Shown here: piece after piece, positions 1 to 49,881 of the stretch
How the letters are laid out: each line of letters starts with the position of its first letter
Numbering within the stretch: position 1 is the stretch's first letter
IMG/VR virus record: IMGVR_UViG_3300042346_001065
Coordinates: 1 to 49,881 of that record
Length of the DNA: 49,881 nucleotides
DNA from: a virus
Reading direction: 5' to 3' (one strand)
Program-made: the position numbers and the translations under genes
The notes under the pieces: generated by a model
Told to the model about the DNA's origin: nothing
The model's input: only the letters and a program-made list of their open reading frames with translations
Databases searched by the model: none

Positions 1-150
1 GAGTGTTCAGAGAATGGAGAGAACGGGGAAGTGTGGGATTATCGTGATGTAGACGATGATATGAAAGCCCCAGAAAGAGAAGACTCCAAAATGGCTTTTA
101 TGAAAGTCAACCCAGAGGGAGAGGAGTGGAGATTTGCTAAGTGGCTATAG
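1..150 (+). CDS. C-terminal end of an unidentified protein (truncated by the window edge)
   Basis: An open frame enters from the left edge and stops at TAG 148-150. The visible 49 residues are very acidic and end in FMKVNPEGEEWRFAKWL. I do not recognise the family. It lies on the same strand as the integrase and stops seven bases before the left att arm site, so it is probably the last gene on the other side of the phage attachment site. Length and N-terminus are unknown. Confidence 0.5.
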   Translation, partial: ECSENGENGEVWDYRDVDDDMKAPEREDSKMAFMKVNPEGEEWRFAKWL

Positions 151-231
151 CTAACAATTGATCAACAATTGGGATCTCAAGTACCCAAACACCCAAAAAC
201 CCCACGATATAAGGGTTTAACTACATTGAAT

Positions 232-278
232 ATACCTTGGGGTGGTAGGGGTCGCAGGTTCAAATCCTGTCGCTCCGA
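232..278 (+). pseudogene. 3' half of a tRNA-Pro(GGG) gene, integration core
   Basis: The sequence contains an anticodon arm (atacc, loop TTGGGGT with anticodon GGG, ggtag), variable loop, a proper T arm (gcagg-TTCAAAT-cctgt) and an acceptor 3' strand cgctccg with discriminator A at 278. No D arm or 5' acceptor strand is present upstream, so it cannot be a functional tRNA by itself. Phage-carried 3' tRNA fragments of this kind restore the host tRNA after integration. A terminator follows at 287-316. Confidence 0.8.
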
Positions 279-286
279 TAGACGCA

Positions 287-316
287 AAAGCCAGATTCTA
301 TAAAGGGTCTGGCTTT
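287..316 (+). terminator. rho-independent terminator after the tRNA fragment
   Basis: A 9-bp stem (aaagccaga with tctggcttt) and a 12-nt loop, running into a short T tract. It would end transcription of the restored tRNA-Pro or of the gene ending at 150, and it insulates the integrase. Confidence 0.7.
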
Positions 317-340
317 TTCCCGTCTGATGGTTGATAATCT

Positions 341-380
341 TCTATTAGACAAGATTAGACAAAATTAGACAAGATTAGAC
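341..380 (+). repeat. four phased 10-bp direct repeats upstream of the integrase
   Basis: Four consecutive decamers, tctattagac, aagattagac, aaaattagac and aagattagac, sit end to end at one-helical-turn spacing between the tRNA core and the integrase start. All four share ATTAGAC. Such phased arrays are typical of binding sites for integrase arms or an excisionase; which protein binds here is unknown. Confidence 0.8.
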
Positions 381-399
381 TGATTATTGATCATCAATT

Positions 400-1536
400 G
401 TGACTCAGAAGAAAGCACCCAAGGGAAGCGTACAGGTCAAAACTACCATCAGTTCGGCGGGGGTGGGGTGGCTCCGGCTGGTTTGGAGTCACCAGGGCAA
501 AAGATATTTTTTGAGCTTAGGATTGGAGGATAATCCCCTAAATCAGATGGTGGCTCAAAGACTCGCGCTACAGATTCAGGGTGACTGCGCCACGGGAAAC
601 TTCGATAGCTCCTTGATTAAATACAAACCGCAATCAGAAATAGAATTGAAACCCGTCACGGTTTCAGTTGTCGGGCTAATTGAACGGTATTTAATTTTCA
701 AACAGCAACAAATTGAATCAGAAACGCTATACAAATACAATCATTTCTTGCCTAGAATCCGAGAATATTTTGGTAACAATAGTTTAACTGAAAAATCCGC
801 TTTTGGCTTTCGTGATTGGCTGCTACAACACAACGAACCCGCCACAGTTAGGGAAAGAATTGTATTCTTAAATGCTGTTTATGAGTGGGGGATTAAGAAG
901 CAATTAGTTGAGGTCAATCACTGGACTGAAGTATCGGTTAAGGTTCCCCCAAAAAGAAGATTAAAACCATTCTCAATTGAAGAAATAAAACGGATTTTAG
1001 AAGGGTTTGCAACGGATCAATATTATTCCCATTATCTCCCTTATGTTGAGTTTTTACTGGGTACAGGTTGCCGCCCGGGTGAAGCAAACGGGCTACAGTG
1101 GAAACATATATCAGAAGATTGTGGAGAGGTTTTAATTAGCTGTAAATTAACGGTATCCGGTGAGCGGAAATCGACTAAAACTAATCGCGATCGCTTAATT
1201 CCACTTCCCCCTCGCCTTCAAAATATTCTCAAAGCAATCCGTCCGATTGACCCCGACCCGGAGGCTCCGGTTTTTGTCTCCTTGACTGGATTGCCAATTG
1301 ATTCCCACAACTTCAGGAATCGGGCTTGGAAACAGGTTTTAGCTAAGGTTGGCGTGGAATATAGAAAGCCCGGAAACTGCCGTCATACTCTGATTTCCCA
1401 CGGGTTATCGCAAGGGAAAAGCCCTGCTGAAATGGCAGAACTCGCAGGGAACAGAATTGAGACTATTTACAATAATTATGCTGGGAGCGTGATCCACCGA
1501 CCATCATTGCCTGAATTATTCGTCGATGACGAATAA
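400..1536 (+). CDS. int: tyrosine site-specific integrase
   Basis: A 378-residue tyrosine recombinase that would integrate and excise the phage at tRNA-Pro. The N-terminal part (about 1-90) looks like an arm-binding domain, 90-170 is the SAM-like core-binding region, and 195-365 is catalytic. Visible catalytic residues are R225 in TGCRPGE, R328 in NCRHT and the nucleophile Y360 in YNNYAG. The usual HxxR histidine is G325 and the late His is Asn (AGNR), as in many cyanobacterial integrases with an N-x-RHT...GN...HYAG pattern. GTG 400 is the first start after an in-frame stop at 388-390; it lacks a clear Shine-Dalgarno and overlaps an arm site. Adjacent to the tRNA-derived core, as expected. 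Confidence 0.93.
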   Translation: MTQKKAPKGSVQVKTTISSAGVGWLRLVWSHQGKRYFLSLGLEDNPLNQMVAQRLALQIQGDCATGNFDSSLIKYKPQSEIELKPVTVSVVGLIERYLIFKQQQIESETLYKYNHFLPRIREYFGNNSLTEKSAFGFRDWLLQHNEPATVRERIVFLNAVYEWGIKKQLVEVNHWTEVSVKVPPKRRLKPFSIEEIKRILEGFATDQYYSHYLPYVEFLLGTGCRPGEANGLQWKHISEDCGEVLISCKLTVSGERKSTKTNRDRLIPLPPRLQNILKAIRPIDPDPEAPVFVSLTGLPIDSHNFRNRAWKQVLAKVGVEYRKPGNCRHTLISHGLSQGKSPAEMAELAGNRIETIYNNYAGSVIHRPSLPELFVDDE

Positions 1537-1585
1537 ATTCCATAATCTGTTATAAACTGGTGAATAGTTATATGAGGTTGTTTTT

Positions 1586-1786
1586 ATGGTAAGACCCCAC
1601 GAACACAGGCAAGAAATCAAAGCCAGACTCAAACCAGAAGATAGGGAGAAGTTGAAAGCCCTCGTCGTTGGCATGGGTTATCGTTATTGGAGGCAGGACT
1701 CACCGGAACCCGCATGGACTGAGTTTTTGGAGGCGATCGCAACGGGCGATATAATTCTTTACAAAAAAGTCGGGGGAGGGGGTTGA
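1586..1786 (+). CDS. small hypothetical protein
   Basis: A charged protein of 66 residues starting MVRPHEHRQEIKARL, with a basic N-terminal helix, a WxxF-type centre (PAWTEFLEAIATGD) and a Gly-rich end. GAGG lies about nine bases ahead of the ATG. It contains a HIP1 octamer. It follows the integrase by 49 bases on the same strand, where phages often keep excisionase or small regulators, but no helix-turn-helix is obvious. Function unknown. Confidence 0.55.
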   Translation: MVRPHEHRQEIKARLKPEDREKLKALVVGMGYRYWRQDSPEPAWTEFLEAIATGDIILYKKVGGGG

Positions 1787-1811
1787 CCTTTTGGGATAAG
1801 TGGGGTACAGT
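1783..1811 (+). promoter_or_regulatory. candidate sigma-70 promoter
   Basis: TTGACC (1783-1788), a 17-base spacer, then TACAGT (1806-1811). The -35 matches consensus at five of six positions and the -10 at four. It would give a leader of about 85 nt for the gene at 1902, containing the hairpin at 1838-1863. Confidence 0.4.
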
Positions 1812-1837
1812 TATAAGTGCAGAAGGTTAAAAGTTAA

Positions 1838-1863
1838 GCAAGTAAGGTGGCTGCCCTACTTGC
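1838..1863 (+). other. leader hairpin
   Basis: gcaagtaagg and ccctacttgc pair at nine of ten positions around a 6-nt loop. No T tract follows, so it is more likely a transcript-stabilising or regulatory leader structure for the gene at 1902 than a terminator. Confidence 0.45.
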
Positions 1864-1901
1864 TCTCAAGTCAATCATTTTAGGTCAATTAGGAGTATAC
1901 C

Positions 1902-2243
1902 ATGAAAGTTAAAGTCTATTTCAATCTCCATAAGAGATGTTTTTCGGTAGTCGCCCTTGAAGGTGAAAATAAGGGGCGGGTAATAGCCCACGAAACAGAA
2001 GTTAAATTAATAAATGCTACATTCAAAGTTTCTGAAGCCGGACGGCAACGGGTGATCCGAGAGCAGCGTAAAAACGTCCACGCTTGCGTTGTAGGAACAT
2101 TGACTGACACAGTGAAAAACTGTGATCAAGCTGTTACTTACAACCCCTACAAATACAACTCATTTGTGTTTAAAAAGGATGAATCCCCTGTGTTGACGGC
2201 TCAAAACGTTTTGCTAATCAACAAGCAAATTTTTATCAACTAA
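1902..2243 (+). CDS. conserved small phage protein, function unknown
   Basis: 113 residues, MKVKVYFNLHKRCFSVVAL..., preceded by AGGAG. The motif set F-N-L-H-K-x-C-F-S-V, G-R-V-I-A-H, E-A-G-R-Q-R-V and R-K-N-V-H-A-C-V-V-G-T-L resembles a hypothetical protein I have seen in many unrelated tailed phages; I know no assigned function. No membrane segment or nucleotide-binding motif is visible. It lies 13 bases before a second small gene, suggesting a two-gene operon closed by the terminator at 2441. Confidence 0.7.
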   Translation: MKVKVYFNLHKRCFSVVALEGENKGRVIAHETEVKLINATFKVSEAGRQRVIREQRKNVHACVVGTLTDTVKNCDQAVTYNPYKYNSFVFKKDESPVLTAQNVLLINKQIFIN

Positions 2244-2256
2244 ACAGGAGGATATT

Positions 2257-2415
2257 ATGATTTATCGCATTACACGGGTCAAAACTGCGCCCAACAAGGC
2301 AAACAGACAAGGGTATTACCTCGAAGCCCTAAATGAACTAGAGGCTTTGACAAGGTTTTATACCCAATTCCCTGATTTTGTAGGGGAAGAATTAGAGTTA
2401 GAGGAATGGAATTAA
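2257..2415 (+). CDS. small hypothetical protein (52 aa)
   Basis: ATG 2257 has a strong AGGAGG a few bases upstream and the frame runs 52 codons to TAA 2413. The protein begins MIYRITRVKT and ends in an acidic tail EELELEEWN. It is probably co-transcribed with the gene at 1902 and is followed directly by a terminator. No family recognised. Confidence 0.65.
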   Translation: MIYRITRVKTAPNKANRQGYYLEALNELEALTRFYTQFPDFVGEELELEEWN

Positions 2416-2440
2416 AAGACCTCTAATTCAACTTAAAACT

Positions 2441-2469
2441 AACCAGGGAATATAAACCCCTGGTTTTTT
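2441..2469. terminator. terminator between convergent genes
   Basis: The stem aaccaggg / cccctggtt is followed by a T6 run on the plus strand, ending transcription of the small genes at 1902-2415. The reverse complement could partly stop the thymidylate kinase transcript, which ends at 2475. Confidence 0.8.
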
Positions 2470-2474
2470 GCTGT

Positions 2475-3071
2475 TTATCTAATCACAGGGACAGGAATAA
2501 TCCCCATCAGAATGCCAGATATTTCCTGAGTTATTCGGGTAGTTGTTTGCGTTGCGTTAATCACAATCCAGTTATTCTCCCTCGCCAATTCAAGATATCC
2601 AAACCGAACCCGATCTAAAAAAAGCAAGTCTCGTTCAACCTTGTCCAGAGGTTTGTCGAGATCGCGGCGCACCGCCACCTCAACAGGACAATCGAACAAA
2701 ATCACCATATCGGGATCAATTCCCCCCGTCGCCTCGTGATTTAGCTTCCTTAAATTATCTAAATTAAGCCCGTGCCCATACCCCTGATAAGCAAGAGTTG
2801 AATCCGTGTATCGATCGCACAATACCAAATCAGAATCTTCTAACAAATATCTAATCGTGGGATTGTGTTTAATCCTATCCTTCAGGATTAATTTAAGCTG
2901 CTGCTCCGGTGTCAAAAGCCCATTCTTTAATTCAAACCGAACGTCATAATCACAGGGTTCTCTTGTGATGTAAAACTTTAACTTTAACGCCGTGAAATGG
3001 TCGCAAAGTTTTCTGATTTGGGTTGTTTTGCCACTGCGGTCAATGCCTTCAAAAGCAATCAATTTACTCAT
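2475..3071 (-). CDS. tmk: thymidylate kinase
   Basis: dTMP kinase, phosphorylating dTMP to dTDP for phage DNA synthesis. The P-loop is FEGIDRSGKTTQ near the N-terminus, followed by TREP (substrate-binding Arg), DRYTDSTLAYQG (DRY motif) and a late region VERDLLFLDRVRFGYLELA. I chose the start at MSKLIAFEG because its ATG forms an ATGA overlap with the stop of the upstream nblA-like gene; an in-frame ATG five codons earlier is less likely. About 198 residues, close to bacterial Tmk. It would supply nucleotides from degraded host material. Confidence 0.9.
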   Translation of the reverse strand: MSKLIAFEGIDRSGKTTQIRKLCDHFTALKLKFYITREPCDYDVRFELKNGLLTPEQQLKLILKDRIKHNPTIRYLLEDSDLVLCDRYTDSTLAYQGYGHGLNLDNLRKLNHEATGGIDPDMVILFDCPVEVAVRRDLDKPLDKVERDLLFLDRVRFGYLELARENNWIVINATQTTTRITQEISGILMGIIPVPVIR

Positions 3072-3232
3072 TTCATCCTCATCCAATTTTTAATCAAATC
3101 ATCTTTAATCATATCTTGCCGTACTAATTGAATTATATATTCTCTAGCTTCCTCCAGTGTCAATATATCCACATTACGTTTAATTATCGCAAGTTTAAAT
3201 TCTTGCTCCATTGTTAGCTGTGTTGGTTCCAT
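3068..3232 (-). CDS. nblA: phage NblA-like phycobilisome degradation protein
   Basis: 54 residues beginning MEPTQLTMEQEFKLAIIKR. The pattern (M/I)EQEF-x-L, a central L-x-x-E-x-A-x-E-Y, then (V/R)RQ-x-M-x-KD-x-L-I-K matches NblA, a helical dimer that links phycobiliproteins to a Clp protease during phycobilisome breakdown. NblA genes are known in some cyanophages, where they are thought to remobilise amino acids or limit light harvesting during infection. The stop codon shares the ATGA overlap with tmk, so the two are translationally coupled. An AT-rich promoter region with palindromes lies upstream (3263-3328). The family call rests on pattern recognition, not alignment. Confidence 0.85.
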   Translation of the reverse strand: MEPTQLTMEQEFKLAIIKRNVDILTLEEAREYIIQLVRQDMIKDDLIKNWMRMK

Positions 3233-3262
3233 TTCCGTTGTTATAAGAATATCAACACATAG

Positions 3263-3328
3263 ATTATATCAAAAAATATTTTGATTTTTATATCTCTTTA
3301 ATACAGAATCAAAATATTTTTTTGATTT
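3263..3328 (-). promoter_or_regulatory. nblA-tmk promoter with paired AT palindromes
   Basis: On the minus strand a TATAAT (bases 3268-3263) lies about 31 bases upstream of nblA. Directly upstream, 3268-3285 is a near-palindrome (atcaaaaaatattttgat), and almost the same sequence inverted recurs at 3308-3326, about 40 bases away. The first copy fills the spacer/-35 region. Two spaced copies look like operators for a dimeric regulator. Confidence 0.5.
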
Positions 3329-3506
3329 ACCTGTTGCCAATTGCTCCTGATAATGGATTTAATTTGCCAATGCGTATTCTAATATTGCCTGATAATCAGG
3401 AAAGTGATAGGCTATTTGACCCCCAAGGAGTGAGAGTTCTTTTAGTGCGGATGCGTATCTATCCTTTGTTGGTGAATTCATTTTTTATTAATGCTTACTT
3501 AGGTTT

Positions 3507-3532
3507 AACCCCTCTAAATATTTAGAGGGTTT
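3507..3532. terminator. strong AT-flanked hairpin terminator
   Basis: A 13-base arm (3507-3519) pairs with 3520-3532 at all but one position, with T/A tracts on the plus-strand side. It ends any rightward transcript from 3330-3500 and may also catch the minus-strand transcript coming from 4600. Confidence 0.6.
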
Positions 3533-3541
3533 ATTTTTTGA

Positions 3542-3907
3542 TTAGCTCATGCTCAATATAAACGCCTCTTGTTCCTCAATGACTCGCCATTCCTGTCTAT
3601 CTTCTTCGAGCCAATTGATATTTTTAGCTAATTCGGCACAGTACATCGCCCGTTTTTGTTCAACAGTCCATCTAGGGAGCGCGAAGGCATCCGTAAACAG
3701 ATCCGCGTCGGATGATAAGGACTGATAAGCTAACAACGCCACGGCTTTCATTTTGCCCTGTTGCGCGGCGTAAATCTTGAGCCGTTGCCAGTCCGAGAGG
3801 GAGATCGTCGTTGCCTTTGTGCCACCGCCGTTGATGGAATCTAGTTCTGCCTCAACCGGTAAGCCGGTATAACCTATACCCTGAAGGGCTTTGAGTGGTA
3901 GAAACCT
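3542..3907 (-). pseudogene. decapitated KilA-like protein fragment
   Basis: An open frame begins directly after, and in the same frame as, the TAA ending the gene at 3908-4600. It encodes LKALQGIGYTG, later TISLSDWQRLKIY, and ends WRVIEEQEAFIL. These match the second half of the KilA-like domain of its neighbour (KTLERMGYTG, LSQSDF) and the fragment at 27780-28151. The first ATG (base 3751) would give only 69 residues missing the domain start. It reads as the 3' remnant of an older full gene whose 5' half was replaced. A shorter protein or stop readthrough cannot be excluded. Confidence 0.65.
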
Positions 3908-4600
3908 TTATTCCGGTTCGTAGGTTAAAACAATACCCATATCTTGACAATGAGACTCTACCAATAAAATAAAATCTGGACTCGCGCATCCAAAGAAGTG
4001 AATCCGTTTTTCATGCTCTGGATAATACTTTCCATAACAGAAAACCTGTCCTATAGCTTCTTTCCATCGTTTCCAATCTTTGATCTCGATTAATTGAGTG
4101 TCGGTTAAAATGTCGATTCTCCCAGCTAATGTTGAGACTTCGAGCTTTGCATTGAGTAAAGTTTTTGCCAGTTTCTTCTGTATGATCTTCTCGACTTGAT
4201 TAGGGTTTAATGTCTTTTTAATTCGAGGCTCTAACGATGTTGCACGTTCTATCTTTGAGTTTTTTGTTAGTAATCTCATGGCGTCTCTTTTTCCCTCAGA
4301 TGCAGCAAAAGATATTAAGACATCAAAATCTGACTGTGAAAGCGTCTGAGCGCACCGACCACCGCCATTAATACTTTCACATACTACAGGAATAAACTCG
4401 CCCGTATAACCCATTCTTTCTAATGTCTTCGAGGCTTTGCCAACCCTGCTAGTGATCTGAGTCAACCAGTTTTCCGCATACCCTAAAGCCAAACTCGCCC
4501 CAACCATCCCAACTCGGAACTCGCCATTGGGCATCATGTACCCATCAACAGAAATTCCTTCTACATATTCGATAGTTGCCCGTTGTGATTTAATTGTCAT
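3908..4600 (-). CDS. KilA-like domain plus PD-(D/E)XK-nuclease-like protein
   Basis: 230 residues with two parts. Residues 1-90 (SVDGYMMPNGEFRVG, ASLALGYAENWL, KTLERMGYTGEF, QSDFDVLI) resemble the DNA-binding antirepressor-type domain common in cyanobacterial genomes. Residues 145-230 contain LAGRIDIL, LIEIKDWKRWKEAIGQV, YGKYYPEHEKRIHFFG; D in RIDIL and E-x-K in EIK match the active-site pattern of PD-(D/E)XK nucleases. A paralogue lies at 27152. Its leader carries a hairpin also found before that paralogue. It may sense or cut DNA; catalysis is inference. Confidence 0.7.
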   Translation of the reverse strand: MTIKSQRATIEYVEGISVDGYMMPNGEFRVGMVGASLALGYAENWLTQITSRVGKASKTLERMGYTGEFIPVVCESINGGGRCAQTLSQSDFDVLISFAASEGKRDAMRLLTKNSKIERATSLEPRIKKTLNPNQVEKIIQKKLAKTLLNAKLEVSTLAGRIDILTDTQLIEIKDWKRWKEAIGQVFCYGKYYPEHEKRIHFFGCASPDFILLVESHCQDMGIVLTYEPE

Positions 4601-4629
4601 TGTGACTATTTCCTTAATTAATGGTTACG

Positions 4630-4679
4630 GCTCCTGGGTGCGACGAACACCGCGAGGAGCATTTCTATTATTAATTATA
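4630..4679 (-). promoter_or_regulatory. promoter -10 and structured leader hairpin, copy A
   Basis: On the minus strand: TATAAT (4679-4674) in the run TATAATTAATAATA, then a hairpin at 4660-4630: GCTCCT, CGC, GGTG, 7-nt loop, CACC, C, AGGAGC. The outer stem has 6 bp, the inner stem 4 bp, with an asymmetric 3/1 internal loop. The same architecture, with two compensated base pairs in the outer stem, occurs at 27070-27119. It sits near the predicted 5' end of the transcript, about 30 nt ahead of the start codon. Confidence 0.7.
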
Positions 4680-4706
4680 TCAATATTTTATTAGTTTGTC
4701 TGTTAA

Positions 4707-4829
4707 TTAAGCCACGTCAAACAAACTTAATTGCTTAAATTCCGGTTGTTTTAACTCCATGATTTCTAACTCTGTTTCTGAATATTCCCTGGGTTGGGAG
4801 ATGCGATCGTGTGATACAATATAATCAGA
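4707..4829 (-). pseudogene. C-terminal remnant ending in a beta-clamp-binding motif
   Basis: A 40-codon open stretch on the minus strand ends ...ETELEIMELKQPEFKQLSLFDVA. QLSLF fits the consensus for peptides that bind the DNA polymerase sliding clamp. The only ATG leaves 17 residues, and the upstream part is cut by a stop at 4830-4832, next to the start of the divergent exonuclease gene. It is best read as the tail of a lost DNA-processing gene. Confidence 0.4.
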
Positions 4830-4847
4830 TTATTGGGTAACAACACA

Positions 4848-5489
4848 ATGGAATATTATTTTGACACCGAGTTTATTGAAGACGGAAAAACCATTGACTT
4901 AATTTCTATTGGGATTGTCGCGGCTGATGGTAGAGAATATTATGCAATCAATGAAGACTGTGATTTTTCTAAAGCCCATCCTTGGGTTAAAGAGAATGTA
5001 ATTACTCAACTACCAGAAAAACACCCTCAACCGCCACGGGAAAACGGATCTTCAGATAAGTGGGAAAAATCAAAACTATGGAAACCTAAAAGTCAAATTA
5101 AAGAAGATGTTGCTTTATTCCTTGGTTGTCGCCACTCATTCTACATTCCCAACCCTAAAAACTGGATCGAAAAACAATACTGGAAACTTCCTTTTGTAAA
5201 TATAGAAACTAAAGTTGAATATATACTAGAAAAAGACACACCTCAACCTGAAATTTGGGCTTATTATGCCGATTATGATTGGGTTGCCTTCTGTCAACTG
5301 TTCGGCACTATGATGGATTTACCAAAAGGGTTTCCCATGTACTGCCGAGATATAAAACAACTCTGTGATGAACTTGGCAATCCAGAAATACCAAAGGACA
5401 GAATAGAACACAATGCCCTAGATGATGCCAGATGGGTTAGAAAAGCCCATTTGTGGTTAAGAGATTATCAAATCAATGGAGTCCGGTGA
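4848..5489 (+). CDS. DEDD-type 3'-5' exoribonuclease (Rv2179c-like)
   Basis: 213 residues from ATG 4848; the first residues MEYYFDTEFIEDGKTIDLIS contain the D-x-E of exonuclease motif I and are nearly identical to the start of Rv2179c-like enzymes, which usually begin here, so I prefer it to the TTG at 4833. AYYADYDWVAF supplies the second Asp motif and HNALDDARWV the final H-x4-D. Such enzymes trim RNA 3' ends. A TATAAT-like box lies just upstream. The stop overlaps the next gene (GTGA), giving a two-gene operon. Confidence 0.85.
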   Translation: MEYYFDTEFIEDGKTIDLISIGIVAADGREYYAINEDCDFSKAHPWVKENVITQLPEKHPQPPRENGSSDKWEKSKLWKPKSQIKEDVALFLGCRHSFYIPNPKNWIEKQYWKLPFVNIETKVEYILEKDTPQPEIWAYYADYDWVAFCQLFGTMMDLPKGFPMYCRDIKQLCDELGNPEIPKDRIEHNALDDARWVRKAHLWLRDYQINGVR

Positions 5490-5980
5490 TACAGCAAATA
5501 ACAGGATTCACAAGACAAGAAACAATTCAATTAACTAACTGCACATCCAGTCGGATTGCTTATCTGGAAAAGATGGAGTTAATAATTCCCACTCGGTACG
5601 GGGCAATTGGAGGCAAGCCAACGGTTATATTTAGCTATGGGCAATTGCTAGGGATTCAGGCTATTCGAGAATTAAGACTAGAGGATGTTCCATTGCCAAC
5701 GGTAAAAAGACTCATTACCTTTTTGGAAAATGCCAGTTATGCCGATATTTCAAAAGATAAATTATTGATCGCAATGAACGATGATATTTTTTGGACTCAG
5801 AAAGATTGGTCTGATTTTGCCAACAATATGCCAAAAAGCCTCAAGAAAGCCAGTAAGGAGAATAAGAATATTTCTTGGTACATATTGATAGTGATTCCTA
5901 TGGGAGATATTATTGATGAAATTTTTAATACAGCTAAAAAAATCAATTTTCAGGATTTCCAACAGAGAATAACTTGCTAA
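5486..5980 (+). CDS. MerR-like transcriptional regulator
   Basis: 164 residues. The N-terminal 75 contain a winged-helix pattern like MerR proteins: GFTRQETIQLTNCTSSRIAYLE is the helix-turn-helix and the following RYGAIGGKPTVIFSYGQLLGIQAI is the wing and helix 3. The C-terminal half has no Cys-rich sensor and no recognised effector domain. I chose GTG 5486, which overlaps the upstream stop (GTGA) and has GGAG close upstream; a GTG at 5453 would overlap the exonuclease by 37 bases. It might control lysogeny genes. Confidence 0.7.
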   Translation: MIQQITGFTRQETIQLTNCTSSRIAYLEKMELIIPTRYGAIGGKPTVIFSYGQLLGIQAIRELRLEDVPLPTVKRLITFLENASYADISKDKLLIAMNDDIFWTQKDWSDFANNMPKSLKKASKENKNISWYILIVIPMGDIIDEIFNTAKKINFQDFQQRITC

Positions 5981-6082
5981 ACTTCAAAACAATCACCGTG
6001 AATAATTTGATTAAGCATAATAATATTAATTATTTAGTCTATCAATATTATAATACAAACCCAATATCTTCACCAATAAAAA

Positions 6083-6113
6083 TAACCCAACAATCAATAA
6101 GATTCCTGGGTTA
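6083..6113 (-). terminator. terminator for the leftward small-gene and tail block
   Basis: On the minus strand TAACCCA pairs with TGGGTTA around a 17-nt loop and is followed by a T-rich run. It lies 42 bases beyond the stop of the last minus-strand gene (6155). The remaining bases of 5981-6154 are AT-rich with no convincing gene. Confidence 0.65.
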
Positions 6114-6154
6114 GTATCGTCCAATTTCAATCAGTGTGCATCATTATTATAACA

Positions 6155-6556
6155 TCATATTTCATAATCAATCATTGCCGAAACCAAAGGTTTTCTTTCT
6201 GGAAATAAATCTTTAATTGACCTGACAGCATCAGTATAACACTGACCGAGATATGTCCCATTATCCGTAAAACTAGCGCGGGTCTCGGCAACAGCCCACC
6301 ATCCAGACCGACTCCTGAACTCAATATACCAATAACCATAGTCGGTATTTTCTCCCGTTGTTTGGGATATTAAATTATTTAATTGTTCCGTTCTTGTTCG
6401 CATTCGCAACATCATTTCCTCTCTAATTTTCCCTTGAAGTTCCCAGATATCTTTTTTTATCATGTCGTTCATCTGATTAGCTAATCTCATTTTATGCCCT
6501 GAATCCGTAATATCCTCGTATTCGCTTATTAACATTTGCAACAACTCAATATCCAT
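6155..6556 (-). CDS. hypothetical protein
   Basis: 133 residues from MDIELLQMLISEYED. GAGGTGGG lies just upstream, and the start is one base after the stop of the preceding gene. The N-terminal 70 residues are helical and charged; the C-terminal half (DYGYWYIEFRSRSGWWAVAETR) is aromatic and beta-rich. It is the last gene of the leftward operon. No family recognised. Confidence 0.55.
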   Translation of the reverse strand: MDIELLQMLISEYEDITDSGHKMRLANQMNDMIKKDIWELQGKIREEMMLRMRTRTEQLNNLISQTTGENTDYGYWYIEFRSRSGWWAVAETRASFTDNGTYLGQCYTDAVRSIKDLFPERKPLVSAMIDYEI

Positions 6557-6557
6557 G

Positions 6558-6773
6558 TCATCCCACCTCAAAAGTAACAACGTTCCACTTTAATTCTACC
6601 TGTTCCCCAATCCATTTGTCCATACACGAATTAACAAAAACTTGATAATCTCCCCTAGAATTTAGCCAAAGTTTAGGGTATTTATCCTTCAATTCCTTAA
6701 TCGTGAAAATCTCCTCAGATGCCGTTACCTCCCTGTTGAGTGCTATTAACTTAATTATAGTAGAATTTTTCAT
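6558..6773 (-). CDS. small hypothetical protein
   Basis: 71 residues, MKNSTIIKLIALNREVT..., a mixed helical and strand composition with one Cys. It is tightly linked to the gene at 6155-6556 and lies 15 bases after the coiled-coil membrane protein gene. No motif recognised. Confidence 0.5.
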   Translation of the reverse strand: MKNSTIIKLIALNREVTASEEIFTIKELKDKYPKLWLNSRGDYQVFVNSCMDKWIGEQVELKWNVVTFEVG

Positions 6774-6788
6774 AATAAAAAGGATTCT

Positions 6789-7193
6789 TTATTGGTCAGG
6801 ATGGTGTTTAACACTTTTTTTAAACTTATTAATAACTGCAATAGCTTTTTTATATTCTAAATTCAACTTCTGATTTTTTTCTTGTAATTCAGCTATTTGA
6901 TTACTAATACTTGAATTACTCTGCTCTTGTAATATGGTTAACTTTTCCTTTAAGTTAATATTCTCGGTTTCGATTTTGCGAAGATTGGTTTCTCTGTATT
7001 CAATCTCCCTTTCAAGAGTCTTAATTTTCCCTTGAAGTTCCACAATTATTTTAGCATTTTTAATATCAAAAATTCGATTAATAGCAATCCCGATCACGCT
7101 ACTACCACTCAATAAAATACCAGTGAACCCCAGGACAGTTTGGACGGTTTGGTCTGGTGGTGTGGTTGTAGTAATCTGAAGAAAGGTCAACAT
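6789..7193 (-). CDS. membrane-anchored coiled-coil protein, possible lysis protein
   Basis: 134 residues: a hydrophobic segment at about 20-42 (VLGFTGILLSGSSVIGIAI) followed by a continuous coiled coil of E, K, I, L and N residues to about 120. One N-terminal membrane segment plus a long coiled coil is the layout of inner-membrane spanins and some holin-like proteins. It is the third of three consecutive membrane protein genes. The lysis role is inference from topology and position. Confidence 0.6.
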   Translation of the reverse strand: MLTFLQITTTTPPDQTVQTVLGFTGILLSGSSVIGIAINRIFDIKNAKIIVELQGKIKTLEREIEYRETNLRKIETENINLKEKLTILQEQSNSSISNQIAELQEKNQKLNLEYKKAIAVINKFKKSVKHHPDQ

Positions 7194-7194
7194 A

Positions 7195-7698
7195 TTAGGA
7201 CTTATAGGTATACTTTATAGATAACACAATTCCCACAAGAGTTGAGAAAAAATTTCCGCAAATTAAAGCAGAAATATTCCCGTTTTGTTCAATTCCTATG
7301 GCTCCAAAAAAACCGAGAACAAACAACACTGAAAGGATGTGGCAGATATTCAATAGCAAATAGCAAGCCACCCAAACCGGAGAACTAACGTAATGATTTT
7401 TTTTCAACTTATAAACAAATACCCAACAAATCACACCGCTAATCCCCACCCCCAACATAAAGGCGTTCAGGAAGTCGATGCTTTCGTTTACGAAATAAAT
7501 GGAAGTTTTTGGCGGGGTAAATATCACCCCAAAAAACCCCAATAAAATCATCACCAAGAAATGATGATTAAAAAACAATGCCTGACCGACATACTTAATC
7601 TTAAAAACTGGTTTACTGTTGTATCTCTCGTATTCAATCAACGTCGGGAAAGTCCTGTTTTTTTCTCTTTCTTTCCTTGAGTTTTTTGTTCCGTTCAT
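7195..7698 (-). CDS. multi-pass membrane protein
   Basis: Four hydrophobic stretches are visible: FLVMILLGFFGVIF, FMLGVGISGVICWVFVY, VACYLLLNICHILSVLFVLGFFG and a C-terminal one around FFSTLVGIVLSI. The N-terminus is basic. The ATG at 7698 overlaps the upstream gene by 65 bases; a TTG at 7641, next to the upstream stop, is a credible alternative start. No family recognised; possible holin partner or superinfection-exclusion protein. Confidence 0.55.
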   Translation of the reverse strand: MNGTKNSRKEREKNRTFPTLIEYERYNSKPVFKIKYVGQALFFNHHFLVMILLGFFGVIFTPPKTSIYFVNESIDFLNAFMLGVGISGVICWVFVYKLKKNHYVSSPVWVACYLLLNICHILSVLFVLGFFGAIGIEQNGNISALICGNFFSTLVGIVLSIKYTYKS

Positions 7699-7969
7699 AG
7701 TAATGCTCCCACACCAAAAACAACGATAGAAAACTGATAAAAACCTGAATAACTAAAGTCGAAACTTTGATATATCCAAATTTTTGATAGCCAAATTTAT
7801 TTAAACTATCAAATATCAGCATTATACCACTGTTAATCAATAGCGTTGAACTCAAGTATTTATTTAATTTTCTATCATCAAAAAATAAGAAGATGCCATT
7901 AACAATAGAAATTAGTCCGGCAAAAAATAGCAGGAGAATATAGCCAGAATTGTCGATTGTCAATGGCAT
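7634..7969 (-). CDS. small membrane protein
   Basis: 111 residues with three likely membrane helices (YILLLFFAGLISIVNGIFLFF, a middle one near SSTLLINSGIMLIF, and VIQVFISFLSLFLVW) and a strongly basic C-terminal tail (RNKKLKERKRKKQ). Three helices with a charged cytosolic tail resembles class I holins in topology, but no sequence family is recognised. It is first of three adjacent membrane genes. Confidence 0.55.
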   Translation of the reverse strand: MPLTIDNSGYILLLFFAGLISIVNGIFLFFDDRKLNKYLSSTLLINSGIMLIFDSLNKFGYQKFGYIKVSTLVIQVFISFLSLFLVWEHYYERNKKLKERKRKKQDFPDVD

Positions 7970-7973
7970 ATTG

Positions 7974-8288
7974 TTATTGTACTAACGGGTCGTTGTCCAT
8001 GGATTCAAGTGCGACTAATTCCGCGTCTAATTTTTCTTGATATTCCTTCTCAAAGGCATCAATGAAAATAGGGACAAAAGCCTCAATAGCATCGTGCAGC
8101 CCTGGATATTTAGCCAACGGAATCCTAATGATTCCGCTTTTATTCGTTGGGATTGTATGACCCGTTTCATCGTCAACCATGACGATTACATAACAGGCTT
8201 CAATATATTCCCTATTAACAATTCCAGTTTGAGGATTTGCAGTTTCAAACTGTTGACGATAGACAATTCTATGCTCTTGGTAACTCAT
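7974..8288 (-). CDS. hypothetical protein downstream of the tail fibre
   Basis: 104 residues, MSYQEHRIVYRQQFET..., with AGGAG before the ATG and three bases from the tail-fibre stop. The gene directly after a tail fibre is often a fibre assembly chaperone; the acidic, helical C-terminus (EYQEKLDAELVALESMDND) would fit, but no family is recognised. Confidence 0.55.
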   Translation of the reverse strand: MSYQEHRIVYRQQFETANPQTGIVNREYIEACYVIVMVDDETGHTIPTNKSGIIRIPLAKYPGLHDAIEAFVPIFIDAFEKEYQEKLDAELVALESMDNDPLVQ

Positions 8289-8290
8289 TT

Positions 8291-10318
8291 TTATGCTCCT
8301 ATTAATCCGTGAGTTGTCAAATCATCAATCAACGCTTTTACTCTTTCAGCTAATTGTGGAAGAGTTACCGTTGAAGTTGCAAAAGTTGTGCGAGTAGCGG
8401 TTCCCGTAGGGGCAGCCCATCCCGTTCTTCGGGCGGAAACAACTTGATTAGTCCCAACAACAAAAGACGTTGCTTTTGCCGACCCATTAACATCTAATTG
8501 TTGCGATGGGCTAATAGTACCAATTCCTACATTATCATTATCTAAAATAGTGAAGGGTATTGATTTAACAGCATTATTATTATAAGAGTAAATATGAAAA
8601 CCATTTTGCAAGCTCCCCCCCGCATTTGTTGATTTCATATTATAGAGAACGTATGAGGTGCTAAGTCCTGCTTCTGTTTTTCCAAGGTTACTGATTTCGA
8701 TAGCAGCTGTATACTCCAGACTTCGTAACCTTAAAGCACCCGTTACAATACCACCAGCCAAAGGAAGGTATGTGTCGGGAAGTCTGGCAGCACTCAAGGT
8801 TCCGGTTGAAATATTAGAAGCATTTAAACTGGTTAGTCCGGAGCCATTCCCGTTCAACGAACCAGCAAAAATCGCTCCCGTAATCCCCAAACTAGCTGCA
8901 CGAATCGCGCCTGTAGTGGTAGAAGTTGATTCTGCGGTACTATCAGTTGACACAACACCTCTAAGGTAAGTGTTGGTAATATTTGAATCACCAAGCGTAA
9001 CCGTGTTTGAGCCATTCCCTGTGGCGTTAAAACCGAAAACATTTTCATTGGTTGCATTTTGGGTTCCTTTTGTCGATGCACCTATAAAACAAGAGTTGCT
9101 TGATGCCGTGAGACCCGTTACACCATCGGCAATAAAACGCCCTGCACCAACTCCAAAACCTACCAAACTACTCCCTGTTGCATTGCTGAAAAGTGCACCA
9201 ACTCCAACGGCAGTTGAATTATTCCCTGTAGTGTTATTTTGTAAACTCCCAACACCAACGGCAGTCAAGTTGCTCCCACTGGTATTGACACGGAGCGAAT
9301 CCAAACCAACGGCAGTTAAACCATTCCCTGTGGTATTAGCTAAAAGCGAATTAACACCAACGGCAGTCAAATTAGCCCCTGTGGTATTAGCTAAAAGCGA
9401 ATTAACACCAAATGCGGAGCAGTTAGTACCTGTGGTATTGGCCTGGAGCGAATTAACACCAAATGCGGAGCAGTTAGTACCTGTGGTATTGGCCTGGAGC
9501 GAACTAGAACCAACAACCGTATTTGAACTTACCCCCCCTGCTCCCCTCCCAACAGGAATTAGATTATAGGAATTTGCGCTAACAGTATTTGCAAAAATCG
9601 CTCCAGTAATCCCTAAACTGGCTGCACGAATCGCGCCTGTAGTGGTACTGGTAGAAGCTGTTGCACTGGTTGAAACCAAGTCACCCGTTACTGTGCCTCC
9701 TGGCAAGGGTAGATAATTATTGTTATCAATCGAATAATTACCATCACCCGTTTTCTTTAAGAATCCCGCAGTATCAGCTAATGCTTGAATGGCAATTAAT
9801 TCATTTCCGATGCTGTTAGTTGAAACGGCTGTTATTTGTCCTTTCCCGTTGACAGTAACGACAGGAATTGAACCAGCACCGCCAAACGCACCAACATTAC
9901 TATTAACTGTTGCCAGAGTTATTGCGCTTGAAACATTAGCTGAACCATCAAAACTAACAGAATAAGTAGCATCCCCCGTCGTTGAAATTGTCCGGGCGTT
10001 TGTTAGTTTTAACGCCTCCCCCGCCGTTGCCGAGCTTGATATTTCAACATAAACAGAACCTGACCATCGGTAGGTTTTGTTAGTATCTTCGGTGACATAA
10101 ATTTTGCCAGCATCACCCGCAACCGGAAACGCTGCAAGGTTAGCAAAATTCAAGACATCATCAACATAGGATGGCAAAACCGATGCTGAAATTGTGCCAG
10201 ACGCGGCGTTAACAGCCGTTAAGATTGTGTTGCTAGAAGTTAATGATTTTGTGAAATTTGCCACCGTTGGATCGGTTTCAGCTGTAATCACATTCCTAAT
10301 TAATTGTCCAACGCCCAT
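8291..10318 (-). CDS. tail fibre protein with tandem repeats
   Basis: 675 residues. The N-terminal 60 likely attach to the tail. After a phage-fibre segment (GFLKKTGDGNYSIDNNNYL) come seven tandem 17-residue repeats of the form SLxxNTTGxxxTAVGVx, typical of trimeric beta-helical shafts or YadA-like heads. A block GAIRAASLGITGAIFA occurs before and after the repeats. The C-terminus (TGWAAPTGTATRTTF, then LPQLAERVKALIDDLTTHGLIGA) is a common fibre ending; no intramolecular chaperone domain is visible. It probably binds host surface polysaccharide. First of a leftward operon with 7974. Confidence 0.85.
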   Translation of the reverse strand: MGVGQLIRNVITAETDPTVANFTKSLTSSNTILTAVNAASGTISASVLPSYVDDVLNFANLAAFPVAGDAGKIYVTEDTNKTYRWSGSVYVEISSSATAGEALKLTNARTISTTGDATYSVSFDGSANVSSAITLATVNSNVGAFGGAGSIPVVTVNGKGQITAVSTNSIGNELIAIQALADTAGFLKKTGDGNYSIDNNNYLPLPGGTVTGDLVSTSATASTSTTTGAIRAASLGITGAIFANTVSANSYNLIPVGRGAGGVSSNTVVGSSSLQANTTGTNCSAFGVNSLQANTTGTNCSAFGVNSLLANTTGANLTAVGVNSLLANTTGNGLTAVGLDSLRVNTSGSNLTAVGVGSLQNNTTGNNSTAVGVGALFSNATGSSLVGFGVGAGRFIADGVTGLTASSNSCFIGASTKGTQNATNENVFGFNATGNGSNTVTLGDSNITNTYLRGVVSTDSTAESTSTTTGAIRAASLGITGAIFAGSLNGNGSGLTSLNASNISTGTLSAARLPDTYLPLAGGIVTGALRLRSLEYTAAIEISNLGKTEAGLSTSYVLYNMKSTNAGGSLQNGFHIYSYNNNAVKSIPFTILDNDNVGIGTISPSQQLDVNGSAKATSFVVGTNQVVSARRTGWAAPTGTATRTTFATSTVTLPQLAERVKALIDDLTTHGLIGA
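9397..9498 (-). repeat. exact 51-bp tandem duplication inside the tail fibre gene
   Basis: Two identical 51-bp units (9397-9447 and 9448-9498) encode two identical 17-residue shaft repeats with the unusual TNCSAFGVN ending. The neighbouring repeats are diverged copies of the same period, so the exact pair is a recent expansion by slippage or recombination. Change in repeat number would alter fibre length. Confidence 0.9.
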
Positions 10319-10807
10319 CTAAAACCCCCTTATTAGTTCAACGGATGCCCCTTCTGGAATAACGATTGTGATGGCGGGATGTCGCGCGGGTAAGCATGAC
10401 TCCAAATTCACAATGTCGTTTATTCCATTTGTTGCTGTTTTTGTCAGCCCATTAATTGCTACAGTTCCGGTTAAAACAGTCATATAAACATAACAACTAC
10501 CTGCGGGAATAGTTGTTGTGCCTGCTGTTAAAATCCTCCAATCTGCTGTTAAGTTGGTCGCGGGCAACTCAACCGGAATCCTGTTATTAGAAAGACTGGG
10601 AATCTTGGCGTTTACTGCTTCAAGGGTTGTTTCTTTAGCCAAGCCAGAGACATCTGTAGACCCCCCTCCCCCTCCCCCTACGCCTTCACTCGATATAGCA
10701 CGATAAACCTCCCAGTAGGGAAGTGTCTGTGCAGGGTGTTCCAGTGCTTCTATTTGCTCTCTAATTAAAGCAGCCGCATCCGCTTGTTGTGTACTAATAT
10801 CAGGCAT
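10319..10807 (-). CDS. probable virion structural protein
   Basis: 162 residues. A helical N-terminus (STQQADAAALIREQIEALEH) leads through a Gly6 linker to a beta-rich domain (LTAGTTTIPAGSCYVYMTVLTG, ITIVIPEGASVELIRGF). Its stop abuts the tail fibre start, so it is likely a baseplate or fibre connector. No family recognised. Confidence 0.6.
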   Translation of the reverse strand: MPDISTQQADAAALIREQIEALEHPAQTLPYWEVYRAISSEGVGGGGGGSTDVSGLAKETTLEAVNAKIPSLSNNRIPVELPATNLTADWRILTAGTTTIPAGSCYVYMTVLTGTVAINGLTKTATNGINDIVNLESCLPARHPAITIVIPEGASVELIRGF

Positions 10808-10936
10808 TTTTCATAAAAATAAGTATTTATAAATAATTTTAACCCCTCTTTTATTGATTGCATTTTCAATTTAAGAAATTCCCACAAGAAGTGTGATTAG
10901 CACTTGACATATAGCGGGTCGGAGTATTTCACGAAA

Positions 10937-12664
10937 TTATCCAAATACTAAAGCGTATTTTTTAGCTGAGTTTTCAATAAAACTCAAAATGTCAGAATCC
11001 ATCTCTAAAATCCCTTGGTGAGAGATGGATGTCACAGTGTTTGTATAATAATATGCGACTGTGATCAAATAACTCCCATTCGCAAAACCTGAAGTCCCAC
11101 TGATGGCAGTTACAGAGTCAATTACAGGGCTATACAATCCCAATTCTGAAACAGGAACAGTAGTTGCCACTCCGCCAGATCCAGTTAAAGTAATAGTTTG
11201 AGTCGCTTCGCCTAACTGCACTGGAGTGGTAAACTTATTCCCCCCTACCCAAATCCATATATCTGTAGCATTGAAGTTCCCTTTTGAATTTCCTGCTATG
11301 ACATCAAGATAGTCGGATCTGATATTTGTGGGATGCGTTAATTTAATCTGCAATTGTATTGAAGAGCTTAACGTTACATTCCCTGCCACAATTGCTTTTC
11401 CGCAACCGTTCAATGTCCCGACCTTAGCTCTTAATGTTTGACCCGACCCTAGCTCCGAAACTGCAAAACAAGTCCCATTCCCGTTAATAGCAACGATTTG
11501 ATTGGCAGTGTTGGCAACCAGCCCAAAGACACCACGCTCTCCCACACCAATAAATGATCTGCCATTTACTATTCCCGATCCTGATAAGGCGATCGCACTT
11601 AAACCCGTATCAGGGACAATCCGACGCAGATCCAACCCCGCACTAATCAAATTACCAATGATTGCAGCCACACCCGAATAATAGCCAACACGCTCCCCGA
11701 TTGATAGACTGACTTCTATCTGGGCATTCTCGGCTACTCTCCCCCCTAAACTTGCCACGTCAACCTGAATCTCCACAGCAACTAGATAGGCATATCCCGA
11801 TAGCAAATCTTTTTCTAAAATTAATCCCGAATTGTTGTTGGTATAAGTAATTCTTTGATTAATTCCCGTCATCTCCCCACCTCCAGAGGCGGAGGTATCC
11901 AGAGATCCATCGGTCAATTTGACGTATCCTAAAAATGTCAAATTGACCGCACCCGCACCAAAAAACAGATCAGTTAAGTCTGTATCCCCCCACGATATCC
12001 CTACTGATATGGATCTCCCCGCAAAATAGGGAGATGTCGTTTCGTTTCTTAGCCAAAATTTGACGGGCTCGGAATAACTTCTGTCAACTGCATAATCGGG
12101 ACGGATAATAATTTCTTTTTGCTCATCTGTGAACTCAGAAAGCAACCTATCACAGCCGTTTACCGAACGAGTTGATGTAACTAAGGTTTGGAATTCTTGG
12201 GGATAAACCCTCAGCCACTGACTGTCTTGCCATTCTCTGATTTCTCCCCATTCGTCAACGTAAACCCGCATCCCGTCAATTTTATTAACAGGGATTTGAG
12301 AGGTATTCGCTACGCTTTTTTGGGTAACGAAGTATTCATTTTTGTTAAGTGTTAGCGTCCCAGGTAAAGTATCTGAAGCTGAGTAAGCGGCTATAACATA
12401 AGCAGCTAAATAGGTATTTGTCGGGGAGAATGACAGCACATAGGAGACTGGATCATACCCATCACAATTACAGTCAGGCACAATTACAGTCACGCCTTGA
12501 CCTGTTGTTAAACTAATGGCTGTTGGTGGGGAATACAGGTTAAATCCTTGGCGGTTCCGCATCTGCCAATATAGAGATCCTGCTACCGAACCCGTTAGGC
12601 TTCCCGAAATTACCGAGACAACCGGAGCAGGAATTTGAGAGGGAATACCAGCGTAAGTCAGCAT
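10937..12664 (-). CDS. probable tail or baseplate structural protein
   Basis: 575 residues, rich in T, S, G and V with few charged residues, as expected for a beta-structured virion component. No signal peptide or transmembrane pattern. Visible Cys-containing loops include DCNCDGYDP and NGCGKAIV. It lies between the hub-like gene and the fibre genes. The 129 bases downstream (10808-10936) are AT-rich with no convincing gene. Exact role unknown. Confidence 0.65.
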   Translation of the reverse strand: MLTYAGIPSQIPAPVVSVISGSLTGSVAGSLYWQMRNRQGFNLYSPPTAISLTTGQGVTVIVPDCNCDGYDPVSYVLSFSPTNTYLAAYVIAAYSASDTLPGTLTLNKNEYFVTQKSVANTSQIPVNKIDGMRVYVDEWGEIREWQDSQWLRVYPQEFQTLVTSTRSVNGCDRLLSEFTDEQKEIIIRPDYAVDRSYSEPVKFWLRNETTSPYFAGRSISVGISWGDTDLTDLFFGAGAVNLTFLGYVKLTDGSLDTSASGGGEMTGINQRITYTNNNSGLILEKDLLSGYAYLVAVEIQVDVASLGGRVAENAQIEVSLSIGERVGYYSGVAAIIGNLISAGLDLRRIVPDTGLSAIALSGSGIVNGRSFIGVGERGVFGLVANTANQIVAINGNGTCFAVSELGSGQTLRAKVGTLNGCGKAIVAGNVTLSSSIQLQIKLTHPTNIRSDYLDVIAGNSKGNFNATDIWIWVGGNKFTTPVQLGEATQTITLTGSGGVATTVPVSELGLYSPVIDSVTAISGTSGFANGSYLITVAYYYTNTVTSISHQGILEMDSDILSFIENSAKKYALVFG

Positions 12665-12683
12665 ATTTTAACCTTGTACTCAT

Positions 12684-12890
12684 TTAACCTTGTACAACTT
12701 GCCATTTTCCATTGTGTTTAAAGGCGATCGCCTTACCAGTAACCACGCCTTTGGCTACAAAACTTTTACCCATCCCAGAGAATACAGATCCACTACTCCC
12801 TAGGGGGTAAGCCTTGCCAATTAACACTGATTTGTTACGACCATTTAATCTACTTAAAGTCTGAGATGCGATTTGATTTACCGTCGCCAT
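12684..12890 (-). CDS. small phage protein
   Basis: 68 residues, MATVNQIASQTLSRLNGRNK..., ending GKWQVVQG. It is basic and compact and its start lies 13 bases inside the end of the upstream small gene. Position between hub and baseplate genes suggests a structural accessory protein; no family recognised. Confidence 0.55.
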   Translation of the reverse strand: MATVNQIASQTLSRLNGRNKSVLIGKAYPLGSSGSVFSGMGKSFVAKGVVTGKAIAFKHNGKWQVVQG

Positions 12891-13051
12891 GCTACTGATT
12901 CCCTTAATGTTCTGGTTTGGTTTGTTGCTGTTACTGTTTTCCCTCTATATCTGCCCGTAATGGAACTTCCTGAAACATTCCAAGTTGGTTGTCCATCAGA
13001 TAATATTTTAAGTAATTTAGCTGCTAATTCTCTTTCTTTTGGGGATGACAT
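12878..13051 (-). CDS. small hypothetical protein (57 aa)
   Basis: ATG 13051 follows the hub-gene stop by two bases, has GGAG upstream, and reads MSSPKERELAAKLLKILSDG..., 57 residues. QPTWNVSGSSITGRYRGKTV suggests a small winged or beta element after a helix. It overlaps the next gene by 13 bases, typical of coupled phage genes. Function unknown. Confidence 0.6.
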   Translation of the reverse strand: MSSPKERELAAKLLKILSDGQPTWNVSGSSITGRYRGKTVTATNQTRTLRESVAWRR

Positions 13052-13053
13052 TC

Positions 13054-15498
13054 TTAATTTCTCCGACTGGGGACAGTTGGGGGCAAAACCCCTCCTAAAG
13101 TAATTATAGTGGCATTATTGTCTACTTTTGGATCTTCTCCTTGATTATTGTCCGAACCTTCGTTAGACGGGACGGTATCTTTTCTTGTCTCAACACGAAT
13201 AGAACGACTTTCCCACAATCCCAGTGTCAACTTCGTGCCGTCCGTTTTGCAGATTGGATCTAATCCATAGGCATTTTGGCTTCCGTCATATTCCAGTGTG
13301 TAGGAAGCCGATAAGACTCTAAATCTCCCCCGAAATCTATCCCCACTGAAAGTGCAAAAATCTCCCCCTTCAATGTTCGGGAAGTGCCAGCTAACTGTCC
13401 GGGTTTCTTGGGTACTTTGAAGGGTGTTAATTGTAAGTTGAGTTTTGGCAGCTTTTTCTGCTTGACTAAGTGTAGAGGCAGCCCCAAAATTTAGACTTTC
13501 TCCCCCTTCTGATGCCCACTCAGGGATTGAATCAGAATAGACAAAGTATCGTTTTGTAACCCTACTTGTTATAACCCTACTTAGTGGCGGTTTTGGTTGT
13601 TGTTGCTCCCATGTTGTTTTCCTGTATTGAGCTTCTGGTGGCCTCCCTTGGATCTCTCGATATCGAATATTCTCAACCCCATCAACAAACCCTGCTCCCG
13701 ATGCGGTTAATTCCACTATCTTCTCGGTTGAATATTCGTCGTTCTTTTTAGTCCAAATTGATTGATAATAGCTCTCCTCACCCGCCACCAAAGCGGGGAG
13801 GGGATCTTCTTCGGTTGAGTCAGGGTGAGCCATTGTTGCAATCGAAGACGCTTGCCTAGATTCTGTCCACACCAGCATTGGCTCTACAAAATCCATGTCG
13901 GCAGTAATTAAGCCCACTTTCAACCTTTGATTAGAACCCTCTCTTGGGGGTGTAACTTTTGAGAACATCATTCGCTGCATCTGCTCGTCCATTTCATCCC
14001 AAAAAACCCACTCAATGCTGTAGGGAACTGCATCCTGTTCATAGTCTGCGCGCATTGATTTTAGATAAAACTTAGTTTCATCCCACCTGTTTATTCTTTG
14101 AAATTTAACTACTTTCCACCAAGGATCAGGGAGTAGCCTTCCTGTCTTGACCAGCCCCCACTGTAGTCTTTCTTGACCTGGTGGGCCAACATAAACCCAT
14201 CCCGGTATCATTTCTTCTATCATTCCCTCCCCACCAACAAAAATCATCTCACGGGTATCGGTGTCTCCTCCTATTTCTTCTTGTTGAAATCGGCTTAATT
14301 TCCATCCAGACGTGACAATACTTGTTAAATATTTAGCCTTTGAAGCCTTAAACTTAATCCCATCAAACCCCACACTTTCTACATAATCTTCATAATCTGG
14401 ATGCACAACTAATTCATACTTTATTTCTTGTGTGTTTTGAGGTTTAGCAAGTGTGTAAATCGGTGAAACCACCTCCTGATAATAATAACGAGTTTCCTGA
14501 TATTCGATTAGCTTCCAGAAGTTTGCCGGATTATAAATTATCAATCCATCGGGCGTTTCCACAAAATCTTTTAAATAATAAGCAAATCCCCACGTCTCGA
14601 TAACCTCTCTGTCTGTTTGCCCGTCAATTGTATAAGTTGTTCTCCTGACTTTCTTGGGGCCGGATTGGTCTAAGTTGCTATCTAAACTCCTTAAAATAGT
14701 TGTTCCTTTTGGTGGGTTTGTTACGTCTTGGTCGTATTCATATTCGGTTTTAAGTTCAGGTTCTTTTTCCTCGAATTCGGGAGGTGAATTTGGGTCAACT
14801 TGCTCTTTGTTACTTTCCCTTGGAGTCCATGTCAACGCGGCTCCATTGTAATAGGGTGCGACTCCTAACTGGTTAGATCCGTCCGCTATTTGTTCTCCCC
14901 AACTAAAACTATAAGAAGAGCCAGAATTGATATTCTTCAATCCGACAAACTGCCCATAATGGACGTAACAGCCTTGTACTAAGGCATATTCCCCAAGTAC
15001 GTCATCCAGGGAAATCATAGAGTCTTCGCCAACTTCATCAATGAAGATGTTAAACCCACCAGACAAATTGACCCCCGCCTTGGATGCCAACCGACTCGCC
15101 GATAATGTCCCCGTGGCAATATTAACCAAAGGCTTGATTTTCACCGACCGTGAACAGTAAACCTTCCACCATCCTTCTAGGTTGATTGAGACAGTATAAA
15201 CATTTATTTTCTGGGTTCCTTTATATAAATATCCAGTTCTTTCGTAGCCATAACCGCCATCGGGAGCAACTCTAAATGGAATCCCATCTATGGTGATTCT
15301 TGTATTCCTTGAAGGATCATAAACCTGCTCGTAACTGCTAATATCTTCTTCTGTAATCCCTTCATAGGTAATTGAGGCACTGGGATGATCTTGGAAACTT
15401 TTTGTAACAGTTAATGATCCCAGTTTTATCGGAACTGGAAGGTCAGGGGGATTTTTGACAATATTACTTTTAAATAATGGACGGGAAACAATAGGCAT
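13054..15498 (-). CDS. tail hub / tail-tip protein
   Basis: 814 residues. The N-terminal section (KLGSLTVTKSFQDHPSASI, ITEEDISSYEQVYDPSRNTRITIDGIPFRV) and the domain ending ETRTVSWHFPNIEGGDFCTF, FRGRFRVLSASYTLEYDG resemble baseplate hub or late-control-D type tail proteins, with long insertions in the middle. The C-terminus is an acidic, flexible tail. It is the largest gene of the leftward tail block and lies upstream of the fibre genes, fitting a hub at the end of the tail tube. The family match is by pattern only. Confidence 0.65.
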   Translation of the reverse strand: MPIVSRPLFKSNIVKNPPDLPVPIKLGSLTVTKSFQDHPSASITYEGITEEDISSYEQVYDPSRNTRITIDGIPFRVAPDGGYGYERTGYLYKGTQKINVYTVSINLEGWWKVYCSRSVKIKPLVNIATGTLSASRLASKAGVNLSGGFNIFIDEVGEDSMISLDDVLGEYALVQGCYVHYGQFVGLKNINSGSSYSFSWGEQIADGSNQLGVAPYYNGAALTWTPRESNKEQVDPNSPPEFEEKEPELKTEYEYDQDVTNPPKGTTILRSLDSNLDQSGPKKVRRTTYTIDGQTDREVIETWGFAYYLKDFVETPDGLIIYNPANFWKLIEYQETRYYYQEVVSPIYTLAKPQNTQEIKYELVVHPDYEDYVESVGFDGIKFKASKAKYLTSIVTSGWKLSRFQQEEIGGDTDTREMIFVGGEGMIEEMIPGWVYVGPPGQERLQWGLVKTGRLLPDPWWKVVKFQRINRWDETKFYLKSMRADYEQDAVPYSIEWVFWDEMDEQMQRMMFSKVTPPREGSNQRLKVGLITADMDFVEPMLVWTESRQASSIATMAHPDSTEEDPLPALVAGEESYYQSIWTKKNDEYSTEKIVELTASGAGFVDGVENIRYREIQGRPPEAQYRKTTWEQQQPKPPLSRVITSRVTKRYFVYSDSIPEWASEGGESLNFGAASTLSQAEKAAKTQLTINTLQSTQETRTVSWHFPNIEGGDFCTFSGDRFRGRFRVLSASYTLEYDGSQNAYGLDPICKTDGTKLTLGLWESRSIRVETRKDTVPSNEGSDNNQGEDPKVDNNATIITLGGVLPPTVPSRRN

Positions 15499-15502
15499 AA
15501 TA

Positions 15503-16222
15503 TCAAGTGATTAATTTTAAAGATTGAATGGCATCATCCCAGAAAAACTGACCAGGTGTAAATTCTCCCTGTTGCTCAACAAACCGTCTGCCTCTCCATT
15601 CTACATAATCAATAAATCCCAAGTTCTCCCCAATATTAAAAACATTGAGTTGACCAATTAGCTCCTGAGGTGCGGTATATTGCCCTGTCATCTCCAAAGT
15701 TTCCCCTCCTCTAATCCGACAGCAGGAATTAGAGCAATCAATCACAACTCGCTCCCCTACTTGCCCAAAATTAAGAGGGACACCTCTATTTAAAACTTGA
15801 GACACAATCATTCCTGAAGGAACGGTAACTATCAACTCACACATTACCCTGGGGATAGGGGCGTTAAATTCTATGGTTAAATTAATACTATCAGGAACGG
15901 TATTAGTCGCAAAATAGACAGTAGTATTTTGTAAATAGAATCTTTGCCCAGTCAATCTATCTGGGTTTGTGGCTTGAATAAAATTGTTTATCCCGACCCG
16001 TAGAACAGCTAAAAAAGGCAGGTTTATTTTATAAAGGGTAAAGACGGCATCAGGGGTTGTTAGCTCTGTTGGGGAAGGGTTAACGCCAGGGTATTTGTGA
16101 AATGTTTTAGTTTGAAATAAAGGAGCTAATGTCTGATTTCCTTGTGCAGACAAAATAGGAGCCGATAAATTAAATGGACTCAGGATTGTTGCGGGTAAGT
16201 TAGAATTAGAGAGCGTGAACAT
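15503..16222 (-). CDS. probable tail structural protein
   Basis: 239 residues, beta-rich and low in charge (LPATILSPFNLSAPILSAQGN; DSINLTIEFNAPIPRVMCELIVTVPSG). A CSNSCC cluster is unusual for a virion protein. Four bases separate it from the hub gene, so the two are co-expressed. It may be a distal tail or hub partner; no family recognised. Confidence 0.6.
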   Translation of the reverse strand: MFTLSNSNLPATILSPFNLSAPILSAQGNQTLAPLFQTKTFHKYPGVNPSPTELTTPDAVFTLYKINLPFLAVLRVGINNFIQATNPDRLTGQRFYLQNTTVYFATNTVPDSINLTIEFNAPIPRVMCELIVTVPSGMIVSQVLNRGVPLNFGQVGERVVIDCSNSCCRIRGGETLEMTGQYTAPQELIGQLNVFNIGENLGFIDYVEWRGRRFVEQQGEFTPGQFFWDDAIQSLKLIT

Positions 16223-16253
16223 AAAAAATTAATTTAACTACTAATATTATCCC

Positions 16254-16670
16254 GTGAATTATCGCCAAGAATTAAAACAGACCATAGAATTGTTTGTCCC
16301 TCAAGTTGAACAAGCATTTCTCAAAGCATTCTTTCTAAAAGACCTCGATTTTGGGCGGGATTTAATGGTGGGGGAGCGGACGGGTGCGATAGATTGGTAT
16401 ACCTCTGACCTGGGATCTCTTGTAGGAAACGTGATGATTTCGATGGGTTGTAGCTCCCGATTAAATGCCGAGATAGAAAAAGCAACCGAGGCGATTTATG
16501 CCAGACACGGGATATTTTCCATCAACGAGGAGGTTGTTAGAGCCATAGAGCTTTCAACCGCCAAGGTACAGCTAAAAGGGGAAGTTAACGCTACAACAGT
16601 GCAACAAACTTCTTCTCGGCTCTGGGTAGCAATTTCCACGTTTCAAATTGACTGTTTTATTGGGTTGTGA
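16254..16670 (+). CDS. hypothetical protein on the opposite strand to its neighbours
   Basis: 138 residues from GTG 16254, MNYRQELKQTIELFVPQVEQAFLKAFF..., helical with a central acidic part. It runs rightward between two leftward genes and stops one base from the terminase stop. No Shine-Dalgarno is obvious. Amino-acid composition looks genuine and the antisense frame is not coding. It may be an independently expressed insert. Function unknown. Confidence 0.55.
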   Translation: MNYRQELKQTIELFVPQVEQAFLKAFFLKDLDFGRDLMVGERTGAIDWYTSDLGSLVGNVMISMGCSSRLNAEIEKATEAIYARHGIFSINEEVVRAIELSTAKVQLKGEVNATTVQQTSSRLWVAISTFQIDCFIGL

Positions 16671-16671
16671 T

Positions 16672-18276
16672 CTATTTTTTCATCCAATCAGCCAGTCCTT
16701 CTCGGTAAGTTTTAGCAAACGCATAGCATACCGCATCGGCTAAGTTAGGCGATCGCCCGATAATACTCTTAATATCATCTTTTTTGGTAATCATTATTGT
16801 TTTCCCAGACTCCCACCACCGGAATGCACAGAGTTCTTCTTTTAATTGATCATCGGGAGGTAAACAGATCGGGATTTGATTCTTGGGGTCTAATAAGTCT
16901 CGCAGATTCCAGTACCAATAAGTCCGCATATTAGCAAAAGTCAAGAGTCCGCTTTTGTCTTTCAAATACTCGCCGTTTCCATCCTTCGCGGCTTCACTTC
17001 CTTTCAAGGGAATAACGTGCATTTTCATCCCTCGACAGGTATCGTGAACCGCAGCACCCACCCCAATTACGTCAATTTGTACCTTTACCCCAATGTTCGC
17101 CATACAGGAGGCAATCTGCTGTGCGACAATATTGCTGTCTGGGGTCTGGCTTCCATCAAATTCCCTGAGTCTATCAAGCCAGTTGTCCCATCGCAGAGCC
17201 AACACTGTCTTATCTATCCCACCCCTCGCCACATCCACACCAATATGGGACATTTTTAAGGTTTGAGGATAGTCAACCCATCGTTGCATCGCCAAAGTGA
17301 CCCAATCCCCAGGAATAACTTGATAGGGGTCTGATTCTGGCTCGATGGTCATGTCGCCATAGAGAAGCTGCGATCGCAAAGGTTCAGGGAGAGATTGCAG
17401 CACCCCTCTATATCCTGAATCTTTCAGGAAAGGATTGTCGTCTAGTGTCGCTCGAATAAATGTGCGGGATCGGGGTTCTAAGTCTTCGTCTCCAATTCTG
17501 ATCTTTTTAGGCTTGGGATAATAGAGTTTTCCCTCAACCTTTACAGGATCAAGAGAAGAAACCTCGTGGATTTCCTTGCCAATCGTGAGATAAAAGCTAT
17601 CAACATCTACTTCTTGGTCTTTCCCGTTTACCCCCACAAACCAGCGCAACTCACCTGGTTCGGCAAGGTGTCTTCCCGTCTGAGATTCATATTTTGGATC
17701 AAGCCAGGGAGCCAGATAACCAATAATCCATCGCCCACTTACTTGACTGGGAGGATTAAACGTAAAGATTACTCGGCATTTTTGATGGGGATCGGGACTT
17801 CTGCACCAACCCGTTAAAAAGAGGAATTGCTCAAGGGAGAATTCTGTCACCTCGTCTACTGCCTTGAGATCGTGTTCAATCCCTCGCCAGTTTTCAATAT
17901 CACTTTCATGTTGCGCCGCGCCAAACTTTAGAGTTCTCCCTCCGGGTATTTTCCTCCACAGCTTTTCGTTACTATTGTAAGTAGCCCCACTCCCCCGTAA
18001 TAATAGCCGTGATTTTTCAATAATATCTAGCAGCCGAGGATACTCTCGCCGGAAAACAATTGATTTCCGGTGTTGTGTCACCGCCATAATCTGAATGATT
18101 GCGGTTTTCCCCCCTCCAGCACTCCCCCCAAACCCAATAATGTCAGCATGGGAAGACAAAGCCATTCTTTGTGGTTCACTTTTGGGTTCCCAAGGGTTCC
18201 AGTTTGCAATACTCTGTCCAGTAAATCCTAATTTGTCTAATACAGAAGGGTAGCCACTATGTCTTTGTTTTGTCAC
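16672..18276 (-). CDS. terL: large terminase subunit
   Basis: 534 residues; the DNA-packaging motor ATPase and nuclease. Walker A is GFGGSAGGGKT (about 50-60), Walker B is LKAVDEVTEF with the catalytic Glu, FTFNPPS is the coupling motif, and the RNase H-like nuclease begins GVDVARGGIDKT. GTG 18276 is the start, with AGATAGG just upstream. Length is normal. I found no small subunit next to it; the short proteins at 18369-20309 are candidates only by position. Confidence 0.93.
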   Translation of the reverse strand: MTKQRHSGYPSVLDKLGFTGQSIANWNPWEPKSEPQRMALSSHADIIGFGGSAGGGKTAIIQIMAVTQHRKSIVFRREYPRLLDIIEKSRLLLRGSGATYNSNEKLWRKIPGGRTLKFGAAQHESDIENWRGIEHDLKAVDEVTEFSLEQFLFLTGWCRSPDPHQKCRVIFTFNPPSQVSGRWIIGYLAPWLDPKYESQTGRHLAEPGELRWFVGVNGKDQEVDVDSFYLTIGKEIHEVSSLDPVKVEGKLYYPKPKKIRIGDEDLEPRSRTFIRATLDDNPFLKDSGYRGVLQSLPEPLRSQLLYGDMTIEPESDPYQVIPGDWVTLAMQRWVDYPQTLKMSHIGVDVARGGIDKTVLALRWDNWLDRLREFDGSQTPDSNIVAQQIASCMANIGVKVQIDVIGVGAAVHDTCRGMKMHVIPLKGSEAAKDGNGEYLKDKSGLLTFANMRTYWYWNLRDLLDPKNQIPICLPPDDQLKEELCAFRWWESGKTIMITKKDDIKSIIGRSPNLADAVCYAFAKTYREGLADWMKK

Positions 18277-18368
18277 CTATCTTCCCCGTATAACCAATTG
18301 TGATTTTAATTTTTATCCTTCCCTTTGAAGATGGTCTAGTTGCTCTATTTAGAACAATTCTTTCCATA

Positions 18369-19019
18369 TTAAAACTCCGTAGGAACACTTACCCCAAAAT
18401 TAATTAACCAGTTATATAACCTAGACCTATCCTTAACAAAATCATCGTCCAATGGTTCGTTTTCTAAGTTTTCATCCCCACCTGTTGTTTCCCCTTTGGC
18501 TAACTCCTCCGCCTGTTTTAGTCTATCATTTGCTTGTTTACATAGCTTTGCCAAATCATCTAAAGAGTAATGATTTTCAAGTCCTCCCACCTTAAATATT
18601 AAGATAGCATCCGCTATAATATCAAGGGCTAAATCTCCCGTTGTAATAAGCTCCTGGGGAAGTAATTTAGAGTCTGTCCCATCTTCGGGATACTTGTAAC
18701 CTAATAATTGTTCTAGTAAACTCAATCCTGGGATTAGCTGCTCTCGATAGGTGATTGGCTCCGTTGCTATAAAAAAATGATGGCGTGATTCTTGAGTTAA
18801 TTGGTCAGGATCAAACTCAAAAAAATGAGCTATTTTTAAATAATGATAACGAAACCGAGGGAAAAGGTAATCATCCATTTTCTCTGGGTAAATGTGAAGC
18901 CCTGCAATGGACTTCTTTAAATCCAAAAGATATGCAGATAGTTTCCTAGACTCTCTAATAGCCACAGGGAAAACCAAGATAAAATTCCCAGTCTGATAAT
19001 TTAATCGGAAGTGCAACAT
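18369..19019 (-). CDS. hypothetical phage protein
   Basis: 216 residues from ATG 19019, which overlaps the upstream stop (TAATG) with GGAGTGG upstream. The centre is helical; the end (EELAKGETTGGDENLENEPLDDDF) is very acidic. Sitting just upstream of the terminase gene, it could be a small-terminase analogue or a tail assembly factor, but no motif supports either. Confidence 0.6.
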   Translation of the reverse strand: MLHFRLNYQTGNFILVFPVAIRESRKLSAYLLDLKKSIAGLHIYPEKMDDYLFPRFRYHYLKIAHFFEFDPDQLTQESRHHFFIATEPITYREQLIPGLSLLEQLLGYKYPEDGTDSKLLPQELITTGDLALDIIADAILIFKVGGLENHYSLDDLAKLCKQANDRLKQAEELAKGETTGGDENLENEPLDDDFVKDRSRLYNWLINFGVSVPTEF

Positions 19020-19660
19020 TAAAGCCACTCCTCCTGACTATCTTGCCAATTAACTAACTTGATTCTATTGCCAAATAATGGCTCGAATTCGCATTGTTTT
19101 AATTCCAAATATCGCCACCTTCGATTTAGGGATTCCCCTTCCTTGAAGACAAGATGGGCATCTAATTTTTCTATGGGTTCCTGTAGCTCTTGGGTCGCTT
19201 CACGGTAAATCACCTGCGTCCTAATTTTTACCGTTTGCCCAGAAAGATTGGGAGAAGCATAGATTTTCCCGCCTTCTTCAACCACGATTTGAGATTGACC
19301 TGTAATCCTATCTACTAATTCTACTGTTAGAGGCGATTTATTATCGGCATTTGGGAAGTAATAAGCGATCGCCTCGCTATCTGGTTTAGGGATTTTAATA
19401 TCATATTTTGAAGCATTGCCAGAGAGGGATAATTGCCCACTATTCCCCGATAACCTCGCCTCTAAGAGCGTAAAGTCCAGAAATTCAGGGGTAACAGCCC
19501 ATCGTTTTTTCCTGCACAATGCCGCGACTAATGGATGACCAGCTAACTTTAACTCAATTTTATCTTCGTCAACCTTGACAGAAGAAGGCAACACCAAATC
19601 AGGAGGGGTGTACAACTCGCCTCCTGACTCCTTTACCCAAGCTCGGCAAACTTTACGCAT
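19019..19660 (-). CDS. hypothetical phage protein
   Basis: I place the start at ATG 19660 (MRKVCRAWVKESGG), which overlaps the upstream stop by eight bases; longer forms run inside the upstream gene. About 213 residues, beta-rich (KIELKLAGHPL, TVELVDRITGQSQIVV) with a final acidic WQDSQEEWL. It is translationally linked to the genes on both sides. No family recognised. Confidence 0.6.
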   Translation of the reverse strand: MRKVCRAWVKESGGELYTPPDLVLPSSVKVDEDKIELKLAGHPLVAALCRKKRWAVTPEFLDFTLLEARLSGNSGQLSLSGNASKYDIKIPKPDSEAIAYYFPNADNKSPLTVELVDRITGQSQIVVEEGGKIYASPNLSGQTVKIRTQVIYREATQELQEPIEKLDAHLVFKEGESLNRRWRYLELKQCEFEPLFGNRIKLVNWQDSQEEWL

Positions 19661-20309
19661 TAACAGAAGCGGAGATCGCCTCCATGCTTGTAGGGTGATT
19701 TGCGAGGGTTTCAGTGCCTGTCCGTGAAACAGTAGGAGGGTTTCCCCCGTCATAAAAAATGGCTTGTGAAACCCCTGCAATATTCCGCCCACCAGAGGGG
19801 AGAATGAAGTACGTTTTTATCTCTCCTATTTTTCGCATTTTTGCGGTTCCCGATGCAGCAGTGGTTTGGGCGACAACAATATTACTAGGCGTGGTAGACC
19901 CACCTACATCGTAAGTAATTGTTACCCCAGGCAAGTCAGAAGTAAGGGTTAAAACATTGGTCGCTGCCGTTCCTGAAACCAAAGCAGATGCAGAAGGAAC
20001 TCCATTAATCTCCTCTAAAAGTCTTGTTGCAATTGTGGTCGCAGTATCACCTGACCTTTGGGTATGGGAGACAATAGCCGAGTTACCCCCGGCAGTGATT
20101 CCTATTAGGTAGTCATCCCCTGTACTCCCTGCTGTGATGGTCATGGTATTCACTTGAGACACCGCGCCACCAAAATCTGCCCAGGCTTCTAACACATCCT
20201 TTACCACCCCCCCTTCAGTAATTTGTGTCCGTACCCTTTTAAAAGGGATTGTTACCGTCAGGTCGGGTTGGGATGCAGGATAACTAATTGAGCCAATTGA
20301 AGAAGTCAT
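19653..20309 (-). CDS. probable structural protein with a beta-sandwich repeat
   Basis: About 218 residues from MTSSIGSISYPASQPDL; an earlier ATG nine codons upstream is possible. The middle (NTMTITAGSTGDDYLIGITAGG...TIATRLLEEING) has the pattern of a short phage structural domain in which T, A, G and V alternate, similar in style to the domain in the cement-like protein at 33592. It is first of the leftward terminase operon and divergent from the portal gene. Confidence 0.6.
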   Translation of the reverse strand: MTSSIGSISYPASQPDLTVTIPFKRVRTQITEGGVVKDVLEAWADFGGAVSQVNTMTITAGSTGDDYLIGITAGGNSAIVSHTQRSGDTATTIATRLLEEINGVPSASALVSGTAATNVLTLTSDLPGVTITYDVGGSTTPSNIVVAQTTAASGTAKMRKIGEIKTYFILPSGGRNIAGVSQAIFYDGGNPPTVSRTGTETLANHPTSMEAISASVNA

Positions 20310-20407
20310 TTGTTTTGAGTAATAACTTATTAACAATATTATAATTATAATTATGCCTTAAACTCAAAGATAATTCCGCAAAAAAATACCAATAACTTTA
20401 TATAAAA

Positions 20408-22396
20408 ATGACCGCCCAATCATCCGAGACAACAAAAAAAGAAACCACCACAGAGATTGTGAATCGTTATAGAGAAGACTCTCGTGTCATGATGCAAGCG
20501 TTAGCGGAGAGTGCCGACGCAAGTTCGATGCGAAATCCTCTCCCTGTAACGGGAAGAATCCAGCCTTTCTCTCAACAGCAAGTAGAAAACTGTTTAGCAG
20601 ACGCGATCTTAAAACGAATAGCGTGGAGCCTCCCATCTTCGTCAACTCAAAAGATGTGGCAGTTATCCTTGGGAGATGATTTTTCTAGTAAGACGGGTTC
20701 TAAATTAGTCCGAGATTATTATGCCTATCACGAAAGATTGAAAACCATATCACAATTTAGAAAAGCATTGCAGTTCTCTCGCTCTCATGGTGGGACAGTT
20801 ATTATTCTCAAGATTAACGATGGAAGACATTATTCCGAACCTGTTGATGAAGGCAAGATTAAATCAATCTCTGGGTTAATCGTTCGTCACCGATGGCAAG
20901 TTGCTCCTTCGGTGAGAACGGCTGCTAGTATATTTGACCTTGATGACATTGAACATTATGAAATCCTAACAATTGACCAACAAATAAAACAAAAATTACT
21001 ATTTAACGGAACAAATTCCAAGCAGGATGATCGCCTGATTCATCGGTCAAGAATCCTCCGGTTTAATGGGGCATTAATGCCTGATGATTGGATGATTTCC
21101 TATAACAATGGATGGGGATTGAGTGTCTTTGACGAGGTTTGGAAATATTATAAAAACTATACAAATGGACTCAATGCAGTAGGCGAATTAATTAAAACCC
21201 AATCAGTTCTACAGCATTCTTTTGAAGGACTGCGGGAACTGATGATGGCATCTGATGAAGAAAGTATCGCAGCTATTAAGCAAACCATGAAATCAATCCG
21301 ACTAATGTTTGATCTATATGGCATGGTTCTCCACGACTCCCGTGAACAATTCAACTGGAATGCCCGCCCCGTCGTCGGGATGGATTCACTCGTGCAAGTA
21401 CAGAAGGATGGGGTAACAGGAGCCTCTGGGATGCCTCACACGATAGTTTGGGGAGAAAGCCCTGGGGGTTTGGGGCGTGATGGCAAGGAGACCCAAATCA
21501 ACTATGCTAACTCGGTGGCAGAGTACCAAGGAGAGAGCTTAGATCCTAGCGCAGCTATTCTTGATCGTTATATCTTCTTGGCTAAAGACGGCCCCACAAA
21601 AGGCAAAATCCCCGACAACTACCAGAGGCAGTACCCTTCTATCTTGAGGATGACCATCGAGGATCTCCGCTCTGGACGCTCATCTGATATTCAGGCATTG
21701 GCTTCAGGTATTCAAGCCGGATTCATCACGACAGATGAAGCTCGGACAGTGCCTTCTAACTCCGGTTGGTGGCCAGAGCTTAACCTTGATCAAAAAGCAT
21801 GGGAAGAAGCCAGGAAAAAAGCAGAAGAACAAGCAAACTTCCTTGGTGGTTTTGATATGGGAGCATTAGGAGGCGAGGAAGCTGCCCCACCCACTGAAGA
21901 ACCCGTCGAAGAAGAATCTATAACTCAAATGGACAGTGCTGTTTACACCCCAATAAAGCGGGTTCTTAATTGGCACGGGCTATCAATTGGGGTCACTCAC
22001 GACAAAGGGGATCTTCGCTATAACAAAACGATGAAGGTAGGGTATGGGCATATTAGACGCAGCTATGGACACGCGGAGGACGCAAAAGCAATCGACGTTT
22101 ATATCAAAAATCCAAACTCACCTAGTCTCTGGAAGGTTCGGCAACTCAACACAACAACAGGGGAGATTGACGAAACAAAGTATTTCTTGGGTTTTGATTC
22201 CCCCAAAGAAGTGCGCGATTGCTATTACTATCATGCCGGATTAGATCGTTTTGGAGGAGTGGAGAAGTGCGATCCTACGGAATTAAACCAATACCGCCAA
22301 GATGCAGAAGAATTGGAGGGAGTTAATGAAGTTTATCAAAATAAGATATTAACAGATGTAGCAAATAGAATCAATCAACAAACTCAATTAGATTAA
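20408..22396 (+). CDS. portal protein with C-terminal inorganic-pyrophosphatase-like domain
   Basis: 662 residues. Residues 1-490 look like a DUF1073-type portal: MRNPLPVTGRIQPFS, the clip/stem segment, GGLGRDGKETQINYANSV, and FITTDEARTVPSNSGWWPEL. After an acidic Pro/Glu linker, residues 517-640 (RVLNWHGLSIGVTHDKG, GYGHIRRSYGHAEDAKAIDVYI, FLGFDSPKEVRDCYYYH) match the InPase domain of phage polyvalent head proteins. The portal forms the packaging vertex; the extra domain may enter the cell with the DNA. Divergent from the terminase operon across 98 bases. Confidence 0.85.
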   Translation: MTAQSSETTKKETTTEIVNRYREDSRVMMQALAESADASSMRNPLPVTGRIQPFSQQQVENCLADAILKRIAWSLPSSSTQKMWQLSLGDDFSSKTGSKLVRDYYAYHERLKTISQFRKALQFSRSHGGTVIILKINDGRHYSEPVDEGKIKSISGLIVRHRWQVAPSVRTAASIFDLDDIEHYEILTIDQQIKQKLLFNGTNSKQDDRLIHRSRILRFNGALMPDDWMISYNNGWGLSVFDEVWKYYKNYTNGLNAVGELIKTQSVLQHSFEGLRELMMASDEESIAAIKQTMKSIRLMFDLYGMVLHDSREQFNWNARPVVGMDSLVQVQKDGVTGASGMPHTIVWGESPGGLGRDGKETQINYANSVAEYQGESLDPSAAILDRYIFLAKDGPTKGKIPDNYQRQYPSILRMTIEDLRSGRSSDIQALASGIQAGFITTDEARTVPSNSGWWPELNLDQKAWEEARKKAEEQANFLGGFDMGALGGEEAAPPTEEPVEEESITQMDSAVYTPIKRVLNWHGLSIGVTHDKGDLRYNKTMKVGYGHIRRSYGHAEDAKAIDVYIKNPNSPSLWKVRQLNTTTGEIDETKYFLGFDSPKEVRDCYYYHAGLDRFGGVEKCDPTELNQYRQDAEELEGVNEVYQNKILTDVANRINQQTQLD

Positions 22397-22421
22397 TTTT
22401 AAATTAATTGGTTTTTGAATG

Positions 22422-22520
22422 CAACTTAGTCAACCCATTTTATTTCACTAGGGTTGGCTAAGTTGTCTAAACTGTTACATCAAATCTTTGTCGGTTCCTG
22501 ATTTACGGGCTGCGTAAATC
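22422..22520 (+). other. two hairpins in a 344-base gap after the portal gene
   Basis: A 15-bp hairpin (arms 22422-22436 and 22451-22465, one G-T pair) and an 8-bp hairpin (22500-22507 with 22513-22520). Neither has a T tract. The first may be a processing or weak termination structure downstream of the portal; the rest of 22397-22740 holds no convincing gene except the 25-bp repeat at 22643. Confidence 0.5.
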
Positions 22521-22642
22521 TATGTATAGGTTAAGGTAGTTTGGCAACAATTGGCACTTCGGACAGTAAGGACACCCCAGACCCACTGCAACGGTCTGTC
22601 TCCCGCCTATTCACCAAGAAATCAATACAATAAAAAAGGTGT

Positions 22643-22667
22643 GATTTTCTTATATAGAAATTATTTT
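22643..22667 (+). promoter_or_regulatory. 25-bp regulatory repeat, copy 1
   Basis: A 25-bp stretch containing TTCTTATATAGAAATT is repeated without change at 31979-32003. Each copy lies 71-73 bases ahead of a rightward head-gene start (22741 and 32075). TTCT-TATAT-AGAA is palindromic in its arms. Position suggests a phage-specific promoter or operator. Confidence 0.6.
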
Positions 22668-22740
22668 GTAAAGTCCTGTTGATCTATAAGAATTTAACCT
22701 TAAAATTATAGTGATAACTTCTGATCAGAAGGGTTTTATC

Positions 22741-23133
22741 ATGCCAATTCCTGTTAGTTTTTTCAATCTTACAAGAGCCGGAAAGGTTTACGCCTTCAAG
22801 CCCGAAGACATCTCGTTTGGGGACGACGACACTCTTGAGGTTAAATTAAATCAAGGGGGAGATATAGCGGTCATCCCTCTTGTAAAAAAATCCGTGACAT
22901 TAACAATTCAGGGTGCTGTTGACACTGATCTTGATACGTTTGAAACCGAGAGAACCCAAAATGTCCAAAACTTAATTGACAATCAGCCGGTTGGCGCAAA
23001 CATGGCTTTTGCAAACTATATTATTTACAGTGCTTACTTGCGAAAAGTAACCCCCACTGCCCCAATTACCGTGTCAGGGAAGACCTTGTTTGACACGATT
23101 GAACTAGAGTTTGCCTCTCGCGTTTACGTTTAA
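22741..23133 (+). CDS. probable virion structural protein
   Basis: 130 residues from ATG 22741, with AGAAGGG upstream; a GTG at 22711 has no ribosome site. Beta-rich with acidic turns (FKPEDISFGDDDTLEVKLNQGG). It follows the 25-bp repeat, so it appears to start a rightward transcription unit. Could be a tail-tube or head accessory protein; no family recognised. Confidence 0.6.
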   Translation: MPIPVSFFNLTRAGKVYAFKPEDISFGDDDTLEVKLNQGGDIAVIPLVKKSVTLTIQGAVDTDLDTFETERTQNVQNLIDNQPVGANMAFANYIIYSAYLRKVTPTAPITVSGKTLFDTIELEFASRVYV

Positions 23134-23183
23134 ATTTATACTGCCTAAGCCAATCAAGGTTTAGGTAGTAGCCCCTAAAATCT

Positions 23184-23312
23184 ATGTATAAAAAGATGAC
23201 ATTTATACTTTATAGACAAAGATTAAGATTTGATGCTCCGCCAACAGAAATCCAAGCGAAGTTAGCGATCGCCAAAGTACATCTCAATATTGGCAAAAGT
23301 GAACTTAATTAA
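23184..23312 (+). pseudogene. relic N-terminus of the FKD/Cys effector family
   Basis: A 42-codon frame includes LRFDAPPTEIQAKLAIAKV, matching the first 30 residues of the effectors at 23629, 24786 and 28284 (for example LRFDAVPTKEQMRLAIAQT), then diverges and stops. A HIP1 site marks the break point. It appears to be the stump of a lost cassette. Confidence 0.7.
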
Positions 23313-23361
23313 GCAAAAACAAAGTACAATAGACTCATCGCATTAAAAAGGAAAATCAATT

Positions 23362-23586
23362 ATGAAAGCTAAAAAAACTGCTGTTGAAGGACAGAAGAAA
23401 ATTAAAACCGTTCCCCCTGCTGTTGTAGATGAAGATGAGGATGTTTTAGGGGAAGGGGAGACATTGCAGGAATTTGACAAGAGAATGGAGAAAAAATATC
23501 CGAAAAGAAGTTATGACGATTTGACAGAAGAAGAAAAACGCGAACGTGCCAAACGTTTTGTAGCTCAAGGGCCGGAAGACTGGTAA
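23362..23586 (+). CDS. small highly charged hypothetical protein
   Basis: 74 residues: a basic start, a DEDEDVLGEGE block and a helical end (YDDLTEEEKRERAKRFVAQGPEDW). AAAAGGAAAA precedes the ATG. It lies just upstream of the first effector gene and could be its partner or chaperone, but this is position only. Confidence 0.5.
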   Translation: MKAKKTAVEGQKKIKTVPPAVVDEDEDVLGEGETLQEFDKRMEKKYPKRSYDDLTEEEKRERAKRFVAQGPEDW

Positions 23587-23628
23587 GTTTGCAATCCGCA
23601 CCCGTACAGAAAGATTTAACTCAAAACA

Positions 23629-24717
23629 ATGGTCACCACCTTAAACCGTCAAAATCTCCTTCGCTTTGATGCTGTTCCTACCAAGGAACAGATGCGGTTG
23701 GCGATCGCTCAAACACTATCCCTCCCCTCAATTTATAATTCTCCAGTTATCATACTGGACTTTGAAGTGGGTGATGATGGTAAAATTACGGGGCGGTTTA
23801 AGGATGCTGATCGTCCTCGTGTGTTTAGCTTCGAGATTTTGGACGATATCCGTTTTAGCCCTTTTAAGTCTGGGCGACTGGACAATGAGGAGGAATGGGA
23901 GGATTTTTCCCTTGGTTATAGCTTTCGCTTTGATACACCCGGAGGGGCTAAAAAAAAGCCGCAGTGCGTGAAACCCACGTCTTATAATTGTGGTAAATCT
24001 TGCATAAATATTAAGAAAAATTGCAGGTGCAATCCCGATGATGCTCAGTCAAAAGATAGAATAGATAAATTAAAGTCTCTGGCGAAGGATTTTAAAAAGG
24101 GGCAAGAAGGGGGAGGAAAGCAGAAGGAATCAAAAGTTTCTGAATCAAAGGACAAGAAACTTTCTTACTCTAATTTTGAGAGTGACTTTGAAGACCTTTA
24201 TTTTGAGGAGAAAAGGAAACAAGAGTTAAAAGGTGTTGTAGCAATTAAACGCCGACAGATGTTAGATATTGCCGAAGGAAAGTACAATGTTCCCCGTGAA
24301 CAGTTAGAGGATTATTTCGAGAAGTTAAAAGATAATAAAAAAATATTCTCAGTAATAGAGAAAGGGGAAGAATTATTATCTTGGGTTGGAGGACAGACAC
24401 CCAAAAAGCAGGGAAAACAACCTAAAGCCAAATCTTCTAAAACAAAAGACTTAGTTGCAGGACAAAAAGCAATCAAGGAAAAACAGATATCTTATGCTAA
24501 ATTCGAGAAAGACTTTAAAGAATTCTATAACGAAGAAAAAAGAAAGCAGGAACTACAGGGGGTTGTAGCAATTAAACGCAATAAGTTGTTAGATGATTAT
24601 GCTAAAAAAAATGGGATTTCTCGACAGCAATTAGATAATCATTTTGAAAGTCTTAAAACCAATGGTAAGATATTCTCTGTCAAAGAGAAAGGGGAGGAGT
24701 TGTTTCAGTGGAACTAG
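23629..24717 (+). CDS. FKD/Cys effector-family protein with two winged-helix-like repeats
   Basis: 362 residues. Residues 10-108 are the FKD domain (QMRLAIAQTLSLPSIYNSPV, GKITGRFKDADRPRVFSFE, EEWEDFSLGYSFR). The Cys motif follows: C113, C121, C125, C132, with YNCGKSCIN. Two homologous units of about 78 residues come next (178-256 and 287-362), each with EEKRKQELxGVVAIKR, a Q-L-E/D-x-x-F-E-x-L helix and a K-IFSV-x-EKGEEL hairpin, resembling winged helices. No catalytic motif. It may bind nucleic acid or act as an adaptor in the virion. Confidence 0.75.
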   Translation: MVTTLNRQNLLRFDAVPTKEQMRLAIAQTLSLPSIYNSPVIILDFEVGDDGKITGRFKDADRPRVFSFEILDDIRFSPFKSGRLDNEEEWEDFSLGYSFRFDTPGGAKKKPQCVKPTSYNCGKSCINIKKNCRCNPDDAQSKDRIDKLKSLAKDFKKGQEGGGKQKESKVSESKDKKLSYSNFESDFEDLYFEEKRKQELKGVVAIKRRQMLDIAEGKYNVPREQLEDYFEKLKDNKKIFSVIEKGEELLSWVGGQTPKKQGKQPKAKSSKTKDLVAGQKAIKEKQISYAKFEKDFKEFYNEEKRKQELQGVVAIKRNKLLDDYAKKNGISRQQLDNHFESLKTNGKIFSVKEKGEELFQWN

Positions 24718-24785
24718 GTTAGTATTTTAAAAGCAAGCTAAAACAGATCCAAGTAAAAAAATTAGAATTAATTAAATTTTAAAAT

Positions 24786-27017
24786 ATGGTCACAATTTCA
24801 AGTTATCAAAATCTCCTTCGCTTTGATGCTGCTCCTACGGAAGTGCAGATGAAACTTGGTATTTCTCAAGTTTTGTCGATGCCATTTGCCTACAACTCTC
24901 CGGTTATCGTTCTGGACTTTGAAGTAGGCAATAAAAACATCATCAAGGGACGGTTTAAGGATGCCATTAGATCCCGTGTTTTTGAGTTTGAGATTGGGGA
25001 TTCTATCACGTTCAAGCCGTTCACCTGGAGGCGAACGGATAGCGACGTTGACCCGATGGCGTGGGAAGACTTCTCTAAAGGGTATTGCTACCGATTCGAT
25101 GCAGTTAAGACCGTCAGAAAGGAAAAACCTAAGTGTGGCAATACCTCCTATAACTGCGGCAAAGCCTGCATTGGCTTAAACAAGAATTGCAAATCAGATC
25201 CCCCCGATAAACCGTCCCAGGAGAAAGTCGATAAACTCAGAGCCGCAGCAGGGGAGTTTAAAGCTGTTCAGGGCGATCCAACCAAGAAGCAAGAGGATAA
25301 TAAGTTAACGCCAAAACCACAGGAAGTTAAGGCGGTTAAGACCAAAACTGCTAAGGGCGCGATCGCTAAATCAGAAACACCACCAAAAACACCCAAGACA
25401 ACTAGACCCAAGGTAGGGACAAAGCAGTATGACGAATGGCTAGAAACCGAATCTCAAAAACTCAAGGGTAAAGATGGGGAATATGTAATTAAAACCCGTT
25501 CGGGGGATGAGACGGTCAAAGGAACCGTTTATGGCAATGGATTGGGGATTAATCCAAATAAAGGGTCTTTGTACAACACTCACAGCGTTACGCACATCGG
25601 CAGTGGCAGATCGTTGGGTGATTTTGATGATGAAGTTCAGGCTAAAAAGGCATTAGTTGAGTTGAACCGATCCGGCGTTAATTGGAGCGAACAAGACTTA
25701 ACAAAAATTCCAGGGATAGAGAAGAAAATAGTCAAAGTTAAGGGCTTGATAGATAATGCCAAAGACTCGGACTTAAGGGTTAAACGGGATGCTAAAAGGA
25801 AGGTGATAGAGGAAAAACGAGCTAAAGACGATGCCAAAATTGAGGCTGGTATGCAAAGGTTTAGAGAGGAAGAAGCTAAGAAAAAACAACAGGCTGAAAT
25901 AGACAGAAAAATACAAGAGGAAAAAAATAAGGTAGAGCGTGAAAAGCAAGTTGAGGCTATGAAAAAGATGGCAGAAGATCAAGCAAAAGTTTATCAAGAT
26001 TATGAGATCAATAGAACAAATCAACTGATCGGAGAATTGAAATCATCCTTTGATGTTAAGTCATTGGAGTCTGAAGTTAGCGTGCTGGAATCGAGGCTAA
26101 AGACGGAATCATCTCCCAAGGCAAAAAAAGAGTTAAACCAACGATTAAATAATGCAAACATCAAACTAAAGGAGGTTAAAACATTTTTATCTCAGGACAA
26201 ACTTGAAACCTATCCCGCTTTTTTGAAATCCAGAGTAAAGGGAATGGCTAATACTGTTGGGATTGAAAAAACCAGGGAGATTTTACAGGAGCAAATTGAC
26301 AATTACAAGAAACAAGTAAAGGAGGAGCCAAAGCAAAAAACAATAAAAGTTCAAGGGGAGCGATCGCAAGAACAAGAATCCCCTCTAATTCCGAAAGAAG
26401 AAATAGTTAAAGAGGCTCCTAAGCGAATTGGGGATGGAACCCAAAAAAGCTCCCCTCTTAATGCTCAGGAATACCACAAAATGATGGTTGAGAGAGGGAA
26501 TAATATCTCAATAGAAGAAGCTGAGGAAACTGTTAAATCAATCGTGTCGTGGAAACTTAGAAACGATGCCATAAGAGGAGATCAGCAACAAGGAAAGCCC
26601 AATAAAGATGCAGATAACATTGATAACTTTATCAAAAACTCTACACCTTATGAGGGAATGGTCGCTAGAGGGCTTAAGTTTTTCAGTAAAGAGGAAGCAG
26701 CAAACTTTATCAAAGGGGATGAGAATGGGATATTAAATAACCAGTCTGCTCATGCTTCATGGACTTCTGATTTTGATCAAGCTAAGAGGTTTGCTGATGT
26801 AGAGTCAAAAACAAATCCCTACTGGAAGGAATATTCTGAAAATCTTTATCCTGTGATTGTCCTTGCCAAAAATAAAACAGGTGTTCCAGCCCAAAATACA
26901 GGAGATGGATTACATAGTAACGAAGCCGAGGTTATTGTTTCAAAGAATACAAGGCATAAAGTTGTTAGGGTGATAGATAGAGATGGAATTATTTTAGTGG
27001 AAACCGAAGAAGTGTAA
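24786..27017 (+). CDS. FKD/Cys effector-family protein with ADP-ribosyltransferase domain
   Basis: 743 residues. FKD domain about 8-115 (IIKGRFKDAIRSRVFEFE), Cys motif KCGNTSYNCGKACIG, a 90-residue globular section (YVIKTRSGDETVKGTVYGNG...), a long charged coiled coil (about 330-500), then from about 559 an R-S-E class ADP-ribosyltransferase: R628 in VARGLKF, S658-W-T-S661 in AHASWTSDF, and E713-A-E715 in NEAEVIVSK. Such domains modify host proteins or nucleic acids with NAD+. The layout fits an injected phage effector. Substrate unknown. Confidence 0.85.
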   Translation: MVTISSYQNLLRFDAAPTEVQMKLGISQVLSMPFAYNSPVIVLDFEVGNKNIIKGRFKDAIRSRVFEFEIGDSITFKPFTWRRTDSDVDPMAWEDFSKGYCYRFDAVKTVRKEKPKCGNTSYNCGKACIGLNKNCKSDPPDKPSQEKVDKLRAAAGEFKAVQGDPTKKQEDNKLTPKPQEVKAVKTKTAKGAIAKSETPPKTPKTTRPKVGTKQYDEWLETESQKLKGKDGEYVIKTRSGDETVKGTVYGNGLGINPNKGSLYNTHSVTHIGSGRSLGDFDDEVQAKKALVELNRSGVNWSEQDLTKIPGIEKKIVKVKGLIDNAKDSDLRVKRDAKRKVIEEKRAKDDAKIEAGMQRFREEEAKKKQQAEIDRKIQEEKNKVEREKQVEAMKKMAEDQAKVYQDYEINRTNQLIGELKSSFDVKSLESEVSVLESRLKTESSPKAKKELNQRLNNANIKLKEVKTFLSQDKLETYPAFLKSRVKGMANTVGIEKTREILQEQIDNYKKQVKEEPKQKTIKVQGERSQEQESPLIPKEEIVKEAPKRIGDGTQKSSPLNAQEYHKMMVERGNNISIEEAEETVKSIVSWKLRNDAIRGDQQQGKPNKDADNIDNFIKNSTPYEGMVARGLKFFSKEEAANFIKGDENGILNNQSAHASWTSDFDQAKRFADVESKTNPYWKEYSENLYPVIVLAKNKTGVPAQNTGDGLHSNEAEVIVSKNTRHKVVRVIDRDGIILVETEEV

Positions 27018-27069
27018 CAAGTTAAAAAAATAGTGAATTTATCCTCTGTTTTGCCCAAAATAAAAATGT

Positions 27070-27119
27070 TATAATTAATAATAACAAACGCCTCTCGCGG
27101 TGCGCTAACACCCAGAGGC
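27070..27119 (+). promoter_or_regulatory. promoter -10 and structured leader hairpin, copy B
   Basis: TATAAT (27070-27075) in the run TATAATTAATAATA, then a hairpin at 27090-27119: GCCTCT, CGC, GGTG, 6-nt loop, CACC, C, AGAGGC. Compared with copy A at 4630-4679, both unlike pairs of the outer stem are compensated and the 3/1 internal loop and inner stem are identical. The gene start follows 32 bases later, with AGAGG upstream. Confidence 0.7.
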
Positions 27120-27151
27120 AGTAAACCTAAAACTTAAAACAGAGGTTCACC

Positions 27152-27760
27152 ATGTCGGATATTGTAAGATCAATCCGTGCCGAATTGGAACTAGGCAACA
27201 GAAGTATTGACTGCTATCTATTCCCAGATGGGGAGAAACGGATCGGAATTGGTGGCGCGAGTATTGCCATCGGACGGAGTAAAGAGTATTTGGGTCGCTT
27301 ATTGAAAAGCGAATCAGAGGATCTCGGAAAACTCAAAATCATGGGATTCTGTGGAAAAATTGTCGAAACGGAGTTTCTGTTTGGGAGAGGATCTACTCGC
27401 TCCAAAACTATTTCTTTGGCTGATTTTGATATTCTGATGATGTTTTTTGTTGACTTGCGGATGAAAAAAGAAAAGAAAAATCCTGAAGGTATTGTTAGGG
27501 ATAAGTTATTAGAACAGTCAGGGGGATCTAAAGAGGTTTCTACATTGGCAGGAAAGATAGACATATTAACCCCATCGCAAATAATAGAAGTAAAACAGGT
27601 TAATGGATGGAAAGGGGCTTTAGGACAAGTTTTAGTCTATGGATATTATTACCCGTCTCATCAGAAAAGGATTCATTTGTTTGGAGAGTGCCATAGTAGC
27701 TATCTCGATATTATCCAAAAACATTGTCAAGAATTTGATGTTATTGTTACATGGGAATAA
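27152..27760 (+). CDS. KilA-like domain plus PD-(D/E)XK-nuclease-like protein
   Basis: 202 residues, paralogue of the gene at 3908-4600. The N-terminal part has SIDCYLFPDGEKRIG, GASIAIGRSKEYLG, MGFCGKI and ISLADFDIL. The C-terminal part has STLAGKIDILT, IIEVKQVNGWKGALGQVLVYGYYYPSHQKRIHLFG; D of KIDIL and E-x-K of EVK form the nuclease-like triad. It lies between two effector genes on the plus strand and carries its own promoter and leader hairpin, so it is expressed apart from them. Confidence 0.7.
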   Translation: MSDIVRSIRAELELGNRSIDCYLFPDGEKRIGIGGASIAIGRSKEYLGRLLKSESEDLGKLKIMGFCGKIVETEFLFGRGSTRSKTISLADFDILMMFFVDLRMKKEKKNPEGIVRDKLLEQSGGSKEVSTLAGKIDILTPSQIIEVKQVNGWKGALGQVLVYGYYYPSHQKRIHLFGECHSSYLDIIQKHCQEFDVIVTWE

Positions 27761-27779
27761 GATTTACCAGGTCGGCTAA

Positions 27780-28151
27780 ACGGAGTCTAAAGCCCTCAAA
27801 GAGCTACAGGGTATGGGTTTCACAGGTCGCACAAAAGACACTGAGGTTAAGATAGCCAGAGGTGCGACACGAAGCAAGACCATCTCATCCAGAGACTTTA
27901 CGAAGTTAATCACATGGGATGCGGTAGTCAATAATAATCAAGATTCCATTATTTTGTTGGCTGCGTTTGCCGAGACGGGGTTGGATGACATATTGGAAAA
28001 AGTCTTCACACGGCAATCGTTGGACTTTCTGTTAGAAAAAATAGTCCACTATAGCAAATGGACTATGGAAGACTTACAAGAAGCCCTCGATGCAAATAAC
28101 GATGATTGGAGAGTGATCAGGGAACAAGAGCAGTTTTTATTAGAGGGCTAA
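27780..28151 (+). pseudogene. decapitated KilA-like protein fragment
   Basis: Open from a stop at 27777-27779, reading ESKALKELQGMGFTG, later SKTISSRDFTKLITW, and ending WRVIREQEQFLLEG. It aligns along its length with the fragment at 3542-3907 and, over its first part, with the KilA-like domain of the upstream gene. ATG 27813 would yield 112 residues lacking the start of the domain. As at 3542-4600, it lies directly downstream of a KilA/nuclease gene on the same strand. Confidence 0.6.
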
Positions 28152-28203
28152 ACATCAAATTTGTTTAACAGGTTAGTATGGGATATATGCTACTCTTAAC
28201 CCC

Positions 28204-28248
28204 ATGCTAACTCTAAAATTCGTTGCTAACGGCTCCAAAGATTGGTAA
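28204..28248 (+). pseudogene. duplicated 5' end of the gpG-like gene
   Basis: MLTLKFVAN followed by a stop after 14 codons. The first nine residues and about 25 bases upstream match the start of the gpG-like gene at 31176 (MLSLKFVAN; both have tactcttaaccccatgct). The 935-codon effector gene lies between the copies, so this looks like a scar of its insertion. Confidence 0.75.
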
Positions 28249-28283
28249 ACTAAGAAGATTAGCAAATTAAATTAATTCATATT

Positions 28284-31091
28284 ATGATTACAACTCCCGT
28301 CATCAAAGCAAACCAATCTAACATGGCTCCCACCGAAGTTCAGATGAAGTTAGCGATCGCGCAAGTCCTATCCCTTCCATTTGCCTACAACTCCCCCGTA
28401 ATTGTCGTTGATTTTGAGGCAGGTAACGGGAATGTGATCAAGGGTAGATTTAAGGATGCCTCCCGACCCCGTATATTTGAATTTAAGATTGATGACTCCA
28501 TAAGTTTTAAGTCATTTACCTGGAAAAGAATAGACAGCGCGGATATCGATCCAGTGGTGTGGGAAGAATTTTCTAAAGGGTACACCTATCGGTATGACGC
28601 AGTTAAAACCAAGAGGAAGGAAAAACCTAAGTGTGGCAATACCTCCTACAATTGTGGCAAAGCCTGTATTGGGTTGAATAAAAACTGCAAATCAGATATA
28701 CCGGATAAACCCTCCCAAGAAAAAGTCGATAAACTCAGAGCCGCAGCAGGGAAATTTAAAGCCGTTCAGGATGATCCAATCAAGAAGCAAGAAGATAATA
28801 AATTAACGCCAAAACCACCGGAAACAAAACCGACACTAGCGAACGAAGATAAAATGCGCGATACACTAAAGAAAGCTATCGCGGAAAATGAGTTGAATAA
28901 AAGTTTAGCAGAAACAGCTTATCAAAAATACCACCAGTATCAAAACGGACTAAAAAATGAAGCAGAAGGTTTATCATCTCGGTCTATCGCTAGTTTATAT
29001 CAAATCCCCCACGCCACTGCTGTAGCTAGAATTAACGGACTTAGAGAAGCTGTTGGACTAGGAGGGTCTAATGCTGTATCTGTTGACAAAGAATTAGGGG
29101 GAAGAATTAACGACCTTTTAAATAATGGGAAACAAATTAAAATTAATTCGTCAGGCGGTCAACTAAAAGATCGGAAAAAAGAACCAAGTCAAACAACAAT
29201 TAATGCTGACAAAAAATGGTCTGACTTTTTAGAATCTAAAAATGTTACAGAGAAAGGACTTAGAAAACTAGACCCTGAGACTAGAAAGAAAATTACAGAA
29301 GAATTTGAAAATACTCGGATTGAAGAAAGGGCTCAGGAGTCAAGCAAAAGGAAAGGTCTATCACTACCTGAAGACCCCAAACCATCCCCAAATTCAACAG
29401 GGGTTAAGGGTGCGGGGGGTAAGACACTTGACCTAAAAGATTTGTGGCAACAGACAGCCGACGCTGCTTATTCTAAAAATAAAGATGGGGTCTCAAAAAA
29501 TCTTGAGCAATGGAAAGAAGTTGTTAAAAAACTAGAGTCAGGGGAGGGAATTTCTAAAGATGTTAACTTAAACGAATACGAAAAGTTGATGGATAATTTA
29601 GAAAGAAAATTAGTCCTTAACCCAAAAGATCCGTCTAATGTCGAGTTTAAAAAAATTACTGGGTCTATTTATAGAACTCTTGACAAGGCTGTAAGATACG
29701 ATCCGTTAACTCAGGAAGATTTAGAAAAAGCTCACCCCAACTTTAGACCCATCATGCAACGGATGAAAAAAACCGTTACCAAGGTAAACGAATTATCCGG
29801 TAAAAAACAGCAATTACAAAAGGAATTAGACACATTAAAACACAGACAATCTTATAACGAGCTTATAGTCAAATCTAATTCAAGGCAATTTCGTGAAACG
29901 GCGATTGACAATAATTATAATGAGCTTAGGCTCCTTACGATGCGAAACCCGAATGACATGATAGAAGTCAGAAATCCAGTATCTAATCTCCCAGAAAGGA
30001 CAGTATCCATCCCGACAAGGATTAATGAGATCAACAAAGATATTAGAGATTTGGCAGACGATAAAAAGGCTGTGGAGTCTTCAGATCGTGCTAAGGGCGA
30101 AATAGCTAAATTACAGACCAAAATTAAAGATGCTGAAAGTCGGGCAACTTCCTTAGATGGTGAAATTAAGGCGTTAAGAGAATCGAGAGGAACGGGATCT
30201 GTTTTATCAGAACCTAAGTCAGCCCCTATTCCTGCTGTAGCACAAAGAGCGATCGCTAAAACCAAGACTGACAAACCCCCTGTTAAATCGGTTGATCAAC
30301 AATACAAGGATATTATTGCCAGTTCTAAAGATCCAAAAGGAACAGAGGAGGCTTTGTCATCGGCACTCAGAGGCGGTATAGGTGACTTCGAGAGAAAGAA
30401 TTATAACGAGTATTTAACTGCGATAGCTTCTGGGACAGTCCCAAAAGGAATGGGAGACTATTATCAAAAGCAAATTGATAAATATAAGCCCGTTATTGAT
30501 GCCGAAAACTTCATAAACGAGAGACGGCAAAAGGCAAAAGCAGGTGATTATGAAACAGAATCAGAAGCAGGGGTTTATATTCTTGATAAACTAAAACAAA
30601 AAGGCTACAAAGAGCATGAATATTATGATAGTCCAGACTATAAAATGGATTATGACAAATTAAAAACCGTAATGAAGTCTATGGAATTACCTCCCCCTCT
30701 GTCTGGTAATATTCCTAGTAAGGAATTAAAACAGACACTAACTCAGGGGGATAAATTGCTAGTTAAAGAAAGCACTTATTCTATGATGGGAGGAAGTTCC
30801 CCTGCGGGTTATCGAATTGTTGACGGTGGCGAAGTTCTAAAAGTTAATGTCAAGAATGTTAAAACAAGAGTCCAGGGCGAGTATATGGGGAAACCTTATA
30901 AAAATGAGCCATCCCTTGCCCTTGATACAGTTACCCACGTCATCCGAGATGGTAAACGTTACAAAGTAGATGATTCTGATAGTTCCCCTAACGACTTAAA
31001 GCCTGAAGTTACTCAACCCCAGAAGGCAGTAAAACAAAAGTCAATAAAACAAAAGGCGATAAAAGTTCAAGAGGTGCGATCGCAAGGTTAG
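28284..31091 (+). CDS. very long FKD/Cys effector-family protein with coiled coils
   Basis: 935 residues. FKD domain about 13-115 (IKGRFKDASRPRIFEFK), Cys motif KCGNTSYNCGKACIG almost identical to the gene at 24786. A possible helix-turn-helix follows (GLSSRSIASLYQIPHATAVARI), then long charged helices and coiled coils to about 640. The last 120 residues (GDKLLVKESTYSMMGG, GYRIVDGGEVLKVNVKNVK) form a beta-rich domain. It stops just after a linker IKVQEVRSQ that in the 24786 protein leads into the ADP-ribosyltransferase, suggesting loss of a C-terminal domain. No catalytic motif recognised. Confidence 0.7.
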   Translation: MITTPVIKANQSNMAPTEVQMKLAIAQVLSLPFAYNSPVIVVDFEAGNGNVIKGRFKDASRPRIFEFKIDDSISFKSFTWKRIDSADIDPVVWEEFSKGYTYRYDAVKTKRKEKPKCGNTSYNCGKACIGLNKNCKSDIPDKPSQEKVDKLRAAAGKFKAVQDDPIKKQEDNKLTPKPPETKPTLANEDKMRDTLKKAIAENELNKSLAETAYQKYHQYQNGLKNEAEGLSSRSIASLYQIPHATAVARINGLREAVGLGGSNAVSVDKELGGRINDLLNNGKQIKINSSGGQLKDRKKEPSQTTINADKKWSDFLESKNVTEKGLRKLDPETRKKITEEFENTRIEERAQESSKRKGLSLPEDPKPSPNSTGVKGAGGKTLDLKDLWQQTADAAYSKNKDGVSKNLEQWKEVVKKLESGEGISKDVNLNEYEKLMDNLERKLVLNPKDPSNVEFKKITGSIYRTLDKAVRYDPLTQEDLEKAHPNFRPIMQRMKKTVTKVNELSGKKQQLQKELDTLKHRQSYNELIVKSNSRQFRETAIDNNYNELRLLTMRNPNDMIEVRNPVSNLPERTVSIPTRINEINKDIRDLADDKKAVESSDRAKGEIAKLQTKIKDAESRATSLDGEIKALRESRGTGSVLSEPKSAPIPAVAQRAIAKTKTDKPPVKSVDQQYKDIIASSKDPKGTEEALSSALRGGIGDFERKNYNEYLTAIASGTVPKGMGDYYQKQIDKYKPVIDAENFINERRQKAKAGDYETESEAGVYILDKLKQKGYKEHEYYDSPDYKMDYDKLKTVMKSMELPPPLSGNIPSKELKQTLTQGDKLLVKESTYSMMGGSSPAGYRIVDGGEVLKVNVKNVKTRVQGEYMGKPYKNEPSLALDTVTHVIRDGKRYKVDDSDSSPNDLKPEVTQPQKAVKQKSIKQKAIKVQEVRSQG

Positions 31092-31175
31092 TAGATGTTT
31101 CGGACGTTTCCATGTGTTAAAGCCTCCTTTTTTGTTTCGTTATACTGAAGTCAGATATATTCTACTCTTAACCCC

Positions 31176-31595
31176 ATGCTATCCCTAAAATTCGTTGCCA
31201 ACCAAGCCCAAAATTACCTCAATAAATTAATCAGAAAGTTTCAGAACCTCACACCTGAACTGCATAAAGTCGGGCAGTTTATGGTGGCATCAACCGACGA
31301 GAACTTTCAAAAGGAACAGAGTCCTTACGGGGAGAAATGGGAACACCTAGCCCCATCAACCCTCAAATACAAGGCAAGTCGGGGTTTTATTATGCAAATA
31401 TTACAACGCCAAGGATTGTTGCGATCTTCTATTCGGTATCGGATTGAAAAAGGAAGGGTTGAGGTAGGGAGTCCATTGCCCTATGCCTCCTATTTACAAG
31501 AAGGCACTAAGAAAATGCCTAAACGTCAATTTTTAGGAGTAAGTCAACGCGATCGCAGGGAGATTATCGCTATTCTAAAGGGTTCTCTTCGTTGA
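31176..31595 (+). CDS. phage virion morphogenesis protein (Mu gpG-like tail completion)
   Basis: 139 residues. FQKEQSPYGEKWEHLAPSTLKYK, LQRQGLLRSSIRYRI and VGSPLPYASYLQEGTKKMPKRQFLGVS are the hallmark segments of the phage virion morphogenesis family, which includes Mu gpG and tail-completion proteins. It probably acts at head-tail joining. A truncated copy of its 5' end lies at 28204. Its last 26 bases overlap a convergent regulator gene. Confidence 0.85.
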   Translation: MLSLKFVANQAQNYLNKLIRKFQNLTPELHKVGQFMVASTDENFQKEQSPYGEKWEHLAPSTLKYKASRGFIMQILQRQGLLRSSIRYRIEKGRVEVGSPLPYASYLQEGTKKMPKRQFLGVSQRDRREIIAILKGSLR

Positions 31596-31944
31596 TCTCG
31601 ACAAGTTTATCAATAAGACCTGGGTTGATTTCTTGAGGGATTTCTTGCTCAATAATCTTTAAAGTTTCCTTAGTCCAAGCAAGGATCAATCGTTCTGCCT
31701 CCGATTGATCCTCAGAAATTAACGAAGCGATAATCAATAGTTCTACGAAATCCGTCCGCCGCTCCCCCATTAAAATCCGTCGAATTGTCTGCCAATCCCA
31801 TCCACTTTTTTCACTAAATTCCATCATCCCAAAATTTGCATTTATAAGATCCCGTCGAATTGACCGACCAAGAGCGCGATAGGGAGCCAACGCACCAGAT
31901 CCTAGTGTCTTCTTAGAAGGATACTCTCTTTTGATAGTAGTCAT
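31570..31944 (-). CDS. XRE-like DNA-binding regulator
   Basis: 124 residues. FGMMEFSEKSGWDWQTIRRILMGERRTDFVELLIIASLI has the spacing of a lambda repressor-like helix-turn-helix; the rest is helical and acidic. It is transcribed leftward within the rightward head operon, overlapping the gpG-like gene end and divergent from the protease/scaffold gene, with the 25-bp repeat 35 bases upstream of its own start. It may control that divergent promoter. Confidence 0.65.
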   Translation of the reverse strand: MTTIKREYPSKKTLGSGALAPYRALGRSIRRDLINANFGMMEFSEKSGWDWQTIRRILMGERRTDFVELLIIASLISEDQSEAERLILAWTKETLKIIEQEIPQEINPGLIDKLVEINEENPLE

Positions 31945-31978
31945 TATTTATATCTAAATCATTGGTTTAATTTTAGTC

Positions 31979-32003
31979 GATTTTCTTATATAGAAATTAT
32001 TTT
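31979..32003 (+). promoter_or_regulatory. 25-bp regulatory repeat, copy 2
   Basis: Identical to 22643-22667, with TTCTTATATAGAAATT at its centre. It lies in the intergenic region between the divergent XRE-like regulator and the protease/scaffold gene, 71 bases ahead of the latter. Confidence 0.6.
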
Positions 32004-32074
32004 TTTACACCATCTTTAAATGACTGATAAGGTGCGTTATTCTTTAACAAGAATTATTTTTTTTGTATTGAGAA

Positions 32075-33592
32075 ATGGTTGAAATCAGGCTTGATGCTCC
32101 AGCTAAATTTAGGGTAATCAGAACTGATGATGGTCGCCTCCATTGTGAGGGGTCTTTTTGTCGTGATGGGGTGTTGGAATATCGTCAGCCTGATGGCTCC
32201 ATAGTCCACGAACTCAGGAGACCGGAAACCAATGCAGAACTAGCCACAGTGGAGAGTTTTAAGCTCCTCCCCCTGGTAATTGAACATCCCCATGTTGGGC
32301 TTCTTAATAGCGAAAGTTATAAGGATTACGCAGTCGGGATGACTGATTCTTCTGCTTATTACAACAAGGCTGAAGGGGTGATCGAAGGCTTGGTGTCGTT
32401 TTTTGATGCTAAAGCGATCGCCCTAATTGATTCAAGGGAAAAGGAACAGTTGTCTGCGGGATATACCTGCGATATCAAACAAGGGGCAGGGGTATGGAAT
32501 GGTCAACACTACGACAGAGAACAGATTAATGTTCGTGCTAACCATTTGGCTTTAACGAGCCGAGGAAGGGCAGGAGAAGATGCCCGTCTCCGATTAGATA
32601 GTGCTGCGGGGATTGGGCAAGCTATTGTAGGGCAAGCTGTTGAAAACCCTAGTAACCCCAACAAAACCAAAGATAATGGAGATAATGAACAGCGCATGGC
32701 AATAATTAGATGCGATGGAGTCGAATATTCAGGAATCCCTGAAGTTTTCGCTTCTATTAGTGGTACTCGATTCCGTGAATTAAAAGAATTAAAGGAACGC
32801 CACGATTCGCTTGTTACACGGTTTGACGCTACGATTCGGGAGAATCGGAAGCTAGAAGCCGCACAAGAGAACTACCAGTTTCGGTTAGATAACCTGGAAA
32901 TCATTGTGGACAATGCTGACAATGTCCTTGGTGAGTTAGGTTATTACCGGAACGACATGGGGCAATACGTCCGTGTTGATGGGGGCAAAAAGAAAATGAT
33001 GTCTTTTGTTCCCGAAGATGAAGAAATGATGGAAGATGAGGACAATGAAGATGAAGAAATGATGGAAGATGAGGATGTTATGGAAGAAAAAGAAACCATG
33101 ACTTCCAGAAAGAAAAAAAAGTCCAAACCTCGTGCTGATGGCGACGATGAAGGCGAGAGTGATTACCGGGGTGATTCAATCGGGGATCTGTTGGCGATTT
33201 GGAAGGAAGCCGACAGTTTGTTACCAGGGTTCTCTGACACTCGGTTTGATAGTGGCTTCTCCACTAGCGATATCAAGCGCACTTTGTTGGCTGAAATCGA
33301 ACCCAATATGGATTTGACGTTCCGATCCGATTCTTATGTAGACGGGGTTTTTGCCTACATTCAGGAGAATTATGATTCCTCCCCCACCGATCCAGGTGAC
33401 GAAGAAGAAGGGGATGAGGAGGAGGAAGACGATGGAGACTCGGAGGAGTTTTCCCATCGCCTTGATTCGGTACTCAAAAGACCTGCTCAATCTACCTACG
33501 GAGATGAACTCACCGAATGGGAAAGACGACGGGTAGATGCCTATAAGCAGCCTTTAACGATAGGAAAAACACGCACGGGGTTTACTAGATAA
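32075..33592 (+). CDS. DUF2213 prohead protease / scaffold protein
   Basis: 505 residues. The N-terminal 180 residues carry the DUF2213 pattern: RTDDGRLHCEGSFCRDGVLEY, PLVIEHPHVGLLN, GMTDSSAYY, LSAGYTCDIKQG and VRANHLALTSRGRAGEDARL, seen in phage capsid maturation proteases. The remainder is helical and highly charged, including an acidic stretch with an internal 33-bp duplication (33014-33075), as expected of a scaffold. It is followed by cement and capsid genes in the usual order. The stop codon overlaps the next start. Confidence 0.85.
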   Translation: MVEIRLDAPAKFRVIRTDDGRLHCEGSFCRDGVLEYRQPDGSIVHELRRPETNAELATVESFKLLPLVIEHPHVGLLNSESYKDYAVGMTDSSAYYNKAEGVIEGLVSFFDAKAIALIDSREKEQLSAGYTCDIKQGAGVWNGQHYDREQINVRANHLALTSRGRAGEDARLRLDSAAGIGQAIVGQAVENPSNPNKTKDNGDNEQRMAIIRCDGVEYSGIPEVFASISGTRFRELKELKERHDSLVTRFDATIRENRKLEAAQENYQFRLDNLEIIVDNADNVLGELGYYRNDMGQYVRVDGGKKKMMSFVPEDEEMMEDEDNEDEEMMEDEDVMEEKETMTSRKKKKSKPRADGDDEGESDYRGDSIGDLLAIWKEADSLLPGFSDTRFDSGFSTSDIKRTLLAEIEPNMDLTFRSDSYVDGVFAYIQENYDSSPTDPGDEEEGDEEEEDDGDSEEFSHRLDSVLKRPAQSTYGDELTEWERRRVDAYKQPLTIGKTRTGFTR

Positions 33593-34422
33593 TGCGGTAC
33601 AATTACAATCTTCAATTTGATCGGGCGACTCCTGGCATGGGCGAGGGATCTATTAATTTTCCGAGGGTCAAAGCCCTTGTTTCTGTCAAGAATGCTGTTA
33701 AAGAGGTCTGGACTCTGGCGGTTCCTGCCTCCCCCACTTCTAGCACTACATATACCGTCAAATTAAACAACGGACTAGGTACGGCACGTTTTACAACCGA
33801 CGCTAGTGCCACTCAAGCGGAACTGCAAGCTGGTTTATTGAATGCAATCCGAATAAACCCTGCTTTTGGGCGACGAGGGATTGCTGCTGTTAGTGGGAAT
33901 AATGTGTTGTTTACAGCACTGGAATATGGTATCGAAAATATCCTAACAGTTACTGGTGCTAGTTTAACAGCAACTAAGACTACGGCGATGACCATACCTC
34001 TTCCTGTCCCATTCGGTCGGTTTGTCGCCAGAGCAAACACTGAAACCGATCCCAAAGTTGCAGGGCTTCCTACTGCTACTACTGACGTAATCCTGGGCAT
34101 TACTCGAATCGTCAAAGATATCGAAATGCAGCCTTTGATAAATCAAGGTGCAAGTTACGGTGGAACGACTTACCCATATCAAGATGTGATGGACGTGGTT
34201 GACCGGACAGGAGAATCGTCAGGGATCTGGGTTGAATGTGTCGAGACGGATATCACAATTAATGATGCCGTCTACGTCTCTATTGCTGCGGGACACGAGG
34301 GGAAAGCAACAAAGGTGACAAGTGGCACGATTAATATCTCCACGAAGGCTGAGTTCAAGTGTTCCCCCGTAGTCACTAGCACTGGTGCGGTGTGCGTTTT
34401 GATCGGCTTCAATGTTCCCTAA
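33592..34422 (+). CDS. structural cement / head decoration protein
   Basis: 276 residues. RYNYNLQFDRATPGMGEG at the start and DIEMQPLINQGASYGGTTYP with ITINDAVYVSIAAGHEGKATKV towards the end resemble DUF2190-like cement proteins, here with a roughly 90-residue insertion (WTLAVPASPTSSTTYTVKL...) in the middle. Location between protease and major capsid supports a role stabilising the capsid lattice. The insertion resembles the gene at 19653 in style. Confidence 0.75.
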   Translation: MRYNYNLQFDRATPGMGEGSINFPRVKALVSVKNAVKEVWTLAVPASPTSSTTYTVKLNNGLGTARFTTDASATQAELQAGLLNAIRINPAFGRRGIAAVSGNNVLFTALEYGIENILTVTGASLTATKTTAMTIPLPVPFGRFVARANTETDPKVAGLPTATTDVILGITRIVKDIEMQPLINQGASYGGTTYPYQDVMDVVDRTGESSGIWVECVETDITINDAVYVSIAAGHEGKATKVTSGTINISTKAEFKCSPVVTSTGAVCVLIGFNVP

Positions 34423-34447
34423 TTTGTATAGAAAGAATTTATAAACT

Positions 34448-35401
34448 ATGATGAACTTTTCTGGGACTACAAGGTTAGATGCTGATGAAATCGGGACGTT
34501 CTTTGGCTCTCTGATGGATTTAGAGGCTCAGATAGATAAGGAATTTGACCTTGCGGACTATCCTTTCGCTGCTGGAGTCATTTGCCCTCTGAATATCCAA
34601 AACAAGCCCTGGGCAAAAACCTGGGGGTATCGGTGGCTCCGCCACGTTGGGCAGTTCAAGTTAATCCGAAACTACACCACAGACCTTCCCGAAGTGGAAC
34701 TGGTCTATGGCGAGATGAAGATGCCGATTCATAAATGGGGACAAGGCTATAGCGTCTCTGAGGATGATATCGCGGCTGTTAGTCGGATGGGCGAGAGTAT
34801 TGAAGAAGACAAAATCTGGACAATTCAAGAAGCCGCACAACAAAAAATCAATCAGTTGGTGGCAAACGGGGATTTAGAAACCGGAATGCCCGGTTTCTTG
34901 AATCATCCCCAAGCACTGCGATCTTATGCTCCCTTCCCTTTGAACGGGTCAGCAACATCACAGCAAAAACTGAGTGTATTAAATGATTGTGTTAATGCTC
35001 CGACTCGGCTGACCAATAACCGAGAGAAGCCGGACACATTGTTGATGGATTCGGAAACTTACGAACACCTCTCCTCGGATATTATTCAAATCGGCACATC
35101 CGCATTGGATCGTACGGTGTTAGAGCATTTCTTAAAAGTCAACCCCAATATCAAAGAAGTCGGCGTTGTGTCCGAGATGGCTCCTGACTATTTAGAGTCG
35201 ATTGGTTTAGCTCCCACCCGATTTATTCAGGCTTTCCGTCGAGATCCCAAAAAAGTCTCTGCTAAGATTTATCAACCGTTAAAGTGGACTGATACTCGTC
35301 CCATTGGTGTTGATTCTTTCTGGCGTGGTGCCAAGTTTAAGTTTGGGGGAATTGATCTCAAACGCCCATTCTCCATGCACGTTGTAGTATTACCTGAATA
35401 A
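34448..35401 (+). CDS. major capsid protein (DUF2184 type)
   Basis: 317 residues. LMDLEAQIDKEFDLADYPF, WAKTWGYRWLRHVGQFKLI, WGQGYSVSEDDIAAVSRMG, GMPGFLNHPQ, TLLMDSETYEHLSS and RPIGVDSFWRGAKFKFGGIDL are typical of DUF2184 capsid proteins with the HK97 fold. It follows the protease/scaffold and cement genes as expected. Full length, with no oddity. Confidence 0.9.
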   Translation: MMNFSGTTRLDADEIGTFFGSLMDLEAQIDKEFDLADYPFAAGVICPLNIQNKPWAKTWGYRWLRHVGQFKLIRNYTTDLPEVELVYGEMKMPIHKWGQGYSVSEDDIAAVSRMGESIEEDKIWTIQEAAQQKINQLVANGDLETGMPGFLNHPQALRSYAPFPLNGSATSQQKLSVLNDCVNAPTRLTNNREKPDTLLMDSETYEHLSSDIIQIGTSALDRTVLEHFLKVNPNIKEVGVVSEMAPDYLESIGLAPTRFIQAFRRDPKKVSAKIYQPLKWTDTRPIGVDSFWRGAKFKFGGIDLKRPFSMHVVVLPE

Positions 35402-35403
35402 AA

Positions 35404-35883
35404 ATGTCTAAAACTATCATCTTTGACCCCAAACTAAATCCTCACAATCCACGCATTCCCTATGGAATATCAGTGGAGGCTATCACTTCGCCGATTCGTT
35501 TTTCCCGTCCCATTAATCGTGGGGGAACCAAGAAAACTTCCTTAGATGCGGTAGAAACACGGGGGAGTTGGATTCTTCCTGGGACTAATTTAGAACTTCC
35601 CGACGAGGACTATGAGTATATTATTCGGCATCCTCTCGGATTACAACTTATTAATTGCGGAGCATTCAGAATCATCTCTCCCACACTAGAGGAAGGGAAG
35701 TTTCCCACTGAAACAACCCTTGATTATATTGAAAAAGATGCCCTCGATCTGATTCGCAATTCTAGCGATATTGATTGGTTAGAACGATCCGAGAAAAGAG
35801 AAGGTCGTCCCGCTATTTCTAGGGCAATAGCAGAGCAAATCAAGAATATCAAGTCAGTCAATACTATGAACATCCGGGGGTAG
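35404..35883 (+). CDS. hypothetical head protein
   Basis: 159 residues, two bases after the capsid stop. FDPKLNPHNPRIPYGISVEA, SWILPGTNLELPDEDYEYI and RHPLGLQLINCGAFRII are followed by a helical, basic end. Its place between the capsid and the DUF4054 connector suggests a neck or head-decoration role. No family recognised. Confidence 0.65.
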   Translation: MSKTIIFDPKLNPHNPRIPYGISVEAITSPIRFSRPINRGGTKKTSLDAVETRGSWILPGTNLELPDEDYEYIIRHPLGLQLINCGAFRIISPTLEEGKFPTETTLDYIEKDALDLIRNSSDIDWLERSEKREGRPAISRAIAEQIKNIKSVNTMNIRG

Positions 35884-35886
35884 TAA

Positions 35887-36222
35887 ATGGTTCTCCCTTC
35901 CGATTTTTTAGCGGTTTATCCTCAGTTCGCTGTGGTCGAATCTTCTGTGATTCAATACAGTTTAAACTTTGCCGAGAATAATTACTGCGCTGGTTGGGCA
36001 GATCCCAAGAGAACGGATGGAATTATGTTGATTGCTGCCCATCGAATCAGCGTTGATTGGTTCCAGCAGGCGGATATTGCCTCTAGTGTTACGGGAATCG
36101 CATCGGGGTCAGGGAGTTCCACCCCTTCTGGCTCCGAGAATGATTGGTCTTTAACGACTTACGGGAGGCAATATATCCACCTCCGCAATACTATCTTCAC
36201 TCCCCCTATTCTGGTTTTATGA
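35887..36222 (+). CDS. head-tail connector protein (DUF4054-like)
   Basis: 111 residues. SDFLAVYPQFAVVESSVIQYSLNFAENN, MLIAAHRISVDW and YGRQYIHLRNTIFTP match the four-helix DUF4054 connector pattern: alternating helix, a GSGS-rich loop, and a final conserved segment. It would form a ring below the portal. The stop overlaps the next start (ATGA). Confidence 0.8.
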   Translation: MVLPSDFLAVYPQFAVVESSVIQYSLNFAENNYCAGWADPKRTDGIMLIAAHRISVDWFQQADIASSVTGIASGSGSSTPSGSENDWSLTTYGRQYIHLRNTIFTPPILVL

Positions 36223-36395
36223 AAGTACAATTCCCTGATTTCTCAGTTGATAATGGTCGAGTTACTTCTGCCGGGATAGTGACTCCTGCTTCCCCAGAAT
36301 TGCAAGCTATGGCAGCGATTTACGTGGTGTTACAAGAAATTAACGAGAAGCTAGATAAGTCAGACCACGTTCACGCTCCTAAAGAGAAGAAATGA
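36219..36395 (+). CDS. small hypothetical protein (58 aa)
   Basis: ATG 36219 overlaps the upstream stop as ATGA, so I prefer it to longer in-frame forms that run inside the connector gene. MKVQFPDFSVDNGRVTSAG leads to a coiled end rich in Lys. It overlaps the next gene by four bases. Function unknown; translationally coupled to the connector operon. Confidence 0.6.
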   Translation: MKVQFPDFSVDNGRVTSAGIVTPASPELQAMAAIYVVLQEINEKLDKSDHVHAPKEKK

Positions 36396-36811
36396 GTCAA
36401 TCTTTCGTTGAGCAAATGACAGCCCTAAGAGACCGGATCTCTCCCCTTGCGGGGGGATTTGGCAATCCCAACATTCAAAACCTCGTCGTTCGCACAAGAG
36501 TGGGCAATGGGTACGAATATTTGGAGATTACCCCAACTCCGGTTATCCAAAAACAATTCCCAAGCAAGGATGGGATTGAAAATCTAGGCTCAGTGGAGGG
36601 AATAACTAGATCCTATTCAGTTAAAGGGATTTCACGGCGTTATTTAGAGGTGCAATTGAAAGGGGAAGGGGTTGACTATCTAGTCGGAGCCGATACTACT
36701 TATTACCCTCCTGATGGCGTTGTTTGTAACTTAGTCTCACTAACAGAAAATGTTGTGACGTGGGACATGGAGTTAGTTGAGAAGATTAGCTCACAAGGTT
36801 TCTACTTGTGA
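36392..36811 (+). CDS. hypothetical head-tail joining protein
   Basis: 139 residues, MSQSFVEQMTALRDRISPLAGG..., beta-rich with GYEYLEITPTPVI, YLEVQLKGEGVDYLVG and NVVTWDMELVEKI. It starts within an ATGA overlap. In related phages a head-closure or tail-terminator protein lies here; I do not recognise the family. Confidence 0.6.
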   Translation: MSQSFVEQMTALRDRISPLAGGFGNPNIQNLVVRTRVGNGYEYLEITPTPVIQKQFPSKDGIENLGSVEGITRSYSVKGISRRYLEVQLKGEGVDYLVGADTTYYPPDGVVCNLVSLTENVVTWDMELVEKISSQGFYL

Positions 36812-36848
36812 TTAACTCACAAGGTTTCTATTTATAAAAGGTAAAATC

Positions 36849-38306
36849 ATGCTGAAATCAAAACCAAGTTCTTTGTATCGGGTTGACGAAGATGAAGTAG
36901 CAGTGGGAAGTGGTGGGGGAGGAACTGCACCAACCGAAGCCCAAATGAAGCTATTTATTGCCCAAACTTTGTCAATGAACTTCGCCTATAACGCCCCAGT
37001 TGTTGTGCTTAAATTTGATGTTGCCGAGAATGGGAATATTACCGGATTATTTAAAGATGCGGCACGTCCACGGATGTTTTCCTTTACCTTAGACGGGGAG
37101 TCCGTAACTTATAAGCCTTACAAACCTGGTAAAATGGACAGCTTGGAGTCAGATGAGGATGTCCAAGAATGGGAGGCATTTTCAGAAGGGTACGGGTTCC
37201 GCGTTGATGCGGGAGTAGGGGGCAAAAAAAAGCCTCAATGTGTTAAGCCCACCGCTTACAATTGTGGGAGTGCCTGTATTAATGTGATGAAGGACTGTAA
37301 GACTAACGCCAAAGATGCAGTTTCTAAGGATAGGCTTAAAAAGCTGAAAGGTGTGGCGATGTCTTATTACAAGGAATTTGAGAAACTTGATAAGACAGAA
37401 AGAGGCAGTGACAAACAGAAGGGATTTGGCGACAAAGCAAATCAAGCTAGTCGGAAAAGACTTGAATTGATGGAGCAATCCAAAAGCAAAAAGGGGGTAA
37501 AGTCGGACGAACCCCAGATCAAGCCCAAGGCAGAAAGTAAAAAGCCTTCTAGTCAAAAATCATCAACACAGAAAACGGTAGAACCCGAAGTTAAAACCAA
37601 GCCAAACGTAGAACCTAAAAAGACGGAATCCAAGCCAAAGTCCAAAGCCAATCCCTTTTATAGTGACGAACCAATTAAGGATTATGAGACTTTCAAGAAG
37701 GAAATCCCTAAAGAATTAGCCAGGCTTGATTTTGAATACAATCATGGAGGGGTGATTCCTATATCGCAAGTGAGAGAGGATTTAAAAGGGCGAGTTAATG
37801 AAAAGGATTTTGATGAATGGATGAAGCAGTCAATGTATGATGACGATAAAGATACTATTCGACTGATATCAAGTAACCCAGAAAATAGACCAGATCCAAA
37901 AGGGATAAAATCTCCTATGGGAGGAGTGTACGATCACATTTCTTTTAGAGATGAAGAGGCAGCGAAAAAAGCAAAAACAGAAATAAAGCGGAAGCCGGGT
38001 CAAATTACGGATCAAAAAGAGTTTGAAAAAATAGCTAATGAGGCATTTGATAAAATCAGCAAGGCAAAGGGAGGGGAAGATCTTATAGAGATATACAAAA
38101 TTCGCCAGGAATTAGGGGATAAAGTGAGTCGAGGTGATTTCAATAACCTATTTAAAAAGATGACAGAATGGGGAGGGGATTTTCAGGCTGTTGGAGGATC
38201 TTTGTCTACCCTAGCAGAAAACGATATAGGTATTAAAGATTCTATTCCCGATGAACTGAATGGGCATGGAACAGTTAAAACTTATGTAAAACGGTCGAAA
38301 GAGTAA
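36849..38306 (+). CDS. FKD/Cys effector-family protein with winged-helix-like C-terminus
   Basis: 485 residues. FKD domain 25-125 (EAQMKLFIAQTLSMNFAYNAPV, ITGLFKDAARPRMFSF), Cys motif QCVKPTAYNCGSACINVMKDC, then a Lys/Pro/Glu-rich linker. The C-terminal 240 residues hold two alike units: GGVIPISQVREDLKGRVNEKDFDEWM and EDLIEIYKIRQELGDKVSRGDFNNLF, a winged-helix-like pattern found at the ends of cyanobacterial proteins. It is the first effector after the connector genes. No catalytic motif. Confidence 0.75.
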   Translation: MLKSKPSSLYRVDEDEVAVGSGGGGTAPTEAQMKLFIAQTLSMNFAYNAPVVVLKFDVAENGNITGLFKDAARPRMFSFTLDGESVTYKPYKPGKMDSLESDEDVQEWEAFSEGYGFRVDAGVGGKKKPQCVKPTAYNCGSACINVMKDCKTNAKDAVSKDRLKKLKGVAMSYYKEFEKLDKTERGSDKQKGFGDKANQASRKRLELMEQSKSKKGVKSDEPQIKPKAESKKPSSQKSSTQKTVEPEVKTKPNVEPKKTESKPKSKANPFYSDEPIKDYETFKKEIPKELARLDFEYNHGGVIPISQVREDLKGRVNEKDFDEWMKQSMYDDDKDTIRLISSNPENRPDPKGIKSPMGGVYDHISFRDEEAAKKAKTEIKRKPGQITDQKEFEKIANEAFDKISKAKGGEDLIEIYKIRQELGDKVSRGDFNNLFKKMTEWGGDFQAVGGSLSTLAENDIGIKDSIPDELNGHGTVKTYVKRSKE

Positions 38307-38308
38307 CG

Positions 38309-38392
38309 TATGAAAAACCTCAATGCCAAAAATCCATCTCCTACAATTCTGGCAAGACCTGTATCAATGAGTCTAAAGCAAAAGGAACATGA
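38309..38392 (+). pseudogene. decayed Cys-motif relic
   Basis: In the frame starting at 38309 the bases encode YEKPQCQKSISYNSGKTCIN, clearly the effector Cys motif with the second Cys changed to Ser and no last Cys. No start codon belongs to this frame. It ends at TGA overlapping the next gene start. It appears to be the leftover of a lost cassette. Confidence 0.7.
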
Positions 38393-39795
38393 GTATAGAG
38401 ACTAAATCATCACCAACAAAAGCACAAATGCAAGCAGCGATCGCCCAGACTCTTGCTCTTCCTTTTGCCTATAACTCCCCAGTGGATGTGATGGACTTTA
38501 AGGTAGATGGCACGGGTAAAATATCAGGGCGATTCAAGGATTCTGCCCGTCCGAGGGTGTTTGATTTTGAGTTAGATGGAAATACCGTCAACTTCAAACC
38601 TTACGCCCCAGGACGCATGGATTCGGGCGATGCAGTGGAACAATGGGAGGAGTTCTCTAGTGGCTACTCCTATCGGGTAGATGCGGGGATAGGAGGTAAT
38701 AAGAAGCCACAGTGCGTGAAGCCAACAGCTTACAATTGTGGGAAAGCCTGTATTAACATCATGAAAAGCTGCAAGATTAAAACTGATGATCCCACAATAA
38801 AAGATAGGCTTAAAAAGCTAGAGGGAATTGGGAAAAATTATGCAAAAACGACTAAATCAACTAAACCCCAAAAGACATCAGAATCAGTTAAAATAGCTAA
38901 AGTAGATCCCATAATTGAGGTAGAAAAGCCAACAGAAAAACCAGTAGAAAAACCAGTAGAAAAACAGGCTCAAGAAAAAACAAAACCCCTTTCTAATGCA
39001 CAAATAAATGCCCAAACAATAGAAAAACTAGCAAAAAAAGCGGGAGTTGATATTTCTGAATTAGAAGAAACTGCAAAAAAAGCAGGGGCAACTGAAGCTC
39101 AATTATTGACATTAAAAAATGCTGTTGCTAAATATCAAAAAACCAAGGGTATAGTGTCTGGAAGTCAGATTAAAACTACAAGGTCAGAAGAAGAAGGTTT
39201 GACAGGAGACGGGTCACACGAAGGGATGCCCAGAAATGCCCAGGAGTATTATAATCTTGCTACTAAAAACGGGAAGCAAATAACATTAAAAGAAGCTCAA
39301 GATACTGTTGAGGCTATTGAAGACTGGGCGGGAAGTGGGTACGAAGAAATAAGAAAAGATCAAAAAGCAGGACAACTTAATGAACGGGCGACACTTATTG
39401 ACAACTATATTAAAAATTTAACCCCATACAAAGGGGAAGTTTACAGAGGGATAACTTTTGACAACAAAAAAGAGATGGATGATTGGTTAAAGGGTGACAA
39501 GGATGGATTGTTAGACAATCAAAACGCCCACGCATCCTGGAGTTCTGAACTTGAAGTTGCTAAAGATTTTGCATCAGTAGAAGATGATCTAGATAGAGTG
39601 GGTGTTGTAATTAAGTCGGTCAATAACAAGTCAGGTGTGTCTATTTCCAATCTAAGTGATTTTGGGAAGACGGAATCCGAGGTTATTGTTCCAAAGGATG
39701 CTAAACACAAAGTTAAAAGCGTTAGAGAAGAAGGGGGTGTTGTGTATGTAGAAGTAGAGGAAGTTGACCCCCCCCCTAATAGAAAAACCCGCTAA
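38389..39795 (+). CDS. FKD/Cys effector-family protein with ADP-ribosyltransferase domain
   Basis: 468 residues. FKD domain 9-105 (GKISGRFKDSARPRVFDFE), Cys motif QCVKPTAYNCGKACINIMKSC, a linker with a tandem EKPVEKPVEK block, and from about 270 an R-S-E ADP-ribosyltransferase: R353 in VYRGITF, S383-W-S-S386 in AHASWSSEL, E429-S-E431 in TESEVIVPK. It ends eight codons after a C9 tract; loss of one C would extend it into the GNAT frame. ATGA overlap with the relic upstream. Confidence 0.85.
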   Translation: MSIETKSSPTKAQMQAAIAQTLALPFAYNSPVDVMDFKVDGTGKISGRFKDSARPRVFDFELDGNTVNFKPYAPGRMDSGDAVEQWEEFSSGYSYRVDAGIGGNKKPQCVKPTAYNCGKACINIMKSCKIKTDDPTIKDRLKKLEGIGKNYAKTTKSTKPQKTSESVKIAKVDPIIEVEKPTEKPVEKPVEKQAQEKTKPLSNAQINAQTIEKLAKKAGVDISELEETAKKAGATEAQLLTLKNAVAKYQKTKGIVSGSQIKTTRSEEEGLTGDGSHEGMPRNAQEYYNLATKNGKQITLKEAQDTVEAIEDWAGSGYEEIRKDQKAGQLNERATLIDNYIKNLTPYKGEVYRGITFDNKKEMDDWLKGDKDGLLDNQNAHASWSSELEVAKDFASVEDDLDRVGVVIKSVNNKSGVSISNLSDFGKTESEVIVPKDAKHKVKSVREEGGVVYVEVEEVDPPPNRKTR

Positions 39796-40459
39796 ACAGG
39801 AAGAAGTTAAAGCACAGCAACAACCTCCAGGGCAAAAAGTTGGCAAGTTAACACTTTCTGTTCCGTCTGCGGAGGAGATCCTGGAAACAGTAGAAGAATG
39901 GGTTGATGAAGGAAAGAAATATAATACTTTTGCAAAGAAGGTATTAAAAGCGTACCCGAACGATGAAATCATAGAATATGGCAAGAACAAGAATAAAATT
40001 GAGCGGAAGTTACTTGAGAAAAAAATAGGCTTAGTTAGTGACGCAAGAGCCGTAGCTTTTGGGCTAGGAATTTCCACAGAAGAAATAGAGCCAGGATTAC
40101 AAGATGCGTTTTTCTTAAAAGATGAATCTGGGAAAACTCAGGGATTCTTCCTTACAGGAAATGATAAATCCAAAGAATCTATGTATATAGAATTCTTGGG
40201 CACTAATCCGACAAATATAATGAAAAACACAAAAGGAGTAGGGAAGCAAATCATTTACCATGCTATTCAAGAGAGTATAAAAAGAGGTTTTAAAGGAAAA
40301 ATAAAACTAGAAGCACTCCCCTCTGCGGAATCTTTTTATGAATCGGTTGGGTTTAAAAAACACATAGTTGATAATACTCAGTTTGAAGACGCATATTTTG
40401 ATTTATCAGAAGAATCAGCCAAGGCATTTGTTGAGGAATATGAGAAAAGACTAAAATAA
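39764..40459 (+). CDS. GNAT-family acetyltransferase domain in the +1 frame
   Basis: 231 residues from TTG 39764, or a C-terminal extension of the preceding protein after a frameshift. The GNAT core has FFLKDESGKTQGFFLTGN, the acetyl-CoA loop NTKGVGKQ (T156-Q162) and the end FYESVGFKK. A paralogous domain is the C-terminus of the 43219 gene, where it follows a linker QQQSPGQRVGKL almost equal to QQQPPGQKVGKL here. AGAGG lies before the TTG, so separate translation is possible. It transfers acetyl groups; substrate unknown. Confidence 0.7.
   Translation: MTPPLIEKPAKQEEVKAQQQPPGQKVGKLTLSVPSAEEILETVEEWVDEGKKYNTFAKKVLKAYPNDEIIEYGKNKNKIERKLLEKKIGLVSDARAVAFGLGISTEEIEPGLQDAFFLKDESGKTQGFFLTGNDKSKESMYIEFLGTNPTNIMKNTKGVGKQIIYHAIQESIKRGFKGKIKLEALPSAESFYESVGFKKHIVDNTQFEDAYFDLSEESAKAFVEEYEKRLK
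39768..39776 (+). repeat. C9 homopolymer at the ART/GNAT junction
   Basis: Nine consecutive cytosines near the end of the ART reading frame. With nine, ART stops at 39795; with eight the frame continues into GNAT for a fused protein of about 689 residues. Such tracts slip during replication and can also promote ribosomal frameshifting. Confidence 0.85.
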
Positions 40460-40492
40460 GATAAAATATAGGCACTATTTAAGGACAAAAGC

Positions 40493-40684
40493 ATGAATAA
40501 CAAACCTCAAACAGATGAAGAAATCCTGGTCGATATGGATGAAATTGATAACCTTGAACTTGAATACGGGATCTCTGCTGCCCCATCTCGTAAACTCAAG
40601 GCGTTGAAAGGCAAGTTAAATACGGAAGACATAATTAAAGATAAAACTTCTGGGGTGTCTCAAAGAAAAATCAATACAAAGTAA
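40493..40684 (+). CDS. small acidic protein paired with GNAT effector, copy 1
   Basis: 63 residues, MNNKPQTDEEILVDMDEID, acidic at first and ending basic (SGVSQRKINTK). A close paralogue at 44623 has the same start and end and also follows a GNAT effector gene. The conserved pairing suggests an immunity, chaperone or packaging partner of the acetyltransferase. No family recognised. Confidence 0.7.
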   Translation: MNNKPQTDEEILVDMDEIDNLELEYGISAAPSRKLKALKGKLNTEDIIKDKTSGVSQRKINTK

Positions 40685-40713
40685 ACCAACAAACCTATTT
40701 GTGATGTTCTGAA

Positions 40714-41799
40714 ATGAAGAAGCCCCAGTGCGAAAAGCCAACATCTTACAATTGCGGAAATGCCTGTATCAATGTCTCAAAAAAATGCGGTCAGTCTCCA
40801 TCTGATTCGTTTGGGCGACAAAGGCTACAAAAGTTAAGGGAGTTGGCGGTTTTTTACTCAAAAAGCAAGTCCAAAAAATTAGAGAAAAGTAAAGAATCAA
40901 CCAACAAACTGATTACTACTATTGAAAGTAAAAGGAGTAAAGAAGCCAAAGAATTAAATCAAGATAGGAAGGTGATTAATGAAGATCGTCGTAGGGCAAG
41001 GTTAAAAGTAGAAGCAAAAGCCAAGAGAGAGCAGTTATTAAAATTATCTGAAGAATTTGAAGGTAAGTCTAAAACAAAAGGAGCCACTGCGAATGTAATA
41101 ACAGAATCATTTCCTAATGCCAAGCTCTGGGAGATACATAATGGTTACAAACAACAGATTAGTAAAGTTGCCAAAAGCAATCCATTGAGTGCAAAAGAAA
41201 TGACTCTAAAAGCGAACAAGAAGCTTGAAGTCATAAAAAAAGAAAGTACCGATTTTTTAACTCAATCCAGGAAATTAATAGAGGTAGACTCCCCAACCAA
41301 AATTAACGCTTCAATAAGCTCCCCCTCACACAAGGAAGGAGTTGAAGCATTTTCTCGAATGGTTTCTATTCCCAATCTAAAAGACTCAATCAATATCGTT
41401 GATGCCCCTCCAGGAGCCCAAGGGCGGAGTTATTACGGCTTGGGGAGCAATAACGTATATATGGGTGTTGAGTCTCCTAGTACAGTGGTTCATGAGATGA
41501 GTCACTGGCTAGAAGAAAAAGTTCCAAGTATTAGGCAGGAGGTTGTGGACTTTTATAAAAAACGAACCGACGGAGAAGACTTGGTTAAACTTCGAGATGT
41601 TACAGGGAACCCTGCTTACGGAGAAGAAGAGGAGACGAGGACAGATAAATGGCTGCATCCCTATATGGGCAAAGAGTATGAAAATGCGTCTGAAATTCTG
41701 TCAATGGGGATGGAATTAATGTACGAAAACCCTGCATATCTAGCCAAGAATGACCCCGAAATGTTCGACTTTATTTATAGTGTTGTGAGGAGAGGATGA
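40714..41799 (+). CDS. Cys-motif effector with HExxH metalloprotease domain
   Basis: 361 residues. Begins directly with the Cys motif (KKPQCEKPTSYNCGNACINVSKKC) and lacks the FKD domain. A coiled-coil segment follows. The C-terminal zincin has H260-E-M-S-H264 in VVHEMSHWLEE and a downstream NASEILSMGMEL segment whose E327 may be the third zinc ligand; PEMFDFIYSVVRRG ends the protein. Similar zincins accompany phage head proteins. ATGA-overlaps its paralogue. Confidence 0.85.
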   Translation: MKKPQCEKPTSYNCGNACINVSKKCGQSPSDSFGRQRLQKLRELAVFYSKSKSKKLEKSKESTNKLITTIESKRSKEAKELNQDRKVINEDRRRARLKVEAKAKREQLLKLSEEFEGKSKTKGATANVITESFPNAKLWEIHNGYKQQISKVAKSNPLSAKEMTLKANKKLEVIKKESTDFLTQSRKLIEVDSPTKINASISSPSHKEGVEAFSRMVSIPNLKDSINIVDAPPGAQGRSYYGLGSNNVYMGVESPSTVVHEMSHWLEEKVPSIRQEVVDFYKKRTDGEDLVKLRDVTGNPAYGEEEETRTDKWLHPYMGKEYENASEILSMGMELMYENPAYLAKNDPEMFDFIYSVVRRG

Positions 41800-42935
41800 T
41801 TAAATACAGAGAAGACAAGAGGGAAAAGAAAGCTCAATGCGTGAAGACTACTTCCTATAATTGCGGTCTATCTTGCATTAATGTTAAGAAAAATTGCAGG
41901 ATAGTCCCGAATGATTCAAGGTCAAAAGATAGGCTTGAAAAGCTGAAAACGATGGGGATTGATTACGCTAAAATTAGACCCTCAAAGTCTAAAGTTAAGC
42001 CGACACCAACCCCTATTCCGGTCATTCCCGCGCCAGTGATATCCGCGCCAGTCGTAATGCCAGAACCCGAAGTTAAAGAGACTCCAGAGCAAAGGAAAGC
42101 GAGGTTACAAATAGAATCAAGAGTTGTTCGGCAACGACTCGTGGGGATGTATGATGATCTTGAGCATGAAGAGAAAAGAAATCCAATCAAAGCCAATCAA
42201 AATGCCATAATAGCAATTAACGAAGAAAACCCCAAAAAGTTTTTAACTAGCAGGATAAAATTCTCCAATTCAAGAGCGAAGGATTATATTAAAACAAATC
42301 CAGAAAAAGCTCAGACATATGTGGATGCTGCCAAAATCGACCTAGAACCTGCACTAGCTAAAGTTAACGATCTTTTGGGTGAAGCCAGAAAATTAGTTGA
42401 AGTAAAGAATCCGTCATCATTTAATATAAAACAAAAAGGGGATAATATAATCTTTTACAAACACTTGTTAGATAAAGGAATTGACGCTTTTCAGAGGTTG
42501 GTCGATGTACCGAAATTGAGAAGTCCTGTCTCCATCGTAGTAACAGAACCATTGGGAAGCAGAAGCTCTTATTCTGACGCTGCAAAGAAAATCACACTAG
42601 GAACTGATGACCCGTCTGCCATTGTCCATGAGTTAGCGCATTGGTTGGATTTGTCTGACAATGGGGTCAAAAAAGAAGTTTTAGAATTTTACAATAAAAG
42701 AACGGAGGGAGAAAAAACGGTAAAGTTAAATGATGTTAGCAAAAACCCATACAGTAATGATGAAGTAACTAAAGTTGATAAGTGGTTAAATCTTTATATG
42801 GGAAAAGTTTATCCTGACAAGTCAACGGAAATCCTCTCAATGGGTTTAGAATTAATGTACAAGAACCCAGTATATCTAGCAAAAAAAGACCCAGAAATGT
42901 TTGACTTTATTTACTCAGTAGTTAGGAGAGGTTAA
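41796..42935 (+). CDS. Cys-motif effector with HExxH metalloprotease domain, tandem paralogue
   Basis: 379 residues. The N-terminus carries QCVKTTSYNCGLSCINVKKNC without an FKD domain. A Pro-rich linker (PTPTPIPVIPAPVIS) replaces part of the coiled coil. The protease core is H278-E-L-A-H282 in VHELAHWLD, then STEILSMGLEL and PEMFDFIYSVVRRG. It is the tandem partner of 40714-41799; sequence divergence between the two suggests different targets. Confidence 0.85.
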   Translation: MIKYREDKREKKAQCVKTTSYNCGLSCINVKKNCRIVPNDSRSKDRLEKLKTMGIDYAKIRPSKSKVKPTPTPIPVIPAPVISAPVVMPEPEVKETPEQRKARLQIESRVVRQRLVGMYDDLEHEEKRNPIKANQNAIIAINEENPKKFLTSRIKFSNSRAKDYIKTNPEKAQTYVDAAKIDLEPALAKVNDLLGEARKLVEVKNPSSFNIKQKGDNIIFYKHLLDKGIDAFQRLVDVPKLRSPVSIVVTEPLGSRSSYSDAAKKITLGTDDPSAIVHELAHWLDLSDNGVKKEVLEFYNKRTEGEKTVKLNDVSKNPYSNDEVTKVDKWLNLYMGKVYPDKSTEILSMGLELMYKNPVYLAKKDPEMFDFIYSVVRRG

Positions 42936-42936
42936 C

Positions 42937-43212
42937 ATGGCTTATCGCGTTAAAATCAATGGTGTAGTGGCAATTGTTGAGAATGGCGTTTGGTCATCCT
43001 CAACACCCCATTATGCCGAAATTCTAAATAACGTCTTGGCAATGGAGAAATTGGCAGCCATAGACCCTGATTCGCCTTTTTTCTGGCTTAATTCCCCTGC
43101 AACACCCGACCCCGATTGGTTGATTGCAACCGAGATAGCAAAAACCTTTGAGGGGACGGTAATGGATCAACCGATTACTCCTCCGGCAACAGACGAAGAC
43201 ATTGTTTATTAA
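42937..43212 (+). CDS. small hypothetical protein
   Basis: 91 residues, MAYRVKINGVVAIVENGVWSSS, beta-rich start then PDSPFFWLNSPATPDPDW and an acidic tail. It begins one base after the protease stop and ends six bases before the next effector gene. Neighbour position could make it an inhibitor of the proteases, or an unrelated virion protein; no family recognised. Confidence 0.55.
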   Translation: MAYRVKINGVVAIVENGVWSSSTPHYAEILNNVLAMEKLAAIDPDSPFFWLNSPATPDPDWLIATEIAKTFEGTVMDQPITPPATDEDIVY

Positions 43213-43218
43213 CCTGCG

Positions 43219-44574
43219 ATGAAGTTCAATCCAAATGCTACGGTTTCCGAGGCTCAAATGAAGTTAGCGATCGCTCAAACGTTATCGCTCCCATTTGCCT
43301 ATAATTCTCCCGTGATGGTGTTGGATTTTGATTTAGGGGATAGTAACGGCGACAAAATAACAGGGCGGTTTAAGGACGCTTTCCGACCCCGCGTGTTTAG
43401 TTTTGAGATAACCAGGAAGTCAGTTGTCTATAAACCCTTCGTGGCTCGAACTGATAGCACGGGTTTGAATGTTGAGGTATGGGAAGATTTCTCGTCGGGT
43501 TATTCCTACCGATCAGGTTATTCCTACCGTGTTGATGCAGGGGGAGCAAGAAGGGAGAAAGCCCGGTGCGTAAAGCCTACGTCCTACAATTGTGGGAGTG
43601 TTTGCATCAATATCAAGAAAAGTTGCAGAGCTAATGCTGACGATGACTTTTCGGAGGAACGGATTGATAAGTTGCTCAAGTTAAAAAAACTGTATTTAGA
43701 TGAACTGTACAAAATACAGCATGAGGAGCAAAAAGAAAGAGAATCTTATCTTCTTAAAGAAAATAAGGAGGTTACTCTTGCGCTCATGGGTGCAAGAGAA
43801 AGGCAAAGAGAGCCAGAGAAACAAAAAGAGCTAGAGAAACAAAGACAGCTAGAAAAACAAAAAGAGCTGGAGAAACAAAAAGAACTAGAGAAACAAAAAC
43901 AGCTAGAAAAACAGCTAGAAAAACAAAAACAGCAGCAATCCCCTGGGCAAAGAGTCGGAAAATTAATGCCTTTTATTGCATCCGTGAAAGAGATAGAGAA
44001 AACGGCAGAAGAATGGATTGATAAATCTAGTAAGTACGTTGCTACTGCGGGGGAAGCATTGAAGCAGTCCCCGTACGGTAAAATTATAAAGTATGGCAAT
44101 AAGGAGGTGATTGAGCGAGATGTTCTGGAGAAAAAAAGAGATTTAGTTGATGACTCAAATGCTGTGGCGGCGGGTCTAGCTTGGGCAGTAGAACTAGAGC
44201 CAGGATTACAAGATGCGTTTTTTTTAAAGGATGAATCAGGGAAATCTCAGGGGTTTTTCCTTACAGGAAACGATAAATCTAAAGAATCTATGTATATAGA
44301 ATATTTAGGTACTAATCCATCGAATATAATAACTAATACAAAAGGAGTGGGGAAGCAAATTATGTACCACGCTATTCAAGAGAGTATAAAAAGAGGGTTT
44401 AATGGGAAGATAAAGCTAGAGGCGTTAGCATCTGCGGAACCTTTTTATGAGTCAGTTGGGTTTAAGAAACGCATTGAAAAAAGTGCTAAATATGGATATG
44501 AACTTGAGTATTTTCATCTGTCGGAAAAATCAGCTAAGGCATTTGTCAAGGAATATGAGAAAAAACTAAAATAG
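43219..44574 (+). CDS. FKD/Cys effector-family protein with GNAT acetyltransferase domain
   Basis: 451 residues. FKD domain 8-105 (DKITGRFKDAFRPRVFSFE) includes an 18-bp tandem repeat giving SGYSYRSGYSYR (43498-43529). The Cys motif is RCVKPTSYNCGSVCINIKKSC. A K-E/Q-L-E-K-Q repeat coiled coil (about 193-237) leads to the GNAT domain: FFLKDESGKSQGFFLTGN, acetyl-CoA loop T374-K-G-V-G-K379, FYESVGFKK. This is the fused form of the separate GNAT at 39764 and proves the domain joins this family. Confidence 0.85.
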   Translation: MKFNPNATVSEAQMKLAIAQTLSLPFAYNSPVMVLDFDLGDSNGDKITGRFKDAFRPRVFSFEITRKSVVYKPFVARTDSTGLNVEVWEDFSSGYSYRSGYSYRVDAGGARREKARCVKPTSYNCGSVCINIKKSCRANADDDFSEERIDKLLKLKKLYLDELYKIQHEEQKERESYLLKENKEVTLALMGARERQREPEKQKELEKQRQLEKQKELEKQKELEKQKQLEKQLEKQKQQQSPGQRVGKLMPFIASVKEIEKTAEEWIDKSSKYVATAGEALKQSPYGKIIKYGNKEVIERDVLEKKRDLVDDSNAVAAGLAWAVELEPGLQDAFFLKDESGKSQGFFLTGNDKSKESMYIEYLGTNPSNIITNTKGVGKQIMYHAIQESIKRGFNGKIKLEALASAEPFYESVGFKKRIEKSAKYGYELEYFHLSEKSAKAFVKEYEKKLK

Positions 44575-44622
44575 GACAAAATATAATAGGATAAAATATA
44601 ACTATCGTTTAAGGGTAAAAGC

Positions 44623-44796
44623 ATGAATAACGAACCTCAAACAGATGATGAAATCCTGGTCGATATGGATGAAATCGACAGACTCGAACTTGAATACGGG
44701 ATCTCTGCTGCCCCGTCTCGTAAGGTCAAAAGGGAAGACAAGCCTAAGTATAAACCCACTGGAGTGGCATCTCAAAGGAAGATCAATACAAAGTAA
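44623..44796 (+). CDS. small acidic protein paired with GNAT effector, copy 2
   Basis: 57 residues, MNNEPQTDDEILVDMDEIDRLELE, ending TGVASQRKINTK. It is paralogous to 40493-40684, mostly identical in the first half, with a shorter middle. It lies 48 bases downstream of a GNAT effector as in the other copy. Confidence 0.7.
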   Translation: MNNEPQTDDEILVDMDEIDRLELEYGISAAPSRKVKREDKPKYKPTGVASQRKINTK

Positions 44797-44909
44797 ACAA
44801 ATTAGCCCAAGAGGAAAGTCTCGAAAACGAAGGGAAAAGCCCAACGTATTAAGGTGTCAATAAACCAGTTTTTTGATAGAATAATTAAGAAAATATAGGA
44901 TTAAAATGT

Positions 44910-45500
44910 ATGACTTCTATTGTATTGGACGATATTGAGTATCCTTTGGAAAAGCCTATTGATTTCCTTCTGAATTGGGCAATGGAGGCATCGGCAGACG
45001 AGTTCAAGAGCAAGGAATCATTAGATAAAATATCAAAGGTTGTTAAGGCTGTTTGTCCTGCTATTCCTAACGACTACTTCTTTACGGTTGACCCGCAGTG
45101 TACGATCCCTTTGATTGACAGCTATCAAATAATTGACTTTGTAGCTAAATTAATGGTTTGTGTTATTGAGCGACGGATTAAGGTTATTGAGTCAATCCCA
45201 GAAGAAGACAGGGTATCTTTAAAAGTTGATATTGATCAAAAGGTGGCATTATTCCGTCAAGTTGTTGACCGCATCAGCAAGCAATTCTCTGACCTGAAGT
45301 TTAGTCTAATTTTGGGAGGGATTCAGATAACCAATAACGACAAACCACCATCCCCTGTGTCACAAGAAGATCCGAAACTTGTGGCATTGAATCGGCAGAT
45401 GTGGACAGGGGTGTCCCCACAGACAGATTCAAAAATCATGGAACTGAAACGACAGATGGAGGATCTAAGTTCTGAGATTGCTCTACTAGAAAAGGTTTAA
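44910..45500 (+). CDS. hypothetical phage protein
   Basis: 196 residues, MTSIVLDDIEYPLEKPIDFLL..., helical, with a Pro-rich linker and a final coiled coil (KIMELKRQMEDLSSEIALLEKV). It lies between the effector cluster and the tape measure gene, where tail-assembly chaperones are often found, but I see neither the family nor a slippery frameshift site. Confidence 0.55.
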   Translation: MTSIVLDDIEYPLEKPIDFLLNWAMEASADEFKSKESLDKISKVVKAVCPAIPNDYFFTVDPQCTIPLIDSYQIIDFVAKLMVCVIERRIKVIESIPEEDRVSLKVDIDQKVALFRQVVDRISKQFSDLKFSLILGGIQITNNDKPPSPVSQEDPKLVALNRQMWTGVSPQTDSKIMELKRQMEDLSSEIALLEKV

Positions 45501-45501
45501 T

Positions 45502-45699
45502 TCAGTCCCCGTATCGATCCTGGTACTCCTCAATCCCCATTTCTAGGAGCATCAAGAAAAAATAAGTCATCTCCAAAGAGTCAGAAGCGTCGTGCTTGCT
45601 GGCTTTTTCTTTTTGGGCGATCGCTTCTACCTTCTTATATAGGGGCATGGGAACACGGATGGACATTTTACGTTTTTCGATTCCGTCTGAAACTGGCAT
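45502..45699 (-). CDS. ribbon-helix-helix-like small regulator
   Basis: 65 residues. KMSIRVPMPLYKKVEAIAQKEKAS has the short strand-helix-helix pattern of CopG/Arc-type proteins. It is leftward within a rightward operon and divergent from 45860; the promoter at 45744 lies between, so local repression is plausible. Confidence 0.5.
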   Translation of the reverse strand: MPVSDGIEKRKMSIRVPMPLYKKVEAIAQKEKASKHDASDSLEMTYFFLMLLEMGIEEYQDRYGD

Positions 45700-45743
45700 T
45701 TTATAGGACTCCTAGCGAATTTAAAAATATTTTAGCATACCCC

Positions 45744-45772
45744 TTGACATTTGTAGGACAACCGGCTATTAT
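45744..45772 (+). promoter_or_regulatory. near-consensus sigma-70 promoter
   Basis: TTGACA (45744-45749), a 17-base spacer, TATTAT (45767-45772). It lies about 90 bases ahead of the gene at 45860 and should also feed the tape measure gene if the terminator at 46482 is passed. Confidence 0.7.
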
Positions 45773-45859
45773 TGGAAATGTGGATGGGAAAACACCCGAA
45801 ACGACACCCGCCACAAAAACCAAAAACGCCACAGTAACAAAAACTCCAGGACTAAAACT

Positions 45860-46477
45860 ATGTTATTTACTCAACATACCGACCGCTTGACCGCTTCAAT
45901 CGTGGGTATTCAATCCCATATCGACGAATTAGAAAACCAACTCAAAGCCCTTCGTGGTGACAAGTCTAGCCTTGAGTCGGAACTTCAAACAGTCCTAACC
46001 TTAGAAGGTGCGGCGGAATCAGCTATCAATCAAGCTCAGTCTTTTGTTGACGCCGCCGATTCTATGGGACGGACTGACCTGATCGCCACTTTCTGGCAGG
46101 CTATGGACGCTATGCAAAAAGGAGCGATCGCACAACTCCCAGAATCACCGGAACCCGAACCTACCCCCGAACCCGAACCTACCCCCGAACCACAATCCCC
46201 AACCGATGACGTGATCACGGTAGAAGTGACACCGGAACCCGAACCCACCACCCCGACAACGCCAGATCCCATGACTGAAACTCAAAACGGTAAAGTCCCT
46301 CAGTCGGTAGGGAGTGCGGCTTTTAGCACAAAAGATGCTACCTTGGAAGAACTAAAAGAATATGTCCGAAACTTTCAATCGGACGATAAGACAAAAGTTC
46401 ACGGGAAGCTTAGTCAACGAAGTACCTGGGTAATGGCCGCGAAACAACTCTTAAATATCTCAGACTACACGAAATAA
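45860..46477 (+). CDS. coiled-coil protein with Pro-Glu-rich linker
   Basis: 205 residues. Residues 1-60 form a coiled coil (IVGIQSHIDELENQLKALRG), 90-150 are a disordered P-E-P-T repeat linker (exact 18-bp tandem copy at 46151-46186), and the last 45 form a small helical domain (ATLEELKEYVRNFQSDDKTK). It lies just upstream of the tape measure gene with its own promoter and terminator. Could be a tail assembly or virion accessory protein; not recognised. Confidence 0.6.
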   Translation: MLFTQHTDRLTASIVGIQSHIDELENQLKALRGDKSSLESELQTVLTLEGAAESAINQAQSFVDAADSMGRTDLIATFWQAMDAMQKGAIAQLPESPEPEPTPEPEPTPEPQSPTDDVITVEVTPEPEPTTPTTPDPMTETQNGKVPQSVGSAAFSTKDATLEELKEYVRNFQSDDKTKVHGKLSQRSTWVMAAKQLLNISDYTK

Positions 46478-46481
46478 GTAA

Positions 46482-46508
46482 AAATCCCAGACTGTACACC
46501 TGGGATTT
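46482..46508 (+). terminator. terminator-like hairpin after the coiled-coil gene
   Basis: aaatcccag and ctgggattt form a 9-bp stem with a 9-nt loop. The T run is short, so termination may be partial. It stands between the gene at 45860 and the tape measure gene. Confidence 0.65.
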
Positions 46509-46548
46509 AATCAAAAAAGACAAGTAGATTCGCGGATCGATAAACCAT

Positions 46549-46583
46549 AACCTCTTGATTTAATACTAACAAATCAAGGGGTT
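46549..46583 (+). promoter_or_regulatory. hairpin covering the tape-measure ribosome binding site
   Basis: aacctcttgattt (46549-46561) pairs with aaatcaaggggtt (46571-46583) at 13 positions, one of them a T-G pair. The AAGGGG ribosome site of the tape measure gene (ATG 46589) lies inside the 3' arm, so the fold would block initiation. The trailing TTTT could also make it a weak terminator. Confidence 0.6.
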
Positions 46584-46588
46584 TTAGG

Positions 46589-49500
46589 ATGTCAAGTTCA
46601 AGTCTTAGCGGAGTCAGTATCACGATCTCGGCAAGTAATCAAGTTTCTCCTGTCCTGAGAGCAATTCAAGGGGAGTTGCTTGGACTGCGCCAACCCCTTC
46701 AGGTGCTTGACTTGTTTCAGAGTTCCTTTGGGGGGATAACGTCATCTATTGTTCAAGCTACGACAACTATCGGCTTCTTTGGGCAGGGGATGTCAACGCT
46801 TCGAGGGTTGGTTTCTAACGGCCCGTTTAAATTGTTGATTGGGCAAACAGTCGAACTACATGGGCAGTTGCTATCGGTCGCCTCAACGATGGCAGCAACT
46901 TCAAAAATCATTAGTAACGGGTTTGAGATTAAAGACCCTACACAAGCAATCCTGGCTCTCAACCAACCTATAAACGATCAGATTAGACAGTTAAGGATTG
47001 ATTCTATTGATCTAGTTGGGGTCACGTCTAAGCAGTTGATTCCCGTGTTTCAACAGGTGGCACAGGGTGCGACACCGATTGGAGCAACCCTAAGCGATGC
47101 ACGGAGTTTAACTATTGACTTTGCAGCAGCTTTGGGGACTTTACAGGTTCCGTTATTTCAAAGTAGGCAAGAAATTCAATCAATTTTCCTAGGAACAATT
47201 GATATGAATTCTATCCTGGCTAAATCGTTGGGGATAACTAACACGATGGTTGCCAAGTGGAAGGCTCAGGGGACTTTGGTGCAGGAATTAACCTCTCGAT
47301 TGTCTGCATTTAGGGCTGGGAACAAATTAGCCGCCGAGAGTTTTTCTGGGGTAACATCAAACATTCAAGAGATGTTTGAATTGATAGGACAAAGATCGGG
47401 GGAAAAACTATTAGCACCTTTGACTCAATCCCTAAACGAAGTCTATAAGTTTTTACAAACGAACCTTGAGATGTTGGTGGGTGAATCGGGGAAGGTTACA
47501 GATCAGATCCTTCGCGCGGGTCTAGCCTTCCAATCTATTTTTAAAACGGTTCTTGGGGATGTGGTGACGGTCTTTAAGGATGTTCCATTATTCTTGTTTA
47601 CCTCTCTAGCGAACGCATTGGAGGCACTGAATCAGGGACTGGGATTCACGATGACGGTATTGCGTCCTGCCCTTAACCTGTTCGCGGCATTATCAAGTGC
47701 GGTAGCTCCCCTCGCTTCTGGTTTCCTTGTGATTGCCCTTCAGGTAAAAGCCCTCACTGTTGGAGTAGGAATACTTTCTAAGGCTTTTGGGATATTAGGC
47801 GGCATTCTGTTACCCGGTGTCGGGCAAATCTTCCCCCTCCTTGTTGCTAACGCAGGCGCTTTAGGCGCTGCTTTTACAGGGCTTGGGGGAGCAACTATCT
47901 TCAGTTCTGTAGGCATGGCTCAATTCTCTGCCAACCTTCAGCAAATACCCGGCGCAATGACGTTAATGGCTTCTGCTACGGCAGCGTTAGGGAATCTTCT
48001 CAGGACAGTTGGCTTGGCGGTTGTCGCATTTGGTGCGTTCAAAATAATTGATGAATTTATCCTCAAAAACAGGGGGTTAATGGAAGTCCTTGGGGGTGTA
48101 TTTGGGGGGTTGGGTGAAGTTGTCAATATTTTAATCGGGTCTTGGCAGTCAGCCTTGATCACTTCGACTGTTGTTGTCGGGGGGTTAGCGATCGCATTCC
48201 GCGCTCAATTAATCCCTGCGGTTTTGTCGTTTATCTCAATTCAATTAGCTGGTGTTGTAACCAGTTCTGCATCTGCATTTGTGTTTCTTGCCGGAGTATT
48301 GACTTCTCTTGGATTTAGCAGTATGGCTATCACGGCCGGAACTGCTGCACTTCATTTACAAATGCTGTCTGCGTCTGCAAGTCTGGGAACATTGACTATG
48401 GGAGGGTTGGCTCTTGCTGTTAAAAGTGTAGCCTTATCTGTAGCTACGTTACTCGCTCCTTTAGCTGCTGTGGCTGCGGTAGTGGGAGGTATTGGACTTG
48501 TTCTTTATAGTCAATCCTTAAAGGATTCTACAGAAGCCACACAGGAGTTAGCTAATAGAACTGAAGAATATGGGGATTTAGCTATTGATTCGCTTGAGAA
48601 ACTGTCTGTGGCTCAGAAAAAGCAACAGGAGTCAGAGAAATCAGGGATTAGATTGACCGACGAAGAATATAAAAACAATCAAAAACTTCAAAATCAAGCC
48701 AAACTCAGGATCGGATTAATAGAGGATCAAATAACTGCATTAAAAGAGCAGGAAAAAACAGTTAAGGGTGATGCCAACAAGTCTAACATTCAATCTCAAA
48801 TAGGTGAGCTAGAAAAACTAAAAACGGCATTAGCTCAAGCATCTTCTAATGTGGTTATTGCACCAAAAGATTTAATGGTATTAGGGACGGCGTTAGAACA
48901 GTTAAAGAAAAAAGCAAATGAAGCTATGGACGCAATTCTAAAACCATCTGGAGATCAGGAGGTGTTTAAGAAAAAGGCATCTGAGGTTATTGAATTTAAC
49001 ATGGCTTTATTGGAAATGGGGCAAACAATTGATAAGGATGTTATTACTAAACTACGTCAGTTAGCTAACGATACAAGGTTAGATCAAGAGGTTCAACGCA
49101 AGGCACAGGAAACAATTACTAAAGTCATTGAGCAGGAAAGCAAAAAGCGATCCGATACTATTGCAAAACAAAAAGCAGAGGTAGAATCTCAACAAAAAAA
49201 CGGGGAGATAGGAGTAAGGAAATCGGAAAAGTTAATAACTGATTTAACTATCAAGGAATTAGAGGAACGGAAATCAGCCCAACAAGAAATCCAGTCCGAG
49301 CAACGAGCTTTTGGAAACATTGAAGCAGCCCGAAAAGCCGGGGAAGAAATCAAGAAAATAGAATCAGATATTACTAAAGCAATTGCAGAGGAACGGTCTA
49401 AACGGAACGAGGAACTGGTTAAAAACTTTCAGGAGCAACAGTCAATTATTGAGGGGTATCTCGCCCAAGGATTAACCACAGAGAAAAACTACAATAACCA

Positions 49501-49881
49501 AAAATCACAGTTACAAATCGAGGGATTGGACGAACAAATTAGGCAGCAGCGAAACAAATTAGGAAAATTAGCAGGGGATGATAAAGAAGGTCGGGAGGCT
49601 ATTAACGCCGAGATAGGGAAACTCCAAGTTCAACGGCAAAAAACAATTAAGGACGGTTATGATCAAGAGCTTTCTACCCTTGAAAAACAACTCCAGAAAA
49701 CCGTTGATTTAGTCAAAGAGGCTGAATTAATTAGACAAAGTGAAGTTCAGAAGTCGTTTAATGAATTTGGAGGTAATCAGAATTTAATTAACGAGGAAAA
49801 TGTAAAAAACAACCTTAAGACCCTTGAGGCTGAATACAGTAACACGGTTAAAAAATTAAAGGAAACAAAATCTCAACCAGC
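46589..49881 (+). CDS. tail tape measure protein (truncated by the window end)
   Basis: Open for 1097 codons to the window edge. It starts MSSSSLSGVSITISASNQVS. Residues 1-350 are helical and low in charge, 380-650 contain several long hydrophobic stretches (around 47740-48520) typical of the membrane-active middle of tape measure proteins, and the rest is a long charged coiled coil (KNNQKLQNQAKLRIGLIE, KNLKTLEAEYSNTVKKLKE). It sets tail length and may help DNA enter the cell. The C-terminus is not seen. Confidence 0.8.
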   Translation, partial: MSSSSLSGVSITISASNQVSPVLRAIQGELLGLRQPLQVLDLFQSSFGGITSSIVQATTTIGFFGQGMSTLRGLVSNGPFKLLIGQTVELHGQLLSVASTMAATSKIISNGFEIKDPTQAILALNQPINDQIRQLRIDSIDLVGVTSKQLIPVFQQVAQGATPIGATLSDARSLTIDFAAALGTLQVPLFQSRQEIQSIFLGTIDMNSILAKSLGITNTMVAKWKAQGTLVQELTSRLSAFRAGNKLAAESFSGVTSNIQEMFELIGQRSGEKLLAPLTQSLNEVYKFLQTNLEMLVGESGKVTDQILRAGLAFQSIFKTVLGDVVTVFKDVPLFLFTSLANALEALNQGLGFTMTVLRPALNLFAALSSAVAPLASGFLVIALQVKALTVGVGILSKAFGILGGILLPGVGQIFPLLVANAGALGAAFTGLGGATIFSSVGMAQFSANLQQIPGAMTLMASATAALGNLLRTVGLAVVAFGAFKIIDEFILKNRGLMEVLGGVFGGLGEVVNILIGSWQSALITSTVVVGGLAIAFRAQLIPAVLSFISIQLAGVVTSSASAFVFLAGVLTSLGFSSMAITAGTAALHLQMLSASASLGTLTMGGLALAVKSVALSVATLLAPLAAVAAVVGGIGLVLYSQSLKDSTEATQELANRTEEYGDLAIDSLEKLSVAQKKQQESEKSGIRLTDEEYKNNQKLQNQAKLRIGLIEDQITALKEQEKTVKGDANKSNIQSQIGELEKLKTALAQASSNVVIAPKDLMVLGTALEQLKKKANEAMDAILKPSGDQEVFKKKASEVIEFNMALLEMGQTIDKDVITKLRQLANDTRLDQEVQRKAQETITKVIEQESKKRSDTIAKQKAEVESQQKNGEIGVRKSEKLITDLTIKELEERKSAQQEIQSEQRAFGNIEAARKAGEEIKKIESDITKAIAEERSKRNEELVKNFQEQQSIIEGYLAQGLTTEKNYNNQKSQLQIEGLDEQIRQQRNKLGKLAGDDKEGREAINAEIGKLQVQRQKTIKDGYDQELSTLEKQLQKTVDLVKEAELIRQSEVQKSFNEFGGNQNLINEENVKNNLKTLEAEYSNTVKKLKETKSQP

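Follow-up and report, generated by a model that had tools for sequence, protein, structure and literature searches.

Why does a phage portal protein, the ring through which DNA passes into and out of the head, carry a domain of the inorganic pyrophosphatase (InPase) family at its C-terminus, and does that domain still hydrolyse pyrophosphate (PPi)? The question is raised by a single open reading frame (ORF) in the window, the whole stretch of 49,881 nucleotides analysed here, which belongs to a cyanobacterial virus (IMG/VR record IMGVR_UViG_3300042346_001065, positions 1-49,881). The ORF is unbroken and encodes 662 residues; its parts are placed in Table 1.

A portal protein fused to an InPase domain

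A fusion of portal and InPase domain had been proposed in the first-pass annotation and is borne out by two profile matches within one ORF. Using hmmscan, Phage_portal_3 (PF06381) is found at residues 67-416 (E 2.4e-44; 151.9 bits against a cut-off of 33.8), and InPase (PF18823) at residues 507-630 (E 5.2e-26; 91.5 bits, above the family cut-off of 26.8). The second match agrees with the InPase likeness previously seen at residues 517-640, and nearly the whole of it lies in the span 21940-22396 that had been annotated, beginning slightly upstream of it, at 21926.

Table 1. Features of the portal ORF and of a neighbouring gene, in window coordinates.
Feature	Position	Strand	Basis
Portal protein with C-terminal InPase-like domain, orthologue of PaV-LD ORF057R	20408..22396	+	ORF, Pfam, 99.1% identity
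Portal domain (PF06381), aa 67-416	20606..21655	+	Pfam; aa 50-459 of the full-length model match solved portals
Linker, aa 475-513, pLDDT <50 in the full-length model	21830..21946	+	Predicted model
InPase (PF18823) domain, aa 507-630	21926..22297	+	Pfam, predicted fold
Thr530-His531; Thr at the PPase Glu20 position, His invariant in the clade	21995..22000	+	Alignment
D558-A-K560-A-I-D563, altered D-x-D-P-x-D signature	22079..22096	+	Alignment
E589 and K591, near-invariant in the InPase family	22172..22180	+	Alignment
DUF2213 (PF09979) protein, candidate head maturation protease	32075..33592	+	Pfam; putative function

The window portal shares 99.1% amino acid identity with the portal of Planktothrix phage PaV-LD, whose record holds the identical fusion architecture as a single gene. 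Fifteen IMG/VR contigs likewise carry the fused ORF, open across 666 or 673 codons (L010-L024; 16 loci when the incomplete L025 is included). An assembly join or artefact is therefore ruled out.

Portal-InPase fusion is an already known, published phage architecture. Iyer et al. (2017), in the accessible part of their paper, report that InPase domains occur in polyvalent proteins and also as fusions with portals, with BcepF1.124 as the named example, and propose that they are injected and act on PPi or nucleotide-like substrates (PMC5512222). The wider interest of the locus lies in this background, in which packaging of such fusions and their delivery at infection have been proposed.

Residues at the catalytic columns

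Window residues were mapped by profile-profile alignment of the InPase family, first with two pyrophosphatases (PPases) and then with 22. In what we take to be the usual E. coli PPase numbering, Thr530 falls at Glu20, Tyr546 at Tyr55, Asp558 at Asp65, Lys560 at Asp67 and Asp563 at Asp70; the E20 column is less certain than the D67 column. Asp67 presumably corresponds to yeast Asp117 and occupies the third position of the D-x-D-P-x-D signature. This middle Asp, the general base of active type I PPases, is Lys560 in the window, with D65 and D70 retained. Cellular type I PPases (E. coli Ppa, yeast IPP1) share the predicted fold and the equivalents of Y55, D65 and D70, but have both E20 and the general base D67, the two residues replaced in the window. 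The first-pass annotation proposed to check for the catalytic residues in an alignment, and an intact catalytic site is not supported: Y55, D65 and D70 are kept, but E20 is Thr and the general base is Lys, in the window and in its clade. The InPase family is described as having four acidic active-site residues, which the available text gives without numbers (PMC5512222); the window departs from this pattern with Thr at E20 and Lys at D67.

The role of the replaced base is documented in cellular enzymes. In yeast, Asp117 and two metals are reported, in the text available, to lower the pKa of the attacking water (PMC11210485), and the accessible account of mouse PPA1 records no detectable activity for the D117A mutant (PMC3633968). 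By analogy with such PPase mutants, the change of Glu20 to Thr and Asp67 to Lys would most likely have abolished PPi hydrolysis.

The replacement is confined to part of the family. The E20/D67 pair was read in 103 distinct domains, a count that leaves out L025 (a fragment without the motif) and L059 (a weak hit under the Pfam cut-off, with D and N at the two columns): the pair is E/D in 73, E/E in 10, T/K in 16, Q/M in two, E/N in one and E/Q in one. E20 is accompanied by D or E at 67 in 83 of the 103, and the 16 T/K rows are the window and its kin. The columns of R537, Y55, D65, D70 and E589 are invariant in 103/103, and that of K591 is Lys in 102/103. The two exchanged columns change jointly: wherever E20 is missing, in 18 rows, position 67 is not acidic either. 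Portal fusions account for 17 of these rows, the exception being the non-portal ORF of L047. Joint replacement by fixed non-acidic residues in the T/K clade, with the other columns stable, suggests that PPi hydrolysis is not the sole purpose of such portal domains. A search of a paper collection for InPase domains on phage portals yielded a single study, that of Iyer et al. (2017), and the T/K variant did not turn up in the papers searched.

By eye, R537, E589 and K591 resemble PPase R43, D102 and K104. Profile alignment did not place them on these residues, even with 22 PPases, and the extent of the remaining ligand site is therefore unsure.

Portals with both acids are nonetheless common among the fusions collected. 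The portal of Burkholderia phage BcepF1 has the same layout as that of the window, a portal and a C-terminal InPase domain, both matched by HMMs, but keeps E20, D65, D67 and D70, the first and third of which are T and K in the window. Portal-fused rows, defined by a match to a purpose-built Phage_portal_3-type HMM with the addition of L056 (a Mu-type portal recognised by Pfam), make up 46 of the 103; among the 57 non-portal rows, 16 have an ORF open at the 5' end, so that an upstream portal is possible, and other portal families may be missed. Both acids are kept in 29 of the 46, including Pantoea phage Kyle, BcepF1, Pbunavirus LMA2 and, from cyanobacterial assemblies, L053 and L056. Of 276 relatives of intact portals the best 80 were retained, so that the number of intact rows does not represent a frequency. 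An enzymatic role is therefore plausible for the family at large.

These data bear on the view of the first-pass annotation, which Iyer et al. also raise among their proposals for the family, that the window protein is an active inorganic pyrophosphatase, present in the virion or injected with the DNA. The PF18823 match and the published proposal (PMC5512222) speak for such an enzyme, as do the two acids kept in the proteobacterial phage portals of Kyle, BcepF1 and Pbunavirus LMA2, but the window itself has Lys for D67 and Thr for E20, and the mouse D117A mutant has no detectable activity. We consider the idea rather improbable for the window protein, where the support for an injected, working pyrophosphatase is poor, and plausible for intact family members.

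Predicted fold and place in the virion

The InPase domain was modelled with AlphaFold from a 42-row alignment. The model has a mean pLDDT of 79.7, a value of at least 90 being reached by 89 of its 164 residues, and its predicted core is confident. Compared with the PDB by VIA-align, all 50 of the matches listed are inorganic pyrophosphatases, with Z scores of 5.7-7.4 (below 8), rmsd of 3.1-5.6 and 99-133 residues aligned; the domain is accordingly one of predicted type I PPase fold. Foldseek alone gave no PPase match to the domain model at E <= 0.001, and a PDB profile search matched solved PPases at the signature motif, but only sub-significantly, with E no better than 0.15. In hhalign, a 16-residue stretch of E. 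coli Ppa between the first two strands is unmatched in the window, a gap that other family members partly fill. According to the part of the paper available, the polyvalent type of InPase lacks the beta-hairpin insert found between strands 1 and 2 of solved type I PPases (PMC5512222).

With a mean pLDDT of 63.5, the full-length model is weak, and the placement of the domains relative to one another was for this reason left unused. Residues 50-459 of this model resemble the solved portals of Pam3 (Z 19.5), Pseudomonas phage Pa193 (Z 19.3) and E217 (Z 18.9), and all 50 matches listed are portal or neck entries, the best at Z 19.5. The stretch of residues 475-513, of low pLDDT (Table 1), is probably a flexible tether.

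Where this tether would lead can be judged from two solved relatives, the gp19 portals of Pa193 and E217 (PDB 9B41 and 8FVH), which share the portal fold with the window. The accessible descriptions report that the C-terminal barrel of the E217 portal projects into the head (PMC10329688), and that residues 94-528 of the Pa193 portal were modelled, with 529-765 lacking discernible density (PMC11042391). The Pa193 portal carries an InPase domain after the barrel, at residues 630-752 (E 3.2e-48), within this density-free stretch; it differs from the window in keeping E20, D65, D67 and D70. The direction of the E217 barrel and the position of the Pa193 domain together point to the window domain being most likely inside the head, hanging on a flexible tether within the capsid. 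Exposure at the packaging vertex, which had been suggested for the domain, loses ground on the same homology. Judged from the E217 and Pa193 structures, the window portal presumably forms a dodecameric ring at the capsid vertex.

The portal of Aphanizomenon phage vB_AphaS-CL131 was detected in purified virions by LC-MS/MS, according to the available report (PMC6293099). Cleavage of the portal's C-terminal tail by the window's DUF2213 protein is possible, given that in Aeromonas phage Gekk3-15 a member of this family carries the annotation 'hypothetical head maturation protein'.

Conservation, spread and possible roles of the domain

The T/K rows form one side of a branch with support of 100/99, and do so also when the swapped columns are removed from the tree. 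Within the clade, Thr, His, Lys, Asp65 and Asp70 are invariant in 9/9 rows, some of them near copies, with a lowest pairwise identity of 39.5%. The CL131 portal (ORF012) belongs to the same T/K variant and differs from the window portal in being 1393 aa long, with a spacer about 120 aa longer ahead of the InPase domain and with a Mu F domain after it. Its InPase part is 53.2% identical to that of the window (59/111), against 29.1% (105/361) for the portal core. The value of dN/dS is 0.026 in the domain and 0.041 in the portal part for the window versus L021 (the domain value from only 17 synonymous and two non-synonymous changes), 0.111 and 0.145 for CL131 versus L040, and 0.074 and 0.144 for L044 versus L040. 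The InPase domain is under purifying selection. Because it is both better conserved than the portal and constrained in this way (dN/dS 0.03-0.11), a decaying pseudodomain is ruled out. The higher identity of the domain could also stem from domain exchange between phages. In net charge, the domains of 12 T/K portal rows have a median of +1, compared with -4 for six cyanophage rows of the E/E form and -6 for 79 others; the shift of the T/K domains is small and is in part the swap itself.

With two catalytic residues exchanged and the exchange conserved in relatives, the domain is probably not an ordinary pyrophosphatase; since Asp65, Asp70 and Tyr55 persist but the general base does not, the simplest reading is that it binds without turning PPi over. 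Our best explanation, to which we give roughly even confidence, is that a PPase-fold domain tethered inside the head has lost PPi hydrolysis and been kept as a pseudo-enzyme or phosphate-ligand-binding module. A type I PPase-fold domain would be linked flexibly to each of the portal subunits (presumably 12), on the inner side of the head. Tyr55, Asp65 and Asp70, together with R537, E589 and K591, would preserve binding of a phosphate ligand, most likely the role of the domain; this ligand, held at the portal within the full head, could be PPi, a nucleotide or the DNA backbone.

The Lys or the new His may support other chemistry, so that 'inactive' may be too strong a word. The boldest of the readings builds on these two residues: the Thr-His and Lys pocket would form a retooled enzyme that performs another phosphoryl reaction, in the head or after injection. 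The invariance of the replacements (TH and K in 9/9 clade rows), the retention of D65 and D70, the purifying selection and the nucleotide-like substrates proposed for related InPase domains in the accessible text of Iyer et al. (PMC5512222) are all consistent with it. A role in binding only, however, accounts for the same conservation, and in L047, a member of the clade, the D588 and K591 columns hold Ala and Asp. Also against it, no enzyme with this residue set is known to us. We regard retooling, for example towards a nucleotide signal of host defence, as unlikely. Only tentatively can it be proposed, for the portals of the cyanophage clade, that a reprogrammed pocket, its other conserved residues kept, has taken on a new task in phosphoryl chemistry or nucleotide binding at the portal's inner mouth, either sensing DNA or PPi while the head is full or, at ejection, attacking a nucleotide used in defence.

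The distribution of the fusion raises a further alternative to a ligand-binding module. InPase is fused to portals of more than one family, both Phage_portal_3 and, in L056, the Mu type, and the portal label changes on the tree at least four times on well-supported branches and seven times in the best tree. The InPase match is absent from 60 of 98 related portal ORFs (10 of these incomplete) and present in 38. T and K are found in 37 of the 38, many of which are the same contigs again, and the remaining one, L175, ends before the K column. The set examined comprised 98 new loci of two scans, with L040 and L146, loci already numbered earlier being left out; the scan with the swapped motif removed from its query gave 25 loci, and the portal-based scan kept the best 80 of 458. 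These two scans served as checks on two others, which used swapped-motif or window-derived patterns and whose counts are consequently not frequencies. The portal of S-CBS4 has a different C-terminal region. As many related portals are without InPase and some have another C-terminal region, the C-terminus of these portals behaves as an optional slot for accessory domains.

Such a slot would suit a structural appendage, a domain that fills space or aids portal assembly and whose pocket has no ligand, and the partial mapping of the remaining ligand site agrees with this. Yet Y55, D65, D70 and three further charged columns are invariant or nearly so, and both the low dN/dS of the domain and its conservation above the level of the portal also count against the appendage, to which we give a small chance of being correct. 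For the benefit of the domain to a portal, the intact forms of Kyle and Pa193 and the swapped forms of PaV-LD and CL131 make a natural pair.

A family search of genomes matched PF18823 in four of 386 cyanobacterial genomes, three of them above the cut-off, which fits the statement, in the available text of Iyer et al., that polyvalent proteins are few in cyanobacteria (PMC5512222). With the Kyle InPase domain as query, tblastn gave matches in 469 of 50,697 phage records, not all of them portal-fused.

Several further loci deserve mention. The T/K-form InPase of L047 (L047:3180-4373) lies in a 154-kb viral contig. The CL131 portal (L002:1123-5304) is a single chain of portal, InPase and minor head protein, and its longer stretch between portal and InPase has no Pfam match. 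Two portal-InPase genes, L057 and L060, both in the cyanobacterial genome G186, carry Gln in the E20 column and Met in that of D67, perhaps a second swapped form of separate origin. T/K and Q/M stand apart in the best tree; an AU test fails to reject a single T/K and Q/M clade (p 0.294), and two independent losses are therefore unproven.

Between the portal and capsid genes of the window lie three ORFs on the plus strand (23629-24717, 24786-27017 and 28284-31091) that match the 'minor head protein' family phrog_16619. They have a common N-terminal part (43-63% identity over ~170-250 aa) and differ at their C-termini, and ORF61 and ORF65 of PaV-LD are mosaics of the same pieces; the three look like swappable virion cargo. 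The C-terminus of the second ORF (~26412-27017, +) shows by eye an R..S..E-x-E pattern that we take to be ADP-ribosyltransferase-like, a likeness that found no support in Pfam or PDB sequence searches; in PaV-LD the relative of this part is a separate gene, ORF62. In Nodularia phage 2AV2_15 (L003:2125-3618), an E/E InPase is combined with Hva1_TUDOR in a separate gene near the portal gene.
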